NCBI RefSeq assembly: GCF_006159205.1
Contig: NZ_CP040812.1
Location: forward strand, 1,550,001-1,614,000
Direction: 5' to 3'
Length of the DNA stretch: 64,000 nt
Origin: Antarcticibacterium flavum
GTDB lineage: Bacteria > Bacteroidota > Bacteroidia > Flavobacteriales > Flavobacteriaceae
Below, piece by piece: positions 1-64,000 of this stretch. The translations under genes were made by a program, and so were the position numbers. Position 1 is the first letter of the stretch. Every line of letters starts with the position of its first letter. The notes under the pieces were generated by a model that saw only the letters and a list, made by a program, of their open reading frames with translations, was not told the origin of the DNA and did not search any database.

Positions 1-2
1 AA

Positions 3-65
3 TATCCGAAAGAATCTAAACAGATAAAGGAACTGTATAAAGAATTAGAAGTTCGTAAATTATAA
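3..65 (+). CDS. C-terminal end of an upstream gene (partial)
   Basis: An open frame enters from the left edge and ends at a TAA 64 bases before hsdM. It encodes only 20 lysine- and glutamate-rich residues, too few to identify. The frame lies on the same strand as hsdM, so it may be the tail of another gene of the island. Confidence 0.35.
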   Translation, partial: YPKESKQIKELYKELEVRKL

Positions 66-129
66 ATTTCAAACCACGAATCTCTTATATGGCAGAAGCA
101 GACTTCCTATTAATTACCTCAAATAAGAA

Positions 130-1692
130 ATGACCCAATCCAAGCAACAACTGGAACAACAACTCTGGAATATCGCCAACACGCTCCGCGGAAAAATGGG
201 GGCCGATGAATTTCGGGATTATATATTAGGATTTATATTTTATAAGTACCTGAGCAGGAAGATGGAACTTCACGCCAACAAGATCCTAAAACCTGATAAT
301 TTAACTTTCCACGAACTGGAAGGCCACCCGCAGGAAAAAGAATATCTCGAAGCGGTGAAAGATGATGCTCTGGAGCACCTGGGATATTTCCTGAAACCGT
401 CTGAACTTTTTAGCGAACTCGCCCGTCGTGGGAACGGGAACGGAAAAAGCAAATTCATTCTCGGCGACCTTGCAAAGGTGCTTACCAACATTGAGCAAAG
501 CACAATGGGTAGCGAAAGTGAGGAAGATTTCGGAAATCTTTTTGAAGACCTGGACCTTACAAGCAGCAAGCTTGGAAAGACTGAAGAAGCCAAAAACGAA
601 CTTATCGTAAAAGTACTCACTCACCTGGACCAGGTGGATTTTGACCTGGAGAATACAGAGAGTGACGTCTTGGGTGATGCTTATGAATACCTGATTGGTA
701 AATTCGCTTCCGGTGCCGGAAAAAAGGCCGGGGAGTTTTATACGCCTCAACAGGTAAGTAAGATCCTGGCGAAGCTGGTAACGATTGAAAAGGAGCAGAT
801 CAAAAATGTATACGATCCCACCTGCGGCTCGGGTTCCCTCCTGCTCCGTGTTTCAAAGGAAGCAAATGTAGGAGCATTTTTTGGACAGGAGAGCAATCCT
901 ACCACTTATAACCTATGCAGGATGAATATGATCATGCACGATGTGCATTACAAACGATTTGATATCCACAACGAGGACACGCTGGAGAATCCTTCCCCGC
1001 AGCATCTGGAGGAAAAGTTTGAAGCCATAGTTGCCAATCCTCCTTTCTCTGCCAACTGGAGCGCGAGTCCGCTGTTTATGAGTGATGACCGCTTCTCCCC
1101 TTACGGAAAGCTCGCACCAAAGACTAAAGCTGACTTTGCCTTTGTGCAGCATATGGTACACCAGCTTTCCAATACAGGAACTATAGCTTGTGTGTTACCT
1201 CACGGGGTATTATTTCGCGGCGCGGCGGAAGGACATATTCGTAAATACCTGATAAAAGACAAAAATTACCTGGACGCGGTAATAGGTTTACCCTCCAATA
1301 TTTTCTATGGAACTTCAATCCCTACGTGTATCCTGGTGCTGAAGAAAAACAGGGAGCACAGCAAAGACATTTTGTTCATTGACAGCAGCGAACACTATGA
1401 AAAGATAAAAACCCAGAATTACCTGCGGGAAGAGGATGTGGAGAAGATCATTGACACCTATAAGAACAGAACCACCATTGATAAATACAGCTTTGTTGCA
1501 TCACTAGACGAAGTAAAGGAAAATGATTATAACCTGAACATCCCCCGCTATGTAGATACTTTTGAGGAAGAAGAGCCAGTGGATCTTGATGCTGTTTCTG
1601 CTGAATTAAAAGGGCTGAAAAATGATATTAAAACTACAGATGCTGAAATAGCCGATTTCTGTAACCAATTAGGAATTGAACAACCTTTTTAA
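130..1692 (+). CDS. hsdM: Type I restriction-modification system, methyltransferase subunit HsdM
   Basis: This 520-residue protein is the N6-adenine methyltransferase subunit of a type I restriction-modification complex; with HsdS it methylates the recognition site, and with HsdR it forms the restriction enzyme. The N-terminal third is the HsdM_N helical domain. The SAM-binding motif DPTCGSG lies at residues 229-235 and the catalytic motif NPPF at 303-306, both as expected for gamma-type N6-adenine methylases. Length is normal for the family. hsdS starts one base after its stop codon. I see no convincing promoter in the 65 bases upstream, so it may be co-transcribed with the gene that ends at 65. 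Confidence 0.96.
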   Translation: MTQSKQQLEQQLWNIANTLRGKMGADEFRDYILGFIFYKYLSRKMELHANKILKPDNLTFHELEGHPQEKEYLEAVKDDALEHLGYFLKPSELFSELARRGNGNGKSKFILGDLAKVLTNIEQSTMGSESEEDFGNLFEDLDLTSSKLGKTEEAKNELIVKVLTHLDQVDFDLENTESDVLGDAYEYLIGKFASGAGKKAGEFYTPQQVSKILAKLVTIEKEQIKNVYDPTCGSGSLLLRVSKEANVGAFFGQESNPTTYNLCRMNMIMHDVHYKRFDIHNEDTLENPSPQHLEEKFEAIVANPPFSANWSASPLFMSDDRFSPYGKLAPKTKADFAFVQHMVHQLSNTGTIACVLPHGVLFRGAAEGHIRKYLIKDKNYLDAVIGLPSNIFYGTSIPTCILVLKKNREHSKDILFIDSSEHYEKIKTQNYLREEDVEKIIDTYKNRTTIDKYSFVASLDEVKENDYNLNIPRYVDTFEEEEPVDLDAVSAELKGLKNDIKTTDAEIADFCNQLGIEQPF

Positions 1693-1693
1693 G

Positions 1694-2851
1694 ATGGAGA
1701 CAGAAGTAGAAAGAAATAGGGAACAAAAAATAGCTCCACAATTAAGATTTAGGGAATTTGAAAGTAATTGGATTAAAATTCCACTGGGGAAAATTATAAA
1801 GTCCATTTCTTCTGGAAAAACCAAGCCGGAAGATAATGGTAAATATCCAGTTTTTGGTTCGACAGGAATAATAGGAAATTGTTCATATTTCACTCACGAT
1901 GGCGAATTTATCTTAATTGCACGTGTAGGAGCTAATGCAGGTAAAATTCAAAGAGTTATAGGAAAATTCTCTGTAACAGATAATACTTTGGTGCTTATCC
2001 CTGAAGAAAATAAGCTCCTTCCAAAATTTGCTGAATTATTTCTTATGCATTTCAACTTAAATAAATTAATTTTCGGTTCTGGTCAACCTCTAATTACCGG
2101 CGGTTTAATTAAATCCATTAAAATTATTTTACCATCCCTCCCAGAGCAACAAAAAATCACATCCTTCTTTTCGGTCGTAAATATTAAGCTCCAACAGGTG
2201 ACCCGTAAAAAAGAATTGCTGGAAACTTATAAAAAAGGTGTGATGCAGCAGTTGTTTTCGCAGGATATAAGGTTTAAGGATGAGGATGGGAAGGATTTTC
2301 CGGAGTGGAAATGGGTAAATGGTAATAAACTGTTTGATAATATTTCTGATAAAAATCACAATTCAGATTTGCCCATTTTAGCTATTACTCAAGATCAAGG
2401 TGCAATTCCAAGGGACTTGATCAATTATAAAATCACTGTAACTAAACAAAGTGTAGAAAGTTATAAAGTTGTTCAAAAAGGGGATTTCGTGATAAGCTTA
2501 AGGACCTTTCAAGGTGGAATTGAATATTCTGATTACCACGGAATTTGCAGTCCGGCATATATAGTCTTAAGAGCGAATTCTAAAAATGTAGATAAAACTT
2601 TTTATAAGTTGTACTTAAAAACCCCATTCTACATCAAACAACTACAGAAAAACCTGGAAGGGATTAGAGATGGTAAAATGATTAGCTATAAATATTTTTC
2701 AGAAATAAAATTACCTTTTCCTTCAATTGAAGAACAACAAAAAATAGCGAAATTTTTATCTGCCATTGATGAAAAAATAGAAGCAGTTTCGCAGCAAAAT
2801 GAAAAATCGCAAAGCTTTAAAAAAGGGCTGTTGCAACAAATGTTTGTATGA
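1694..2851 (+). CDS. hsdS: Type I restriction-modification system, specificity subunit HsdS
   Basis: This subunit selects the DNA target. It has the usual two-fold layout: a first target recognition domain over about residues 10-165, a conserved helical spacer containing LPEQQKI, a second recognition domain over about 205-350, and a second spacer with IEEQQKIAKFL at the C-terminus. I chose the ATG at 1694, one base after the hsdM stop; a TTG at 1676 in the same frame would overlap hsdM by 17 bases. The gene is clearly more AT-rich than hsdM, which is common for specificity genes that exchange recognition domains. Confidence 0.93.
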   Translation: METEVERNREQKIAPQLRFREFESNWIKIPLGKIIKSISSGKTKPEDNGKYPVFGSTGIIGNCSYFTHDGEFILIARVGANAGKIQRVIGKFSVTDNTLVLIPEENKLLPKFAELFLMHFNLNKLIFGSGQPLITGGLIKSIKIILPSLPEQQKITSFFSVVNIKLQQVTRKKELLETYKKGVMQQLFSQDIRFKDEDGKDFPEWKWVNGNKLFDNISDKNHNSDLPILAITQDQGAIPRDLINYKITVTKQSVESYKVVQKGDFVISLRTFQGGIEYSDYHGICSPAYIVLRANSKNVDKTFYKLYLKTPFYIKQLQKNLEGIRDGKMISYKYFSEIKLPFPSIEEQQKIAKFLSAIDEKIEAVSQQNEKSQSFKKGLLQQMFV

Positions 2852-2894
2852 TTTTCTTAGAACTGAAAAATAAAATGAATACTAAGGAGCAAAA

Positions 2895-2915
2895 AAGTCG
2901 TGAAAATTACGACTT
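2895..2915. promoter_or_regulatory. Perfect 7-bp inverted repeat upstream of the ncRNA promoter
   Basis: AAGTCGT and ACGACTT form a perfect inverted repeat with a 7-base spacer, ending 6 bases before the TAnnTTTG element. The position suits an operator or part of the -33 region. That function is inferred from position only. Confidence 0.4.
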
Positions 2916-2921
2916 ATGTTG

Positions 2922-2929
2922 TATATTTG
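2922..2929 (+). promoter_or_regulatory. Bacteroidota-type -7 promoter element TATATTTG
   Basis: TATATTTG matches the Bacteroidota -7 consensus TAnnTTTG exactly and lies 71 bases after the hsdS stop. It would start transcription at about 2935, just before the structured RNA. A clear -33 TTG is not seen at the usual spacing. Confidence 0.6.
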
Positions 2930-2934
2930 CTGCA

Positions 2935-3041
2935 ACAGTACACACCACGCTACCCATAAGAACAGCGTCCCAGGGTGTGTCTTTTGCTTTTAAGAGATTA
3001 TATTTAAACCCCACAAGGTCTGGCCTTGCGGGGTTTTTTAT
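2935..3041 (+). ncRNA. Structured non-coding RNA upstream of an Abi_2 gene (abiF-RNA-like)
   Basis: A roughly 105-base transcript is implied by a perfect TAnnTTTG at 2922-2929 and an intrinsic terminator at 3007-3039. It contains an extended hairpin: ACACACC (2940-2946) pairs with GGTGTGT (2974-2980), and inside that ACGCT (2947-2951) pairs with AGCGT (2964-2968), leaving a 12-base loop and a 5-base bulge. The RNA ends 12 bases before the ATG of an Abi_2 gene. A family of structured RNAs upstream of Abi_2/AbiF genes (the abiF RNA motif) has been reported, and this one has the same position and architecture. The 66-codon open frame across it has no known-protein features. The exact 5' end is an estimate. 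Confidence 0.62.
3007..3039 (+). terminator. Intrinsic terminator between the ncRNA and the Abi_2 gene
   Basis: AACCCC-A-CAAGG pairs with CCTTG-C-GGGGTT around a 5-base loop, with one A-C mismatch, and runs into six T residues. It ends 13 bases before the Abi_2 ATG, so the RNA can end separately from the protein gene. Confidence 0.8.
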
Positions 3042-3052
3042 TTTATAAATCT

Positions 3053-3964
3053 ATGTTTGTTAAAAGAGCATTTACAATAAAGGAACAAATTGAGCAGCTT
3101 AAATCCCGGGGGTTAATTATTAACCCTGAGGATGGGGCTGAACATTTCCTTTCCCATATTAGCTACTACAGGCTTGGGGAATACTGGTATGTAATGCAGG
3201 ATGATAAAGTTGCACATACCTTCAAACCAAATAGCAAGTTTGCAGATGTTATCGCTCTTTACAACTTTGACCGGGAATTACGAATCCTGTTATTCGATGT
3301 CATCGAAAAATTAGAAATAAGCCTTCGAACCAAAATGATATACCATCTTTCGCATGAGTTTGATGCCTGGTGGTTTCAAAATTTTGATTTGTTTCAGGAT
3401 AGCAGGGCTTTAGTTAAGACTCTGGCAAACCTGGAAGAAGAAATAAACCGCACGAAAGATATCACTATTAAATCTCACCTCAAGAAACATAAAGACGATC
3501 TACGATTTCCTCCTGCCTGGAAATCTTTAGAGCAAACAAGTTTGGGTGCCTTGTCCAAATTATATGGTAATTTGAAGAACAATATAAAGTCCAAGGACAT
3601 TATTGCGCAGGAATATGGAGCGGTAAATCATACCTACCTCCCAAGCTGGCTACAAAGTATTTCACAGATTAGAAATTATTGTGCTCATCATTCAAGATTA
3701 TGGAACAAAAATTTACCCGGAGCTCCAAAACTTCTTTCCAAACCTCCTTTTGAATGGATTTCTGATGTACCGAAACAGCACGAATTTCTTTATTTGTATG
3801 TTCACCTCTGTTTGATGAAGTATATGCTCAATGTAGTACAACCTGAAAATCATTTTACTGAAAAGCTAAGTGCACTTTTTGAAAAATATCCCAATGTTGA
3901 TCCTAACGCACTGGGGATGAAAACTGACTGGGAGAAAGAACCGCTTTGGGTAAATAGAAATTAA
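3053..3964 (+). CDS. Abi_2 (AbiD/AbiF) family abortive-infection protein, HEPN RNase-like
   Basis: This 303-residue protein belongs to the Abi_2 family, whose members abort phage infection and carry a HEPN-type RNase fold. The N-terminus has the family pattern HISYYRLGEYWY near residues 33-44. The HEPN catalytic motif R-x4-H is RNYCAH at residues 207-212, followed by another His. I start at the ATG at 3053; an upstream TTG at 3026 lies inside the terminator hairpin. The gene sits between hsdS and hsdR on the same strand, directly behind a small structured RNA, which suggests a toxin held in check by that RNA. The next gene begins two bases after its stop. The RNA-antitoxin role is inference. 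Confidence 0.88.
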   Translation: MFVKRAFTIKEQIEQLKSRGLIINPEDGAEHFLSHISYYRLGEYWYVMQDDKVAHTFKPNSKFADVIALYNFDRELRILLFDVIEKLEISLRTKMIYHLSHEFDAWWFQNFDLFQDSRALVKTLANLEEEINRTKDITIKSHLKKHKDDLRFPPAWKSLEQTSLGALSKLYGNLKNNIKSKDIIAQEYGAVNHTYLPSWLQSISQIRNYCAHHSRLWNKNLPGAPKLLSKPPFEWISDVPKQHEFLYLYVHLCLMKYMLNVVQPENHFTEKLSALFEKYPNVDPNALGMKTDWEKEPLWVNRN

Positions 3965-3966
3965 AA

Positions 3967-4515
3967 ATGAAAGCAGAATTTTTAAATAACGAAATCTGGA
4001 TTCTCACATTTGGTGGTGGTTTTCAACGAGCCAATGTTTACAAAGAAAAAAAGGTAACAACCGAAGTTAGAAAAGAATTCCGGCAGGCTTTGAGAGATCA
4101 AATAGAAAAACTTGTTGAAGAGCAATATCATAAAACTGTAACTGAGGAAAAGCATCTAGAAAACATTCATTCTTTAGTAATCTTTTCAAGAAATACAAAA
4201 TTTGGAGTAGCTCCTATTGAAATTAATTTTGGAGTAGCTCAAAAACTTCTCAATCTCTATCTTAAATATTCCTGGTGCGTTGGAAAAATAAAGACAGTAC
4301 CGGTACATTTTCCAGTAGATCGATTAATACAGGGAAAACTAAATGAAGAAGCTAAAGATTCAGGAATACCTAAAATTGAATTAAAAGCCTGGACTCAATT
4401 TGAAAATGAAGAAGACTATCAAAAAGTTATTGAATTCGCTGAAACCGTGAGGGCTAAAAATTATCCCGATAAGTCTTTAGCAGAAATGGAATTAGAAATA
4501 TTTACACGAAGATAA
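3967..4515 (+). CDS. Hypothetical protein in the restriction operon
   Basis: This 182-residue protein matches no family that I recognise. It is soluble by composition, with no signal peptide or membrane segment. The N-terminal stretch is beta-rich with a GGGF turn, followed by a basic, helical, charged segment over about residues 28-65. The stop codon is immediately followed by the ATG of the PD-(D/E)XK nuclease gene, and the Abi_2 stop lies 2 bases upstream, so the three genes form a tight unit. Base composition is AT-rich like hsdS. It could be a partner or immunity factor of the downstream nuclease, but nothing in the sequence proves that. Confidence 0.75.
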   Translation: MKAEFLNNEIWILTFGGGFQRANVYKEKKVTTEVRKEFRQALRDQIEKLVEEQYHKTVTEEKHLENIHSLVIFSRNTKFGVAPIEINFGVAQKLLNLYLKYSWCVGKIKTVPVHFPVDRLIQGKLNEEAKDSGIPKIELKAWTQFENEEDYQKVIEFAETVRAKNYPDKSLAEMELEIFTRR

Positions 4516-5745
4516 ATGGAAAATACTAGAAATTGTCTTAAGTTAATTAGCGAAGCTTCCCGTGTTCTTGAGCATCAAAAGGAAATCTCCACTTTAAAAG
4601 GAGAAAACTTCAACATCTTTTCCATCCTTAAAATGGAATCTAAAGAAAATGCAACTCATTCTGCTTTCTTAGGAGAATTATTGGATCCCGAAGGCTCCCA
4701 TAATTTCGGCAGTACATTTCTAAAAATTTTCTTTGATGTTATTGATGTAAAACACATTGACCTGGAATCTACTAAGGTAAAATTAGAAAGATATGTGGGA
4801 GAGAGGAATGATAATGAAAAAATAGGCGGTAGAATCGATATATATATTTGGGATAAAAACAATTCCTCAATTTGTATCGAGAATAAAATTTATGCCCCTG
4901 ATCAGAATGTACAAATTGAACGATATTGCAATCATAATAAAGATAAGAACCAAGTGTTTTATCTTACTCTTGAAGGAGAAGAGCCAGGAAAAGAGAGCCG
5001 GGGAGATTTGAAACCTGGAGAAAATTTTCATCTTTTGAGTTATGCCGATGATATAGTAGATTGGTTAACGGCATGTGCTAAAGAAGCCTGTAATCTTCCA
5101 ATTATTCGAGAGAGTATCCAGCAGTATATCATACTCATCAAAAAATTAACTAACCAACTTACCGATAATAAAATGGCAGCGGAAATCCAAAAGCTTATTG
5201 CTGAAAATTACACCACGACTAAAACCCTTGCAGCAAACTTAAAAACAGTTGAATTAGAATATACTAAACTCTTTTTAAATGAAATAAAAGGTGAGCTCGA
5301 AAAAGAATTACAGGATGGATGGTCAGTAGAGGTCTATGATGATTTGGAAGAAGCCTGGACAGGCCTTTATATTAGTCATAAGGATTGGCCGGAAAATGTA
5401 TATGTAAAACTTGAAGGACAGTCAAAGGTTCCCTGGAGTGATAGTATTTATGGAATTATTGGAAATGAAAAGGTTTGTAATCGTAAACAACTAAATGATG
5501 AACTGTCTAATGTAGAATTTCTACAGGAAGGCTTTAAGTCGAATAAGGTGTGGCCGTTTTATAAAACTGTCCTTCATTTCAGCAATGATGAGGCACGTGC
5601 TGTTTTATTTATTGAGAATAAAAGAAAAGAACTTGTTTTAGATCTCTCTGAAAAATTTCTGGAATTGGCAAAAGCCTGTGAAGAGCCTTTGAAAAAAGTG
5701 CATCTAACGAATAATGTAAATGGCACTCAAGTTTCTTTAAACTAA
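4516..5745 (+). CDS. PD-(D/E)XK nuclease superfamily protein (PDDEXK_4 type)
   Basis: The N-terminal 200 residues fit the PDDEXK_4 pattern: an early segment NIFSILKMESKENATHSAFL near residues 36-55, an acidic residue D108 in GRIDIYI, and E122-N-K124 in CIENKIYA, followed by a Gln-containing helix. These are the metal-binding and catalytic positions of a PD-(D/E)XK nuclease. The C-terminal half (about 230-409) is of unknown fold and may bind a ligand or nucleic acid. The gene starts directly after the stop of the unknown gene at 3967 and ends 11 bases before hsdR. Proteins of this family are often found in defence islands; the target is unknown. Confidence 0.82.
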   Translation: MENTRNCLKLISEASRVLEHQKEISTLKGENFNIFSILKMESKENATHSAFLGELLDPEGSHNFGSTFLKIFFDVIDVKHIDLESTKVKLERYVGERNDNEKIGGRIDIYIWDKNNSSICIENKIYAPDQNVQIERYCNHNKDKNQVFYLTLEGEEPGKESRGDLKPGENFHLLSYADDIVDWLTACAKEACNLPIIRESIQQYIILIKKLTNQLTDNKMAAEIQKLIAENYTTTKTLAANLKTVELEYTKLFLNEIKGELEKELQDGWSVEVYDDLEEAWTGLYISHKDWPENVYVKLEGQSKVPWSDSIYGIIGNEKVCNRKQLNDELSNVEFLQEGFKSNKVWPFYKTVLHFSNDEARAVLFIENKRKELVLDLSEKFLELAKACEEPLKKVHLTNNVNGTQVSLN

Positions 5746-5756
5746 ATAAAAAGGAT

Positions 5757-8638
5757 TTGAGCTACCAATCTGAAGCAGTATTAGAAAACAACCTGGTCAA
5801 ACAGCTGGAGACCCAGGGCTACGAAAGAGTGCAGGTGAATTCTGAGGCTTCGGTATTGGCGAATCTTAAAAGTCAGCTGGAGGCTTTTAACAACACTTCT
5901 TTTTCTGAAAAGGAATTCGGCAGTATTTTAAATCATCTCGCCAAAGGCAATGTCTTTGAAAAAGGAAAAACCCTGCGCGGACGGTACCAGCTCACCCGGG
6001 ACAATGAAGATTCTTTTTATGTTCGATTTTTAATAATGAGGATTGGACAAAGAATTTGTTCCAGGTCACCAACCAGATCGCCCAGGAAGGAACTTACAAA
6101 AACCGGTATGATGTCACGCTGCTGGTAAATGGTTTGCCGCTGGTGCAAATCGAATTAAAGAGACGCGGACTCGAACTCAAAGAAGCTTTTAAACAAATAA
6201 ACCGCTATAAGCGCCACTCCTACTGGAATAATTACGGGCTGTTCAATTTTGTGCAGCTGTTTGTAATAAGTAACGGAGTGGACACGAAATACTTTTCCAA
6301 CAATCCGCTGCAAACCCTCACTTTTAAGCAGACCTTTTTCTGGGCCGACAGGCAGAACAGAAACATAAAAGAACTTACAGATTTTACCACTGCATTTCTA
6401 AACCCGGATCACCTGGGGAAAATACTTGCTAAGTATATTGTTTTTAACGAGACCCATAAAATTTTGATGGTGCTTCGCCCCTATCAGTTCTATGCGGCAG
6501 AGGCGATAATCAATCAGGTGAAGACCTCCGGGGACAATGCCTACATCTGGCACACCACCGGTTCCGGAAAAACATTGACATCCTTTAAAGCGAGTCAGTT
6601 GCTGATGGACCTGCCGGAGGTGCATAAAGTGGTTTTTGTGGTGGACAGGAAGGATCTGGATTACCAAACGATGAAGGAATTCAACAGCTTCAAGAAAGAC
6701 TCTGTTGATGTTACAGATAATACCTTTTCCCTGGTAAAGCAATTTAGCGATGACACCAAACTCATCCTAACAACCATTCAGAAGCTGAACAATGCCATCT
6801 CCCCCGGCCGTTATCAGTCTAAAATGGACCATTTGCAGGACAAGCGTATTGTCTTCATTTTTGATGAATGCCACCGCAGTCAGTTTGGGGATACGCATAA
6901 AAAGATCACCAGTTTCTTTAATAATTCTCAGCTGTTCGGCTTTACCGGAACACCAATCTTTGCAGATAATGCAGCGAAGAATGACCTGGGAAAACGAACT
7001 ACAAAAGACCTTTTTGGAGAGTGCCTGCACAAATATGTGATCACAGATGCTATCAGGGATCAGAATGTTTTAAAGTTCAGCATAGAATATATTGGCAGGT
7101 ATAAGCAAAAGAGCAATACGTTTATAGATATTGAAGTAGAAGACATAGATACCCGGGAAGTTCTTGACAGCTCTAAAAGGCTGGAAAAGATCACTGATTA
7201 TATCATCAAATATCACGACACCAAGACCAAGAACAGGGAATACTCCTCCATTTTCGCAGTGAGCAGCATTCCAAACCTTATCACCTATTACGAGCATTTT
7301 CAACGGAAGAAAGCTGCCGGGGAGCACGATCTAAGAGTGGCCACCATTTTCACTTATGGAGCCAACGAAGAAGATGAGGAAGCGCAGGGCTTGCTGCCCG
7401 ATAACCAGCTAATGGCAGCCGATGCACTTCCGGTATATAAAACCAGCCACACCCGGGAAAAGCTGGATGAGTTTATTGAAGATTACAACGCGATGTATAA
7501 CACCGCTTTCTCCACCCGGGACAGCAAACAATTTGAGGGATATTTTAAAGACATCAGCAAACGCCTGAAAGAGCGGGAGAAAGTCGGTTTTAAAGACGAA
7601 GATCGCCTGGATATTATCCTGGTGGTCAATATGTTGCTTACGGGATTTGATGCCAAGAAAGTGAACACGTTGTACGTAGACAAAAACCTGCGCCACCACG
7701 GACTTATCCAGGCCTTTTCAAGGACCAACAGGATCCTGGACGAGAAGAAATCCCAGGGAGAGATCCTTTCCTTTAGAAACCTGAAAAAAGCCACTGATGA
7801 AGCCATAGCGCTATTTTCAAACAAAGACGCCAAAGAAGACATCCTCCTCCCCGATTACGAAGTGATCACAGAGAAATTTTCTGAAGCTTTTATTGACCTG
7901 CTCAAGATCGCACCCACAGTAAAAAGCGTGGACAATTTACCCTCGGAAGAAGAGGAACTGGAATTCGTGCAGGCTTTTCGCGCCCTGATAAGAGCAAAGA
8001 ATGTTTTAACCTCCTTTGCCGATTTCAGCTGGGATGATGTGCCAATGGATGAGCAGACCTTTGAAGATTACAAAAGCAAATACCTGGATCTTTACGAGAA
8101 AGCCAAAGGCGATCACCAGAAGAACAAAACCTCCATCCTTGACGATGTGGATTTTGAACTGGAATTGATCCACCGGGACGAGGTGAATGTGGCTTACATT
8201 CTAAAACTACTCGCGGGGCTGAAACAAGCCAAAGGCAAAAATGCCGCCCAGCAGAAAAAGCAAATCCTGGATATGCTCGCCGGAGATGTAGAACTGCGTA
8301 GCAAACGGGAATTGATAGAAAAATTCATAGAAGAGCACCTGCCAAAGATCACCGACATAGATTCCATCCCCGATGAATTTGAACAATACTGGAGCGACCA
8401 GCGAGTGCTCGCCCTTGGGAATTTATGTGAAGAGGAAAACCTGGACAAGGCACAATTCAAATCATTAATAGACGCCTACATCTATAACGAACACGAACCC
8501 CTGCGGGATGAAATTTTCAAGTGTCTGGATAACCGCCCCAGCGTGCTAAAAGCACGGGAGATTGGGGAAAGGATTATTAATAAGATGAAGGTGTTTGTGG
8601 AGGTGTTTGTGAGGGGGTTGGGGCCTAGTGAGAAATAG
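5757..8638 (+). pseudogene. hsdR: Type I restriction subunit HsdR, with a -1 frameshift near 6030
   Basis: The two frames 5757-6128 and 6056-8638 together make a full HsdR. The N-terminal nuclease domain (D and ELK in the segment YDVTLLVNGLPLVQIELK) is followed by a superfamily 2 motor with HTTGSGKT (Walker A) and DECHRSQ (motif II), then a helical C-terminus. Family sequences continue as FFNNEDW at the break, which needs one more T in the T5 run at 6027-6031. As written, the product stops at 6128. The first codon is TTG at 5757 in a context (MSYQSEA) typical of an HsdR N-terminus. Either this is a true inactivation or phase switch, or a base-calling error in the homopolymer. Confidence 0.88.
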
Positions 8639-8707
8639 GACACTCACAAGTAAATATAAAAAATTCCAAAACTATTTCAGTACATTTATTTACTAAAAAA
8701 AAAATTG

Positions 8708-10057
8708 ATGAAAATTGAATTGAGAAACTTTGGACCTATAGATAGATTACAATTTGATCTAAACAAAGATTTGCATCTTATATTTGGTCAAAATGCTATC
8801 GGAAAATCATATGCAACTTATGGTATATATTGTTTGATTAAAAACATTAAAAATAAATCTTTTAGGAATAGATATTTCTACTACAGAGATTTGGATACCA
8901 ATGATTTTCACAAATTTATTAAAAACACATTAAAAAATAGAAAGAAGCAACAAAGGATAGATCTATCATTAAAATACAAAACCTTAATAGAAAATGAATT
9001 AAGGTTAATTATTTTAAGTGGTTTACAAAATTCACTTCGGAACACTTTTTCATCCTTGCATAATCTTAAAAATAGATTTACAAATAAAAACTTTGAATTT
9101 ATTATTTATTTATCAGACTCTGAAAAAATAAGAATTTTTGCAGATGACGAGGGAACTTTAGATTTAGAATATTTATCTAAAAAAAATAAGTTAGAATTCA
9201 TACTAAAGGATACTAAAACCACAAAATTTTCTCTTTACAGTGATGATAAAAAGCAATTTGGAAAGGGAAAAGAAGATGATTTTTTAATAGAATTTGTGAG
9301 ATTTTCAATTGGAAATGTAGAGAATATTCTAAAGCGATTAGATCATGACATTAGAGATATATATTATTTACCTGCTAGCAGATCTGGTCTATACCAAGCC
9401 TTAAGCGCCTTTACTCCAATGATTGCGGAATTAACCCAAAATCGATTTTTCATGCAAAATAAATCGATCGAACTTCCATCTTTATCTGAACCCTTATCTG
9501 ACTATTTCATTGATCTTTCTACAGTGGATAAAAAGAATAGCAACAAAGAGTTTACCGAAGTAATTAATTTTCTTGAAAAAGAAATATTAAAAGGGGCTGT
9601 AAAGTATGATGAAAAGACAAAAAGGATTCTTTATTTACCCCAAAATGTCAATCTTGAATTGAACTTATCTGAAGCTTCTTCTATGGTAGCAGAACTATCT
9701 CCGTTAGTTCTTTATTTTAAGCACATTCTAAACTATAAATATTCATCTTTAAATCCTCAGGATCGTTTTTTCTTTGATGGATATTACCAAAGAAGATCAG
9801 CTCCCCGCGGTTATGATATTCTTTTTGTAGAAGAACCAGAAGCACATTTGCATCCAGAGATACAGGTTAAACTTATTGATCTGTTCGTGCAACTTACAAA
9901 TCAGAAGCTTAAAATATTTATTACCTCTCACAGTAATTATATGTTTAATAAGTTGAACAATCTTCTTATTAAAAAAGATATAAAGGAAAATAAGGTAAAA
10001 GTTTATCATTTGGTGCACACTAAAGAGGGACCAGGGATAAGAAAGATATGCAGGTGA
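8708..10057 (+). CDS. AAA/SMC-like ATPase (OLD-type), C-terminus probably frameshifted
   Basis: An ATPase of the ABC/SMC-like AAA class. Walker A is GQNAIGKS at residues 27-34, close to the N-terminus. The Walker B motif ILFVEEPE lies at about 371-378, followed by HLHPE, and the switch histidine is H408 in TSHS. The ORF stops at 10057, but the next frame continues for 35 good codons to a TAA at 10150-10152 if one base is added near 10040. That end would overlap the next gene by 11 bases, a normal operon junction. I start at ATG 8708 rather than TTG 8705. The gene is far more AT-rich than hsdR, suggesting separate acquisition. Together with the following nuclease-like gene it resembles a two-gene defence module. 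Confidence 0.8.
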   Translation: MKIELRNFGPIDRLQFDLNKDLHLIFGQNAIGKSYATYGIYCLIKNIKNKSFRNRYFYYRDLDTNDFHKFIKNTLKNRKKQQRIDLSLKYKTLIENELRLIILSGLQNSLRNTFSSLHNLKNRFTNKNFEFIIYLSDSEKIRIFADDEGTLDLEYLSKKNKLEFILKDTKTTKFSLYSDDKKQFGKGKEDDFLIEFVRFSIGNVENILKRLDHDIRDIYYLPASRSGLYQALSAFTPMIAELTQNRFFMQNKSIELPSLSEPLSDYFIDLSTVDKKNSNKEFTEVINFLEKEILKGAVKYDEKTKRILYLPQNVNLELNLSEASSMVAELSPLVLYFKHILNYKYSSLNPQDRFFFDGYYQRRSAPRGYDILFVEEPEAHLHPEIQVKLIDLFVQLTNQKLKIFITSHSNYMFNKLNNLLIKKDIKENKVKVYHLVHTKEGPGIRKICR

Positions 10058-10141
10058 CCCAGGAGGGAATAAACGATGAAAATTTTCAAGACGTTTCAGA
10101 GAGATTATATTTTGAAAGATTAAACTTTTTAGAAGGATTAA

Positions 10142-10651
10142 ATGATAAATAAAATAGAAAAACATGAGGTGCTTTCATCATTTATTGAAGAGACTTGTTC
10201 TGAAAATGGAGTTTGTGTTTCTTTTGATGATTCTATTTCTGAAGACTCATATGTAATAATAAAGGTGGATAAATTTTATAATTCTTTAAATATTGAATTC
10301 AGACCTCCCTCAGTGGACTGCTTAATAGTTCGGGAATGTATAAATCGTGGTCATGGTTTAACCCTAGTCGAATTAAAGAAAGCCAACTCCTCCAAGGATT
10401 TTGACATGAAAAATATTGAGCAGAAATTTGAAACTACCCTTTCTGACTTTATTAGCGATAAATTTGCTGACCCACTCTTAATTAATTATAATGATGTAAA
10501 ACTTTTCTTTGTTTCCAATAAAGAGATTTACAAAAGAGATCTAGGTTTAAAAATGGAAGCGTTAATTAATATACGGTTTAAATTCAATGACAAAACCTTG
10601 ATGATTCGCCCACTAATGCCCACCCCGACAATTAAAAATTGTTATGGATAA
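10142..10651 (+). CDS. Small PD-(D/E)XK-like protein, partner of the ATPase
   Basis: This 169-residue protein is not a member of a family that I can name. It does contain a clear D-x(n)-E-x-K signature: D59 in PPSVDCLIV and E77-L-K79 in LTLVELKK, spaced and flanked by hydrophobic strands as in PD-(D/E)XK nucleases. The ATG overlaps the restored reading frame of the upstream ATPase, so the two were probably translated as a coupled pair. Composition is AT-rich like the ATPase. ATPase plus nuclease pairs (for example Septu or Gabija) are established anti-phage layouts, but this nuclease is not HNH and I see no UvrD-like helicase, so it is not one of those two as described. Confidence 0.65.
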   Translation: MINKIEKHEVLSSFIEETCSENGVCVSFDDSISEDSYVIIKVDKFYNSLNIEFRPPSVDCLIVRECINRGHGLTLVELKKANSSKDFDMKNIEQKFETTLSDFISDKFADPLLINYNDVKLFFVSNKEIYKRDLGLKMEALINIRFKFNDKTLMIRPLMPTPTIKNCYG

Positions 10652-10758
10652 ACTGAAATGACCCTATGAAAAAACCCTTTTCCGAACTTTAAATATTTTG
10701 CTCCACCCTCGTGTATGGTAAAAAAAACTAATTTCTTATATTGACTAATCTTTTTTTA

Positions 10759-11475
10759 TTATTTTAATTTTGTTAGGATCTTATAAAAAGATGCACTTCC
10801 CAAGTTGTTTTTAGACAAAATGGGATTACGATAACTTTTTGTAATATATTTATTTGAATATGCTTTCAATTCAGGAATAGCTTCTTCCCAATAGCTTTTG
10901 CTTCTGGGTATTATAAGGATAGCATCTCTTTGAATTGCCTTCCTAACAAGTTCAAAATTATAATTCTGGCTAGGCAAATAAGAACTGAAACCTTCCTCTT
11001 TAAGTAGTCTTTTGTAAAGCGGTTTATATTTGGTGGAATGATATGGAAAGAATTGAACTTTAGCTATTTTATGAGCAACTATTTCATCGCTAGTCGCATC
11101 TATTAATGGTTTTAACTTTTTAAACCAGTAGTCAGATTTTTGAATATACTCTTCCTCCAGGCAAAACAATGGCAGTTTCGGGTAAGGAAGCTGGTGCTGT
11201 ATTTGCAGCATCCACCAATTCTCATAAGTTTTATAATAATTAGTTCCCTCAGCATCTTCATGTTTGTCATATCCAGGATTTAACATCAGGATTATTACAG
11301 GAGCATTATGAACATCACCCATAAAAGGGGCAGGGAAAATGTTGTCATGAATTTTGTATTCATCGGTAACTTTTGAATTGAACTTTTCTATTATTGAAAG
11401 TTCTGATTCTAAGACAAAGTTTTTCCTATGTGAGTTAGCTGCTAAAGTGAGCCAGGGGTTTTGGGAGGAATTCAT
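10759..11475 (-). CDS. Hypothetical protein, possibly uracil-DNA-glycosylase-like fold
   Basis: This 238-residue soluble protein is transcribed toward the defence genes. The segment VIILMLNPGYD near residues 54-64 is a hydrophobic strand ending in an N-P-G-[YF] turn, reminiscent of glycosylase-fold proteins (an active-site loop after a beta strand). A second strand-like piece, DAILIIPRSKSYW, lies near 189-201. I cannot confirm the fold. A weak promoter TATATTTA lies 16 bases upstream of the ATG. The 107 bases between it and the nuclease-like gene hold nothing clear. Confidence 0.6.
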   Translation of the reverse strand: MNSSQNPWLTLAANSHRKNFVLESELSIIEKFNSKVTDEYKIHDNIFPAPFMGDVHNAPVIILMLNPGYDKHEDAEGTNYYKTYENWWMLQIQHQLPYPKLPLFCLEEEYIQKSDYWFKKLKPLIDATSDEIVAHKIAKVQFFPYHSTKYKPLYKRLLKEEGFSSYLPSQNYNFELVRKAIQRDAILIIPRSKSYWEEAIPELKAYSNKYITKSYRNPILSKNNLGSASFYKILTKLK

Positions 11476-11490
11476 TTCAAGTTGTTTTTC

Positions 11491-11498
11491 TAAATATA
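11491..11498 (-). promoter_or_regulatory. Candidate -7 element for the gene at 10759-11475
   Basis: Read on the minus strand, TATATTTA differs from TAnnTTTG only at the last base and lies 16 bases before the ATG at 11475. No confident -33 is seen. Confidence 0.3.
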
Positions 11499-11640
11499 GA
11501 AAAAACTTTAATTATGCATCGTTTAAGATTTTAATAATCATTTACAACACTCTCACCGCTTTAACAATCCTACAAGTGCAGCCCTTTTGAAGTGCCTTAT
11601 CAATGACCTTTAGAGAATTGAATAGGATTATGCAACAGTT

Positions 11641-12756
11641 TCAAAATGTTTTCGTTACCATACTTTCTTTATGAGGTTCAGAAGTGTTTTTAATCTCAAA
11701 ACCTACAACCCCAAGCAACAGCTCCTCTTGGGTAATTATATGAACTTCCCAGTTGCCTTCCTTAAGGTTGTTTTTATATGTATAACCACGGTAACCCTGA
11801 TCACGCCCACCGGTAACTTCAAAGCCAATGTCCTCGGTTATTTCCCACCTCCCGGTTTTGGGATTGTACCATTGCCAACGATGAAAAATTGATTTTTTTA
11901 TAGCTGTAGGTGCAAAAATAGAAGTGAACACATAAACCCTTTCCCCGGCATGACGATGAAAATTGATGTTATGTGTACGCCAAAATACATACCACTCATC
12001 CCTTTCGTAAGTAACGATGTATTCATTATTTGTTTTCCTGACATTATGAGCCACCAGCCCGGTTTCCATAGCCAGTGGTACCGGCGGAATAAGATTGAAA
12101 TAGTAAAAAACATTGATCACTAAATAGATGGAAAGGATACCGCTAATCAGTTTTGTAAGACTTATCTCTGCTCTTGTGCTTGGGCTGGAGGAGTAAATAA
12201 ACAGGATAAGAGCCAGGGTACACCCCAAACTCAGAAGTCCGGAAATAATAAAAATAAAGGTATTCATTTCCTTTATGAGAGTAGGGACCATAAAGGTGAA
12301 AAAGGTAAAACTTATAAAAAAATAAACACTGAACTGCAGGTACTTATTGGAGATCTTCTTTTTAAGGAACTCGTTTGCAAATAAGAGCAGCACCAGCAGT
12401 ATGAAAAAAACCATGGTTTTTGACAGGGACACACTTCTGAAAAAATAGATGACAAAGGCACTTGAAAGTGCCCCAAAGAAAAATTGTATGGCTAGCGGAA
12501 AATATTCGGAATAACGATCGATAAAAGTGTTTTTCCATTTCCCATCATCTGCCAAATTAAACAAATAAAGCGTTATGGATAATAAGGTCATATGCGAGCA
12601 AAGTACCACAGTATCATAAACACGATCTATTCGACCTAAGGTCAAGGTATCAAAAATAAAACCACCCATAAAAAAAAGAATGGGGGCGTACTTTTGATTG
12701 CGACTAACATACCTTCCAAAAGCACTTTTTTTATATCTTACTAAAGTTCTTTTCAT
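11641..12756 (-). CDS. Membrane protein with C-terminal DUF2914 domain
   Basis: This 371-residue protein has about seven hydrophobic segments in the first 240 residues, then a soluble C-terminal domain. The domain has the DUF2914 hallmarks: WRTHNINFHRHAGERVYVF, WRW-like HRWQWYNPKTGRWE, and EVTGGRDQGYRGYTYK near the end. The role of DUF2914 is unknown. The open frame extends upstream to 12903 through a 7-bp repeat array that would be read as repeated LLALGSW; I reject that part. The chosen ATG at 12756 lies 17 bases after a perfect TAnnTTTG promoter element (12774-12781) located just outside the array. Confidence 0.8.
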   Translation of the reverse strand: MKRTLVRYKKSAFGRYVSRNQKYAPILFFMGGFIFDTLTLGRIDRVYDTVVLCSHMTLLSITLYLFNLADDGKWKNTFIDRYSEYFPLAIQFFFGALSSAFVIYFFRSVSLSKTMVFFILLVLLLFANEFLKKKISNKYLQFSVYFFISFTFFTFMVPTLIKEMNTFIFIISGLLSLGCTLALILFIYSSSPSTRAEISLTKLISGILSIYLVINVFYYFNLIPPVPLAMETGLVAHNVRKTNNEYIVTYERDEWYVFWRTHNINFHRHAGERVYVFTSIFAPTAIKKSIFHRWQWYNPKTGRWEITEDIGFEVTGGRDQGYRGYTYKNNLKEGNWEVHIITQEELLLGVVGFEIKNTSEPHKESMVTKTF

Positions 12757-12773
12757 ACTATATTTAGTAGCGA

Positions 12774-12781
12774 CAAAAGTA
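12774..12781 (-). promoter_or_regulatory. Bacteroidota -7 element TACTTTTG for the DUF2914 gene
   Basis: On the minus strand TACTTTTG matches TAnnTTTG. TTG triplets, which the -33 element needs, are supplied every 7 bases by the adjoining repeat array, including 12797-12799 and 12804-12806. Confidence 0.5.
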
Positions 12782-12790
12782 GCGTAAAAA

Positions 12791-12895
12791 AAGAACCAAG
12801 AGTCAAGAGCCAAGAGCCAAGAGCCAAGAGCCAAGAGCCAAGAGCCAAGAGCCAAGAGCCAAGAACCAAGAGCCAAGAGCCAAGAGCCAAGAGCC
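12791..12895. repeat. Heptanucleotide tandem array, unit AAGAGCC, 15 units
   Basis: Fifteen consecutive 7-bp units are present, almost all AAGAGCC with AAGAACC and AAGAGTC variants. The complementary unit GGCTCTT recurs in the large array at 51.4-53.3 kb. It lies directly upstream of the DUF2914 promoter. Confidence 0.95.
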
Positions 12896-13065
12896 AGGAC
12901 CAAAGACTAAGAATCTAACTATCAATACTTTAAATTATAAATCTAACTTTAAAAACAGGATATTAAAGAGGCACTTTTCAAAATTAAAATTTGATTCTTC
13001 TACCGTCGTTTTTTTCAAATTTTAATCCTTTACTTTTGAGTGATGATCCAGTTTCTATCTTTTAA

Positions 13066-13731
13066 ATGACAAAAAAGAAAAAACTAAAGCAGCCCTGGCC
13101 TACCAAGGATGCCATGACGCAGATATATGAAAACAACCTGTGGGGTGGGGATAGTGCTGACTATTATTCCGGTTTGGGTTCACATCATCCCGGGCTGGTA
13201 GCTCCTTATGTGGAGACCGTTTGCGCAGTCTTAAAAGCTTTTAAAATTCCCCCGGTAGTTTGTGACCTGGGGTGCGGGGATTTTAATGTGGGAAAGGAAT
13301 TGGTGCAGCATTCTAAGAAGTATATCGCAATAGATATTGTTCCGGACCTTATAGCGCGCAACAAGAAAAAATTCAGGGCAGAGAATTTAGAATTTCACGT
13401 CCTGGATATTGCAGCGGAGGAATTACCGTCGGGGGATTGTGCGATTCTACGGCAGGTGTTACAACACCTTTCTAATGCAGAAATAAAGAGCGTGGTAGAA
13501 AAATTATACCGGTACAAATATGTTCTTCTTACCGAGCATTTACCGGAAGATGATTTTGAACCCAATAAAGATATCATCTCCGGGCAGGGAATAAGACTGA
13601 AAAAGAAAAGTGGTGTAAATATAACCGCGGCACCGTTTAACTTTAAGGTCAAGGAAGAAAAACAGCTTCTAACAATGAAACATCCCGGTTTTAAAGGAGT
13701 TTTGGTCACTACCTTATATATCAATCATTAG
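13066..13731 (+). CDS. Class I SAM-dependent methyltransferase
   Basis: This 221-residue protein has a Rossmann methyltransferase core. Motif I is VCDLGCGDFNVGKEL near residues 65-79, followed by an acidic strand end in YIAIDIVPDLIA (motif II) and LEFHVLDIAAEELPSGD (motif III). The segment ILRQVLQHLSNAEI looks like a post-III motif. A lysine-rich start (TKKKKLKQ) precedes the fold. The substrate cannot be told from sequence. It stands alone between the DUF2914 gene (divergent) and the NlpC gene (convergent). The 100 bases after the stop contain spaced CTTTGCG repeats. Confidence 0.85.
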   Translation: MTKKKKLKQPWPTKDAMTQIYENNLWGGDSADYYSGLGSHHPGLVAPYVETVCAVLKAFKIPPVVCDLGCGDFNVGKELVQHSKKYIAIDIVPDLIARNKKKFRAENLEFHVLDIAAEELPSGDCAILRQVLQHLSNAEIKSVVEKLYRYKYVLLTEHLPEDDFEPNKDIISGQGIRLKKKSGVNITAAPFNFKVKEEKQLLTMKHPGFKGVLVTTLYINH

Positions 13732-13739
13732 AAAAACTT

Positions 13740-13777
13740 TGCGAGCTTTGCGTAAATCTTTGCGACTTTGCGGTAAA
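13740..13777. repeat. Short array of CTTTGCG words
   Basis: CTTTGCG occurs four times in about 37 bases. The same words recur at 26008-26050 in a 21-bp (3 x 7) arrangement. Confidence 0.6.
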
Positions 13778-13836
13778 AAATTAACACGCATTTTCTTAGA
13801 ATAGAGGATTTCCTAGAAATGATTAGACGTAATTTT

Positions 13837-14385
13837 TTATAACACCCGGATGGCCTTTACAAACCGGCGGGTATAGCCTTCATTGGAAAGGCTGGTAATA
13901 ACAACTTTCATCTCACTTCCTGAGGTAGCGTGAATAAAATCGCTTTCATTCCCATTTGCTGCGGAAACAATTCCAATATGACCAATCGCATCGCGGGTGG
14001 GACTTAAAAACAATAAAAGATCTCCTTTCCGGACCTTCTCAATTGGGATCTCAGTTCCAAAATTTTCATATCCTGCCGTACTTCGTGGCACCTCAATATC
14101 AAAATGTTGAAAAACGAAATAGATATAACCGGAACAGTCAAAACCTTCTTTTCCGTTACCCGCCGTTACATACGGCGTTCCTAACAAATTCATTCCATAT
14201 TCCACAATGCTGTCCCTGAAAGTATAATTGGTTTGCTCTGCCGTGAAAATTGTTTCCTCTTTTGAAAATTCCGGCTGCGATTCTAAATCATTCGGCTTAT
14301 CATACACTACATAAGTTACAAAGGAAAAAACCAGTGCCAGAAAAACCTATTTCCCGAAATTATGGAGATATAACCTGTTTGCCAT
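13837..14385 (-). pseudogene. NlpC/P60 (C40) peptidase with an in-frame TAG near its N-terminus
   Basis: The catalytic part is an NlpC/P60 cell-wall endopeptidase. It has the Cys motif GFDCSGY, the His motif IGHIGIV and a late HATSG. The open frame begins at a GTG at 14307, but an in-frame ATG exists at 14385: twelve codons, then TAG (14347-14349), then a hydrophobic stretch VFLALVFSFVTYVV that leads straight into the ORF. That segment looks like the original signal or membrane anchor, so the export part is cut off by one nonsense codon. The peptidase domain itself looks intact. It is convergent with the methyltransferase gene. Confidence 0.75.
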
Positions 14386-14418
14386 TTAAGGGGGATTTTT
14401 TTGAAAATTACGTAAAAT

Positions 14419-14491
14419 GTATGATGTAGGCTGTATATTGTAGACTGTAGACTGTATAATGTAGACTGTATAATGCATAATGTAGACTGAA
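14419..14491. repeat. Heptad-periodic tract (TGTAGAC / TGTATAA units)
   Basis: About ten successive 7-bp words of the form TGTAGAC, TGTATAA and TGCATAA keep one phase. Similar words recur at 27220-27246. Confidence 0.85.
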
Positions 14492-14532
14492 AAATCTTTG
14501 GGAAAAAAATTTATTGAGCCGCAAAAAAATCT

Positions 14533-14584
14533 ATTCGGCTCAAATTTTACTTATATTTGAGCCGAATCCTATTTTATTCGGCTC
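14533..14584 (+). promoter_or_regulatory. Palindromic operator and promoter of the first Fic gene
   Basis: A perfect 13-bp inverted repeat, ATTCGGCTCAAAT (14533-14545) and ATTTGAGCCGAAT (14555-14567), surrounds a 9-base spacer. A third half-site ATTCGGCTC occupies 14576-14584, directly touching the ATG. A perfect -7 element TATATTTG (14552-14559) lies inside the palindrome. A bound repressor would block transcription; the C-terminal winged-helix of the Fic protein is the obvious candidate. Confidence 0.8.
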
Positions 14585-15691
14585 ATGAAATATAACTGGC
14601 AACAAAAAGACTGGCCTAATTTCACTTATTCTACTGAAGAAGTGGAGGTACAGCTCTTTGAATTTTCTGAAAGAGCCGGGAAGATAAATGCGCTCCTGCA
14701 AAGTTTACCGGAAGAAATTCGCGTGGAAACTGTGATTGAGCTTTTGGTAGCAGAAGCCGTAAAGACTTCTGCGATTGAGGGGGAGTATTTGGATAGAATG
14801 GATGTTATGTCATCTATTAAAAAAAATCTGGGTTTATTGCCGGGCCATCACAATACCGATGATAAAAGGGCCGAAGGAATAGCAGAGCTTATGACCGATG
14901 CACAAAAGAGCTTCAATGAGGCTTTAAGCGAAGAAACTTTATTGAACTGGCACCGGATGTTAATGAAGGGGAATTCTTCCCTGGAAGCCGGAAAATGGCG
15001 CACCCACGAAGAACCCATGCAGGTAGTTTCCGGTGCACTGGGGAGAGAAATCATTCACTACGAGGCACCACCTTCTAAAAGGGTCCCGGGGGAGATGAAA
15101 CAGTTTATTTCTTGGTTTAACCTTACCGGCAAAAATGCTGAAAAGGAAATTAAAAAACCTGTTATACGAGCGGCCATTGCACATCTTTATTTTGAGAGCA
15201 TTCATCCTTTTGAAGATGGAAACGGAAGGATTGGAAGGGCAATAGCCGAAAAAGCCTTATCTCAAACCGTGAAAAGGCCCATTCTTTTAAGCCTTTCTGA
15301 TGCTATGGAACGCAGGAAGAAGGATTATTACAATGCTCTTATGCTTGCACAAAGGTCCAATGAAATCACTCCCTGGATTAAATATTTTGTAAACACGACC
15401 CTTCAGGCCCAGATTTCAGCAGAAAAAATTATAGAATTCAGCCTGTATAAGGCAAGGTTTTTTGACAAGTATAAAAATGATTTGAATGAGCGTCAAATTA
15501 AAGTAATACGAAGAATACTCAAAGAAGGACCCGGAGGCTTTGAAGGTGGTTTGAACGTGCGCAAATATATAGGCATCACAAAAACCTCTAAAGCCACAGC
15601 TACAAGAGATCTTCAGGATTTATTGCAAAATGACATCATTGTAAAGAACGGAAGCGGAAAAAACACCTCCTACTTTCTGAACCTAAAATAG
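14585..15691 (+). CDS. Fic family protein with N-terminal DUF4172-like region and C-terminal winged helix
   Basis: Fic enzymes usually transfer AMP to protein hydroxyls. The catalytic motif HPFEDGNGRIGR is at residues 207-218 and is complete. An inhibitory helix of the (S/T)xxxE(G/N) type, TSAIEG, lies at 61-66, making this a class II, self-inhibited Fic protein. The N-terminal WQQKDWPNFTY segment fits DUF4172. The last 70 residues form a winged-helix with an ATATRDLQDLL recognition-helix pattern. The start is fixed by the operator that abuts the ATG. The palindrome at 14533-14567 suggests autoregulation by the winged helix. Confidence 0.92.
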   Translation: MKYNWQQKDWPNFTYSTEEVEVQLFEFSERAGKINALLQSLPEEIRVETVIELLVAEAVKTSAIEGEYLDRMDVMSSIKKNLGLLPGHHNTDDKRAEGIAELMTDAQKSFNEALSEETLLNWHRMLMKGNSSLEAGKWRTHEEPMQVVSGALGREIIHYEAPPSKRVPGEMKQFISWFNLTGKNAEKEIKKPVIRAAIAHLYFESIHPFEDGNGRIGRAIAEKALSQTVKRPILLSLSDAMERRKKDYYNALMLAQRSNEITPWIKYFVNTTLQAQISAEKIIEFSLYKARFFDKYKNDLNERQIKVIRRILKEGPGGFEGGLNVRKYIGITKTSKATATRDLQDLLQNDIIVKNGSGKNTSYFLNLK

Positions 15692-15769
15692 GTTCAGAAA
15701 CACCGAGGTTTTAAAAGGTTTTTTGGAAATTTCTTTATTTATGGTAAGAACAAATAACGAGCAAAATTT

Positions 15770-15812
15770 TAACAATATACACTATACAATATACATTATA
15801 CATACACTAAGA
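15770..15812. repeat. Heptad-periodic tract (ATATACA-like units)
   Basis: ATATACA, CTATACA, ATATACA and TTATACA follow in 7-bp phase between the Fic gene and the DUF2779 gene. Confidence 0.75.
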
Positions 15813-15875
15813 TCAATTAAACCCGACACCAATTGTCGCTACCTCGAATTACCTTAGTGAAATAAAACCAGGAAC

Positions 15876-17843
15876 ATGTCCCAACGCCTTCTAACGAAAT
15901 CCCGATTCAAACTGGCATTAGATTGCCCGAATAAACTCTTCTACACAAAAAAGAAAGAGTACGCGAACAAGCAACTTGAAGATCCATTCCTGGAGGCACT
16001 TGCGCAGGGCGGATTCCAGGTGGAGGAATTGGCGCGGCTGGAATATCCGGAGGGGATTTTAATTGAAGGGAACGACTGGAATTACGATCTACTAGCGGCG
16101 CAGACAGCCGAACTGCTGCAACAGGAGAATGTGGTGATCTTTGAAGCGGCTTTTAAGTTTGAGAACCTATTCATTCGTACAGATATCCTGGTAAAGCGGG
16201 GGAATAATATTCAGCTAATCGAGGTAAAGGCAAAATCTTTTGAACCGGAGGATGAGAATCTGCTGGTTGGCAAAAAGGGTGGCTTAGTTTCCGGCTGGAA
16301 ACCATATTTGTTCGATGTTGCTTTTCAGCGATATGTGATCCAGCAATGCCACCCGGAGTGGAAGATTAAGTCCTACCTGATGCTGGCCGATAAATCCAAA
16401 GAATCTCCCGTGGAAGGGTTGAATCAGCTGTTCCGCATTAGCAAAAAAGCCGACAACCGCACCGGGATCACCAGGAAGATCAACAGCCTGGAGGAGATTG
16501 GTGGGCGTAGTGTGTTGGGGAAAGTTCCGGTAGATGAGATCTTGGATGATATAGAATCAGGGAAGCACATGTGTTTTGAGAGCCTGGATTTTTTGGAGAG
16601 CATCAAAGTATTTTCTGAATACTATGTTGAAGATAAATATTTTAATGCGCCGGTTTCCTGGAATTGTAAAGGCTGTGAATTTAAGGCCACGCCGGAAGAA
16701 GAAGCGGAAGGAATGAAGTCCGGTTACAAAGAATGCTGGAGCAAACAAATGGGCTGGAAAGAAGAAGATTTTGCCAAAGCCAGTACTTTTGACGTCTGGG
16801 ATTTCAGGAGAGGCAGTAAGTTATTTGAAGAAGGAAAAATTTTCCTTGATGGTATTTCCGAAGATGATATTGGACTAAATCCTGCACCCGGGAAAATCTC
16901 CCGCACAGAACGCCAATGGATACAGATTGAAAAAAGCGTTACCGGCGACACTACTCCTCACATTTTAAAAGAAGAACTCCGGCAGGAAATGAGCAAATGG
17001 AAATTTCCGCTCAACTTCATTGATTTTGAAACCAGTGCTACTGCCCTGCCCTTCAACAAAGGCCGGCGGCCTTATGAGCAGGTGGCGTTTCAGTTTTCAC
17101 ACCATACAGTAGACGAAGCCGGGAACGTGAAGCACGAAAGCGAATACATCAATTTTGAACCTGGGAATTTTCCCAACTTCGAATTCGTGCGGGAGCTAAA
17201 GAAAGCTCTTTCGAAGAATAAAGGCAGCATTTTCAGATATGCTGCTCATGAGAACAGCATCCTGAATGCCATATATTATCAGTTAAATGACAGCGATGAA
17301 CCAGATAAGGAGGAACTCCAGGAATTCATTAAAACCATTAGCCAATCTACAAAAAACAGTGCAGAAAAATGGTGCGGCGATAGGAATATGATAGATCTAC
17401 TGGACGTGGTGAAGGATTACTACTACGACCCATACATGGGCGGCTCCAACTCCATTAAAGCCGTTCTCCCGGCAGTTCTCAACTCCTCTGCACACCTGCA
17501 GGAAAAATACTCCAGACCTATTGCAGTGATCGGCCTAAGCTCAAAGAATTTTGATCCCAGACATGTATGGCTACAGATCGAAAATGACAAAGTATTGAGT
17601 CCGTACAAAATGCTCCCGCCCCTCTTCGCCGACTGGGACGAGGAACAACTCGACGCCACAGTATCGGGAATGCAAGACATTGCCGATGGCGGGGCTGCGC
17701 TGACCGCTTATGGTAAACTACAATATACCGATATGCCAGAGGAGGAGCGGCTGGCGATTAAGCAGTCGCTGCTCAAGTATTGTGAATTGGATACGTTGGC
17801 GATGGTGATGATTTGGGAGTATTTTAGGCGCCAAACCTGCTGA
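15876..17843 (+). CDS. DUF2779 protein with PD-(D/E)XK and DEDD-like nuclease signatures
   Basis: This 655-residue protein has two parts. The first resembles a RecB/Cas4-type PD-(D/E)XK domain: D103 in RTDILVK and E116-V-K118 in LIEVKAKS. Cysteines in the middle (WNCKGCEF, CW near 265-290) may bind an iron-sulfur cluster or metal. The C-terminal DUF2779 part opens with NFIDFETSA at about 381-389, where D383 and E385 look like the first DEDD exonuclease positions. It is not in an operon. A role in nucleic acid processing is plausible but unproven. Confidence 0.83.
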   Translation: MSQRLLTKSRFKLALDCPNKLFYTKKKEYANKQLEDPFLEALAQGGFQVEELARLEYPEGILIEGNDWNYDLLAAQTAELLQQENVVIFEAAFKFENLFIRTDILVKRGNNIQLIEVKAKSFEPEDENLLVGKKGGLVSGWKPYLFDVAFQRYVIQQCHPEWKIKSYLMLADKSKESPVEGLNQLFRISKKADNRTGITRKINSLEEIGGRSVLGKVPVDEILDDIESGKHMCFESLDFLESIKVFSEYYVEDKYFNAPVSWNCKGCEFKATPEEEAEGMKSGYKECWSKQMGWKEEDFAKASTFDVWDFRRGSKLFEEGKIFLDGISEDDIGLNPAPGKISRTERQWIQIEKSVTGDTTPHILKEELRQEMSKWKFPLNFIDFETSATALPFNKGRRPYEQVAFQFSHHTVDEAGNVKHESEYINFEPGNFPNFEFVRELKKALSKNKGSIFRYAAHENSILNAIYYQLNDSDEPDKEELQEFIKTISQSTKNSAEKWCGDRNMIDLLDVVKDYYYDPYMGGSNSIKAVLPAVLNSSAHLQEKYSRPIAVIGLSSKNFDPRHVWLQIENDKVLSPYKMLPPLFADWDEEQLDATVSGMQDIADGGAALTAYGKLQYTDMPEEERLAIKQSLLKYCELDTLAMVMIWEYFRRQTC

Positions 17844-17929
17844 CTTAGTAGAGAATAACTTTAATCCAACTCCTTCGGAAATAAAAATAGCGATAGAAAA
17901 AGACACAATGAGTTTTCTCTGTATTGTTT

Positions 17930-18439
17930 CTAAGCTGTTGCTACTTTAGGAGCTTTTAAGGCATCAACACTAAAACCTTTATTGATAAATTTTTCTGCAA
18001 CGTCAATTACTGTTTTCTGAAGTAAATCTGCTACATATTTAAAATTCTCATCCTTGAATTTTTCTATGGTATTTTCTGGATAATACTGAGTTCCACCAAT
18101 AGGCAATGTATCGTATTTAACTTGAATATCATAGCCGGTAAAAAGTGTTTTACTGAATATACCGTCTTCCACATAGATCCTGGGAATAATCTGAATTTCT
18201 ATTTTTTTCCGTTCTTCCTTTTGACCTTCCTCTTTTCCTTTCAAAAATTGTAATTCAAGTTCACGATTTTCAAGTTTCGATTTAATACTTTCTTTATTAT
18301 AATTATAAAATAATTCCTTTTCCTTTTCAAAAGCACCATCAACTTTTCCATTCTGGTAGTTTTTATACAAGTAAAAAAATCTTGAGGCAAAAAATCCAAT
18401 TAGTAATGATGCTATTGAAGTTATAACTGTTAGGGTCAT
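17930..18439 (-). CDS. Hypothetical protein with one N-terminal membrane helix
   Basis: This 169-residue protein has a hydrophobic segment at about residues 3-23, then a long charged, probably coiled-coil stretch (about 30-80) rich in Glu and Lys, and a C-terminal mixed domain. I do not recognise the family. It starts 18 bases after the stop of a 40-residue zinc-ribbon gene, so the two probably form an operon. It is convergent with the DUF2779 gene. Confidence 0.7.
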   Translation of the reverse strand: MTLTVITSIASLLIGFFASRFFYLYKNYQNGKVDGAFEKEKELFYNYNKESIKSKLENRELELQFLKGKEEGQKEERKKIEIQIIPRIYVEDGIFSKTLFTGYDIQVKYDTLPIGGTQYYPENTIEKFKDENFKYVADLLQKTVIDVAEKFINKGFSVDALKAPKVATA

Positions 18440-18457
18440 TTTTTATCTATTTTAAAT

Positions 18458-18580
18458 TTAGTCATCTATACCAAATTCTCCCCATTCACGTTCGCAATCA
18501 GGGCATTCGTAACATACGCCGTTAAAAAAAGCACTTTCACTTCTACAGTCCGGGTTAGGGCATTCGACATTTAAATTCAT
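18458..18580 (-). CDS. Tiny zinc-ribbon protein (40 residues)
   Basis: A short frame encodes 40 residues with the pattern C-P-x3-C near residues 7-12 and C-Y-E-C-P-D-C-x4-W over 23-34. The second half resembles the knuckle CPxCxxEW found at the N-terminus of PhnA/YjdM-type zinc ribbons. It begins with ATG at 18580 and ends just before the membrane protein gene at 18439. Conserved spacing of the Cys residues and the operon position argue that it is a real gene; it is too short for standard gene callers. Confidence 0.65.
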   Translation of the reverse strand: MNLNVECPNPDCRSESAFFNGVCYECPDCEREWGEFGIDD

Positions 18581-18865
18581 AGATTTATTTAAATTAAATT
18601 TTAGTTTTTATGTTACACTGACGTTTTAACCACCTGATCAAATGAATTGGCTGAAGAGAAAAACAGCGTTTTTAAGAATATTTGTATCAGCAGTTATAAA
18701 AAGCCCCCGAAAAAACACCGTAAACCCTACTTCACAATATTAAACCGGGAGCATTTTTTGATAGATTAAATGTTAACCATTTCTGGTTTGCATCAAATCT
18801 AAATATTATGTTAAGACGCAGGATGCTGGATTAGTAAACGTATGGAATCCGGAAGTTATCGTTAG

Positions 18866-19235
18866 ACCTTCAACTTAAGAATGACAGTGGTGCCAGTATT
18901 TTTTCTGGAAATTATTTGCAGCGCTTCCTATACAGCATAGCCCAGCAAGGCCAATCCCTCCCTTATCAGCTTAACGTCTTTGGAGTCGTGGAATTTATTG
19001 TTTGAACCCTTAGAGAAGCCAATCCCATTATCTTCGATTTCACATTGCAAAACATCTTCTGAAACCGATTTGATATAAACCTTTAATGTGGGATTGGTGA
19101 CTCCGGGCAGAAAATCGAACAAACACATTTTCTGTATAGATTCGAAAGGTCATGTTAGGGATTTCAACATCATACACATCAATAGAAAGGGTCTATATTA
19201 AGGTTCACCTCTATGCGGAACCTCGTATTTTTCCA
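18866..19235 (-). pseudogene. C-terminal relic of a LytS-type histidine kinase
   Basis: The minus strand reads the last ~110 residues of a kinase closely related to the intact one at 20526-23510. The shared core is EDVLQC-IEDNGIGF, followed by K-HDSK-VKL-RE-LALLGY. The copy is broken by stops, for instance right after LLGYAV and upstream of MCLFDFLP, and by a frame change. The region after the stop also matches that of the intact gene (GACAGTGGTGCC). This is a decayed duplicate. The remaining sequence at 18581-18865 and 19236-19283 shows no gene. Confidence 0.8.
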
Positions 19236-19283
19236 CAATACATAGGTTTAATAAATTTGTGTGACTAGGATATGAGAAAATCC

Positions 19284-19380
19284 TTATTTTACTTTTTGAT
19301 TAAAAAGTAAAATAACATCGCTTATTATTGTAGCTTTTTCTATTTTAGTAAAATAAGCAACAAGAGAATTTTACTTTTAT
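19284..19380 (+). promoter_or_regulatory. Palindromic operator region of the second Fic gene
   Basis: A perfect 14-bp inverted repeat, TTATTTTACTTTTT (19284-19297) and AAAAAGTAAAATAA (19302-19315), surrounds GATT. Further half-sites are GTAAAATAA at 19348-19356 and ATTTTACTTTTAT at 19368-19380, which touches the ATG. The plan is the same as at the first Fic gene although the half-site sequence is different. Confidence 0.72.
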
Positions 19381-20511
19381 ATGAAAACGTTCAAAGCAGG
19401 GAATTATATTCAGCAAGGTTATTATAAAAGTTTTCAACCCGGGATGATTAACAGGGATTGGACTGTAAGTGATATGCAGGTCCTGCAGCTGCTTAGCCAG
19501 GCCGACCGGCATTTGGGTCGATTGGATATGTATTCTGAATATGTGCATATTGAATTGTTTATTCAAATGCACATTGCTAAGGAGGCGGTTCAATCTTCTA
19601 AAATTGAAGGTACGCAAACCAATATAGAAGAAGCGTTTTTATCAAAGGAGGAAGTTCATTCAGAAAAAAGGAACGATTGGGAAGAGGTACAAAATTATAT
19701 TTTGGCAATGAAGGAAGCCGTGCAAATGTTGCATCGCCTACCCTTTTCCTCCAGACTTATTAAACAAACCCATAAAATACTGCTTCAGGGGGTAAGAGGC
19801 GAACATAAAATGCCAGGGGAATACCGGAAAAGTCAGAACTGGATAGGAGGTGCAAGTATAAACGATGCTGTTTTTGTACCTCCAGTACACACTTCCATTG
19901 ATGAACTAATGGGAGATATAGAAAAGTTTGCCAACGATGAAGCAAATCCTTTGCCCGATTTGCTAAAAGTTGCACTTATACATTACCAATTTGAAACCAT
20001 ACATCCATTCCTGGATGGAAACGGACGGGTGGGACGGTTAATGATCACTTTATACCTGGTGAGTAAAGGCATCTTGAAACAACCAATTTTGTACCTGTCA
20101 GATTTTTTCGAAAAGCACAGAACATTATATTATGACAACCTGATGCGCGTTCGCACACATGATGACCTTAATCAATGGTTTAAGTTCTTTCTTGCAGGCA
20201 TCATTGAAACTTCTAAAAATGGGGTGAAAACCTTTGACGGAATTTTGCAACTACAAAAAGAATTAGAAAATAAATTAAAAGGAATCGGGGCGCGAAGTGG
20301 TGATGCTTTTAAAGTAGTGGAATATCTATATTCCAAACCCATTATCGACGCCCAAAAAGTAAGTGAAATTACTGGCAAATCCCTTAAGCCGGCGTATAAT
20401 CTACTCTCGGTACTGGAAGACCTGGAGGTGGTAAAAGAAATTACCGGTGCCCAACGTGGAAGGCTTTATGCCTTTAAAGAGTATATCGAACTGTTTAAGC
20501 ACAATTCTTAA
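19381..20511 (+). CDS. Fic family protein with C-terminal winged helix
   Basis: This 376-residue Fic protein has an intact catalytic motif HPFLDGNGRVGR at residues 208-219. An N-terminal inhibitory helix is present, with S72-S-K-I-E76-G77 fitting (S/T)xxxE(G/N). The C-terminal 80 residues resemble a winged helix (VSEITGKSLKPAYNLLSVLEDLEVV). It belongs to the Fic_N plus Fic type, so is not a close paralogue of the protein at 14585. It lies between the kinase relic and the convergent intact kinase. A set of palindromic half-sites precedes the ATG, indicating autoregulation. Confidence 0.93.
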   Translation: MKTFKAGNYIQQGYYKSFQPGMINRDWTVSDMQVLQLLSQADRHLGRLDMYSEYVHIELFIQMHIAKEAVQSSKIEGTQTNIEEAFLSKEEVHSEKRNDWEEVQNYILAMKEAVQMLHRLPFSSRLIKQTHKILLQGVRGEHKMPGEYRKSQNWIGGASINDAVFVPPVHTSIDELMGDIEKFANDEANPLPDLLKVALIHYQFETIHPFLDGNGRVGRLMITLYLVSKGILKQPILYLSDFFEKHRTLYYDNLMRVRTHDDLNQWFKFFLAGIIETSKNGVKTFDGILQLQKELENKLKGIGARSGDAFKVVEYLYSKPIIDAQKVSEITGKSLKPAYNLLSVLEDLEVVKEITGAQRGRLYAFKEYIELFKHNS

Positions 20512-20525
20512 TTCAAGAGCTATCG

Positions 20526-23510
20526 CTAGACTTTTAACCCAAGAATGACAGTGGTGCCACTCTCTTTTGAGGAAGTTATTTGCAACGCCTCTTCCACATC
20601 ATACCCCAGCAAGGCCAATCGCTCCCTTACCAGCTTAACGCCTTTGGAGTCGTGGAGTTTATTGGAGGGGCTGCCGGTGAAGCCTATGCCGTTGTCTTCG
20701 ATTTTGCATTGCAGGACATCTTCTGTAAGCAACCTGAAAGAGATTTTTAAGTTGGGATCTTTCACCTGGTTTGGAAAAGCGTGAACGAAGACATTTTCCA
20801 CAAAAGTTTGCAGTAACATCGTGGGGATATTCAGTTCATAGGTATTGATGGCAGGATCAATTTCAAAGTTCACCTTTATCCTGTTATTGAACCGCGTATT
20901 CTCGATCCTGATATAGGATTGCAGGTATTCAATTTCTTCGTTCAGCGAGATTCCGGGTTTGATACAGTGGTCCAGGTTCAACCTGATGAGTTTCGAAAAA
21001 TCCCCCAGGAAAACGGTGGCTTTATCTATATCACTGTCCATAATATAGTACTGGATGGAGTTCATCGCATTAAAAATAAAATGCGGATTCATTTGCGCCA
21101 GGAGGGCCTCCATTTTGGTTTCCTCAAACCGCTTCTGGATCAGTGCCTTTTGTTCTTCATATTGCCTGTGTTGCCTTATTTGATATACATAAACACTGTA
21201 AACCACCAATAGCAGGGTGCCTATAAGAAGTGCCGAAAACCACCAGGTTTGCCAGAATGGAGGAAGTATAGACAAACTTAGCAATGACTGGGAAAAAGTG
21301 AGCCCCGTGCTGGCATCCAGTACTTCTACGTCTATCGCGTAATCATTGGGCGGCAGGGCAGGTAGAAAGATTTCGGGTTGGTTCACAGGCAGGCTCCAGG
21401 GTTCATTGGCATTTAAGCGGTAGCGATATTGCAATTTATTCGGATAAGGGTGTGCATTGGTACCAAACTTCAGCAATACCGAATTCTCATTGTGCGGCAG
21501 AGTCAGCGGCTGCTTACCATTGAATCCTTCCGAAGAAAATTCAGTATTATTGACCAGGAGCTCCTTCAGCCTAATTTGATCTACCAAAGCTTTCGTCTCC
21601 CCCACCTCATCAAGATCTATGAGATAATAGCCGTTATCGCTGCCTATGGACAGGATATTCCCGTTTACCCGGGCACTTCGCAGAGGCTGCTCCAGGCCCT
21701 GTTCCCTATCCAGAAATATAAAGCGCCCGTCCTTATAAAGCGTCAATCCCTTTTCTGTACCTATAAGCAGGGTGCATTGATAATCCTTCAGAAAAGAAAT
21801 GGAATTCCCGCGGATCTCGGCGCGCGGAATTTTCTTTTTAACTTCAAATCCCGCCTCATCATTCACGAGGAACACATCCCCAAACTCATTTGAAATCGCA
21901 AGATCCCTTCCAAGGGCAGTGATATGCTTCAACTTTTTTTCACTCCAGATATCCTCTTTTAAATAGGACCGGAAACGATCATTTTCCCACACATAAAGTC
22001 CGGAAAAAATGGAGAGAAAATAGGTCTTATCCTTTTTTCTCAGGCTGTTGACCACCATTGTGGGGGTGTGGGGCTCCTCCTGATCGAAATGCTGATATTT
22101 AAAAGCATCCACATCGCTGTAAACCCTCACCCCGCCATAAGGATTGGTCTCGATAAGAGCCCCGGCCGGCGTGAAGTTGACTTCCTCTGTATGCAAAGGC
22201 AAATAACGCGCAAGTTCCCCGGATTCCTTCACGACAAATACACCAATAGTGGTGTTTACCCAATAGCTATCTTCTGACACTTTTATGTCATAGAATTCAA
22301 TATTTTCGGCCAGTGTAGCATAATCCAATTCATAGAAATCATCCCTGTGTTTGGGCAAGGGAAGGGTGGTCTTCAGCACATAATCTTCCTGCCATTTCTT
22401 TAGCTGAAGCAAGGAGATCTTTTGTTCATTTTCTGCTCCTTTAATCAGGATGCCATCATCTAACAACACTGCGGAAGTACTGCTGGCAGCGGCAAATCCC
22501 AGCACCTTGTTCCCTATGATCCCGCTGAATTTTATCTGCGGATCCAGACTGATCTCAAACAGTCCCATATCCTGCGTGCCTACATACAATTTTTCAAAGT
22601 TTGGGTCATATGCCAGGGAGACCACTTCCCGGCTTGGGACATTGAATTGAGAAGTCATGGAGATAAGCCGGTTATCCACTATTTCATAGATCCCACCGTT
22701 AGCATCATATATTCCCCAGGCTGCAGCAAACAATCTGTTATTGCGGGTCTTCACATAATCCCAGATAATGGAGAACCCAAATTTTTCTACCTCCTCAGGC
22801 ACCTCCTCCTTCAGATATTCGGAAAGGCTGTGTTTGGTGAAATACTCTTTGTTACTGCTGAAGACGCTGTCATTATCCACAAATACAGAATAAATGAAAG
22901 TATGATCATTCACCTTGAGCAAATCCCATTGGCTCCCCTTCTGCTGAAGTTTATAGATGCCGGTGCTATAAGTAATAACGTAGACATGCTCGTCGTACTC
23001 TAAAAAATCCCTGACCCTAAAAAGCTGTTCTGCTGAAGGATCATCAAAGGAACGAACCTCCAGGGTATTGATATCTATGACTGAAACCCCGTCACTGGTG
23101 CCCACGTACATCAGGTTTCCGGAAGCATATAGTTTGGTGATCTCGTTATGAACCAGCCCCTCCTCTTCTGAAATGACCTGGAATTTATTTCCGTCATAAA
23201 TACTCAAACCCCCGCCATAGCTGCCGAACCAGAGCCTGCCGTTGCTGTCTTCTGCAATGGCCCAGCAACTGTTGAGCGCCAGGCCATCCTCCTCGAAGAA
23301 ATATTTAAAGATGTCGTTCTCCTTTTTTACGAGTCCGTTCTCTGTCCCAATCCACAGGATATTATTGCTGTCCACCAATAAAGACCTTACCGAATTATTG
23401 GGCAGTTCCACGGCTGCAGTATAATTCCTGCCGGGATAATTCTGGGAAAACCCCAAACTATAGCATAGGAAAAATAAGAGGAAAAGCTTACTGGTTCTGT
23501 AGAATGGCAT
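20526..23510 (-). CDS. Two-component propeller sensor histidine kinase (LytS-type)
   Basis: This protein of about 994 residues begins with a signal peptide (LFLLFFLCYSLGFSQ). It continues with two-component regulator propeller repeats (patterns such as ILWIGTENGL and LWFGSYGGGL), a Y_Y_Y domain (LQYRYRLNANEPWSLP), one membrane helix near residue 755, a His_kinase domain with NPHFIFNAMNSIQYY near residue 807, and a HATPase with IEDNGIGF. It senses something in the periplasm and should phosphorylate the LytTR regulator encoded upstream. I start at ATG 23510, which overlaps the regulator by 23 bases; a start at 23558 is also open. Confidence 0.92.
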   Translation of the reverse strand: MPFYRTSKLFLLFFLCYSLGFSQNYPGRNYTAAVELPNNSVRSLLVDSNNILWIGTENGLVKKENDIFKYFFEEDGLALNSCWAIAEDSNGRLWFGSYGGGLSIYDGNKFQVISEEEGLVHNEITKLYASGNLMYVGTSDGVSVIDINTLEVRSFDDPSAEQLFRVRDFLEYDEHVYVITYSTGIYKLQQKGSQWDLLKVNDHTFIYSVFVDNDSVFSSNKEYFTKHSLSEYLKEEVPEEVEKFGFSIIWDYVKTRNNRLFAAAWGIYDANGGIYEIVDNRLISMTSQFNVPSREVVSLAYDPNFEKLYVGTQDMGLFEISLDPQIKFSGIIGNKVLGFAAASSTSAVLLDDGILIKGAENEQKISLLQLKKWQEDYVLKTTLPLPKHRDDFYELDYATLAENIEFYDIKVSEDSYWVNTTIGVFVVKESGELARYLPLHTEEVNFTPAGALIETNPYGGVRVYSDVDAFKYQHFDQEEPHTPTMVVNSLRKKDKTYFLSIFSGLYVWENDRFRSYLKEDIWSEKKLKHITALGRDLAISNEFGDVFLVNDEAGFEVKKKIPRAEIRGNSISFLKDYQCTLLIGTEKGLTLYKDGRFIFLDREQGLEQPLRSARVNGNILSIGSDNGYYLIDLDEVGETKALVDQIRLKELLVNNTEFSSEGFNGKQPLTLPHNENSVLLKFGTNAHPYPNKLQYRYRLNANEPWSLPVNQPEIFLPALPPNDYAIDVEVLDASTGLTFSQSLLSLSILPPFWQTWWFSALLIGTLLLVVYSVYVYQIRQHRQYEEQKALIQKRFEETKMEALLAQMNPHFIFNAMNSIQYYIMDSDIDKATVFLGDFSKLIRLNLDHCIKPGISLNEEIEYLQSYIRIENTRFNNRIKVNFEIDPAINTYELNIPTMLLQTFVENVFVHAFPNQVKDPNLKISFRLLTEDVLQCKIEDNGIGFTGSPSNKLHDSKGVKLVRERLALLGYDVEEALQITSSKESGTTVILGLKV

Positions 23511-24240
23511 TGATGAACTCTTCTTCTTTTCGAAAGGAAACAGGAAGTTTCTCTCCATTGGTTAATTCAATTTCCTTGTTTGCCTTGTGGTACCTCACCA
23601 CGTAGTTCAGGTTGATGACGTAGCTTTTATGAATCCTCTTAAACGTATTGGTCGGCAGGATCTCCTCCACAAATTTCAGGGTTTTCGCGGCCAATTTGGT
23701 GCTGCCTTCAATCTTTTTTATACAGCAATAATTACTCTCTGCCTTGCAATACAGGATCTGGTTGGTATGTATCAGCTCAAAACCATCAGTAGTAGGAAAT
23801 GCGATCTTGCTAACATTCTGGTCATTCACATTCAAATTCTCGAGCAGTAGAGCCAGTTTCTTCTGTGCAAAATTGCCGGCATTCTTTTTCTCGAATTTCT
23901 TCACCGCCTCTGCCAGGTCCATATGGTTAATAGGCTTCAGCAAATAATCCAGTGCACTGCGTTTAATCGCCTTAATGGCAAATTGATTATGAGCCGTAGT
24001 GAAAATAACCTCGAAATTTATGGCCTCAAAACTTTTGAACAGCTCAAACCCGTTCTTCTCCGGCATCTGAATATCCAGAAAAACCAGCTGCGGTTCATAG
24101 TTCTTAATCGCCATCACGCCTGCATCTACTGAATCACATTTCGCAACGATATTAAACCTGTTCGGAAAATACTTAACCAGGGTCTTCTCCAGCAACTCCC
24201 GGGCATTTAATTCGTCATCAATTATTACTGCTTTTATCAT
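23488..24240 (-). CDS. LytTR-family response regulator
   Basis: This 250-residue regulator has an N-terminal receiver with acidic D8-D9, phospho-acceptor D56 in VFLDIQMP and the conserved KP motif in YLLKPI. The C-terminal LytTR DNA-binding domain spans about residues 145-248 (FKRIHKSYVINLNYV). Its end overlaps the start of the propeller kinase gene, so the two form a cognate operon transcribed leftward. The upstream region from 24241 is repeat-rich, so the promoter lies close to or within repeats; I do not see a clean TAnnTTTG. Confidence 0.95.
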   Translation of the reverse strand: MIKAVIIDDELNARELLEKTLVKYFPNRFNIVAKCDSVDAGVMAIKNYEPQLVFLDIQMPEKNGFELFKSFEAINFEVIFTTAHNQFAIKAIKRSALDYLLKPINHMDLAEAVKKFEKKNAGNFAQKKLALLLENLNVNDQNVSKIAFPTTDGFELIHTNQILYCKAESNYCCIKKIEGSTKLAAKTLKFVEEILPTNTFKRIHKSYVINLNYVVRYHKANKEIELTNGEKLPVSFRKEEEFINAILQNQ

Positions 24241-24284
24241 AAAATAAAGTTAAAACAAAAAAGTGAGGAATCCGGTTGTTTGCT

Positions 24285-24450
24285 GTTTTCTGTTTACCGT
24301 TTTCCGTTTTCCGTTTTCAGTTTTCATTTGTTTTTTTTTTGGAATTTGGAATTTGGAATTTGGAATTTAAAAAAATGTTGTGGGTTGTAGGTTGTAGGTT
24401 GTAGGTTGAAAAAAAATGTTGTCGGTTGTCGGTTGTGGGTTGTCAGTTGG
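24285..24450. repeat. Heptad-periodic tracts (CGTTTTC, GGAATTT, GTTGTAG, TTGTCGG units)
   Basis: Four runs of 7-bp units follow each other: CGTTTTC variants, then GGAATTT four times, GTTGTAG three times, and TTGTCGG or TTGTGGG. No gene is visible in 24241-24876; the rest is low-complexity sequence. Confidence 0.92.
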
Positions 24451-24675
24451 GATTTTCTGGTGAGGTTAATTTTTCTTTCTTCGAGTCTAATTGTAGGTTA
24501 AACCCAGAGTTTAAAAGGAGTTTAAAAAGGAGTTGCACGGAGTTATCTCATGACGATTCCCCTCCTTCGGAGGGGTGGCCGAAGGCCGGGGTGGGCACTG
24601 CGTGACCTTAATTAATCTCAAAGTAGAAAGCGAACAAAGCGGAAGAAGGATTCCCGGCTTAATATGCCCTACCGC

Positions 24676-24795
24676 TTGCTGTTTTCCGTTTTCTGTTTTC
24701 TGTATACCGTTTTCCGTTGGAATTTGGAATTTTGGATTTGGTGCCTGGAATTTTATGCCTGGAATTTGGTGCCTGGAATTTGTAATTTGATGTCT
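24676..24795. repeat. Heptad-periodic tract (TGTTTTC to ATTTGGA to TGCCTGG units)
   Basis: TGTTTTC-like units pass into ATTTGGA and then alternating TGCCTGG/AATTTGG units, mostly in one 7-bp phase. The tract lies just upstream of the gene at 24877, and the longer open frame through it is not credible as protein. Confidence 0.88.
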
Positions 24796-24876
24796 GTTGG
24801 AATTGAAAACCAAAATTTTTACCTCCTTTTCCAAATTTTATTCTTTAATTATACTTTCTTAATAAAAACTTCCGCA

Positions 24877-25455
24877 ATGGCAATTTTCACTAAGGAACCT
24901 GGCACAAAAACGGGTACAGAGATCTTCACAAGCAATGGGGAACCCACCGGGATTGATATTCTGGATTTCTGGAAATGGAACAAATCGAACTTACTGGAAA
25001 AGAAAACCCTGAATGAACTGGCCAGGTTTATTGTGGCCCGTGCTTTAAATAACGCTTCCCCGTTAAAGGAGAATTTCCCTTCCTGGGACCTGGAAAGCAA
25101 ATCAGGAAAAAGACTGTCGGTACGAACTGATGCTTTTTGTGAAAATGGAAAGATCAAAAAAAATGCACAGATTAAGTTTAGCATATTAGGGCATATGGGG
25201 GACAAGAATACCCCCGGGTTTACAGGATTTCAAAGGCGCTGGAGTGATGTCTTCATTTTCTGCCTTTTGACAACTAAAGACCCGGAAAAGGTAAATCCTC
25301 TGGATCTGGACCAATGGAATTTTTATGTAGTTCCTACCCGGGTTCTGGACGAAAAAGATAGAAATTCATCTCATATTACTTTAGGCGCGCTTTTAGGAAT
25401 TGATCATACCGTCTGCAAATTTCATGATTTGAAAGTGGCAATTGATAGCCTTTAA
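24877..25455 (+). CDS. Hypothetical protein (192 residues)
   Basis: I do not recognise this family. The protein is soluble, with an N-terminal TKEPGTKTGTEIF segment, a helical middle (TLNELARFIVARALN) and a strand-rich C-terminal half containing KRLSVRTDAF, NAQIKFSILG and WNFYVVPTRVLDE. The alternation of acidic residues, Q-x-K and a YVV-P pattern resembles some restriction-endonuclease-like folds, but no catalytic motif is certain. The ATG at 24877 is chosen because everything upstream is heptad repeat. A DUF3024 gene follows after 14 bases, so the two may be co-transcribed. Confidence 0.65.
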   Translation: MAIFTKEPGTKTGTEIFTSNGEPTGIDILDFWKWNKSNLLEKKTLNELARFIVARALNNASPLKENFPSWDLESKSGKRLSVRTDAFCENGKIKKNAQIKFSILGHMGDKNTPGFTGFQRRWSDVFIFCLLTTKDPEKVNPLDLDQWNFYVVPTRVLDEKDRNSSHITLGALLGIDHTVCKFHDLKVAIDSL

Positions 25456-25469
25456 ATATTTGAATTTTC

Positions 25470-25832
25470 ATGGCATTTGACCAGGCACAGCTTACTGAAA
25501 TAAAGATTGAAGCAGCTCTTTTTCTAAATAATAACCGACCTCCTGGAGATATTCGTCACTTGCTGGACCTGGATTTTTATATAAAAGGCCAGTCGGTCAT
25601 TATTTACGAACTACGGCCTGATCTTAAAAAGGCAAATTCAGTAATAAAGACTGAAGCAGGGAAGGCTACGTATGTGAAGAATACCAATTGCTGGAAGGTG
25701 TATGGAAAGGACAAATACCTCAACTGGGAACGCTATGAGCCTATTCCTGCAGTAGAAAATCTCCGGGATTTCTTTCACCTGGTGGAAGAGGACGAGAAGG
25801 GATATTTTATATGTAAATTGGTGTTATACTAA
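25470..25832 (+). CDS. DUF3024 family protein
   Basis: This 120-residue protein fits DUF3024: an N-terminal helix, a RPPGDIRHLLDLDFYIKGQSV segment, then KNTNCWKVYGKDKYLNWERYEP and a C-terminal NLRDFFHLVEEDEKGYFI. The family has no assigned function. The gene starts 14 bases after the preceding one on the same strand. Downstream (25833-26688) I see only repeats and palindromes, with no gene. Confidence 0.75.
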   Translation: MAFDQAQLTEIKIEAALFLNNNRPPGDIRHLLDLDFYIKGQSVIIYELRPDLKKANSVIKTEAGKATYVKNTNCWKVYGKDKYLNWERYEPIPAVENLRDFFHLVEEDEKGYFICKLVLY

Positions 25833-25917
25833 TTTTCCGTTCTTCAATTTTACTTTTATACAGTAGGCCCTGCAGGCATAAGAGGTTAGCCGTTTTCCTT
25901 TGGCTTTTTATAATTTG

Positions 25918-26055
25918 GTTTGGAATTTGGAATTTGGAATTTGGTGCCTGGAATTTGATTATAACCGCGAAGGACGCTAAGACAATACGCCAGGGTCGCA
26001 AAGAAAAATCCTTTGTGCTCTTTGCGTAAAACTTTGCGCTCTTTGCGGTAAAAAA
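25918..26055. repeat. Heptad-periodic tracts (TTTGGAA; CTTTGCG in 21-bp period)
   Basis: TTTGGAA occurs three to four times with a TGCCTGG-type variant. At 26008-26050 the words CTTTGTG/CTCTTTG/CGTAAAA then CTTTGCG/CTCTTTG/CGGTAAA repeat with a 21-bp period, three times seven. TTCTTGT units follow at 26097-26112. Confidence 0.8.
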
Positions 26056-26130
26056 AAGCGTCTTATAAAAGATCTACACCTCGATTTGCGTAATGATTCT
26101 TGTTTCTTGTTTCTAAATGCACCCGGCACC

Positions 26131-26340
26131 AGACCTGCCAGGTTTCTCGTCAACAAAAGCCGGAATGATAAAGGATATCCATGCTCTTTCGATTATTTAT
26201 CCTGGTAGGTCTCCCTCGCGATGTACAAACGGACTCGTTTTTCCTTGTTTAGACCTACCAGGTTTCTTCTTTCCAGAGGAGGATTAAATAACAATTTTTG
26301 TCTTTTTAAGGAACTTAAACCTGGCAGGTCTCCCTCGCGT
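26131..26340. repeat. Two tandem ~90-bp palindromic elements with nested arms
   Basis: AGACCTGCCAGGTTT (26131-26145) is perfectly complementary to 26317-26331, and CCTGGTAGGTCT (26201-26212) to AGACCTACCAGG (26251-26262). Both right arms are followed by CCCTCGCG. This fits two tandem copies, each starting with AGACCT-nnn-AGGTTTC and ending with AGGTCTCCCTCGCG. Confidence 0.75.
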
Positions 26341-26462
26341 TCGAACCCCAACATTAAAGGGATCTTTCTACCCGATTATTTCTTACTGCATAAAAAGAAT
26401 CATGATGCTGATTCTCCTGCTTAAAATTTCCCTAATCACTTGTATAACAAAGAAGCACGCTC

Positions 26463-26495
26463 AAACCTCACAGGTTTTCGAAACCTGTGAGGTTT
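26463..26495. repeat. Perfect palindrome AAACCTCACAGGTTT / AAACCTGTGAGGTTT
   Basis: This is a perfect 15-bp inverted repeat with a 3-base loop. The arm core ACCTCACAGGTTT is the same as in the palindrome at 57325-57357, so it is a dispersed REP-like element, possibly also acting as a terminator. Confidence 0.8.
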
Positions 26496-26564
26496 CTTCC
26501 TAAGACGATTTACCAATAAGTACCCACCCGTCCAGACTATTGTATTTAAACTCCCGGTATCTCT

Positions 26565-26633
26565 TCTCTCTTCCCTCTGCTCTCTTTTTCTTTTTTTCCT
26601 ATTTTTTGGAATTTCGAATTTGGAATTTAATTT
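26565..26633. repeat. Heptad-periodic tract (TCTCTTC and GGAATTT units)
   Basis: TCTCTTC-like units are followed by GGAATTT, CGAATTT and GGAATTT in 7-bp steps just before the convergent gene at 26689. Confidence 0.75.
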
Positions 26634-26688
26634 TTGTCAGCCATTCAATCGCTTGCTATAACAAGTCCAGACTACAGATTCTACCTTC

Positions 26689-27066
26689 CTAAATCACCTG
26701 CAACGGATAATCCTTCAGTTTATCCAGGGACCATACCTCTATCCCGGAAATCTCCTGCATTCTTAGAATATTCCGCATCATCTCCCGCTCCCCTGCTCCC
26801 GCGACTACTATGGAGGTGGTTCCGGGTAATCCGCTCATAAGGGATAGTAAAAGTAGAAAGTCGGCAGCCCTGTTTGTAACAGGATCGAAAGGGAGAAAGA
26901 ACAACTTTCCTCCCGGCGAAGCTTCTGAAGTAACAGAAATAAATTCTATCCCATTCATTTCTTCAAAGGAGATGGAGAATCCCAGGCACAGGAGGTTTTC
27001 GGCAAGTTGCTCGGTCAAATTAGCTCTTTGATTATTAGCTGTTTGATTAACGGTGTTATAAATCAT
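26689..27066 (-). CDS. Hypothetical protein (125 residues)
   Basis: I do not recognise this protein. It has no signal peptide. The N-terminal helix (NLTEQLAENLLCLGF) leads into a strand-rich middle and a hydrophobic helix DFLLLLSLMSGLPG, followed by SIVVAGAGEREMMRNILRMQEI, which could be an alpha/beta sandwich. Upstream on the minus strand a TTTG and a TACTTTTA, close to TAnnTTTG, are spaced as a plausible promoter. Flanking DNA on both sides is repeat-rich, so this is an isolated small gene and the call is moderate. Confidence 0.55.
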   Translation of the reverse strand: MIYNTVNQTANNQRANLTEQLAENLLCLGFSISFEEMNGIEFISVTSEASPGGKLFFLPFDPVTNRAADFLLLLSLMSGLPGTTSIVVAGAGEREMMRNILRMQEISGIEVWSLDKLKDYPLQVI

Positions 27067-27118
27067 CGTTTATAATTATTTATGGTAAAAGTAAAATGTC
27101 AAAGCGCCAAAGGGTGAC

Positions 27119-27248
27119 GTTTTATAGTAGTGAGAATTGAGTTGAGAATTGAGTAGTGAGAATTGGGTATTGAGTAAAAAAAATCCTGAAGCCGAAAACC
27201 TGTATATAGCAAATTGTATAATGTATAGTGCATAATGTATACTATAGA
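27119..27248. repeat. Heptad-periodic tracts (TTGAGAA/TTGAGTA and TGTATAA/TGTATAG units)
   Basis: TTGAGAA, TTGAGTA, GTGAGAA, TTGGGTA and TTGAGTA keep one 7-bp phase at 27128-27170. TGTATAA, TGTATAG, TGCATAA and TGTATAC do the same at 27220-27247. From 27249 to 27538 I see no gene. Confidence 0.85.
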
Positions 27249-27538
27249 GTTTGAGTAAATTGCGAAATCACGCTTTTATGAATGGCAAAAATTTGCCAAC
27301 CATACCGTACTTCATAATTGTATATTCTTGTAGAAAATTCAATAAAAACCTCAAAATCAGCCAACAAGATATTTTTAACCCAATTTTTTACTACCTTAGT
27401 TTTCTGTGTTATCCAACAGGATTTTTTTTCAGTTTAGCAGCTTTTAACCCCTTCACCTCTCGCCCGGTGATTTAATTGATATTGAAATTCATTTAAAAGA
27501 CCACTGTGTATAATGGGTCCCAATAAAATTAGGCACTA

Positions 27539-27901
27539 ATGAAGCAACCTGTTAAAATATTAGTTGTCGGGGAAGAAATGATCAATGAAGCCAATATTTC
27601 CATGCAGCTTTGTGAAATGAGCCACGAGGTCCCGGGGATTATCCCGGGTGGGAAAGATACCCTTAGCCATATACAGAACAACCTCCCAGATACAGCCCTA
27701 ATCGACATTCAGTTCAAAGTTTCCCTTAATCTTACCGCCAATGGAGATGATGCCAATTTCAACCGGGCAAAAGGCCCCCACCCTTATGCTTTTATTTTCA
27801 AACCCTACAAAAAACTGGATCTGCAACGCAATTTTGAGTTAAGCATTTCTCAACTTCAAAATAATTCCCATCCCACATCCCATGATCTTCAAAACAGATA
27901 A
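27539..27901 (+). pseudogene. Degenerate response regulator receiver (internal deletion, no output domain)
   Basis: This 120-residue frame is a decayed copy of the regulator at 42793. The start KQPVKILVV aligns well, and D56 in LIDIQ is kept. The acidic pair E11-D12 has become G-E. About 21 residues after the phospho-acceptor are deleted in frame, so the next helix and the signalling strand are missing. The LytTR domain is absent. The C-terminal KP-like site is present as FKPYKK. It overlaps the start of the histidine kinase gene by 20 bases, as an intact regulator-kinase operon would. It cannot form a normal receiver fold. Confidence 0.75.
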
Positions 27902-30047
27902 ATCCAAAAGGCACACCCTGAGTATCTTCCTTTTGTGGTGCAGTGCTTTACTCCTTCACCTGAGCGGATTTTCAAAAAATTCACCTGCAAAAGCCACATC
28001 CGTAAAAACTGTAATTGGTTCGGGCAATTCTTATGCTAATAAAGCTTCCCTATTTATTTATATGCCTCTTTTCTATAAGGACAGCGCTTCTTTTTACAAA
28101 GAAAAGGATGCCATGGAGCCCCTGCATCAACCAGAACCTAAAAGTTTACAATTAAGTAAAAGGATTGCTGACCAAGACCTTTCCCCTGCTCAGGTTACTG
28201 CTTTAAGCAGAGCCTACCAGGACAAGGCCATGTGGTTCAGGGAAATGCCGCATTTTAACCGGGACAGCACTGTCTATTATTTTGACAGGGCAGCACTCCT
28301 TCTCCAAAACAACAAGCCTTTACAATATGAACGTTTGGCCGATTTGTTTCGTGATATTACCGACAGGGCGAACAGGTCACATAACTTTATTGTCGTGGAT
28401 TCGCTGGCACCCATAGGCTGGGATTATTACGAAAAAATACCGGAAAGCAGGAAAGATAAAGTTTTAGGTTATGACCTATTAGTCAATTGGGCTTTGATAA
28501 AAATAGTAAGAGGAGAGCCAAAACCCGGACTGGAACTTTTTGAAAAAGCCGTGAATTTGCTCAAGGATGATCCCCGACCTGAAATTCAGCTAAAGCTTTT
28601 AAAGGATAAGGGAAGATTTCTTTATCAATATGGGTTGCCGGAAGAGCAGGAAAAATCTTTCCAGTATCTAAGAGAAAGTGTGGCTGGTTTCCAGAATTCA
28701 GATTATCCTGAAAAGAATGAAGCCCTTATGACTACCTACAAAACTTTATACTACCATTACGCAGATGCAAATTCTGATTCTGGTTATTATTATATGGATC
28801 AAATAGCAATGCTATTGCCAAAAATAACCAATCCTTTTCATCATACCTGGTATTATTATGCCCAGGGCAGCAAACTTATCGACAAAGAAAAATACGAAGA
28901 GGCTAAACCCTACTTATATAAAACCATCAAATTACTGGAGGATAATAATTTGCGCACTATTGATGTTTATCAATTTGCACATTCCCGTTTAGGAGACATT
29001 GCAAAGGCAGAAAATCGATATGCCGAAGCAATCGCCTATTATGAAAAAGCGAGGAATTCCTCCATTGAAATTAACACCAAAGCCAATACAGCCTACTTCA
29101 TCAATAAATTATACCAGGTCCATGAGCTCCAGGGAGATTATAAAAAAGCACTGGAAAACTATAAGGAATGGTCTGAGGCTAACAATATTATCGAAGTAGA
29201 AAGAAACGAAAGAAGCCTTCGTGAAAGTGAATTGCAGGTAGATGTGCTACAACAGGAAAAAAAGCTTGCAGCCAATCAGCAACGACAAAGCATTTATATT
29301 GTGGCCTTAACCATTGGTGTTTTATTACTCGGCTTACTTTATCGTAATTACAGGCTTAAGCAAAGGAGTAATCATAAACTAAAAGCATTAAATGAAGAGT
29401 TAGCCGACAAAAATGTATTACTGGATAGGCGGAATGCTGAAAATGAACTGCTCCTCAAGGAAATACATCATCGTGTAAAAAATAACCTGGAACTGGTCAA
29501 GAGCTTAATTTCATTACAATCGGCTCAAATAGAAGACCCTGCAACTAAAGAGGCTATGGTTGCCAGTCAAAACCGGATACAGTCGATGAGCATTATCCAC
29601 CAGAAGTTATATCAGGGTACAAACCTGGGCAGTATTGAGATGAAAGACTATTTTCTGAATTTGGGCGAAGGAGTTCTAGATACCTTTAATGCTGAAGATA
29701 AAGTGAAGATCAAATGTGTTATGGAAACCCTTGAACTGGATGTGGATACAGCCGTGCCTATTGGCTTAATTGTAAACGAACTGCTTACCAACGCCCTTAA
29801 ATATGCATTCCCTGTAGACAATAACGGAACCATCCAAATAAGCTTATCACAATCTACTCCTGAAACTTTGACTTTAAAAGTCGCAGATAACGGAGTTGGT
29901 AAAATAAAAGGCTTAGCACCAAAAGGAACCGGATTTGGTTCTCAATTAATACAATTATTGACCCAGCAACTTCATGGCACCATGCTTGAAAAAACGGAAC
30001 AGGGAACAACAGTTGAGTTTGAATTTAAAATAAAAGCCTACGCTTAA
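27882..30047 (+). CDS. TPR-containing sensor histidine kinase (HisKA_2)
   Basis: This 721-residue kinase has an N-terminal signal-anchor (LSIFLLWCSALLLHLSGFS), TPR-like repeats over about residues 230-430, a short coiled coil, and a membrane helix near 470-488 (YIVALTIGVLLLGLLY). The HisKA_2 box KEIHHRVKNNLE lies near 528 and the HATPase N-box NELLTNALKYAF near 632, followed by DNGVG. Its stop overlaps the start of another broken regulator (TAATG). Both adjacent regulators are damaged, so this kinase probably signals to an intact relative elsewhere, such as the one at 42793. It is homologous to the kinase at 46856-48832. Confidence 0.92.
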   Translation: MIFKTDKSKRHTLSIFLLWCSALLLHLSGFSKNSPAKATSVKTVIGSGNSYANKASLFIYMPLFYKDSASFYKEKDAMEPLHQPEPKSLQLSKRIADQDLSPAQVTALSRAYQDKAMWFREMPHFNRDSTVYYFDRAALLLQNNKPLQYERLADLFRDITDRANRSHNFIVVDSLAPIGWDYYEKIPESRKDKVLGYDLLVNWALIKIVRGEPKPGLELFEKAVNLLKDDPRPEIQLKLLKDKGRFLYQYGLPEEQEKSFQYLRESVAGFQNSDYPEKNEALMTTYKTLYYHYADANSDSGYYYMDQIAMLLPKITNPFHHTWYYYAQGSKLIDKEKYEEAKPYLYKTIKLLEDNNLRTIDVYQFAHSRLGDIAKAENRYAEAIAYYEKARNSSIEINTKANTAYFINKLYQVHELQGDYKKALENYKEWSEANNIIEVERNERSLRESELQVDVLQQEKKLAANQQRQSIYIVALTIGVLLLGLLYRNYRLKQRSNHKLKALNEELADKNVLLDRRNAENELLLKEIHHRVKNNLELVKSLISLQSAQIEDPATKEAMVASQNRIQSMSIIHQKLYQGTNLGSIEMKDYFLNLGEGVLDTFNAEDKVKIKCVMETLELDVDTAVPIGLIVNELLTNALKYAFPVDNNGTIQISLSQSTPETLTLKVADNGVGKIKGLAPKGTGFGSQLIQLLTQQLHGTMLEKTEQGTTVEFEFKIKAYA

Positions 30048-30290
30048 TGAAGCAACCTGTAAAAATAATAGTTGTTGAGGATGAAATGATCATTGCAGCT
30101 AATATTTCCAGGCAGCTCTGTGAAATGGGCCACCAAGGTCCCGGGAATCATCCCCGTTGGAAAAGATGCCCCAGGCCATATACAGAAAAACCTCCCGGAT
30201 ATTGTACTTATCAATATTCAGCTTAAAGGTTCGCAGGGAACTTCTAAAATGATTGCAAACCATATAACTTTCCTTTTCGGGTAATAAAAT
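30047..30290 (+). pseudogene. Frameshifted response regulator fragment
   Basis: The start KQPVKIIVVEDEMIIAANIS matches the regulator at 42793 and keeps the acidic pair. An extra A in CACCAAGGTC (near 30134) shifts the frame. In the new frame the phospho-acceptor LIDIQ reads LINIQ, so Asp has become Asn. The sequence then ends without the second half of the receiver or the LytTR domain and runs into the upstream region of the next gene, as at the 43.6-kb paralogue. The ATG overlaps the kinase stop. Confidence 0.85.
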
Positions 30291-30388
30291 TGACGTTTTG
30301 GACAGGCTACGGCCCTGTTCGTCCTAACACGCTTGTTTTCAGCGACTTCCAACAATATCTTGTGGTATATATCTTAAAACCACAAGCT

Positions 30389-31153
30389 ATGAAAACTAAA
30401 TTCTTCTTCAGCCTTTTCCTTGCTACCCTTCTTTTCCAAACCGGGGATCTTTTCGCGCAGACCGCAAGTGCCAACCAGGCATTCTGGGTTCACGAGGACA
30501 ATGTAAGACCTTCTATGGTTAAAGAGTATGAAGCCGTAACCAAAGATTTTATCGACGCCTGTAAAAAGCACAATATTAAAGGGGCCAATTTTGCCACCGC
30601 GACATTGGACGATGGTACTTTTTTAAGCATCTCTCCTGTTACCAATATGGCCGATCTTGATAAGAACCCCCTCGCCCCGCTTGCTGAAAAGATGGGAGAG
30701 GACAATTTTAGACAGCTCTTTGCCCGTTTCAATAAGACCTATGACACCCACAGGGATTATATGGTGCATCTCTTAAGCGACCTGTCATATATGCCCAACG
30801 GCTTATCAACAAATACCCCGGCTGAGGATTACCGTAAATGGCATTTCTTCCATGTCATCCCCGAGAATGCTTCAGCCCTGCGGACTAAAATGATGGCGCT
30901 AAAGGACCTGTATGAAAAGAAGGGCTCCAAACAACACTTCAGAGTATATAGAAATGGCTTCGGAAATTCAGATTACTACCTGGTGGTAATTTCAGCCAAA
31001 GACGCACAATCCTACGCGCAGACTTCAGCAGAAAATAATACGCTGCTCGGCCCGGAAGGGGAAAGAATGTTCGATGACATTTTAAAATCTGTTGAAAAGT
31101 ACGAAACCAGAACAGGCCGTATGCGCCCGGACCTGGCTTACACCTCGAATTAA
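30389..31153 (+). CDS. Secreted protein, paralogue of 43661-44425
   Basis: This 254-residue protein starts with a signal peptide (FFFSLFLATLLFQTGDLFAQ). The mature part looks like two dimeric alpha/beta barrel (ABM-type) repeats, with WVHEDNVRPSMVKEYEAVTKDF and later WHFFHVIPENASALRTKM and YYLVVISAKDAQSY; the fold call is a judgement. It is almost identical to the protein at 43661, and upstream DNA is similar too, including TTG plus 20 bases plus TATCTTG as a likely promoter. The function is unknown. I use ATG 30389 rather than the upstream in-frame start at 30290, because the signal peptide begins there. Confidence 0.82.
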   Translation: MKTKFFFSLFLATLLFQTGDLFAQTASANQAFWVHEDNVRPSMVKEYEAVTKDFIDACKKHNIKGANFATATLDDGTFLSISPVTNMADLDKNPLAPLAEKMGEDNFRQLFARFNKTYDTHRDYMVHLLSDLSYMPNGLSTNTPAEDYRKWHFFHVIPENASALRTKMMALKDLYEKKGSKQHFRVYRNGFGNSDYYLVVISAKDAQSYAQTSAENNTLLGPEGERMFDDILKSVEKYETRTGRMRPDLAYTSN

Positions 31154-31154
31154 A

Positions 31155-31289
31155 GAAATTAAAACCGGCATCGTAGAGGGCCGTAAAGCGACCGGATGTG
31201 AGTTTTTCTCTATAGGCATCTCACATTCCCGGTCGTTTAAAAATGGGTGGACAGATAATCTTAAAGCCGGTTATTCTAAAGGAAATTAA
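31155..31289 (+). pseudogene. 3' relic of a small secreted-protein gene
   Basis: The stretch encodes G-I-V-E-G-R-K-A-T-G-C followed by HS and FKNG, matching GIVKGRKATEC ... HSWVFEKG at the end of the gene 44438-44839. It follows the paralogous secreted gene in the same order and lacks the 5' two thirds. It is a remnant of the duplicated cassette. Confidence 0.65.
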
Positions 31290-31332
31290 TTACTAACCCG
31301 TTTCACCAAAGGTGAAAACAATATCAAATATT

Positions 31333-32052
31333 ATGAAAAAATTAATTTTTTTAATCGCTCTTATTCCCGCAATGGTGTTGGCACAAACGCCAGATCCTGT
31401 ACTGTTGACAACGACTGAAATTACTGTAAAACAAGGACACCGTGCCCAGTTTGAAGAAGGGGTAAAAAAATGGAAAGAATGTTATTTGGATAATGAGGGA
31501 AAAGAGAATTGGAATTTTTGGCGCAGAATGCAGGGCGAAGGCAATGTTTATGTAATGTCTGGCTCAATGAGTAATTGGGCAGAAATGGACAAAGAGGACC
31601 CTGCAGGCGAAGGATGCGCGAATGTATTACTCAATTTTATCATGCCGCATGTTGACAAGGTTGCATATGGTATCAGCCGTTCCATGCCTGAATTCAGCAG
31701 AGTCATGCCAGAAGACACAAAACTTGTTTGGGTCACATTTTTCAGAGTCAAAGACGATACCGCTTTTAGGGAAATAATTACTGCTGTATCAAGTGCCATT
31801 AAGGCCAAGGAAGGCGACTATAGGGGAATGTGGTATAACTATATGGGTGGTGCTGTTGATGCCGCAGATTATATGGTCTCCACTCCTTACAACGGTTTTG
31901 CTCAACTGGACATAGTAAGAGACAGTCCATCGAAAGTCTACGAAAATGCCGTAGGGAAGAAAAAAGCTGATGAAATGGGAGCTAAATGGGATGCCGCGGT
32001 TGATGATGGCTGGTCATACATCTACACCTTAAACAGTGAGTTAAGTAACTAA
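31333..32052 (+). CDS. Secreted protein, dimeric alpha/beta barrel-like
   Basis: This 239-residue protein has a signal peptide (LIFLIALIPAMVLAQ). The mature part is LTTTEITVKQGHRAQFEEGVKKW, then WNFWRRMQGEGNVYVMSG, and again WVTFFRVKDDTAFREII, a two-repeat pattern like the proteins at 30389 and 43661, though the sequences are clearly diverged. I start at ATG 31333, where the signal peptide begins. It lies 12 bases before an SDR gene on the same strand, so the two may be in one operon. No catalytic residues can be identified. Confidence 0.78.
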   Translation: MKKLIFLIALIPAMVLAQTPDPVLLTTTEITVKQGHRAQFEEGVKKWKECYLDNEGKENWNFWRRMQGEGNVYVMSGSMSNWAEMDKEDPAGEGCANVLLNFIMPHVDKVAYGISRSMPEFSRVMPEDTKLVWVTFFRVKDDTAFREIITAVSSAIKAKEGDYRGMWYNYMGGAVDAADYMVSTPYNGFAQLDIVRDSPSKVYENAVGKKKADEMGAKWDAAVDDGWSYIYTLNSELSN

Positions 32053-32064
32053 ATATTACTTATT

Positions 32065-32949
32065 ATGAAAACTGTAATTATTACAGGCACTAGCAAAGGT
32101 ATCGGCCTCGAAACAGCATTAGCATTCGGGAGGGAAGGCTACAGGGTTTTCGCAACTATGCGGAACCCGGGGAAGGCTGTTTCTTTAAGGGAAAAAGTAG
32201 AAAACGAGTCTTTGAATGTCCACATTGCACAGATGGATGTGGACTCTGATGACTCGGTGAAAAACTGTATCAATGCCATTCAAAAAGAGCATGGACAGAT
32301 AGATGTTCTTATTAACAATGCCGGGATCGAATGTCATGGTTCTATTGAGGAAACAGATCTTTCAAAATTTAAGTCGGTGATGGAAACCAACTATTTTGGA
32401 CCTCTTAGATGCATTAAGCACTTGCTGCCTCACATGAGGAATAATCGAAGTGGCTGTATCATAAACGTCGCATCCATTGCCGGTAAAATAGCAAATACTC
32501 CGCTCGGGGCGTATGGCGCCAGCAAATTCGCTTTAGAAGCTATAAGTGAAGCACTGGCACAGGAAGTTAAACAATTCAATATAAGGGTCGCGATCGTGGA
32601 ACCCGGGATCATAGATACTAAAATGGCCAGGGATGTTGCTCAGGACGGTGCCGGAAGATCTATTTATATGCAGGTGAACCGGTTTAGCGGGCTCTTTGCA
32701 GCTTCCCTTGAAACTCCCACTCAGGCATCATCAGTTGCAGATAAGATCCTGGAGATAGCCAAAAGTGAGTCCTGGCAACTGCGATATCCGGTGGGGCCTG
32801 ATGCAGTTCCCTTCCTTAACTGGCGTGCATCCATGACAGATGAAGAATGGATAACCTGGAATGCTGCAACAGATGCCGACTGGTACAAATCTGTTCAGGA
32901 TCTGTTTGGACTGGATGCGAGAAAGGCGCAAAAATCTTTAGGCAGCTAA
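32065..32949 (+). CDS. Short-chain dehydrogenase/reductase (SDR)
   Basis: This 294-residue classical SDR has the NAD(P)-binding TGTSKGIGLE near the N-terminus, NNAG in LINNAGIE, a Ser in NVASIAG and the catalytic YGASK. The C-terminal extension (about 240-294) is longer than in minimal SDRs and includes RYPVGPDAVPFLNWR, as in many SDRs of the 17-beta-HSD-like group. The substrate is unknown. It follows a secreted barrel protein gene by 12 bases. Confidence 0.92.
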   Translation: MKTVIITGTSKGIGLETALAFGREGYRVFATMRNPGKAVSLREKVENESLNVHIAQMDVDSDDSVKNCINAIQKEHGQIDVLINNAGIECHGSIEETDLSKFKSVMETNYFGPLRCIKHLLPHMRNNRSGCIINVASIAGKIANTPLGAYGASKFALEAISEALAQEVKQFNIRVAIVEPGIIDTKMARDVAQDGAGRSIYMQVNRFSGLFAASLETPTQASSVADKILEIAKSESWQLRYPVGPDAVPFLNWRASMTDEEWITWNAATDADWYKSVQDLFGLDARKAQKSLGS

Positions 32950-33104
32950 TAAAGGTCATCATCTTTAGAAACCTTTGCTGAATGATTAAGAATACTATAT
33001 AAAATCAGGAAATGATTCAGCTCGTAAAAAGTTATGAAAAACATTGAAAAATATGGGGATGCCGAAAACCATACAGAGTAGGCAAAATACTAAATGAAAA
33101 AACA

Positions 33105-33371
33105 ATGGCAACTTATGTATTTCGACACAAAGTAGGGGATATCAATGCCTGGCTAAAAGGCCATGAAGATAGGGTAAGATTATTCGCACCTGCATCTCAT
33201 GGATTTAGAACATTTCAGGATACAGATGATCCCAATTCCATTTTAATAGTGGTTGATACCGATGATGTCCAAAAATTGGGGGCAATAATCAATGATCCAA
33301 AAATTCAACATATAAAAGATCGTCATACTGTCCTGGAACCCATAACTATGTCTGCAGAGGTTAATTTTTAA
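33105..33371 (+). CDS. Small dimeric alpha/beta barrel-like protein
   Basis: This 88-residue cytosolic protein starts TYVFRHKVGDINAWLKGHEDRV and ends in a RHTVLEPITMSAEVNF strand. The length and the pattern of strand, helix, strand (SILIVVDTDDVQKLGAII) fit a single ABM-like barrel half. It has no signal peptide, unlike its neighbours. Its function is unknown. A RidA gene follows 84 bases downstream on the same strand. Confidence 0.7.
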   Translation: MATYVFRHKVGDINAWLKGHEDRVRLFAPASHGFRTFQDTDDPNSILIVVDTDDVQKLGAIINDPKIQHIKDRHTVLEPITMSAEVNF

Positions 33372-33455
33372 GCGGCAGGAAAGCGATGGGTTAAGGGAAA
33401 GTATAGGTTACGCAGTATTCCCTAATATTTCAATAAAAAATTTAAAGCTTATAAG

Positions 33456-33854
33456 ATGCAAACTGAAAAACCCGAATATTTTTTACTCCGGCCCGAAATT
33501 GAAAAAGCCTACGGCTATTCGCACGCCGTAAAAATAGGCAACAGCATAAAGATCTCCGGTGCCGTGAGTATGGACGATGAAGGCAACCCTACCGCTGTAG
33601 GCGACATTGAGCAGCAAATGAAAAATTGCTATTCCGATCTTGAAAAAATCCTGAAACACTTCAACTGCACTTTTGATGATGTGGTTAAGGAAGATGTGTT
33701 TACCACCAATATGTCCGGGTTTCTGGAAGCGGCAGGTTACAGAGCTGAAATCTATAAAAACCACTTCCCAACCGGATCCTGGCTGGGCGTCAAAGAACTT
33801 GCCCTTCCCGGATTGCTCATTGAAATAGAAATGGAAGTACATATTGCTTCCTGA
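33456..33854 (+). CDS. RidA family protein (YjgF/YER057c/UK114)
   Basis: This 132-residue protein has the RidA pattern: YGYSHAVKIGNSIKISGAV near the N-terminus, DIEQQMKNCYSDLEKILKHFNCTFDDVV in the middle, and TGSWLGVKELALPGLLIEIEMEVHI at the end. The usual Arg of RidA deaminases (R105 in the C-x-x-R context) is not evident, and the motif reads GSWLGV. It may therefore act on other imine or enamine-like substrates, or not at all. It is on the same strand as its neighbours. Confidence 0.88.
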   Translation: MQTEKPEYFLLRPEIEKAYGYSHAVKIGNSIKISGAVSMDDEGNPTAVGDIEQQMKNCYSDLEKILKHFNCTFDDVVKEDVFTTNMSGFLEAAGYRAEIYKNHFPTGSWLGVKELALPGLLIEIEMEVHIAS

Positions 33855-34010
33855 ATTAATTCATTTTAAGCCAACTTTTAAAGTTAGAGACTATAGAAAG
33901 GTTTCGGCAATTCTATTTAAAAGTCCAAATACAGTGAAGTCCAGACTCACTTTAAAAAACGGGGCGTATTCCAAAAAGCCATATGAGTAGGGAATTTTAA
34001 ATATTTTATT

Positions 34011-35030
34011 ATGAAAAAAGATCATTTGAGAAAACTAAAATCCTGCCTGATGTTGGTTGCGGCTGCGGTTGTAATGTATTCATGCAGTACAGAATCTGTA
34101 TCAGACCAGATACTTGAAAAAGATTTTCAAATCACACAAATGAATGAAGCTCTGGCTGGATCGTGTGAAGATGATTGTATTGAACCGGGAAGTGAAATTT
34201 ACTATCCTGTTTCCGACATGGCAACGCTGAGCGTGGGCCGAAATACAAAATCGGTAAGCTACACCGCTTACAATACGGAAACAGATTTTGTGGTGGAAGT
34301 GACCTATGCCATCACTGCCGGACCTCCAAATGCAAAGGCAACCATTACCATTGATATTAAGGGCGATGAAGTGGAATATTCAGATGTAAGCTCTGGCAGC
34401 ACGGTGAACCATACTGTGGCTCTTGCTGAAGCCTGGGCCGGATGTGATGAGATTTCTTTCAGCGTTGTGCAGGAGGCATTAGGGGATCCAATCACCTTTA
34501 GCGAAAGCTATGCCTTAATCCCTGTTTGTTCTGAAGAAGGTTTAAAAATAGGAGATGCATACCAGGGCGGTATCATTGCCTATATCTTACAGCCTGGTGA
34601 CCCGGGATATGTGGAAATTGAAACCCACGGCATCATTGCTGCTCCAAGTGACCTAAGTGTAGGTAACGACTATTATGTTTTTTGGGGTTGTGCTGATACT
34701 TTTATTGGTGGTACAAATACAGGATTAGGAACAGGCGCAGCTAATACCAACGCTATAGTGAGTGGTTGTGCAGAAGCAGGAATCGCAGCTAGATTAGCTA
34801 ATGATTTAGATTTAAATGGTTACACCGATTGGTATTTACCCAGCAAAGATGAGTTGAACAAACTTGTTGAAAATAAAGGAGCGGTAGGCATTTTAACTAA
34901 TGGCTACTATTGGAGTTCTTCGGAGATCAATGCATTCCATGCTTGGGTTTATGTCGACAACTATGGCTGGGATGACAGCTATGCTAAGTACTACAACGGT
35001 ACCAGAGCTCGTGCTGTTCGGTCTTTTTAA
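34011..35030 (+). CDS. Lipoprotein with C-terminal DUF1566 domain (copy 1)
   Basis: This 339-residue protein is a predicted lipoprotein: a basic N-terminus, hydrophobic LMLVAAAVVM and a lipobox ending in YSC at residue 25 or so. The middle (about 60-170) is a beta-rich domain of unknown type (SVSYTAYNTETDFVVEVTYA). The C-terminal DUF1566 domain begins at KIGDAYQGGIIAYI, contains WYLPSKDEL and GYYWSSSEI, and ends with ARAVRSF. The domain is related to C-type-lectin-like folds. Copy 2 follows in tandem. Apart from the signal peptide region, the copies differ at only a handful of residues. Confidence 0.88.
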   Translation: MKKDHLRKLKSCLMLVAAAVVMYSCSTESVSDQILEKDFQITQMNEALAGSCEDDCIEPGSEIYYPVSDMATLSVGRNTKSVSYTAYNTETDFVVEVTYAITAGPPNAKATITIDIKGDEVEYSDVSSGSTVNHTVALAEAWAGCDEISFSVVQEALGDPITFSESYALIPVCSEEGLKIGDAYQGGIIAYILQPGDPGYVEIETHGIIAAPSDLSVGNDYYVFWGCADTFIGGTNTGLGTGAANTNAIVSGCAEAGIAARLANDLDLNGYTDWYLPSKDELNKLVENKGAVGILTNGYYWSSSEINAFHAWVYVDNYGWDDSYAKYYNGTRARAVRSF

Positions 35031-35320
35031 ATTAAAGAAAAAAGGAGCTTTGAAAAACAATGGACAAGCTCTGTCAATTAAAGATCGTTTATCCTTAAAG
35101 CTAAATTTATTTTGATGCCTATTACATTCTCCTAAAAGCAGAATACAGGAAAAAATCTAATGAATAACTGCCCGGGTAAACGATTTTCAAACAAAGTCCA
35201 TACAAACAGTGGCATAGAAAAAAGTTTCTTTCCGATAAAAAAGTGGAGTCCAGGACCCACTAAAAAAAAACGGGGCGTATTCCAAAAAGCCATATGAGTA
35301 GGAATTTTAAATATTTTATT

Positions 35321-36340
35321 ATGAAAAAAGATCAATTTAGAAGACTCAGAACCAGCCTCACGTTGCTCGCGGCTGCCGTAGTAATGTTTTCTTGCAGTAC
35401 AGAATCTGTATCAGACCAGATACTTGAAAAAGATTTGCAATTCACACCAATGAATAAAGCCCTGGCTGGATCGTGTGAAGATGATTGTATTGAACCGGGA
35501 AGTGAAATTTACTATCCTGTTTCCGACATGGCAACGCTGAGCGTGGGCCGAAATACAAAATCGGTAAGCTACACCGCTTACAATACGGAAACAGATTTTG
35601 TGGTGGAAGTGACCTATGCCATCACTGCCGGACCTCCAAATGCAAAGGCCACCATTACCATTGATATTGAAGGCGATGAAGTGGAATATTCAGATGTAAG
35701 CTCTGGCAGCACGGTGAACCATACTGTGGCTCTTGCTGAAGCCTGGGCCGGATGTGATGAGATTTCTTTCAGCGTTGTGCAGGAGGCATTAGGGGATCCA
35801 ATCACCTTTAGCGAAAGCTATTCCTTAATCCCTGTTTGTGAAGAAGAAGGTTTAAAAATAGGAGATGCATACCAGGGCGGTATCATTGCCTATATCTTAC
35901 AGCCTGGTGACCCGGGATATGTGGAAAATGAAACCCACGGCATCATTGCTGCTCCAAGTGACCTAAGTGTAGGTAACGACTATTATGTTTTTTGGGGTTG
36001 TGCTGATACTTTTATTGGTGGTACAAGTACAGGATTAGGAACAGGCGCAGCTAATACCAACGCTATAGTGAGTGGTTGTGCAGAAGCAGGAATCGCAGCT
36101 AGATTAGCTAATGATTTAGATTTAAATGGTTACACCGATTGGTATTTACCCAGCAAAGATGAGTTGAACAAACTTGTTGAAAATAAAGGAGCGGTAGGCA
36201 TTTTAACTAATGGCTACTATTGGAGTTCTTCGGAGATCAATGCATTCCATGCTTGGGTTTATGTCGACAACTATGGCTGGGATGACAGCTATGCTAAGTA
36301 CTACAACGGCACCAGAGCTCGTGCTGTTCGGTCTTTTTAA
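35321..36340 (+). CDS. Lipoprotein with C-terminal DUF1566 domain (copy 2)
   Basis: This 339-residue tandem copy has the same domain plan as the gene at 34011. I start at ATG 35321, which aligns with that gene; an upstream in-frame start exists at 35294. The signal region differs at many positions (RRLRTSLTLLAAAVVMFSC instead of RKLKSCLMLVAAAVVMYSC), while residues ~50-339 are nearly identical, a pattern of gene conversion or selection on the mature part. The downstream flank is also duplicated. No ligand or partner can be read from the sequence. Confidence 0.88.
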   Translation: MKKDQFRRLRTSLTLLAAAVVMFSCSTESVSDQILEKDLQFTPMNKALAGSCEDDCIEPGSEIYYPVSDMATLSVGRNTKSVSYTAYNTETDFVVEVTYAITAGPPNAKATITIDIEGDEVEYSDVSSGSTVNHTVALAEAWAGCDEISFSVVQEALGDPITFSESYSLIPVCEEEGLKIGDAYQGGIIAYILQPGDPGYVENETHGIIAAPSDLSVGNDYYVFWGCADTFIGGTSTGLGTGAANTNAIVSGCAEAGIAARLANDLDLNGYTDWYLPSKDELNKLVENKGAVGILTNGYYWSSSEINAFHAWVYVDNYGWDDSYAKYYNGTRARAVRSF

Positions 36341-36553
36341 ATTAAAGAAAAAAGGAGCTTTGAAAAACAATGGACAAGCTCTGTCAATTAAAGATCGTTT
36401 ATCCTTAAAGCTAAATTTATTTTGATGCCTATTACATTCTCCTAAAAGCAGAATACAGGAAAAAATCTAATGAGTAACTGCCAGGGTAAACGATTTTAAA
36501 ACAAAGACCATACAAAAATCTCCCAAAAGAGATTCACCAATACATACCGACAA

Positions 36554-37396
36554 ATGAAAACAATTAAAAAATGCCTGCTCGTATTACTTGCAATAACTGC
36601 AACCACTTATGGTCAGGAAAATCAGAAGATAGATTATAAAACCGGAGATCCTGCTACCTGGCCGGCTGAACTGGATGCGGTGATCGCGGCGCCAAAAAAC
36701 CATAAAATTCTACTGGAGAATGATCAGGTAAGGGTACTTGAAGTTAGCCTTGCACCCGGGGAGAAAGAACCGCTTCACCATCACAAATGGCCAAGTGTAC
36801 TTTACATTCAGGAAGCCGGGGATTTCGTGGATTACGATAAAGACGGTGAGGTGATTTTTGACACCCGGGAATTGCCCGAACCCTTAACCTTTCCGCTCAC
36901 CATGCAAAAAGGTCCGGAGGCACCTCATGCGCCTGTTAACCTTAGCAAGACCAAACCCATCCGGCTAATTCGGGTGGAGATGAAACCTGGGAATACCAAT
37001 GAAAATACAGTTGTTATAGATAGCCTTTATAGATCCTTTTCCGCAGGGGATATCCCTGCAGTTCTCGCCTTACTTGACGAAAAAGTAGTCTGGATGGAAG
37101 CCGAAGGAAATGCCTATGCAGACGGCAACCCTTATATAGGTCACGACGCTGTGCTGAATGGTGTTTTTGCCAGGGCTGGCGCAGAACATGAATATTTTAA
37201 ACTGGAAGATATTGAGCTGCACGAAATGAGCGGCAATAAAGTGCTGGCTACGCTGCGTTATGATGCAAAAGTGAAGGAAACCGGTAAAACCTTTAATGCA
37301 CAGGTAGCCCATATCTGGACGCTCAAAGGAGGGAAAATAATAGGCTTTCAGCAGTATGTGGATACCAAAAAACTGGCCGATGCAGCCAGAAAGTAA
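36554..37396 (+). CDS. Secreted cupin plus SnoaL-like protein
   Basis: This 280-residue protein has a signal peptide (CLLVLLAITATTYGQ), a cupin-like domain with VSLAPGEKEPLHHHKWPSVLYI (metal-binding HHH) near residues 65-90, and a C-terminal NTF2/SnoaL-like domain from about 160 (DSLYRSFSAGDIPAVLALLDEKVVWMEAEG ... GGKIIGFQQYVDTKKLADA). Such SnoaL-type domains bind or transform small molecules. It lies downstream of the duplicated lipoprotein genes on the same strand and 33 bases before a permease gene. Its substrate is unknown. Confidence 0.83.
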   Translation: MKTIKKCLLVLLAITATTYGQENQKIDYKTGDPATWPAELDAVIAAPKNHKILLENDQVRVLEVSLAPGEKEPLHHHKWPSVLYIQEAGDFVDYDKDGEVIFDTRELPEPLTFPLTMQKGPEAPHAPVNLSKTKPIRLIRVEMKPGNTNENTVVIDSLYRSFSAGDIPAVLALLDEKVVWMEAEGNAYADGNPYIGHDAVLNGVFARAGAEHEYFKLEDIELHEMSGNKVLATLRYDAKVKETGKTFNAQVAHIWTLKGGKIIGFQQYVDTKKLADAARK

Positions 37397-37429
37397 TCCT
37401 TTATGAGCATCTGGAAAAGAAATTTTTAA

Positions 37430-38809
37430 ATGAAACCAACGAACCAGATAATGCCGCCCATACATACGTCCTCTTCTTTTAATAACATTACAAAAAAAGA
37501 AGACAAACAGGAAAACCTGCTTCGTACTATTGGGATATTTGGATTGTCCACAAACATAATTAACATTATAGTGGGCTCGGGTATTTTTGTGCTGCCGGCA
37601 ATAGTTGCTGCAGGAATGGGTGCCGGCGGCATTATTGCCTATTTATTTTGTGGTTTGCTGATTGGCCTGATCATGCTCTGTTTTGCTGAAGTGGGAAGTA
37701 AGATCACAACCACAGGTGGCCTTTACACCTATATAGAAACCGCTTTCGGTAAATACGCGGGATTTTTATCGGGTAACCTATACCTGATGGCCGTCCTGGC
37801 TGCAGATGCAGCTGTCTCCAATGCTCTGGTGAACATACTTGCTGTAGCTTTCCCCCTATTTGAATCGCAAATCATCAGATTGTTGTTCCTGCTCATAATT
37901 TTCCTGGGGCTCGCCGGCTTCAATATTTTAGGAATCAAACAAGGCATTGGATTGGTAAAGTTACTTGTAGTTGCCAAGATTCTCCCACTGTTGCTGCTTG
38001 TTATTATAGGTTCTTTTAAAATTGAAATAGCCAGTATTTCTATCGAAACCTGGCCTGAATTCGGACAATTGGGCACTACTTCCCTTGTCCTTTTCTTTGC
38101 TTTTATGGGCGGAGAAACCGGTCTCAATGTGAGCGGAGAAGTAAAAAAACCCAACAAAAATATACCACGGGCCATCTTTGCAGGAATTACAACCGTCGTA
38201 GTTCTGTATGTATTCATACAACTCGTAGCCCAGGGGGTATTAGGGGATGAACTTGCAGACCAGAACGCACCGCTTGCTGAAACGGCAGCGCGGGTTTTCG
38301 GCTCTCAAGGATTTATGCTCCTCACCGCAGGTGCTGCTGTTTCCATGTTTGGCTACCTAAGTGGATCGATACTGAATATGCCCCGTGTTGTGTATGCCCT
38401 GTCCAGGGACCGGGTGATCCCTGTTAAGGCTTTCAGTAAGGTACATTCAAGATTTAAAACACCCCATTTGGCTATTCTTACTTATGCAGTGGCAGGTTTT
38501 GTAATTGCTGCATTCGGCACTTTTGAAAAACTGGCTGTAATAGCAACAGGAGGCCTTTTGCTGCAGTATCTGGGAGTAGCTCTTGCAGTGATCAAACTAA
38601 GATATACCAGAAAATCCCGGCCGGGAGAATTTAAGATTCCGGGAGGTTTAATTGTACCCCTTCTATCTGTGGGAATTATAGCTTATTTCCTATCAAAGAT
38701 GACCTATGCTCAGGCTATGGGAACGCTTGCGGCAACAATTCTATTGACGATTATTTATATAATCAATAGAAAAATAAGCATTGAAAATAAGAATACTAAA
38801 AAACTATAA
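37430..38809 (+). CDS. APC family amino acid permease
   Basis: This 459-residue protein has about 12 membrane segments and the APC signature at TM1, NIINIIVGSGIFVLPAIVAAG, near residues 38-58. The TM6 region FMGGETGLNVSGEVKKP is the family E-x(n)-P context. The last helices end in KISIENKNTKKL. Amino acid import or exchange is the likely role, but the substrate is not readable. It is 20 bases upstream of an MFS transporter gene and probably co-transcribed with it. Confidence 0.9.
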   Translation: MKPTNQIMPPIHTSSSFNNITKKEDKQENLLRTIGIFGLSTNIINIIVGSGIFVLPAIVAAGMGAGGIIAYLFCGLLIGLIMLCFAEVGSKITTTGGLYTYIETAFGKYAGFLSGNLYLMAVLAADAAVSNALVNILAVAFPLFESQIIRLLFLLIIFLGLAGFNILGIKQGIGLVKLLVVAKILPLLLLVIIGSFKIEIASISIETWPEFGQLGTTSLVLFFAFMGGETGLNVSGEVKKPNKNIPRAIFAGITTVVVLYVFIQLVAQGVLGDELADQNAPLAETAARVFGSQGFMLLTAGAAVSMFGYLSGSILNMPRVVYALSRDRVIPVKAFSKVHSRFKTPHLAILTYAVAGFVIAAFGTFEKLAVIATGGLLLQYLGVALAVIKLRYTRKSRPGEFKIPGGLIVPLLSVGIIAYFLSKMTYAQAMGTLAATILLTIIYIINRKISIENKNTKKL

Positions 38810-38829
38810 AAGAACGAAGCTTATTTGAT

Positions 38830-40154
38830 ATGAAGAGACAAGGCCATAAGAAACGAAATTTAGTGCTTTCTGAAAATGCGACCCTACGCTACTTAAGCTT
38901 TTCAGCATTGTACCTGGCTCAGGGAATACCAGAGGGCATCACCTATTTTGCTATACCGGCATGGTTGGCCATGAATGGAAAAACACCTTTGGAAATTGCA
39001 GGATTTGTGGCGGTAATTGGGATTCCGTGGAGCTTTAAAATACTTATTGCCCCTATAATGGACCGCTATACCATACTATCCATGGGACGCAAACGCCCCT
39101 GGATCATATTCGGGCAATTAGGGCTTATTTTAAGTTTTCTCTCTATGGGCCTGGTGAACGATCCCTTAAATAATTTAAACAGTTTAATGGTCGCCGGCTT
39201 CATTCTCAGCTTCTTTGGGGCGTTCCAGGACGTGGCTACAGATGGTATGGCGGTAGATATTGTGCCAGTCCCCGAACAGGCAAGGGCCAACGGGCTTATG
39301 TGGGGTTCAAAAACCATTGGTATTTCCCTGTCCCTACTTATAGGAACTTTTCTTATTAATCTTCTTGGATTCTCAACCGCCATCGCCCTGTTAGCCATTT
39401 CCGTAGCCTTTATTATACTGGTCCCCATTTGTTTCAGGGAACGAAAAGGAGAAAAAATTATGCCATGGACCAAAGGCATTGCATCCCCCCTGGCTGAAAC
39501 CACACAACTAAAACATTGGAAACAAATCTTCAACAGCCTTTTAAAAGTAGTGCTGCTGCCATCAACTCTTATGATGTTAGTTGCAGCATTTGTACTGGGG
39601 CTCATGTATGGTTTAATCGACACACTTTTACCCATTTTTACCATACAGGAACTGGGCTGGACCAACACCGAATTTTCCCAGGCATATTCTACAACAACTA
39701 TAGTAGGGGTGTGTTTGGGATGTTCGTAGGTGGAGCCCTGGTTGATTTTTTCGGTGATAAAAGAATGATTACCATTTACCTCATCATTACAACACTAATA
39801 ATCGTTTTAATGGCATTTATCTCAGACTTCTGGCAAATCAAAATGATCATATTTGGATTCATCATGCTCTATTATTTGTTCTACGTCTTCCATACAATTG
39901 GAATTTTTGCAGCCTCTATGAAACTTTGCTGGCCGGTTATAGCGGCCACTCAATTCACCCTCTTTATGGCCTTATCCAACATGGGAAGAGCCGTTGGCTC
40001 CGGGCTTGTTGGAACATTAAAAGAAACTATGACCTGGGAATACGTTTTTATATGTATAGCACTGGCACCGCTGATAAGTATTCTTTTTATAAATCTCATT
40101 GATTTCAAAAAGCAGCGAATTGCTATTGCTGAATTTACTATAAAAGGAGGCTGA
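38830..40154 (+). pseudogene. MFS transporter (AmpG/PucC-like), single-base frameshift near 39706
   Basis: The frames 38830-39729 and 39516-40154 together form a transporter of the MFS type, about 440 residues with 12 membrane segments. TM1 includes LAQGIPEGITYFAIP, and a GRKRPWI loop follows near residue 92, typical of MFS. The first frame ends VGVCLGCS-stop. The restored protein would continue GVFGMFVGGALVDFFGDKR. One G is missing from the G4 run at 39706-39709. The second half is fully open. This may be a real loss of function or an assembly error in the run. Confidence 0.85.
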
Positions 40155-40211
40155 ATATTTTTTTCAAAGTCTGTGCATTGAATAGGTTTAATGGCTAAAA
40201 ACAAATACTGT

Positions 40212-41387
40212 ATGAATTTAACTAATCAAAACCGTATTCAATCTGTAGATTTTTTAAAAGGATTTGTCATTGTACTCATGGCCCTCGACCATACACGGGT
40301 TTATTTTCATAGAGAATATTTCTATTTTGAACCTACAGATATAGACCAAACCAACTTCTGGATCTTTTTTACCAGGTTCATCACGCATTTTTGTGCGCCG
40401 GTATTTGTTTTGCTGGCCGGCACTTCTGCTTTTTTTGTAGAGCAAAAAATTGGTAAAAACGCTGTTAGCAAATGGCTTTTAAAACGCGGGATGTGGCTCA
40501 TTTTTGTCGAAATTATCATCATAACCTTCGGGTGGCGGTTTCAGTTAAACTTTGATGCTATTATTTTCCAGGTGATATGGCTGTTAGGAGCCTCGATGCT
40601 TTTTCTGGCATTGTTTATCCATATCCCCAAAAGACCTATGATAGTTTTATGCCTGCTCGTGATTTTTGGACATAATTTATTGGACGGTTTTTTAGGTGGA
40701 CAGCTGGGTGATTTCTGGAAACTGCTACATGTAAGAGGGCCAATTCAGCTCACTGATAGCATTTACATTTTAAATGCATACCCACTTCTACCCTGGATAT
40801 TTGTAATGCCCCTGGGTTATTATTTAGGCATCCTTTACAAACCTGGATATGATGCCCTTAAAAGGCAGCAGATCTTGATTCGCACCGGTATTTTTGCCAT
40901 CCTCCTGTTTTTTGTTTTACGTTTTGCAAATGTTTATGGTGATTTGGTTCCCCGTTCTTCTTATGATGATTTTACCAAAACATTGCTTTCGTTTTTCAAC
41001 GTCACCAAATACCCGCCTTCACTTTTGTATTTGTTAATCACCTTGGGCCCCTCACTAATCGTGCTTTCACTTGCTGAAAAGTTTAAAGGAAAATTATTTG
41101 AAGTAATGGTGCTGTTTGGCAAAGTTCCCATGTTCTTTTACATCATTCATATTTACTGGATCCATCTGCTGGCACTACTGGCTGTTTATCTGACTGGTTA
41201 TGATCCAGAACTAATGATTATTGATGTGTGGATTGGACTTGTTACGGACTTGCAAGGCTATGGTTTTTCATTAGGTATTGTGTACCTGGTCTGGATATTT
41301 GTGGTTGTTAGTTTATATCCTGTTTGCAAATGGTACTGGAATTATAAAAAGAATAACCGCAAATACTGGTGGCTAAGTTATCTATAA
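40212..41387 (+). CDS. DUF1624 / heparan-alpha-glucosaminide N-acetyltransferase-like membrane protein
   Basis: This protein of about 391 residues has 9-10 membrane segments. Near the N-terminus is the DUF1624 pattern SVDFLKGFVIVLMALDHTRVYF, with the conserved Asp-His pair, and FITHFCAPVFVLLAGTSAFF after it. HGSNAT-type proteins of this family transfer acetyl groups to sugars across the membrane; no substrate is known here. I use ATG 40212, although ATG 40191 is in frame. It follows the broken MFS gene on the same strand. Confidence 0.82.
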   Translation: MNLTNQNRIQSVDFLKGFVIVLMALDHTRVYFHREYFYFEPTDIDQTNFWIFFTRFITHFCAPVFVLLAGTSAFFVEQKIGKNAVSKWLLKRGMWLIFVEIIIITFGWRFQLNFDAIIFQVIWLLGASMLFLALFIHIPKRPMIVLCLLVIFGHNLLDGFLGGQLGDFWKLLHVRGPIQLTDSIYILNAYPLLPWIFVMPLGYYLGILYKPGYDALKRQQILIRTGIFAILLFFVLRFANVYGDLVPRSSYDDFTKTLLSFFNVTKYPPSLLYLLITLGPSLIVLSLAEKFKGKLFEVMVLFGKVPMFFYIIHIYWIHLLALLAVYLTGYDPELMIIDVWIGLVTDLQGYGFSLGIVYLVWIFVVVSLYPVCKWYWNYKKNNRKYWWLSYL

Positions 41388-41530
41388 CTAAAGAAACATC
41401 ATTGACCATAAGCAACTATAAACCTGTACAAATGATTTCTGAATTTGGAGAACTATCTACAAAAATACTCGAGAAGTACAGGCCAAACGCGTTTGTGTTT
41501 GCTATGCTTTAACGATTATCACAGCTTTCA

Positions 41531-41589
41531 TTCAGGTTCTAAATTCCAGAAGCAGAGGGATCTAGACTCTTGACCCGGACAACAACGAA
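41531..41589. repeat. Direct copy of the inner part of the 42.2-kb inverted repeat
   Basis: AGAAGCAGAGGGATCTAGAC followed by CTT and CCCGGACAACAA matches 42425-42463. The remainder of 41388-41866 shows only tiny ORFs and no recognisable gene. Confidence 0.7.
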
Positions 41590-41866
41590 ACCAAATATTA
41601 AATTCCTCTTCAACAGCCGCAAAAGTTTTCTCAAGAAATACCGGTGAAAACATATTTGTGTTTCGAATTTTTATATGAAATTGTTTTTTCAAAAAAAGCT
41701 TTGGAGCCCCGGCACCCAACAAAGGTGCGTTTCACCTCTCGGCATAAGCTACTTATTTACTGCTCACCTCCTTTCCCAATTAACTTTTCATCAACAAATA
41801 ATTAACCCCTCTTTAGAATTTGTGAATTACAAATCGATTTACATTTACAGTCCTTTGATCTATAAT

Positions 41867-42136
41867 ATGCTGGCCCTGATTCTTTTAATAATTCTTCTTT
41901 TTATAGCCGTGCTGCTATTCTTCCAGCTGAAGGTCAGGAGGCAGCAGGAAAAGCTCATTAAAGATGAATCCAAAGCCCTGCGTAAACTTCAGAAAACCAA
42001 CAGTAGATTCATAGAATCTGGTTTATTTGGGCTTAAACCAACAAGTTCCTATTTGAAACCAACCCTAAACCATTCCGGACTTATAAAACATCGCAGGAAT
42101 GTAATGGGAGGGAGAAAGAAGGTTGCTGCGGTTTAG
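41867..42136 (+). CDS. Possible small membrane-anchored protein (89 residues)
   Basis: An N-terminal hydrophobic stretch, LALILLIILLFIAVLLFF (residues 2-19), is followed by a charged, helical segment KVRRQQEKLIKDESKALRKL and a C-terminal tail rich in basic residues. This fits a bitopic protein with a short coiled coil. I do not recognise a family. The longer open frame from 41675 lacks credible protein features, so I start at 41867. It lies between repeats, and coding status is uncertain. Confidence 0.4.
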   Translation: MLALILLIILLFIAVLLFFQLKVRRQQEKLIKDESKALRKLQKTNSRFIESGLFGLKPTSSYLKPTLNHSGLIKHRRNVMGGRKKVAAV

Positions 42137-42235
42137 TCTTTAGTCGTTAGTAGTTTACCGTTTTCTGTTTTCCGTTTCCGGTTTTCCGTTTTTGAAATCT
42201 GGAATTAAATTCCTGATATTGGAATTTGGAACTTG
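42137..42235. repeat. Heptad-periodic tract (TTAGTCG to TTTTCCG units)
   Basis: TTAGTCT, TTAGTCG, TTAGTAG, TTTACCG, TTTTCTG and TTTTCCG follow in unbroken 7-bp steps. A second tract of TTTGGTG/TTTGTTG units lies at 42476-42512. Confidence 0.88.
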
Positions 42236-42243
42236 GAATCATA

Positions 42244-42465
42244 GTTGTCCGATTAATATAAACTGAATTTCCGTTTGCTTTGCTATGTATAGTCTGAGGT
42301 CATATCAACCTCAACATGGGGGTGGTTTTGAATCTAAAAAAGTTTAGAATATATTCAAGAATTGCAGTAGAGTTTAAGTGGCTCTTTTTCAGTCATTAGG
42401 ATTTTAGTCTAGGCTCTAGATTCTAGAAGCAGAGCGATCTAGACTCTTTTCCCGGACAACAATGA
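42244..42465. repeat. Left copy of a ~225-bp inverted repeat
   Basis: It begins TTGTCCGATTAA and contains TGAGGTCATATCAACCTCA and CATGGGGGTGG, then ends TAGACTCTTTTCCCGGACAA. The reverse complement of 46430-46653 aligns along the whole length with equal spacing. Part of it is heptad-like (AGTCTAG, GCTCTAG, ATTCTAG). Confidence 0.88.
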
Positions 42466-42516
42466 TTTGGTGCCTGGGATTTGTTTGGTGTTTGTTGTTT
42501 GTCGTTTGGTGTTTGA

Positions 42517-42792
42517 GAACAGTAACTCCTCTCGAGTTACAATTCTTCAATCAACAAATCCTAATTAAAATATAAAAAAATAATAAGTTTTTAAGTTAAA
42601 AGATTTTTATTTTGTACTGTTTACAAAAAACCCTTGATTCCTTTCTACATTTTTCACTAAATTAGTTTACTAAATCCCAGGCTGTTAATCCAAATTTATT
42701 TTCTTAGTAAAGAATATAAGTTAGTCAGGATTTTTACCCTACGGCCCCGTCTTTTTAAAACCTACCCTGTAAAACTAATGAAAGGCATAGCC
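42517..42792. other. Gene-free leader before the response regulator
   Basis: This 276-base AT-rich stretch carries no ORF that I trust. It includes the upstream region of the regulator gene. No perfect TAnnTTTG is visible. Confidence 0.5.
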
Positions 42793-43539
42793 ATGGAGCA
42801 ACCTGTGAAAATACTGGTAGTTGAGGATGAGATGATCATTGCTGCCAATATTTCTCTGCAACTTACTGAAATGGGCCACGAGGTCCTGGGAATAATCCCC
42901 AGTGGTGAAGATGCTTTAAGTCATATCCAGAATAACCTGCCCGATATTGTCCTTATTGACATACAGCTTAAGGGGCCACTTGACGGGATTGAGACAGCAA
43001 TTAAAATGCAGGAGTACAGCAGGGACCTGGCCGTTATTTACCTAACCGCCAATGCCGATGATGCAAATTTCAACAGGGCAAAACAAAGTCATCCATACGC
43101 CTTTTTATCCAAACCATTTAAACCTCTTGACCTGCAGCGAAGCATTGAGCTTACTATTTCTCAACTGAATCAAAAAGAACCTTCCCAGACTAAGGACGCC
43201 CGGGAACCTGCCTCTACATCGGTCTTAAAGGATTACCTCTTTGTAAGGCACCATGAATCTATGATAAAGATCGAACTTAAGAATATCCTGTATGTGGAAG
43301 CCGACCGAAATTACTGCCGGATCTTTTCCACTCTTAAAGAATTCCTGTTGGTATGTACCCTTAAAGATATCGAACGCAGTTTGCCTCCAAAGCATTTCTT
43401 CCGGCTGCACCGGTCCTATATTATCAACCTTGCCAGGATTGATGAGATTGCAGCTTCTTATGTAGTTATTGCCAAAAAAGCTATCCCTATGGCCAGAGGG
43501 ATGCGCAGGGAACTTCTTAAAAGGTTGCATACCATCTAA
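42793..43539 (+). CDS. LytTR-family response regulator (intact copy)
   Basis: This 248-residue regulator has a complete receiver (acidic E11-D12, phospho-acceptor D56 in LIDIQ, LTAN, and KPF in FLSKPFKP) and a C-terminal LytTR domain over about residues 145-245 (FFRLHRSYIINLARID). Two damaged paralogues lie at 27539 and 30047 around a TPR kinase. I start at the ATG at 42793, which aligns with those copies; ATG 42778 is also in frame. It is followed by the paralogous secreted gene, as in the other locus, and the kinase at 46856 may be its partner. Confidence 0.94.
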   Translation: MEQPVKILVVEDEMIIAANISLQLTEMGHEVLGIIPSGEDALSHIQNNLPDIVLIDIQLKGPLDGIETAIKMQEYSRDLAVIYLTANADDANFNRAKQSHPYAFLSKPFKPLDLQRSIELTISQLNQKEPSQTKDAREPASTSVLKDYLFVRHHESMIKIELKNILYVEADRNYCRIFSTLKEFLLVCTLKDIERSLPPKHFFRLHRSYIINLARIDEIAASYVVIAKKAIPMARGMRRELLKRLHTI

Positions 43540-43660
43540 ATTCTCACCGGGAAGAAAAAGGAACCGTTTGGACAAGAAACACACCCGCTCATCCTAACTA
43601 CCTTGTTTTCAGTTAATTCCAAATATATCTTGGGGTATAATTAACTTAAAACCGGAAATT

Positions 43661-44425
43661 ATGAAAACTAAATTCTTCTTCAGCTTTTTCCTTGCTACCC
43701 TTCTTTTCCAAACCGGGGACCTTCTCGCGCAGACCGCAAGTGCCAACCAGGCATTCTGGGTTCACGAGGACAATGTAAGACCTTCTATGGTTAAAGAGTA
43801 TGAAGCCGTAACCAAAGATTTTATCGACGCCTGTAAAAAGCACAATATTAAAGGGGCCAATTTTGCCACCGCGACATTGGACGATGGTACTTTTTTAAGC
43901 ATCTCCCCTGTTACCAATATGGCCGATCTTGATAAGAACCCCCTCGCCCCGCTTGCTGAGAAAATGGGAGAGGACAATTTTAGACAGCTCTTTGCCCGTT
44001 TCAATAAGACCTATGACACCCACAGGGATTATATGGTGCATCTCTTAACCGACATGTCCTATATGCCCAACGGCTTATCAACTAATACCCCGGGTGAGGA
44101 TTACAGGAAATGGCATTTCTTCCATGTCACCCCTGAGAATGCTCCAGCCCTTCGGACAAAAATGATGGCGCTAAGGGACCTGTATGAAAAGAAGGGTTCC
44201 AAACAACACTTCAGAGTATATAGAAATGGCTTCGGAAATTCAGATTACTACCTGGTGGTAATTTCAGCCAAAGACGCCCAATCCTACGCGCAGACTTCAG
44301 CAGAAAATAATACGCTGCTGGGGCCGGAAGGGGAAAGAATGTTCGATGACATTTTAAAATCTGTTGAAAAGTACGAAACCAGAACAGGCCATATGCGCCC
44401 TGACCTGGCTTACACCTCGAATTAA
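43661..44425 (+). CDS. Secreted protein, paralogue of 30389-31153
   Basis: This 254-residue protein is nearly identical to that at 30389, with the same signal peptide and two apparent barrel repeats. The differences are conservative and scattered (for example LSDLS to LTDMS). The upstream 60 bases are conserved too (TTGTTTTCAG, then ATATCTTGG). It follows the intact regulator gene by 121 bases and is followed by a small secreted protein after 12 bases. No function is known. Confidence 0.85.
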   Translation: MKTKFFFSFFLATLLFQTGDLLAQTASANQAFWVHEDNVRPSMVKEYEAVTKDFIDACKKHNIKGANFATATLDDGTFLSISPVTNMADLDKNPLAPLAEKMGEDNFRQLFARFNKTYDTHRDYMVHLLTDMSYMPNGLSTNTPGEDYRKWHFFHVTPENAPALRTKMMALRDLYEKKGSKQHFRVYRNGFGNSDYYLVVISAKDAQSYAQTSAENNTLLGPEGERMFDDILKSVEKYETRTGHMRPDLAYTSN

Positions 44426-44437
44426 AAGGAAATAGCA

Positions 44438-44839
44438 ATGAGAATTATAAAATTATTTTTTCTTTTACCTGCCTTGTTCCTTTCCACACTCACACCGGCG
44501 CAAAGCGATGAAAGGATCCTTATGGTAAAAGGGATCTACGCAGCCTTAGAGGAAGGAGATGCCTCTTCACGATATATGGCAGCCTTACCGGCCGGTATTG
44601 AACAGGAGCAGGTAAAAGAAATTAATAACAATAATGGCTTTAGCATTTCCTCCATTCTAAAAAAGGAATGGGAAAGCCTGGAATTCAAAAACCTTCAATT
44701 TGAACCTGAAGGAAAAAACATGATCTATGTAAGTGGAATTGTTAAGGGACGCAAAGCAACAGAGTGTGATCACCTTTCTAAAAGATTCAGGCATTCCTGG
44801 GTTTTTGAAAAAGGGAAAATCGTCAAATTTTCAGAATAA
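44438..44839 (+). CDS. Small secreted protein (133 residues)
   Basis: It has a signal peptide (LFFLLPALFLSTLTPAQ) and a short mature chain with a helical start (ILMVKGIYAALEEGDASSRY), then VKGRKATECDHLSKRFRHSWVFEKGKIVKF. The layout of a helix pair followed by a strand that ends in F-E-K-G-K-I-V-x-F is like NTF2/SnoaL proteins, whose last strands often read G-K-I-x-x-x. It sits 12 bases after the barrel gene and 16 bases before a SnoaL lipoprotein gene. A 3' relic of this gene survives at 31155. Confidence 0.72.
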   Translation: MRIIKLFFLLPALFLSTLTPAQSDERILMVKGIYAALEEGDASSRYMAALPAGIEQEQVKEINNNNGFSISSILKKEWESLEFKNLQFEPEGKNMIYVSGIVKGRKATECDHLSKRFRHSWVFEKGKIVKFSE

Positions 44840-44855
44840 TATCAATAAATACATT

Positions 44856-45401
44856 ATGAAAAATATCATTTTAACAGGACTTGTAGTTCTACTTATTACA
44901 TCCTGCAGCCAGCCAGATAAACGCTACACGCAAGAGTCGGCAGAAATTGATTCCTACAGGGCTTCCCTGGAAGCTTATGAAAACCAGGATTGGAGAAGCC
45001 TTGCCACCTATTACCATCCCGATGCGGTAATTATTAATAATGTGCCTGAAAGCGAGGGGCAAAACCTTGCAGAGATCCTGAAGACACACAAAGAAGATGC
45101 TGCCATTTTTAACAGCTGGAGATTCTTGGACGACCCTGAGACCTTTGAAATGGTAGTGACCAATGACGGGGAAACCTGGGTGAACTATTGGGGTGTTTGG
45201 GAAGGTACCTTAAAGGCTAACAACCGTAAATATGTGATCCCCACTCATTCCACAGCCCAGTTCAGGGATGGGAAGATTGTCAAGGAACTTGGATATTGGG
45301 ATATCTCAAAGCTGGTTACAGATATAAATGCGATGGAAGCAGCAGAAGCCCAGGCATTAAAAGCCACGGGAGGAGAGGCTGTAATGTCCCAAAAACCCTA
45401 A
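44856..45401 (+). CDS. SnoaL/NTF2-like lipoprotein
   Basis: This 181-residue protein has a lipoprotein signal ending in LLITSC (Cys near residue 17). The mature part fits an NTF2/SnoaL fold: SYRASLEAYENQDWRSLATYYHPDAVIINN at the start, WVNYWGVWEGTLK and HSTAQFRDGKIVKELGYWDISKL at the end. I use ATG 44856, where the signal begins. It follows the small secreted gene by 16 bases. Enzymatic residues are not identifiable. Confidence 0.82.
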   Translation: MKNIILTGLVVLLITSCSQPDKRYTQESAEIDSYRASLEAYENQDWRSLATYYHPDAVIINNVPESEGQNLAEILKTHKEDAAIFNSWRFLDDPETFEMVVTNDGETWVNYWGVWEGTLKANNRKYVIPTHSTAQFRDGKIVKELGYWDISKLVTDINAMEAAEAQALKATGGEAVMSQKP

Positions 45402-45470
45402 GCTCGATTCGCAGTATGATCCTCCCAAAAAATCCCAAACAATGTCACGCAGCAGTAAAAATGAAAGGTT

Positions 45471-46403
45471 ATGAAAACAGTTGGAATCATAGGGGGAGCA
45501 GGATTTATAGGCAGCCATATAACCAGGAAGTTCCTGGAAAAGAATTATAAGGTAAAGGTCTCTGTCACCAGCATTCAAAAAAGCGAAAAATATGAGCACC
45601 TTTTTAACCTGGAGAATTCAATAAACATAGTTATTAGGCCATTAAAACTGGAAAACAGGGAAGCATTAGGCAATTTCATTGAAGATTGTGACATTGTGAT
45701 CCATAGTGGCACCCCGTTTCAACTCGAGGTTAAAGATCCGCAGGCAGAACTGCTGGATCCAACAATAATTGGCACCCAGAATTTCCTGGATTCCCTGCTG
45801 GATGCACCTCAAATTAAAAAAGTGATCTTCATTGCCTCTGTAGCCGCCTGGAACACAAACTTTCCTTTACCCGCAGGAGGAAAAACCTTCCTGGACAGCT
45901 TTGATGAACAGGATGTTCGTTTTACAAGTAAGGAAAGCCACCCATATTGCCGGGCAAAATATGTGGCTAACGGGGTAGTGGAACAATTTATATTAGATAA
46001 TCCCTCCCTTCCTTTTGAAATTACTACCGTTTCCCCGGTGATGGTGATGGGAAAATCCCTTTCCAAAAGGGAAGATTCAACCTCCACGGGGATCCAATCC
46101 TTAATTAAGAACAAACTGGCGCCAGATGACTTTTTTCAAAACCTCTATGATAATAATATTCCATTTGCAATGGTAGATGTGGAGGACGTGGCGCAGGCTG
46201 TTTATAATGCCGTTACCACCACAGGCCTGCATGGGAAAGATTATCTTCTTAGCAGTGAAACTTATAAAGTTTTGGACATTCACGAAATGCTAAATCGCCG
46301 CGAACCGAAGGAAAAGGCGCAGGTAGTCTATAAAAATAACCTTGCCAAAAAAGATTTGAAATTAAAATTTAGGCCGGTAAGAAAGACCTTGAACGCCTGG
46401 TAA
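45471..46403 (+). CDS. NAD-dependent epimerase/dehydratase (extended SDR)
   Basis: This 310-residue protein starts with the Rossmann motif VGIIGGAGFIGSHITRKFL, followed by VIHSGTPF and a YCRAKY segment near residue 162, the extended-SDR Y-x3-K catalytic pair. The layout is that of dihydroflavonol-reductase-like or cinnamoyl-reductase-like SDRs. It is the last gene inside the inverted-repeat-bounded cassette. Substrate unknown. Confidence 0.9.
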   Translation: MKTVGIIGGAGFIGSHITRKFLEKNYKVKVSVTSIQKSEKYEHLFNLENSINIVIRPLKLENREALGNFIEDCDIVIHSGTPFQLEVKDPQAELLDPTIIGTQNFLDSLLDAPQIKKVIFIASVAAWNTNFPLPAGGKTFLDSFDEQDVRFTSKESHPYCRAKYVANGVVEQFILDNPSLPFEITTVSPVMVMGKSLSKREDSTSTGIQSLIKNKLAPDDFFQNLYDNNIPFAMVDVEDVAQAVYNAVTTTGLHGKDYLLSSETYKVLDIHEMLNRREPKEKAQVVYKNNLAKKDLKLKFRPVRKTLNAW

Positions 46404-46429
46404 TACCGGGATAACAGATTACTTCAAAA

Positions 46430-46653
46430 CTATTGTTATCCGGTAAAAGAGTCTAGACCGCTTCCGCTACTGGAATATAGAACCTGGACTAAAATCTACG
46501 TCCATGGAAATAGCTCCTTCCCCACTTCTATAAAGCCTGGATTTTCCTAAATCAAGGTAGATTCGCCACCACCCCCATGTTGAGGTTGACATGACCTCAG
46601 AGTATATATAGCATGGCTAAACGTCAATTTAAATTAGTCTTAATCGGACACCA
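46430..46653. repeat. Right copy of the ~225-bp inverted repeat
   Basis: This is the reverse complement of 42244-42465, with TTAATCGGACA at the outer end and CCACCCCCATGTTGAGGTTG in the middle. The rest of 46404-46855 holds only a 43-codon fragment. No transposase is present. Confidence 0.88.
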
Positions 46654-46716
46654 ATGACTTAATACTTCAAAATTCTCAATAAGTAATGCTGGAACCCTAA
46701 AAAAGAACAATTTGAT

Positions 46717-46848
46717 ATGGTTCTGATGTCTGTACCGGAAGACAATAAAGGGATCATTGGTGCTGCAAGCCTGGAACAGCAACAGGCTCATATTTTAGAT
46801 CCACAACTTTTAGAAGTTCGGGTTAGAGAAAAAAGGATTGAACTATAA
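46717..46848 (+). CDS. Small ORF fragment (43 residues), uncertain
   Basis: A short frame rich in Gln and Glu (SLEQQQAHILDPQLLEV) ends at a TAA 8 bases from the convergent kinase gene. It may be the tail of a decayed gene. I see no family. Confidence 0.25.
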   Translation: MVLMSVPEDNKGIIGAASLEQQQAHILDPQLLEVRVREKRIEL

Positions 46849-46855
46849 AAACCTA

Positions 46856-48832
46856 TCAGGGAGATTCTCCTTTAACCGAATTATGCATTTTAAACCTGAA
46901 TAAATACTGGGTTCCAGCATTGGTAGTTATCTCCATTGAACCATCCAACTGCCGGGTGAGCAGTTTAATAAGTTTTTTTCCAAAGCCCGTTCCTTTCGCA
47001 ACTTCCTGCGGTTTAAGCCCTATACCATCATCCTTTACCCAAAGGTTTAAAACCCCGGTGGTTTCCCGGGAAAGCCGAATATAGATCTCCCCGTTCTTAC
47101 TATGGGGAAAGGCATATTTAAGGCTGTTGGTGAACAATTCATTTACAATAAGCCCTATAGGCACCGCAGTATCAACATCCAGGTGCAAATCCGCCATGGA
47201 ATACATTATCCTAATACGGTCCTTTTCCCCAAAAGATTCCAGGATATGATCCCCCAGGTCTTTGAGATATTCCTTCATTTCTATAGATGACAAATGTTCT
47301 TTTTGATACAGGCGCCGGTGGATCATGCTCATAGAGAACACCCGGTTCTGGCTCTCTTTCATCGCGTGGGCCACAGTGGGATCACTGGTTTGTGCTGTTT
47401 GTAAAGCGAGCAGGCTGGAAACAATCTCAAGATTATTCTTAACGCGGTGATGTATCTCTTTAAGAAGAAACTCCTTTTCCCGGTTTTGATTGGAGAGGAG
47501 TTTATTTTTCTTTCGGTTATTGAAAAAACTTACCAGGAGGATCGTAAGCGTAAGAAAGAGAAGGCCTGCAACAAGGCTTATCAAATTTTGCCGGGATTGC
47601 TGTTGTGAAAGCCTGGTTTGTTGTAATTGGATGGTGTTTTCTTTTTGTGCAACATTAAACTGGGTTTCCAGTTGTGCTATACGTTCATCTGCCTCTGCCG
47701 TAAAAACCACTGCATTTAAAGAATCATATTTGGAAAATGCAGCATAAGCTTCCTTATATTGCTCATTTCCCGCATAGGCGAGGCCGAGGCTTTTGTAGGT
47801 TTTGCCCAGGAAAAATCCGTCTCCAAACCGGGGCGTGGCGACCTCAATAGACCTTTTTATATTTTCTATGGCTGCATCAAAATTCTTATTTTTAGTCTGT
47901 AATTCTCCTACTGAAAGATAGGAGCGCATCAACATAAAGGCATTATCAAGGAGATAGGCATATTTTATGGCATTGATACCTGCCTCTTCAGCCTTGCTGA
48001 AATTATTTAGAACAGCATAAAGTTCTACCAGGGAGATGTAGACGTCGCTAAGGTTATTGTAAAAACCATAGCGCTCTCCTATTTCTATGGAACGCAGGTA
48101 ATATTCCAGGGCTTTATCAAATTGGCCTAAACTCAAGTAATTATTTCCCACAATGTAGAGAGTGAAATCGTAGTCAAGATCTACTACCTCTCTCTTCTCA
48201 AAATATGAAAGGGATTGCAGCCCATACTTTAAACCGTCCTCATATTTGCCCTGTTTCCAGAACAAATTGCTAAGGTCACTGTATGCCATACCCTTTGCCC
48301 AATCATTATTATATATCTCTCCAATTTCGAGGGTCTTCATGGCGAAATCGGCTGCGCGGTCCAGCTGCCCGCGACGCTCATAAACATATCCCAGCTGGGT
48401 GTAAAGAAGCGGCAGATCTTTTTCATCCACCTTTTGTTCAGCTTCCAGAAGTACTCCCTCTGCTGCGTCAAGCTTTTCCTGTCTTAGGAGGATGGCTCCC
48501 CGGGTAATTTGAAAGTGCCCATTCCAAAGCATATTAGAGTCACGGGCTGTGAGTTCCAGCCCCATTTCAGTATATTCCAGAGCCTTTACCAGATTCCTGG
48601 TGTGCCAGTAATATGCAAGATCATTCAGTATTTCGAAATGAATACTGTCCTCCTTTACCAAAGGCAGGGTTTCCAATAGCTGCTCTAAATAAGAATCATC
48701 GAAGTCATCGGTTTCAACAAAGATCTTTTGATAGGGATCCTGCCGGGTGGCATCATAGATCTGCCCATAACCCTGTAAGCTAAAACAGCCAAAAAAAAAT
48801 AGCCTTAATATTAAATTCCCACTGTAGATCAC
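46856..48832 (-). CDS. TPR-containing sensor histidine kinase (HisKA_2)
   Basis: This 658-residue kinase starts with a GTG and a signal-anchor (LILRLFFFGCFSLQGYG). TPR repeats cover about residues 60-390, for example AKGMAYSDLSNLFWKQGKYEDGLKYG. A membrane helix near 420-440 (LVAGLLFLTLTILLVSFF) is followed by the HisKA_2 box KEIHHRVKNNLEIV near 457 and the HATPase box NELFTNSLKYAF near 566. The length and plan match the kinase at 27882. It is convergent with the cassette at 42-46 kb and is a candidate partner for the regulator at 42793. Confidence 0.92.
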   Translation of the reverse strand: MIYSGNLILRLFFFGCFSLQGYGQIYDATRQDPYQKIFVETDDFDDSYLEQLLETLPLVKEDSIHFEILNDLAYYWHTRNLVKALEYTEMGLELTARDSNMLWNGHFQITRGAILLRQEKLDAAEGVLLEAEQKVDEKDLPLLYTQLGYVYERRGQLDRAADFAMKTLEIGEIYNNDWAKGMAYSDLSNLFWKQGKYEDGLKYGLQSLSYFEKREVVDLDYDFTLYIVGNNYLSLGQFDKALEYYLRSIEIGERYGFYNNLSDVYISLVELYAVLNNFSKAEEAGINAIKYAYLLDNAFMLMRSYLSVGELQTKNKNFDAAIENIKRSIEVATPRFGDGFFLGKTYKSLGLAYAGNEQYKEAYAAFSKYDSLNAVVFTAEADERIAQLETQFNVAQKENTIQLQQTRLSQQQSRQNLISLVAGLLFLTLTILLVSFFNNRKKNKLLSNQNREKEFLLKEIHHRVKNNLEIVSSLLALQTAQTSDPTVAHAMKESQNRVFSMSMIHRRLYQKEHLSSIEMKEYLKDLGDHILESFGEKDRIRIMYSMADLHLDVDTAVPIGLIVNELFTNSLKYAFPHSKNGEIYIRLSRETTGVLNLWVKDDGIGLKPQEVAKGTGFGKKLIKLLTRQLDGSMEITTNAGTQYLFRFKMHNSVKGESP

Positions 48833-49184
48833 CTAACGAGCATGCCTGGTTAATTCAGGAAGGTACAATTAAATATCTGTTATTCAGAAAGTTATTTAAA
48901 CTTTGAAACCATCCCCCGTGGGGTGTTTTTCATGGAAATAAAAATTTGCATCTAAGAAACCAACTGGCGGTACAAGATATAAATTTAGTTATCCCGGAAA
49001 GGTCACAGAGCCTTACTTCAGAAAGTTCTGGAGCAATAAATTTAAACAGGATGCAAAGATAGTCGCACCGCTAACTATAAATAAATTAAAACAAAAAACT
49101 GTGACAAATGACCAAAGTCATATTTCGAATCCAAAAATTAAATTAACTTATACCTCCAAATTCTAAATCATAAAATATAAGCAT
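48833..49184. other. Intergenic region between divergent kinase and S9 peptidase genes
   Basis: This 352-base gap should hold both promoters. GTCATATTTCG at about 49118-49128 is a partial match to TAnnTTTG for the peptidase. I see no RNA gene or repeat here. Confidence 0.5.
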
Positions 49185-51173
49185 ATGAAGAAATACATTG
49201 CACTTCTCGTATTTTTTATTGCCCATACTGTGACAGCCCAGGAGAATGTGCTCACAGCACAGGATGTGGCAAAGATTGAAGCTATTACCAATATTGTCAT
49301 TTCACAGGACGGTCAAAAAATAGCCTATCAAAAAGTCGTTCCGGCAAACCCGCTGGAGGAAAATGTACCGGCGAAAAGCCATTTATACATCTATGACCTT
49401 TCTTCAAAAGAATCTACTCCTTTGGTGACAGACTACAGCATCTCGAATATTAAATTCCGTCCCGGGAGCGGCAGCATCACTTTTACCGCAAAAAGGGATA
49501 AAGATGAAGCAACTGCTGTTTACGAGATGCAGCCAGGTGGTGGTGACGCCACCAAAATCTATGAATTCCAGACTTCTATTTCATCTTATGACTGGCACTC
49601 TAATGGAACACAGCTGGCCTTCGTAGCCAACAAACCCCAGGATAAAAGGGAAAATGAACTGCCCTATACGCCCGAGGTCTATGAAACCGACCTGGAAAAT
49701 TCCACAGCTTTTGTAACCAACCTCAACGACCCCACTCCCAAAGAACTGGCAGTGGAGGGCCATGTAACTTCTGTCCAATGGAGTCCAAAGGGTTCACAAC
49801 TGGCAGTTGCCGCGGCTCCTACCTCTCTTGTAGATGATTTCTATACTTCACAAAAGATCTACATAGTAGATGCCAACACTTTAAATATAACTGCTGAAGT
49901 TGATCATAAGGGTAAACAGGGGCCCATGAAATGGAGCCCCGATGGGAAGAGGATTGCATTTATCGCAGGAGAAGATCAACATGATCCAATTGATGGCAGA
50001 CTGTTTATAGCTGAAGTTACCGGCGGCAGCCCTAAGATCCTTCAAAAGGATTTCAAAGGGAAATTCGACGGCCTGGACTGGAAAGACAATAAAACCCTCT
50101 ATATCCAGGTTAGTGAAGGCGTTTACAGCAGCCTTGGAACAATAGGCCTTGACGGAAAAATGGATAAACTTTTCCGTGAGGAGGCTATGAATATTACACG
50201 ATTTGCAGTTGCTGGCAATAACACTATTGCAACTACTGCAAATACCGCGCAGCACCCCGATGAACTTTTTGTCATTAAGCCGAAGGCCGGCACAGCAGAA
50301 CGTATCACCACCTCCAACCCCTGGCTTGCAGAGGAGAAAATGGGAAAACAGGAAGTTATCACCTATAAAGCAGCAGACGGGTTGGAGATAGAAGGAATCT
50401 TAATACACCCTATAAACAAGAGCGGAAAGTCCCCTTTGATCACCGTAGTGCACGGGGGGCCTGAGGCTCATTACAGCAATGGCTGGTTAACCTCCTATAA
50501 TATGCCGGGTCAACTTGGCGCCGGGGAGGGCTACGCGGTTTTCTATCCTAACTACAGGGGTAGTACCGGCAGAGGAATTGAATTTGCCAAATCCAGCCAG
50601 GGAGATCCCGCGGGACTGGAATTTGACGACATTATAGATGGAGTGGATTATCTAATTGAAAATTATGATATCGATAAGGACAAAGTAGGGGTTACCGGAG
50701 GTTCCTACGGTGGTTATGCAACTGCCTGGATGGCCACCCGCCACACCAAACGCTTTGCTGCCGGGGTGATGTCTGTAGGAATAAGCAACAACATCTCTAA
50801 ATGGGGAACCAGTGATATTCCTGAAGAAATGTTCCTGGTACACGCCCGCAAAAGGATTTGGGATGACTATGAGTTCTACCTTGAACGCAGCCCCATCTTC
50901 TATGCCGACCAGGCTGAAACACCGCTTCTTATTCTACATGGAAAAGATGATACCCGTGTTAACCCCGGGCAGTCATATGAGTTGTACCGTCATATCAAAA
51001 CCAGAACTGAAACCCCTGTAAGATTAGTGCTGTATCCCGGCGAAGGCCACGGAAACAGAAAATCCACCGCCAGGTACGATTATAACCTGCGAATGATGCA
51101 GTGGTTCGACACCTACCTTAAAGACGGCAGCATCACCTTACCCGATGCCAACATAGCGCCAGACGGGCAGTAG
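49185..51173 (+). CDS. S9 family prolyl oligopeptidase-like peptidase
   Basis: This 662-residue secreted serine peptidase has a signal peptide (YIALLVFFIAHTVTAQ), a WD40-like beta-propeller over about residues 25-370 (repeats such as VQWSPKGSQLAVAA and MKWSPDGKRIAFIAG), and a C-terminal alpha/beta-hydrolase domain. The nucleophile is Ser in GGSYGGYA, with DDTRV holding the Asp and EGHGN the His near the C-terminus. It cleaves short peptides, most likely as an acylaminoacyl- or dipeptidyl-peptidase type. A strong terminator follows. Confidence 0.93.
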   Translation: MKKYIALLVFFIAHTVTAQENVLTAQDVAKIEAITNIVISQDGQKIAYQKVVPANPLEENVPAKSHLYIYDLSSKESTPLVTDYSISNIKFRPGSGSITFTAKRDKDEATAVYEMQPGGGDATKIYEFQTSISSYDWHSNGTQLAFVANKPQDKRENELPYTPEVYETDLENSTAFVTNLNDPTPKELAVEGHVTSVQWSPKGSQLAVAAAPTSLVDDFYTSQKIYIVDANTLNITAEVDHKGKQGPMKWSPDGKRIAFIAGEDQHDPIDGRLFIAEVTGGSPKILQKDFKGKFDGLDWKDNKTLYIQVSEGVYSSLGTIGLDGKMDKLFREEAMNITRFAVAGNNTIATTANTAQHPDELFVIKPKAGTAERITTSNPWLAEEKMGKQEVITYKAADGLEIEGILIHPINKSGKSPLITVVHGGPEAHYSNGWLTSYNMPGQLGAGEGYAVFYPNYRGSTGRGIEFAKSSQGDPAGLEFDDIIDGVDYLIENYDIDKDKVGVTGGSYGGYATAWMATRHTKRFAAGVMSVGISNNISKWGTSDIPEEMFLVHARKRIWDDYEFYLERSPIFYADQAETPLLILHGKDDTRVNPGQSYELYRHIKTRTETPVRLVLYPGEGHGNRKSTARYDYNLRMMQWFDTYLKDGSITLPDANIAPDGQ

Positions 51174-51191
51174 GATATTTATAGACATTCT

Positions 51192-51230
51192 AAAAAACCC
51201 TGTAGCTTCATTGGAGTTATGGGGTTTTTT
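51192..51230 (+). terminator. Intrinsic terminator after the S9 peptidase gene
   Basis: AAAAAACCC pairs with GGGTTTTTT, and the inner TGTAGCT/AGTTATG also pairs using wobbles. It ends in six T residues, 57 bases after the stop codon. Confidence 0.85.
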
Positions 51231-51430
51231 GGTTAGTTGTTAGTCTTTAGTCGTTAGTCGTTAGAAAAAGGGGACAGAGGGCAGAGGGCAGAGGACGGAG
51301 TGTTTACCGTTTACTGTTTACCGTTTTCTGTTTGGCGTTGTTATTTTTTGGAAATTGGTACCTGGAATTTGGAATTTTTAATATTTTTGGTTCGAGAATC
51401 TTGTTTCTTGTTTCTTGTTTCTTGGCTCAT
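51231..51430. repeat. Mosaic of heptad units in one continuous 7-bp phase
   Basis: GTTAGTC units, then GCAGAGG units, then GTTTACC units follow with no change of phase across sixteen 7-bp steps at 51232-51343. TTGGAAT-like and TTTCTTG units come after. Confidence 0.93.
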
Positions 51431-51442
51431 GTCTCTCTTTTT

Positions 51443-53300
51443 TAGCCACTAATGCACTAATATTTTTCTAAACTGCTTAACTAAAATCTGTGTTAGCTAG
51501 CTTATTTATTCTAACCTATTTTTAGTCTAGTCTCCAGACTCTAGCCTCCAGATTCTCTTCTCTTGTTTCTTGTTTCTTGTTTCTTGTTTCTTGTCTCCTG
51601 GCTCCTGGCTCTCTTTTTTAGCCACTAATGCACTAATATTTTTCTAAACTGCTTAACTAAAATCTGTGTTAGCCAGCGTATTAAATCCCTACCTATTTTT
51701 AGTCTAGACTCCAGACTCTAGCCTCCAGTTTCTCTTCTCTCTTCTCTCTTCTCTTGGCTCTTGTTTCTTCGCTCCTGTCTCTCTTTATTAGCCACTAATG
51801 CACGAATGTTTTTCTAAACTGCTTAACTAAAATCTTTGTTAGCCAGCTTATTAATTCCTGTCTATTTTTAATCTAGTCTCCAGACTCTAGCCTCCAGTTT
51901 CTCTTCTCTCTTCTCTTGATTCTTGGTCTTATTTTTCGTTTCTTGGCTCTTGGCTCTTGTTTCTTGTTTCTTGTTTCTTGGCTCTTGGCTCTTGTTTCCT
52001 GTTTCTTGGCTCATGTCTCTCTTTCATAGCCACTAATGCACTAATGTTTTTCTACACTGCTTAACTAAAATCTGTGTTAGCTAGCTTATTTATTCTAACC
52101 TATTTTTAGTCTAGTCTCCAGACTCTAGCCTCCAGATGTACTTCTCTTGTTTCTTGTTTCTTGTTTCTTGTTTCTTGTCTCCTGGCTCCTGGCTCTCTTT
52201 TTTAGCCACTAATGCACTAATATTTTTCTAAACTGCTTAACTAAAATCTGTGTTAGCCAGCGTATTAAATCCCTACCTATTTTTAGTCTAGACTCCAGAC
52301 TCTAGCCTCCAGTTTCTCTTCTCTCTTCTCTCTTCTCTTGGCTCTTGTTTCTTCGCTCCTGTCTCTCTTTATTAGCCACTAATGCACGAATGTTTTTCTA
52401 AACTGCTTAACTAAAATCTTTGTTAGCCAGCTTATTAATTCCTGTCTATTTTTAATCTAGTCTCCAGACTCTAGCCTCCAGTTTCTCTTCTCTCTTCTCT
52501 TGATTCTTGGTCTTATTTTTCGTTTCTTGGCTCTTGGCTCTTGTTTCTTGTTTCTTGTTTCTTGGCTCTTGGCTCTTGTTTCCTGTTTCTTGGCTCATGT
52601 CTCTCTTTCATAGCCACTAATGCACTAATGTTTTTCTACACTGCTTAACTAAAATCTGTGTTAGCTAGCTTATTTATTCTAACCTATTTTTAGTCTAGTC
52701 TCTAGACTCTAGCCTCCAGATGTACTTCTCTTGTTTCTTGTTTCTTGTTTCTTGTTTCTTGTCTCCTGGCTCCTGGCTCTCTTTTTTAGCCACTAATGCA
52801 CTAATATTTTTCTAAACTGCTTAACTAAAATCTGTGTTAGCCAGCGTATTAAATCCCTACCTATTTTTAGTCTAGACTCCAGACTCTAGCCTCCAGTTTC
52901 TCTTCTCTCTTCTCTCTTCTCTTGGCTCTTGTTTCTTGGCTCATGTCTCTCTTTCATAGCCACTAATGCACTAATGTTTTTCTACACTGCTTAACTAAAA
53001 TCTGTGTTAGCTAGCTTATTTATTCTAACCTATTTTTAGTCTAGTCTCTAGACTCTAGCCTCCAGATGTACTTCTCTTGTTTCTTGTTTCTTGTTTCTTG
53101 TCTCCTGGCTCCTGGCTCTCTTTTTTAGCCACTAATGCACTAATATTTTTCTAAACTGCTTAACTAAAATCTGTGTTAGCTAGCGTATTAATTCCTGTCT
53201 ATTTTTAGTCTAGACTCCAGACTCTAGCCTCCAGATTCTCTTCTCTTTTCTCTTTTCTCTTGGCTCTTGGCTCTTGTCTCTTGGCTCTTGTTTCTTGGCT
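51443..53300. repeat. Satellite-like array, ten ~105-bp cores with a 584-bp higher-order period
   Basis: The core starting TAGCCACTAATGCACTAAT recurs at 51443, 51619, 51789, 52027, 52203, 52373, 52611, 52787, 52957 and 53126. The spacings are 176, 170 and 238 bases, twice, then 176, 170 and 169. Each core ends in AGTCTAG/ACTCCAG/CTCTAGC words and is followed by TTTCTTG or GGCTCTT heptads. The pattern is A-B-C, A-B-C, A-B, A-B-like. No ORF or CRISPR-type structure is present. Confidence 0.96.
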
Positions 53301-53306
53301 CACTAA

Positions 53307-54356
53307 TCACTTCTCCAGCGATTTAATATCTATCACAAACCTGTATTTCACATCGCTTTTCTGCATTCGCTCATAGGCGGTGTTGATCTCCTGCATATCG
53401 ATCATTTCCACGTCACAAACTATGTTATGTTCCCCGCAAAAGTCCAGCATTTCCTGGGTTTCTTTGATCCCGCCAATAAGGGATCCGGCCATTCTTTTTC
53501 GCTGAAATATTAACTGACCTCCATGTACAGGCTCCACAGGCTCTACTGCGCCTACGATAACCATAGTTGCATCCCGCTTGAGCAATCCCAGGTAAGGATT
53601 TACATCATGTCCCACGGGGATGGTGTTTAGCAGGAAATCAAAGGAATTGGCATATTGTGCCATTTGTTCCTCATCCTTAGAGATTAGGACATCGTGGGCT
53701 CCCAGTTTTTTTGCATCTTCACTTTTTGAGGGAGACGAGGTGATCATCACGACTTCTGCGCCCATGGCGTGAGCAAATTTCACTCCCATATGCCCGAGGC
53801 CACCCAGGCCAATTACTCCTACCCTGTCTCCCTTTTTTACATTCCAGTGCTTTAATGGCGAGTAGGTAGTGATCCCGGCGCACAGTAAAGGAGCAGCAGC
53901 CTTTGCATCGAGATTTTCGGGCACATGCAGCACAAAATCCTTATCTACCACGATTTGTTGGGAGTAGCCCCCAAAGGTCATTCCTCCCATATATTTATCT
54001 GGTCCGTTATAGGTAAAGACGCTTCCTTTTTCGCAGTATTGCTCCAGCCCTTCCTCACAGGCACTGCACTGCCGGCAGGAATCCACCATACAGCCCACGC
54101 CAACAAGTTCCCCCTCCTTAAAATCGGTCACATTTGCACCCACCCCGAGGACCCGGCCTATGATCTCATGCCCCGGAACTAACGGATATTGGGACATCCC
54201 CCAGTCATTCTTCACAAAATGAAGGTCTGAATGGCATACCCCGCAGTATTCAATATCAATAAAAATATCATTTTCCTGCAGGTCGCGCCGCTGCAGTTCA
54301 TAAGGTTTTAAGGGCGCTGCTTCCTGGTGTGCCGCAAAGGCTTTGATCTTTTCCAT
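53307..54356 (-). CDS. Zinc-dependent NAD(P) alcohol dehydrogenase (cinnamyl-alcohol-dehydrogenase type)
   Basis: This 349-residue MDR enzyme binds catalytic zinc with CGVCHSD and GHEIIG, and structural zinc with the Cys cluster CRQCSACEEGLEQYC near residues 94-108. The coenzyme site GLGGLGHMG lies near 180-188. The overall sequence fits the YahK/CAD type that reduces aldehydes with NADPH. The C-terminal end lies only 7 bases from the satellite array. Substrate not deducible. Confidence 0.95.
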   Translation of the reverse strand: MEKIKAFAAHQEAAPLKPYELQRRDLQENDIFIDIEYCGVCHSDLHFVKNDWGMSQYPLVPGHEIIGRVLGVGANVTDFKEGELVGVGCMVDSCRQCSACEEGLEQYCEKGSVFTYNGPDKYMGGMTFGGYSQQIVVDKDFVLHVPENLDAKAAAPLLCAGITTYSPLKHWNVKKGDRVGVIGLGGLGHMGVKFAHAMGAEVVMITSSPSKSEDAKKLGAHDVLISKDEEQMAQYANSFDFLLNTIPVGHDVNPYLGLLKRDATMVIVGAVEPVEPVHGGQLIFQRKRMAGSLIGGIKETQEMLDFCGEHNIVCDVEMIDMQEINTAYERMQKSDVKYRFVIDIKSLEK

Positions 54357-54626
54357 AATTATAAGCGATAATTGTTATCTCCCTAAATTACAGAAATTTA
54401 GATAAGGAATCCTGTGAATAATCTCCTACAGAATAATGGGTGAAAGATTTTTTTAAATCTGCTTATACTTTTTAATATAAAATTCTTAAATTAACAGTTA
54501 CATACCCCTTTGATATTGAACAGGTTACAAATTTTTACCTGTCTAACACCGGATAGTACTGTGCTCATCTCCACATTGCGCAGGACTCTTCCGCGGTAAA
54601 ATAGTATTAATTCAAATCAAAGGCTT

Positions 54627-55625
54627 ATGAAATTTTTCAAACCGCACTTCCACCTCATAACAATTGCCTTCTTATCTCTTCTTACATTCAATCTGGCATT
54701 AGCACAGGAACCTTCCGCAGGAAATAATCAGGAAACTTTACCCGGACGCTATACCGGTCCTATTATCGACATGCACCTGCACTCCTACTCTGTCGACTTC
54801 TGGGGCCCGGCGCCAAGTCCTGTAACAGGCAAACTTTCCCCTGCCACGGCAAAAGAACAAATGGAGAGAACCTTTGAAATTATGAAGGAGCACAATATAG
54901 TCCTGGGAGCTGTATCTGGTATTTCTCACGTGAGCGGAAATGACTGGGCTGCATATGACAGGGAAAGCACCCTGCGTGGAATTGAACTGAGGGAACCATC
55001 AGAATTTATGTCGCCTGACAGTTTGCGCCAATTAATTAGAAATGGTGAAATTGACATGCTGGGGGAAGTAGGAGCACAATATTTTGGCTATTCCCCGTCA
55101 AATCCAGATTATTACCCCTTTTACAAAATTGCAGAGGAGGAAGGAATTCCCGTGGGTATACATACCGGGGCCAGTTTTCCCGGCACTCCTTTTCGCTGTT
55201 GCCCCAAATTCCGGCTTAAGATGGGGAACCCATTATTACTGGAGGACCTGCTGGTAGAATTTCCTAAACTGAAGGTGTTCATGATGCACTCAGGGGGTGC
55301 CGGCCCATATTCCCAATACGCTTTGATGATGATGAATATGTATCCGCAGCTATATACAGATATAAGTATCCTTAACTGGATACCGGGAATGGAACCGGTG
55401 CTGGAATCCTTTCTTAAACAGGCTAAACAAATGGGAATGCTGGACAGGATATTATTTGGTACAGATCAAATGATATGGCCGGAAGCCATAGGCATAGCAA
55501 TAGAACGTGTAAATTCCCTTGGCTTTTTAACTACGGAAGAAAAAGCCGGGATCTTTTATCATAATGCTGCACAATTTCTCAATCTTACTGAAGAGGTTAT
55601 TGCAGTTCATCATAATAAAAGGTAG
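54627..55625 (+). CDS. Secreted amidohydrolase family protein
   Basis: This 332-residue protein has a signal peptide (LITIAFLSLLTFNLALAQ). The mature part is a TIM-barrel amidohydrolase of the Amidohydro_2 type: IIDMHLHSYS near residue 48 supplies the first metal ligands, GIHTG and FMMHSGGAG the middle His residues, and FGTDQMIWPE the late Asp. The metal-binding set looks intact. A pectinacetylesterase-like gene follows after 56 bases on the same strand. The substrate is unknown. Confidence 0.88.
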   Translation: MKFFKPHFHLITIAFLSLLTFNLALAQEPSAGNNQETLPGRYTGPIIDMHLHSYSVDFWGPAPSPVTGKLSPATAKEQMERTFEIMKEHNIVLGAVSGISHVSGNDWAAYDRESTLRGIELREPSEFMSPDSLRQLIRNGEIDMLGEVGAQYFGYSPSNPDYYPFYKIAEEEGIPVGIHTGASFPGTPFRCCPKFRLKMGNPLLLEDLLVEFPKLKVFMMHSGGAGPYSQYALMMMNMYPQLYTDISILNWIPGMEPVLESFLKQAKQMGMLDRILFGTDQMIWPEAIGIAIERVNSLGFLTTEEKAGIFYHNAAQFLNLTEEVIAVHHNKR

Positions 55626-55681
55626 GAGAATTTTACCGCTGTTTTTACTGAAAAGATTGAACAAATTAAAGTGAAATAATA

Positions 55682-57175
55682 ATGAAAAAGCTACTCATCC
55701 TGACAGGCATAATTTTACTAAGCATCCACGCGACCGGCCAAACCCCTGCTGAAACCGAGGAAAACAATTATACAAATCTTTCACAGGAGGGAACCCTGCC
55801 GGGCATAGCTCGTTTAAGCGAGGGCTGGAACATTCTGTATCCCGGGGGTGAGACTCTTTGTGCGCAAGGCAGTGAGTATAAGTTCTTTGCAAAGGCTACT
55901 AATTCTAATAAATTGCTTGTTTACCTTCACGGTGGAGGTGGGTGCTGGGATGCTGAAACATGTGATCCTGAAAGGGAAACCTATACACATGCTTCACAGG
56001 TAGAGCCACAGCGACATCCCGAAAATTTAAATGGCATCTTTGACCCGGAACATCCTGAAAACCCCTTTGTGGGTTATTCGATGGTAGTACTCCCGGTTTG
56101 TACAGGTGACAGTTACCTGGGTGCCCGGGATGTCACTTACGTAATTGAAAAAGAAAATGGGAAACCCCGGGAATTCACGGTGTACCATCGGGGTCAAACC
56201 AATACCATGGCGGTAATGAACTGGATCTACGACAACTTCGAGAGCCCACAGGAGATCTTTGTTGCCGGCTCCAGTGCAGGAGCTTTAGCTACTCCTTTTT
56301 ATGCCAGCCTGCTGGCACAGCAGTACCCTGAAGCCAGGGTGGTAGGTTTAAGTGATGATGCGGGCAGTTTTGGCAGGGAGGCCAGTGCAGGTTCAGATCC
56401 CACAAAATGGGGTGTCCCTGAAGTACTGCAAAAGCATCCCGGCTGGGAAGAATTTGAAGGCAATGCCGGGATAGATCAATTATTCCTATTCGCAGCCCGT
56501 AGTGCTCCAAACCTGGAACTCTATCAGGTTGACCATGCCCATGATGCGGTACAAAAATATTATTTGGAGCTCACAGGGACGGGAGAGGACGTACAAAAAC
56601 TTATACAAACCAACCGCGAGACAATAAGGAGCCAGCAGCCCCAATTTCGATCCTATACCGCAGGCGGGTTTCAACATACTATCCTAACGCGCGATCATTT
56701 TTATAAATACCAGGAAGATGGAAACCGCCTAAGCGATTGGGTGGCCTCCATCGCAGCCGGGGAACAGGTTAAGTCTGTTGATTGTGCAGAAGATTGTTTT
56801 AAACCCGGCTTAATTTTCACAGAGCAGGACCTGCAGATTATAGATCGAACACTGGCCCTTATTTCAAATGAGAATAGCTGGAACCCGAGCGGTGAAAGGG
56901 GGCCCTGCCCTTCAAGGGCAGATAGTCAAAGTCTTCGGTGTGCAGCAGTAATGGCAGCAACAGAGGTAACAGGAAAAGCTCCCACAGGAATGAAGGATGT
57001 ACCCCCGGGTCTTCTGGAGCTGATTTTCACCATCACCGCCTTACAACCAGATAAATATGGTGGGAGTCCACTCATTGCATACAATAATGACCCGGAAACC
57101 AATCAAGAGGATATGATCGCCACCCTGGAAAAAGTAAAGGAAACGATTAAGCAGGGTCTTGAGAAGCAACGGTGA
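55682..57175 (+). CDS. Secreted pectinacetylesterase-family hydrolase
   Basis: This 497-residue protein has a signal peptide (LILTGIILLSIHATGQ). The alpha/beta-hydrolase part fits the pectinacetylesterase/Notum family: an oxyanion segment VYLHGGGGCWDAETC near residues 80-94, the nucleophile motif GSSAGA near residue 198, DDAGSF for the acid, and a late FQHTIL near 334 for the His. A C-terminal extension (about 380-497) with several Cys is unusual for the core family. It may act on acetylated polysaccharide or on another ester. Confidence 0.85.
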   Translation: MKKLLILTGIILLSIHATGQTPAETEENNYTNLSQEGTLPGIARLSEGWNILYPGGETLCAQGSEYKFFAKATNSNKLLVYLHGGGGCWDAETCDPERETYTHASQVEPQRHPENLNGIFDPEHPENPFVGYSMVVLPVCTGDSYLGARDVTYVIEKENGKPREFTVYHRGQTNTMAVMNWIYDNFESPQEIFVAGSSAGALATPFYASLLAQQYPEARVVGLSDDAGSFGREASAGSDPTKWGVPEVLQKHPGWEEFEGNAGIDQLFLFAARSAPNLELYQVDHAHDAVQKYYLELTGTGEDVQKLIQTNRETIRSQQPQFRSYTAGGFQHTILTRDHFYKYQEDGNRLSDWVASIAAGEQVKSVDCAEDCFKPGLIFTEQDLQIIDRTLALISNENSWNPSGERGPCPSRADSQSLRCAAVMAATEVTGKAPTGMKDVPPGLLELIFTITALQPDKYGGSPLIAYNNDPETNQEDMIATLEKVKETIKQGLEKQR

Positions 57176-57194
57176 ATTTGTACAGCACCTGAAC

Positions 57195-57222
57195 AAAAAA
57201 ATCCGCAGCTTTCGCTGCGGAT
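57195..57222 (-). terminator. Intrinsic terminator of the tRNA-Arg gene
   Basis: On the minus strand ATCCGCAG and CTGCGGAT pair over a 6-base loop and run into a T tract of seven. It lies 16 bases beyond the 3' end of the tRNA. Confidence 0.85.
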
Positions 57223-57237
57223 CTTCTCCTCTACTCG

Positions 57238-57311
57238 TGACCCCGGCAGGATTCAAACCTGCAACCCTCAGAGCCGAAATCTGATGCGCTATTCAGTTGC
57301 GCCACGGGGCC
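57238..57311 (-). tRNA. tRNA-Arg (anticodon UCG)
   Basis: The minus strand folds into a full cloverleaf: acceptor GGCCCCG with CGGGGTC, D-stem GCGC/GCGC, anticodon stem TCAGA/TCTGA around TTTCGGC with anticodon TCG, and T-arm GCAGG/CCTGC with TTTGAAT. Discriminator A; CCA is not encoded. The D-loop reads AACTGAATA, with A where G19 is usual. Confidence 0.93.
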
Positions 57312-57324
57312 TAAACTCATCTTC

Positions 57325-57357
57325 AGACCTCACAGGTTTCTAAAACCTGTGAGGTCT
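57325..57357. repeat. Perfect palindrome AGACCTCACAGGTTT / AAACCTGTGAGGTCT
   Basis: This 15-bp perfect inverted repeat with a 3-base loop is located between the tRNA and the YqeY gene. It shares its arm core with 26463-26495 and could also terminate transcription from either side. Confidence 0.8.
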
Positions 57358-57366
57358 TATTCGATT

Positions 57367-57816
57367 CTAACTTAATTTCTTCTTCACTATCACAGAAATG
57401 GTCTTCCCATCTGCCTTGCCGGCCAGCTCCTGGGATGCTCTCCCCATTACTTTGCCCATATCCTTCATACCACTGGCGCCGGTCTCTGCAATGATCTCAT
57501 CAACTTTTTCCTCGATTTCCTCAGCTGTCATTTGCTCCGGTAAAAAGATGCTTATTACCTCTGCCTGCTCGATCTCGGGCTGGGCAAGGTCTTCTCTTCC
57601 CTGCTCCCGGTAAATTGCGGCGCTATCCCTGCGCTGCTTTACCAGTTTTTGCAAAAGCTTTAGCTCTTCCTCTTCTGTAAGACCATCTTTTGATGAACTC
57701 TCAGTCTGCGCAAGTAAAATGCCGCTTTTAATGGCACGCAATGCCTCCAGCTTGCCGGCATCCTTTGCGCGCATAGCCGCTTTCATTTCTGTCATTACCC
57801 GTTCCTGTAAGCTCAT
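57367..57816 (-). CDS. GatB/YqeY domain protein
   Basis: This 149-residue protein is a stand-alone YqeY/GatB-tail domain. It has the family pattern SLQERVMTEMKAAMRAKDAGKLEALRAIKSGIL at the start and MKDMGKVMGRASQELAGKADGKTIS at the end. Such proteins are thought to bind tRNA through this helical domain. It lies downstream of ftsZ on the same strand, after a terminator, a common Flavobacteria arrangement. Confidence 0.92.
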   Translation of the reverse strand: MSLQERVMTEMKAAMRAKDAGKLEALRAIKSGILLAQTESSSKDGLTEEEELKLLQKLVKQRRDSAAIYREQGREDLAQPEIEQAEVISIFLPEQMTAEEIEEKVDEIIAETGASGMKDMGKVMGRASQELAGKADGKTISVIVKKKLS

Positions 57817-57853
57817 TTTCTTCTTGTATTAAAGGACTGCGAAGATAAAAATA

Positions 57854-57885
57854 AAACCCGAAATCCTGCAAGGAATTTCGGGTTT
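57854..57885 (-). terminator. Intrinsic terminator of ftsZ
   Basis: An 11-bp perfect stem, AAACCCGAAAT/ATTTCGGGTTT, with a 10-base loop is followed on the minus strand by a T-rich run. It lies just after the ftsZ stop. Confidence 0.85.
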
Positions 57886-57906
57886 AAAAAAGTGTAAAAC
57901 CAGTTA

Positions 57907-59880
57907 TTAATCTACGTTATCGTGCAGGAAGGAGTTGTTGCTCCTAAACCTTAGATCATCTTTATCGCCACCACCAAGACTTGTCCTGGAAAGCTTTTCC
58001 TCTCCCGGCCTTGAGCTGTCAAGATCTATCCCGGCACGCTTATATGCAGGCTGTCTTTCTATCTCCTCTATTTGGGCTGCATTGTTCCTGAACTTGTAAT
58101 TGAACTCCTTCATCTTTGCTCTTCTCTCTGCCGCCCTGGCGATAAGGCTTTCAGAAATAGGATTATTAAAGGGATCGTGTTCCTCACCCTGCACCTGTTC
58201 CTGTGGTTTCGGAGCAACTGTTTTCTTTTCAAAAACAACCTCCTCCTCTTCAGGTTTCTTAGGGGTGGGCTTTGATTTCTTCAGCATTTGCTCCACTTCC
58301 ATATAATCATCCAGGCTGTAACGTTTCACCCCTGTCGCAGTACTCTCTGTAACCGGAATGATCTCAATGGGTTCATTCACTTCCATTTCCCGGGTTTCCT
58401 CGCTAAGATTGTGGATTACTTTTTTGGGAGCCGGTTTTTCAACCGACTGCTTTGTTTGCCTGTTCTCATTTTGAATTGCAGGCTTCTTCTCTTCTTCCTT
58501 CTTATTATTTATTGGAAAATCAAAAGTGAACATAAATTGCTCTTCTGAATCGTTTTTGATCTCCTCAGGCTCATTCACCTCTATTTCTTTGGCTGCGGAA
58601 GAGGTATCGGTAATGATAAAATTTTCCTCCTCATAGTTCACCTCCTCATAGATCACATCCATATTACGTGCACTGGGAGGAGTGTTTAAATTATCGTTTT
58701 TTGGCGGTGCCTCCACCTCCTCGATCTCCTCATCCAAAGTATGAACGATCTTTGGAGCCTCATTACCTGAAGCAGTATCCTCAGGAAGCTGTCTCCCGTT
58801 ATCAAATTTTGCGGCAGAAAAGTTGTGCTCTGCTCTTTGCTCGTCCTCCAGGGTATGGATGATCTTCTTTGTTTCTGTATTTACAATTTCATTTTGGGTA
58901 TCTACATTGAAACCTGTTGCAATAATAGTTACTGCAATAGCATCTTCAAGGGCTTCATCTTCCCCAACCCCCATAATGATGTTGGCGCTGTGGCCGGCCT
59001 CGGTTTGGATGTGGTCGTTGATCTCCCCAATTTCATCTATAGTGATCTCTTCTGAACCTGAAACGATGAGCAGTAAAACGTTCTTGGCTCCTTTGATCTT
59101 GTTGTCATTAAGCAAAGGGGAATCCAGCGCCTTTATGATGGCATCATTGGCACGGTTGGCACCAGATGCGGTTGCAGAACCCATAATAGCAGTACCACTA
59201 TTGCTCAACACCGTCTTGGCATCCCGCAAGTCAATGTTTTGAGTATAGTGATGCGTTATTACCTCTGCAATCCCGCGGGAAGCAGTGGCAAGGACCTCAT
59301 CTGCCTTCGAGAACCCGGCTTTGAATCCAAGGTTACCATATACCTCCCTGAGTTTATTGTTGTTTATAACGATGAGGGAATCCACGTGGCTGCGAAGTTT
59401 TTCAACTCCCTGCTGCGCCTGCTCGTTCCTCATTTTTCCTTCAAACTGAAAAGGAATGGTAACTATCCCCACAGTGAGAATGTCCATTTCCTTTGCCTGT
59501 TTCGCGATAATAGGTGCAGCCCCTGTACCAGTTCCTCCACCCATTCCTGCAGTAATGAACACCATTTTTGTATTGGTATCCAGCATACGTTTGATCTCCT
59601 CAAAACTTTCTACTGCTGCCTGTTCTCCAATTTGGGGATTTGCTCCGGCCCCCAGTCCTTCAGTAAGGCTCACGCCCAGCTGAATTTTATTTGGTACCGT
59701 ACTGTTCTCCAAGGCCTGTGCATCGGTATTGCAAATAACGAAATCTACCCCCTTGATCCCTTGCTGGAACATGTGATTGATCGCGTTGCTTCCTCCACCA
59801 CCTACACCAATAACCTTAATAACGTTCGATTGGTTCTTGGGTAAATCGAATGAAATGTTCTCGAAATCTGTACTGCTCAT
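57907..59880 (-). CDS. ftsZ: Cell division protein FtsZ
   Basis: This tubulin-like GTPase forms the division ring. The N-terminal domain has VGGGGSNAINHM near residue 26 and the tubulin signature GGGTGTGAAP near 110. At 657 residues it is far longer than typical FtsZ (about 380-450) because of an acidic, low-complexity C-terminal linker (about 340-600) rich in Glu and Pro, and it ends with a short basic tail NNSFLHDNVD. Long linkers occur in Bacteroidota FtsZ. It follows ftsA by 29 bases in the division cluster. Confidence 0.97.
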   Translation of the reverse strand: MSSTDFENISFDLPKNQSNVIKVIGVGGGGSNAINHMFQQGIKGVDFVICNTDAQALENSTVPNKIQLGVSLTEGLGAGANPQIGEQAAVESFEEIKRMLDTNTKMVFITAGMGGGTGTGAAPIIAKQAKEMDILTVGIVTIPFQFEGKMRNEQAQQGVEKLRSHVDSLIVINNNKLREVYGNLGFKAGFSKADEVLATASRGIAEVITHHYTQNIDLRDAKTVLSNSGTAIMGSATASGANRANDAIIKALDSPLLNDNKIKGAKNVLLLIVSGSEEITIDEIGEINDHIQTEAGHSANIIMGVGEDEALEDAIAVTIIATGFNVDTQNEIVNTETKKIIHTLEDEQRAEHNFSAAKFDNGRQLPEDTASGNEAPKIVHTLDEEIEEVEAPPKNDNLNTPPSARNMDVIYEEVNYEEENFIITDTSSAAKEIEVNEPEEIKNDSEEQFMFTFDFPINNKKEEEKKPAIQNENRQTKQSVEKPAPKKVIHNLSEETREMEVNEPIEIIPVTESTATGVKRYSLDDYMEVEQMLKKSKPTPKKPEEEEVVFEKKTVAPKPQEQVQGEEHDPFNNPISESLIARAAERRAKMKEFNYKFRNNAAQIEEIERQPAYKRAGIDLDSSRPGEEKLSRTSLGGGDKDDLRFRSNNSFLHDNVD

Positions 59881-59909
59881 AAATCCTGTTTTACTGGTTC
59901 TCTACTCTA

Positions 59910-61253
59910 TTACTCTGCGTTATCTAAAAAATCTTTAAACTTCTCTGCCCACTTGTCAAAAATGCTCTTCTTTGGCCGGCGCTCTTCTTCCTGCCTGTAT
60001 TCCTCCTCATTTTGACTCTCTTCCTGCCGGGCAACTTCCTCTGCCGGTTTTTCTTCAGGTTTTAAATTCACCTGCTCCTGGAACCGGGCATTCTTTTGCT
60101 CCAGGCTGTTAAGCACCAATCCTACCGCCGTAGCATAAAGCGGGCTGGTAGTTTCAGAATCGCTGTTACCTGCCAGGTGCTCGTTTGGATAACCTATCCT
60201 GGTATCCATCCCGGTGATATATTCAGCCAGCTGCTTTAAATGCTTAAGCTGGGCACCACCACCGGTGATCACCATCCCGGCGATCAATTTTTTCTTTTGC
60301 TCCTCGTGACCGTAATTCTTGATCTCAAGGTATACCTGCTCAATGATCTCTACCACACGGGCGTGAATGATCTTGGACAGATTCTTCAAGGTAATTTCCT
60401 TTGGCTCCCTGCCCCTAAGGCCCGGGATGGAAACTATCTCATTGTCTTTATTCTCTCCCGGCCAGGCAGATCCGAATTTTATCTTCAGCAACTCTGCCTG
60501 CTTTTCTATTATGGAACAGCCTTCCTTGATATCCTCTGTGATCACATTACCCCCAAACGGGATAACGGCGGTATGCCTTATTATTCCATCTTTAAAGATC
60601 GCAAGGTCTGTGGTACCACCTCCTATGTCAATTAAAGCAACTCCCGCTTCCTTTTCCTCCTGGCTCAAAACCGCGTTGGCCGATGCCAGTGGCTCGAGGG
60701 TAACTGCTGAAAGTTCCAGGCCGGCGCTCTTCACACATCTTCCAATGTTCCTTATGGAGGATACCTGCCCCACGACGACGTGGAAATTGGCTTCCAGCCT
60801 GCCACCATACATTCCAATTGGCTCCTTGATCTCTGCCTGCCCGTCCACTTTAAACTCCTGTGGCAACACGTGAATGATCTCCTCTCCCGGTAGCATCACC
60901 AGCTTATGTACCTGGTTGCAAAGGGTATGGATATCATCATTATCAATTACCTCATCGGGGTTTGGCCTGGTGATGTAATCGCTGTGTTGTAAACTTCTTA
61001 TGTGCTGGCCGGCTATCCCCACCACCACGTCATGAATCTTTAATCCGCTATCTGCTTCTGCTTCCTGTATTGCCAGTTGAATGGACTGGATGGTTTGGGT
61101 GATATTATTCACCACTCCCCTGTGAACCCCCATACTTTTGGATTTTCCTATCCCAATGATCTCCACCTTCCCATATTCATTCTTACGGCCTATCATGGCC
61201 ACTATCTTTGTGGTTCCAATATCCAGGCCTACGGCAATGTCGTTCTCTTCCAT
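59910..61253 (-). CDS. ftsA: Cell division protein FtsA
   Basis: This 447-residue actin-like ATPase tethers FtsZ to the membrane. The N-terminus has the phosphate-binding VGLDIGTTKIVAMIG, with a second actin-type motif in VALIDIGGGTTDLAIF near residue 205 and adenosine-motif IAGMVITGGGAQLKHL near 325. The C-terminus ends in KSIFDKWAEKFKDFLDNAE, an amphipathic membrane-targeting helix. It is 3 bases downstream of ftsQ. Confidence 0.97.
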   Translation of the reverse strand: MEENDIAVGLDIGTTKIVAMIGRKNEYGKVEIIGIGKSKSMGVHRGVVNNITQTIQSIQLAIQEAEADSGLKIHDVVVGIAGQHIRSLQHSDYITRPNPDEVIDNDDIHTLCNQVHKLVMLPGEEIIHVLPQEFKVDGQAEIKEPIGMYGGRLEANFHVVVGQVSSIRNIGRCVKSAGLELSAVTLEPLASANAVLSQEEKEAGVALIDIGGGTTDLAIFKDGIIRHTAVIPFGGNVITEDIKEGCSIIEKQAELLKIKFGSAWPGENKDNEIVSIPGLRGREPKEITLKNLSKIIHARVVEIIEQVYLEIKNYGHEEQKKKLIAGMVITGGGAQLKHLKQLAEYITGMDTRIGYPNEHLAGNSDSETTSPLYATAVGLVLNSLEQKNARFQEQVNLKPEEKPAEEVARQEESQNEEEYRQEEERRPKKSIFDKWAEKFKDFLDNAE

Positions 61254-61256
61254 ACC

Positions 61257-61973
61257 TTATTTTTTAGTGCATACAACCTGATTTCCAAATTGCAGATCCA
61301 CCATTTTGTAAGTATTTAATAATTCGTCCTTATGCGCTTTTTTATAAAACGCCTTGAAATTGTTGAACTTGGTATCCAGATTTTCAACCTTTCCAAAAAA
61401 TATATCAAAATCCATCTTTCTCACATCCAGCTCATAATGCCCTCCGGTTTTCCTGTGTACCCCTGTGATGTGTTGCTGCAGGAATTCATCATTATAAATA
61501 AAATCCAGCAAAGGATATACTTCTTTTATCTCATTTTCCCCAATTCCCGTGATCACGGGAACCCTGGCAGAATAGTACGGCGAAAGGGGCATCTTATCCC
61601 CTAACCTGTCCACGTAAAAAATTTCTGCCCCAAATACTCTTCCTATTGGCCTGCGCTGATTTATAGTGGTTTTGAGCACCCCGTCCAGGGTAACAAAAAC
61701 CTCGGCATTTTCTACCATATCATGTGCCCGCAGCACCTTCTCAACCCTATTCAAATCTAAAGTTTCTTTAACTACACCCGTAGCAGTGACATTATTTTGT
61801 ATTAACAATTTATTAACCGCTTCCTCAGTGACATACAGGTTTTCAAATTCCATAAATTGCACCTCTACCTTGTTTATTTCCCGGCTGTTATTCCTCTTTT
61901 CAGCAAAGCCGAAAAGGAAGATCAATGCCGCAAGCAGGAGAAATGCTTTTATGTAATTATAATTAATCTTCAT
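61257..61973 (-). CDS. ftsQ: Cell division protein FtsQ
   Basis: This 238-residue protein has a single N-terminal membrane helix (AFLLLAALIFLFGFA) and a periplasmic part with POTRA and beta-domain character (VEVQFMEFENLYVTEEAVNKLL; VYPLLDFIYNDEFLQ). FtsQ connects the early and late divisome. It overlaps murC by 11 bases and precedes ftsA by 3 bases, in the usual cluster order. Confidence 0.93.
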   Translation of the reverse strand: MKINYNYIKAFLLLAALIFLFGFAEKRNNSREINKVEVQFMEFENLYVTEEAVNKLLIQNNVTATGVVKETLDLNRVEKVLRAHDMVENAEVFVTLDGVLKTTINQRRPIGRVFGAEIFYVDRLGDKMPLSPYYSARVPVITGIGENEIKEVYPLLDFIYNDEFLQQHITGVHRKTGGHYELDVRKMDFDIFFGKVENLDTKFNNFKAFYKKAHKDELLNTYKMVDLQFGNQVVCTKK

Positions 61974-63318
61974 TAGCCAGTTTTTCAGTCACTTTATTGA
62001 TCATTTCCCCAATGTTACCTGCACCCATCATCACCACAACCTTCGCCTGTGAATTGCGAATTTCTTTCTCAATATCACCCTCCGATATCAGCTTTTTATC
62101 CTCATTTTCTATTTTGTCCAAAAGCCATTCAGAAGTCACTCCTTCTATGGGTTTTTCTCTTGCAGGATAAATATCCAGCAGCCTTACCTCATCAAACCTT
62201 GAGAGACTTTCAGCAAAGTCATCGGCAAAATCCCTGGTCCTGGAAAACAGGTGGGGCTGGAAGATCGCCAGTACCTTTTTACGAGGGTGCATTTCCTTAA
62301 CGGCCTGGTATACTGCAGCGATCTCTGTAGGGTGATGTGCGTAGTCATCTATAAGCACCAGCTCCTTTGTTTTGATCCTGTAGGAAAACCTCCGTTTTAC
62401 TCCTTTAAAACTAAATAAAGCCCTGGCAAGCTCCGGGGATGGGGCCCCGTATTCCAATGCCATTGCCAGGGCCGTAACCGCATTCTGCAAATTGTGTTTG
62501 CCGGGTAGATTGCACTGTAAATTATCTATAGTAATGGTGGGTGTACGCAAATCAAAATGATAGGTGCCATTGTCCACTTTTACGTTTATAGCTGAATATG
62601 TTGCATCATCCTTCACTCCCACCGTTGTACCCGGCAGGTCCAGTCCATTTGCGATGAAAAGCTTTCCATTTTCAGGAACAAGGGCAGCAAAATCCCGGAA
62701 GGATTCATTTAATTTTTCGGCATCACCATAGATGTCCAAATGATCTGCATCCATAGATGTTATCGCCGCGATGTTTGGCGAAAGCTTCAGGAAAGACCTG
62801 TCAAACTCATCGGCCTCCACCACCATAACCTCATCTCCCTGCATAATGAGATTGGTGTTTATATCTTCACTTATTCCGCCTAGGAAAGCAGTTACCTTAG
62901 CGCCAGACTTGCTCAACAAATGCCCCAGGATAGCTGTGGTAGTGGTCTTTCCATGGGTACCGGCCACTGCCAGGGTGAATTTATCTTTAGTGATCATCCC
63001 CAGCACCTCTGCGCGTTTCTTAATATTAAAACCTTTCTTTTTGAAATAATTATACTGCTTATGGTCGGCCGGCACTGCAGGAGTATATACCACCAGGGTA
63101 TTCTCCACATCCTTGAAAGCCTGCGGCACCTTTGCCACTTCATCCTCCAGGATAAGCTTTATACCTTCTTCCTCCAGGGAGGCTGTAAGATCTGTTGCTG
63201 TTTTATCATATCCTGCCACCTTCTTACCCTGCGCATTAAAATATCGTGCAAGGGCACTCATGCCTATCCCGCCAATGCCGAGAAAGTAAAAATTCTGTAT
63301 GTTATCTATCTTTTTCAA
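61963..63318 (-). CDS. murC: UDP-N-acetylmuramate--L-alanine ligase MurC
   Basis: This 451-residue Mur ligase adds L-alanine to UDP-MurNAc in the cytoplasm. The N-terminal Rossmann motif FLGIGGIGMSALARYF is typical of MurC. The ATP-binding P-loop VAGTHGKTTTTAILG lies near residue 115-129. The Mur signature DDYAHHPTEI is near 325. Length is normal. It lies between murG and ftsQ in the dcw cluster. Confidence 0.97.
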   Translation of the reverse strand: MKKIDNIQNFYFLGIGGIGMSALARYFNAQGKKVAGYDKTATDLTASLEEEGIKLILEDEVAKVPQAFKDVENTLVVYTPAVPADHKQYNYFKKKGFNIKKRAEVLGMITKDKFTLAVAGTHGKTTTTAILGHLLSKSGAKVTAFLGGISEDINTNLIMQGDEVMVVEADEFDRSFLKLSPNIAAITSMDADHLDIYGDAEKLNESFRDFAALVPENGKLFIANGLDLPGTTVGVKDDATYSAINVKVDNGTYHFDLRTPTITIDNLQCNLPGKHNLQNAVTALAMALEYGAPSPELARALFSFKGVKRRFSYRIKTKELVLIDDYAHHPTEIAAVYQAVKEMHPRKKVLAIFQPHLFSRTRDFADDFAESLSRFDEVRLLDIYPAREKPIEGVTSEWLLDKIENEDKKLISEGDIEKEIRNSQAKVVVMMGAGNIGEMINKVTEKLANED

Positions 63319-63378
63319 AATTATCTCCTTCTTTTTATAAAGTAACCCCGGGTGTTGTGCCGAAATACCTCACGCTCA

Positions 63379-64000
63379 TCATACTTTGATGAATTTTTCT
63401 ATTTCATCTACAATAGCTGCGGTAGCCATAGGCCTCGCCAGCTTTTTAATATTTTCTGATAGTTCCTCCTGTACCTCCCTGTTCTCCAACATAAGTGTTA
63501 TGGTATCTTCAAATTCCCCCAGCAGGTCATCCTCCTTAATCATAAATGCCGCCTTTTTACTTACAATAGACATAGCATTTTTAAGCTGATGGTCCTCTGC
63601 CACATTGGGGGAGGGTATAAAAAGCACCGGCTTTCCTACTATACATAATTCTGAAACAGTACCCGCACCGGCACGCGAGATTATAACATCTGCCGCGGCA
63701 TACGCAAGGTCCATCCTGTTTAGAAAAGCATAGGTTTTGATAGTTTCTGTATCAAACTTTTTATAATCATCATAGTAAAGGGAACCTGTTTGCCATATTA
63801 CCTGCACTTCATTCCTTTCAAAATACGCAAGATTGGCTTCTATTAATTTATTGATCTTGCGGGCCCCCAGGCTTCCTCCAAGCACCAGCAATGTCTTTTT
63901 ACCCGATTTTGTTCCGTAAAACTCCCTGGCTTCTTCCCGCTTTTGATCAATATTCGTTATATCCTGTCGCACAGGATTACCGGTTACCCGAATCTTTTCA
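63379..64000 (-). CDS. murG: UDP-GlcNAc transferase MurG (5' end beyond the window)
   Basis: The C-terminal ~207 residues of MurG, the glycosyltransferase that makes lipid II. The frame stays open through the window edge, with [10 protein letters not shown] at the edge, so the GTG at 63972 is an internal Val codon and not a start. Visible motifs are [12 protein letters not shown] and [18 protein letters not shown], the UDP-GlcNAc-binding signature, with [11 protein letters not shown] after it. It precedes murC by 60 bases. Confidence 0.95.

Follow-up and report, generated by a model that had tools for sequence, protein, structure and literature searches.

The systems closest to the locus described here combine an Abi_2/HEPN protein with a small structured RNA. 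PbAbiF–AbiFr (PDB 8vz6) is reported to be a dimer with one RNA per monomer, the RNA being an antitoxin with an inhibitory single-stranded bulge (PMC12373285, PMC12737573); nucleotides in that bulge inhibit AbiF (PMC12737573), and a double change of PbAbiF residues R210 and H215 yields an inactive protein (PMC12373285). The AbiFCd–RCd22 unit of C. difficile has the order promoter, RNA, terminator and abiF, and RCd22 is reported to be active both in cis and in trans (PMC12373285). Solitary copies of defence RNAs have been described in viral genomes, albeit for other systems. Phage phiTE carries pseudo-ToxI, an RNA that resembles a type III antitoxin and has no accompanying toxin, with experiments against ToxIN (PMC3475682), and RNA anti-CRISPRs are likewise solitary copies, although these are CRISPR-repeat mimics directed against Cas proteins, with no antitoxin involved (PMC10651486). 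Accessory genes between hsdS and hsdR are also on record, including the toxin-antitoxin DarTG2 in the RRDM island (PMC12255303) and the R-linked (rlo) genes of C. jejuni (PMC5183652).

We analysed a stretch of 64,000 nucleotides (the window) from Antarcticibacterium flavum, whose genome is one 4.35-Mb contig with one copy of abiF. We consider it likely, from comparison of sequences, that positions 2922–3964 form an AbiF toxin-antitoxin unit that is cargo of a restriction locus and works independently of it, and that phages possess stand-alone copies of its antitoxin. The locus has the same order of promoter, RNA, terminator and abiF as AbiFCd–RCd22, although RCd22 has two RF03085 motifs and belongs to a prophage lysis module (PMC12373285), whereas the hairpin of the window is single, larger and set in a restriction locus. 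Its features are as follows.

130–1692, + strand: hsdM, context of the locus (TIGR00497, PF02384)
1694–2851, + strand: hsdS, context of the locus (PF01420)
2922–2929, + strand: TAnnTTTG promoter element (Bacteroidota -7 type) of the RNA, TATATTTG
2934–2985, + strand: AbiF-associated structured RNA (52-position model R1), hairpin 2940–2980 plus the first U's of the U tract
3006–3041, + strand: intrinsic terminator in the interval between RNA and abiF, from its fold; absent from most relatives
3053–3964, + strand: abiF (Abi_2/HEPN, 303 aa, RNYCAH at residues 207–212; PF07751, PADLOC AbiD, AF2/Foldseek)
3967–4515, + strand: cargo gene of 182 aa without a Pfam match
4516–5745, + strand: PDDEXK_4 nuclease gene, cargo (Pfam; PADLOC PDC-S26)
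5757–8638, + strand: hsdR in two overlapping frames (5757–6128 and 6056–8638)

A first-pass annotation of this DNA had called an Abi_2 reading frame with a HEPN motif, and we confirm it, with an ATG at 3053 and RNYCAH at its 207th to 212th residues. The product matches Pfam Abi_2 (PF07751) with an E-value of 2.7e-53 and PADLOC AbiD with 6.8e-74, and the Pfam search found no domain besides Abi_2. An AF2 monomer of the protein alone has a mean pLDDT of 92.7, and its sole PDB match at E≤0.001 in Foldseek is 8vz6, the PbAbiF dimer with its ncRNA (TM 0.90, E 3.9e-20). R207 and H212 of the window protein align with R210 and H215 of PbAbiF. The two are Abi_2/HEPN proteins of the same catalytic motif and fold, although they share 33% identity over the fold match.

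The perfect TAnnTTTG and the two-part hairpin that had been described upstream of the gene are both present, the former as TATATTTG at 2922–2929 and the latter as a fold of 41 nt at 2940–2980. Of 36 distinct loci, the window among them, 35 have TAnnTTTG, which we take to be the Bacteroidota -7 promoter consensus, no more than 16 nt before the RNA, and in 32 the distance is exactly 12 nt; the background per 16-nt window is 0.3% in the 64-kb sequence and 4% in the upstream DNA of these loci. The window RNA is about 52 nt long. Its hairpin has an outer stem of 7 bp, a 5-nt bulge on the 3' side, an inner stem of 5 bp and a 12-nt loop, with an energy of -14.1 kcal/mol and a z-score of its own of only -1.9. 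The terminator reported after the RNA is also there (hairpin 3006–3036 plus a T run, -19.3 kcal/mol, z -4.28). All of 35 loci have a U-rich tract directly 3' of the RNA. Only nine of them, the window included, go on to a stable hairpin with a T run behind it, and we rejected a family-wide terminator on this count; a stricter criterion (3/35) was not used because a single mismatch hid even the window's own hairpin.

The R1 model draws on 21 RNAs (20 distinct), and the window RNA, itself one of the 21, scores 80.3 bits against it. Alignment A1 contains one row (L019) that is misaligned in the outer stem; it stayed in both the counts and R1. Standard pairs fill 97.5% of the 239 pair cells in the relatives' hairpins, and the covariation that the first-pass annotation had named as a test of the RNA is present: five of 12 pairs show double-sided changes, and the covariation score was reached by none of 500 shuffles. 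The outer helix pairs in 100% of its cells, with double-sided changes at four of its seven pairs. When the partners are slid by 1–3 columns, the pairing of both helices falls from 97.5% to 21–50%.

The same annotation had suggested a covariance search against the abiF RNA model, RF03085 in Rfam, and this gave no match at E≤10 (cut-off 37 bits); RF03085 was accordingly rejected as the family of the window RNA, which is a subfamily outside the coverage of Rfam's model. The two RNAs nonetheless resemble one another in having an outer stem, a short inner stem, a 3' bulge and a position upstream of abiF. They are joined through a single bridging locus, L136, at which R1 (35.2 bits) and RF03085 (34.0 bits, below its cut-off) match at the same place, so that the two types appear to be the extremes of a single RNA family. 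With a subfamily that the public model misses, AbiF systems carrying it become findable and their antitoxins testable.

Protein searches for relatives covered 397 genomes of the family to which the window belongs (39 matched), 395 of its phylum (44 matched at E≤1e-10) and named genomes, which gave 19 loci. The 82 rows of the AbiF tree are loci whose AbiF match runs over roughly 190 residues or more; near-duplicates and anything shorter were left out, and the broken abiF genes of genomes G388, G209 and G376 are among the fragments outside its rows. It divides into an RNA clade of 74 rows and a sister clade of eight, and the motif R[NHD]...H is found in all 74 and in all eight (one hit, RHFGFH, may be spurious). 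R1 matches on the same strand, 11–135 nt upstream of abiF, in 61 of the 74 RNA-clade rows, including L187, whose AbiF match begins only at residue 55. RF03085 matches above its cut-off in four rows (L076, L166, L181, L184) and below it in four (L072, L075, L077, L169), and in three (L073, L185, L188) a similar hairpin is seen by eye alone. Two rows end at contig ends (L039, L186), leaving 72 testable, and there is an upstream RNA in every one of these 72 (61 by R1, eight by RF03085, three by eye) with no abiF lacking it. Neither R1 nor RF03085 matches any of the eight sister-clade rows, nor three further loci whose protein is nearer to that of the sister clade than to the window's. Within the Bacteroidota, the R1-type RNA was found in Flavobacteriaceae, in Saprospiraceae and in others.

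An Abi_2/HEPN protein with R-N-x-x-x-H, the PbAbiF fold and an upstream structured RNA mark the AbiF RNA-antitoxin systems, and the window has all three; we read its pair as a type III-like toxin-antitoxin belonging with them. That the RNA is the antitoxin, as had been proposed at the outset, is well supported by the homology to 8vz6, the constant pairing of RNA and AbiF, the loci that have lost abiF (see below) and the AbiF/RCd22 precedent (PMC12373285). Transcription, toxicity, neutralisation and the infection trigger in the window unit we infer by analogy. One promoter would give a short, abundant RNA ending mostly at its own U tract or terminator, and read-through past the terminator would give the abiF mRNA. 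AbiF would dimerise into a HEPN ribonuclease, and the RNA would bind it, probably with the 3' bulge at the active site, and keep the toxin off until phage infection tips the balance, whereupon AbiF would cut RNA and the infection would be aborted. The conserved 5-nt bulge of the window RNA may be the natural counterpart of the inhibitory bulge of AbiFr. The unit would act on its own, as cargo in a type I restriction locus, and tailed phages having the same RNA without the toxin, often in tRNA arrays, would use it as a stand-alone antitoxin that silences AbiF.

Exact patterns of the RNA core were compared with IMG/VR, the first giving 34 viral stretches and the second seven; two further viral search patterns gave no matches. 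R1 matches all 41 of these RNAs at 41–80 bits, and the window's 30-nt core recurs letter for letter in 15 of the 41 stretches. Whereas the core of the viral RNAs is conserved by construction of the search pattern, the letters of the 5' leader, for which the pattern did not ask, are largely kept. An AbiF profile run over the 41 whole virus records found AbiF in one (G808) and not in the other 40; these records are mostly fragments, and a missing match is therefore no proof that a virus lacks abiF. By comparison, abiF lies downstream in 21 of 25 bacterial R1 matches versus one of 41 viral ones (Fisher p 3e-12), and in 14 of 15 bacterial versus one of 41 viral sequences that have the exact pattern (p 4e-11).

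The viral alignment comprises 24 of the 40 AbiF-less RNAs, 23 of them distinct, with eight near-copies, two that are cut off and six of the second pattern left out. Double-sided changes occur in four of seven outer pairs, at positions that the search pattern left free, and the covariation score was reached in none of 500 shuffles. Sliding the partners by +2 also gives four double-sided pairs, but with seven cells versus 18 and 35% versus 99% pairing.

T4-type Gp23 capsid proteins are encoded in five of the 41 records, and the tRNA arrays of several records are large, with as many as 21 tRNA genes. Among the capsids, that of G811 is closest to those of Flavobacterium phages (55.4%), and that of G781 to Microcystis phage Mel-JY01 (58.5%), followed by an uncultured phage (53.8%) and Flavobacterium phages (53.2%), kinships of the capsid in both cases and not host assignments; for the capsid of G779 there was no match covering 80% of it. 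The window RNA had no match at E≤1 in a collection of named phages, and in a cultured relative, Flavobacterium phage immuto_2-6A, nothing scored above 17.6 bits in 149.8 of 160.4 kb.

A second RNA type, with the pattern GCCTCTTNACAATGCNCAAAT, was found in 53 viral stretches. AbiF is present in none of the 53, and PF07751 in none of 50 whole records, which are mostly fragments (L279, L280 and L282 are left out of the latter count). As with pseudo-ToxI, phage RNA thus occurs without a toxin gene, in 40 of 41 and 50 of 50 virus records for the two types, again mostly fragments. Some of the second-type RNAs have no convincing outer stem and may be chance matches or decayed. By BLAST, this type is present in Acj61, an isolated Acinetobacter phage of the Straboviridae, where it is flanked by a hypothetical gene and by one for a putative GIY-YIG homing endonuclease; it is on the strand of the tRNA array, some 1.9 kb beyond it. 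We note that IMG/VR record L275 equals Acj61 in length (164,093 bases). Roseobacter phage CRP-143 has a second-type RNA between its scaffold and capsid genes. Among plasmids, the Acj61-type RNA matched one Phocaeicola record without annotation; an AbiF match is present in 36 of 437 Acinetobacter plasmid records.

We lean towards the view that many kinds of tailed phages carry a stand-alone AbiF antitoxin RNA, often as an extra hairpin directly after a tRNA (notably tRNA-Thr UGU), as a counter-defence against a toxin family that is the putative ancestor of Cas13. The phage RNAs would be antitoxin mimics, with phiTE pseudo-ToxI as the tested precedent, although pseudo-ToxI has experiments against ToxIN behind it (PMC3475682), whereas here an AbiF-type hairpin is seen in many viruses, often in tRNA arrays. 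For cyanophage S-CREM1 an abiF sRNA has been reported as probably functional in infection, and the authors' section on it names no role against AbiF (PMC9964418); we found no paper in the open-licence literature that reads phage abiF RNAs as counter-defence. If true, this would show which phages are under AbiF pressure, explain RNA elements inside phage tRNA arrays, supply naturally occurring RNA variants from which to learn how AbiF is held off, and amount to a widespread RNA-based counter-defence against the AbiF toxin family.

The association with tRNA genes admits another explanation, that the phage copies are processing or stability elements of tRNA arrays, or hitch-hikers copied along with tRNA genes. 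Of the 40 AbiF-less viral RNAs, 16 start no more than 20 nt from a tRNA 3' end, compared with 919 of 80,000 random positions (1.15%), and the preceding tRNAs are 11 tRNA-Thr(UGU), two Pro, one Arg, one Met and one Ile; counted by clusters of near-identical neighbourhoods the adjacency is 10 of 23 (p 4e-14). In L203 and L227 tRNAs abut the RNA on both sides, sequence resembling a tRNA 3' half is seen by eye before the RNA in L193, L204, L212 and L213, and several viral RNAs have no U tract of their own. We regard this explanation as unlikely, since the remaining 24 of 40 RNAs (13 of 23 clusters) have no adjoining detected tRNA, in cultured Acj61 and CRP-143 the second type occupies intergenic gaps that are not near tRNAs, and the bulge and loop letters are those of the AbiF-linked RNAs, with an outer stem that covaries.

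IMG/VR includes prophages and some false viruses, and the phage copies could on that account be remnants of abiF modules lost from prophages, or misfiled host DNA. A promoter-like TAnnTTTG is indeed found upstream of the RNA in L200, L226 and L229, which have no abiF, and in L224, which has one. Such an origin is nonetheless improbable given the T4-type Gp23 genes and tRNA arrays of these records and the standing of Acj61 as an isolated phage, and the compensatory changes argue for maintenance. A counter-defence role for the phage RNAs remains the reading that we prefer.

The R1 model was also scanned over the 397-genome sample, where 33 genomes had a match at E≤0.1; eight of these, under 26 bits, were treated as noise and 25 were counted. 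All 25 reach at least 30 bits, with abiF downstream in 21 and not in the other four. G346 has kept the promoter and the RNA (71.9 bits), while AbiF is represented by a match of just 17 residues to its C-terminus (E 0.03). G174, which has no abiF, carries two RNAs in tandem just before hsdR, one of the window type (70.1 bits) and a hairpin of the RF03085 type that stays below cut-off (30.4 bits). The third, G016:C90, has what resembles an abiF stump by eye only, and the fourth, G050, has a weak match (31.2 bits) with no visible abiF remnant; its RNA may be decayed or false. Loss of the toxin with retention of the RNA is what an antitoxin role predicts. L151 and L152 also keep an RNA without a toxin, in that each has a second copy 570–580 nt upstream of the first and the interval gives no AbiF match. 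Among the broken abiF genes, the fragment in G376 is preceded by an RF03085-like hairpin (20.1 bits). Those of G388 (= L071) and G209 (= L082), by contrast, speak against the antitoxin reading, with no R1 match in the surrounding 19 kb each.

These loci bear on the question of whether the RNA is instead a cis-acting leader, an attenuator that sets abiF transcription with no antitoxin acting in trans. Its place between promoter and abiF, the U-rich tract next to it in all 35 loci and the strong terminator in the window would all suit a leader. We give this little credence, because the RNA is well kept in G346 and G174 where abiF is lost, it recurs alone in phages, and in C. difficile the homologue binds the protein and is active in trans as well as in cis (PMC12373285).

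The first-pass annotation had abiF lying between hsdS and hsdR; the position is correct, albeit with two genes (3967–4515 and 4516–5745) intervening before hsdR. Our examination took in the 46 HsdR places, out of 79, whose identity is 55% or more; the others are one fragment (G323:C11) and 32 places with no more than 46%. The hsd context was determined by tblastn with the window's own Hsd proteins, which remote type I systems may escape. The gap has at least one ORF of at least 90 codons in 40 of the 46 loci, and the survey that had been suggested for Abi_2 in it was fruitful, with abiF in eight of the 46, window included. AbiF is the largest cluster of gap cargo (eight proteins); the next has six proteins, of which the two members tested are Fic, and representatives of other clusters are GIY-YIG, pentapeptide, RhuM-Fic, DUF3800, DUF4268, KAP, STAND and 23S-IVP. 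In L157, from another family, abiF is likewise between hsdS and hsdR. L036, L037 and L040 have hsdR directly downstream with no hsdS match upstream on that strand, and were scored as in the slot on hsdR alone, whereas L067 (a weak 23% HsdR match downstream) and L070 (abiF just after hsdR) were not so scored.

Among the 68 RNA-clade rows with informative flanks, 12 are in or beside the slot and 56 are outside it. On the AbiF tree the slot label, borne by 12 of 76 informative rows, changes six times (at least five by starred branches), so linkage to hsd is recurrent and not obligatory. Together with the varied cargo, the repeated changes indicate that the hsdS–hsdR gap is a general cargo slot, probably entered repeatedly. 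The DarTG2 of the RRDM island and the rlo genes occupy the same gap, but they are other genes in other phyla (PMC12255303, PMC5183652), and PMC12255303 nowhere uses the terms abi_2, abiF or abiD.

The frame of the window hsdR is broken inside a T run near 6030, which may be a true mutation or a sequencing error; the RNA and abiF are intact. PrrC joins an ATPase-like domain to an anticodon-nuclease domain. That AbiF is similarly guarded by the Hsd complex and freed by damage to HsdR, as the first-pass annotation had supposed, draws on the presence of abiF in the gap in the window, in seven more of the 46 hsdR loci of the window's family and in L157, on hsdR immediately downstream in L036, L037 and L040, and on the probable repeated entry into the slot, but we reject it as highly improbable because the same slot takes unrelated genes (Fic, GIY-YIG, pentapeptide, DUF3800, DUF4268, KAP and STAND), the linkage is inconstant with most informative rows elsewhere, the window hsdR is frame-broken, and the window AbiF has Abi_2 as its only Pfam domain in place of the PrrC architecture. 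The two genes that share the gap with abiF in the window have same-slot relatives of their own, the 182-aa cargo gene in L056, L088 and L094, and the PDDEXK_4 gene in L056, L088 and L090.

The gap between hsdS and hsdR, which holds varied cargo, carries two genes downstream of abiF, and the surrounding features of the window are as follows.

2895-2915, inverted repeat AAGTCGTGAAAATTACGACTT, overlapping or preceding the RNA promoter
3967-5745, 182-aa gene and PDDEXK_4 nuclease gene (PDC-S26)
5757-8638, hsdR, in two overlapping frames
8705-10057, AAA_15 ATPase
10142-10651, open reading frame
10759-11475, minus strand, hit for the Brig1 glycosylase model that scores under the model cut-off

The product of the 182-aa gene has no Pfam match. 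Relatives of both this gene and the nuclease occupy the same gap in two of the loci compared (L056 and L088), and L094 and L090 each hold a relative of one gene of the pair there; the two likely constitute a two-gene cargo system. The hsdR gene that follows is a single uninterrupted frame in the relative L050 when compared with the window, where the apparent frame shift lies in a T run near 6030 and may be either a true mutation or a sequencing error. With the features at 8705-11475, the hsd locus could be part of a larger defence region.

Different palindromes are seen by eye at the place corresponding to the window's inverted repeat in L002, L008 and L036, and these repeats at the RNA promoter are possible operators. 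Both types of abiF-associated RNA, that of the window (model R1) and Rfam RF03085, lie in tandem 5' of abiF in L048 and L019 (the same locus as L067), the second hairpin being recognized by eye. L103 has tandem hairpins of both types, matched by both models, before hsdR and lacks abiF. Neither model matches upstream of the Abi_2 genes of the sister group to the RNA-carrying AbiF clade (11 loci: L079-L081, L083-L085, L126, L127 and L293-L295).

Among viruses, an abiF RNA of the second type is located at 3001-3045 of L292, between the scaffold and capsid genes of Roseobacter phage CRP-143, a member of the Autographiviridae; the 6 kb region inspected contains no annotated tRNA. Elsewhere in the window, three DUF805-type RNAs, all on the plus strand, fall within 33052-35308.

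33052-33084, plus strand, RF02914
33929-33997, plus strand, RF03081
35238-35308, plus strand, RF03081
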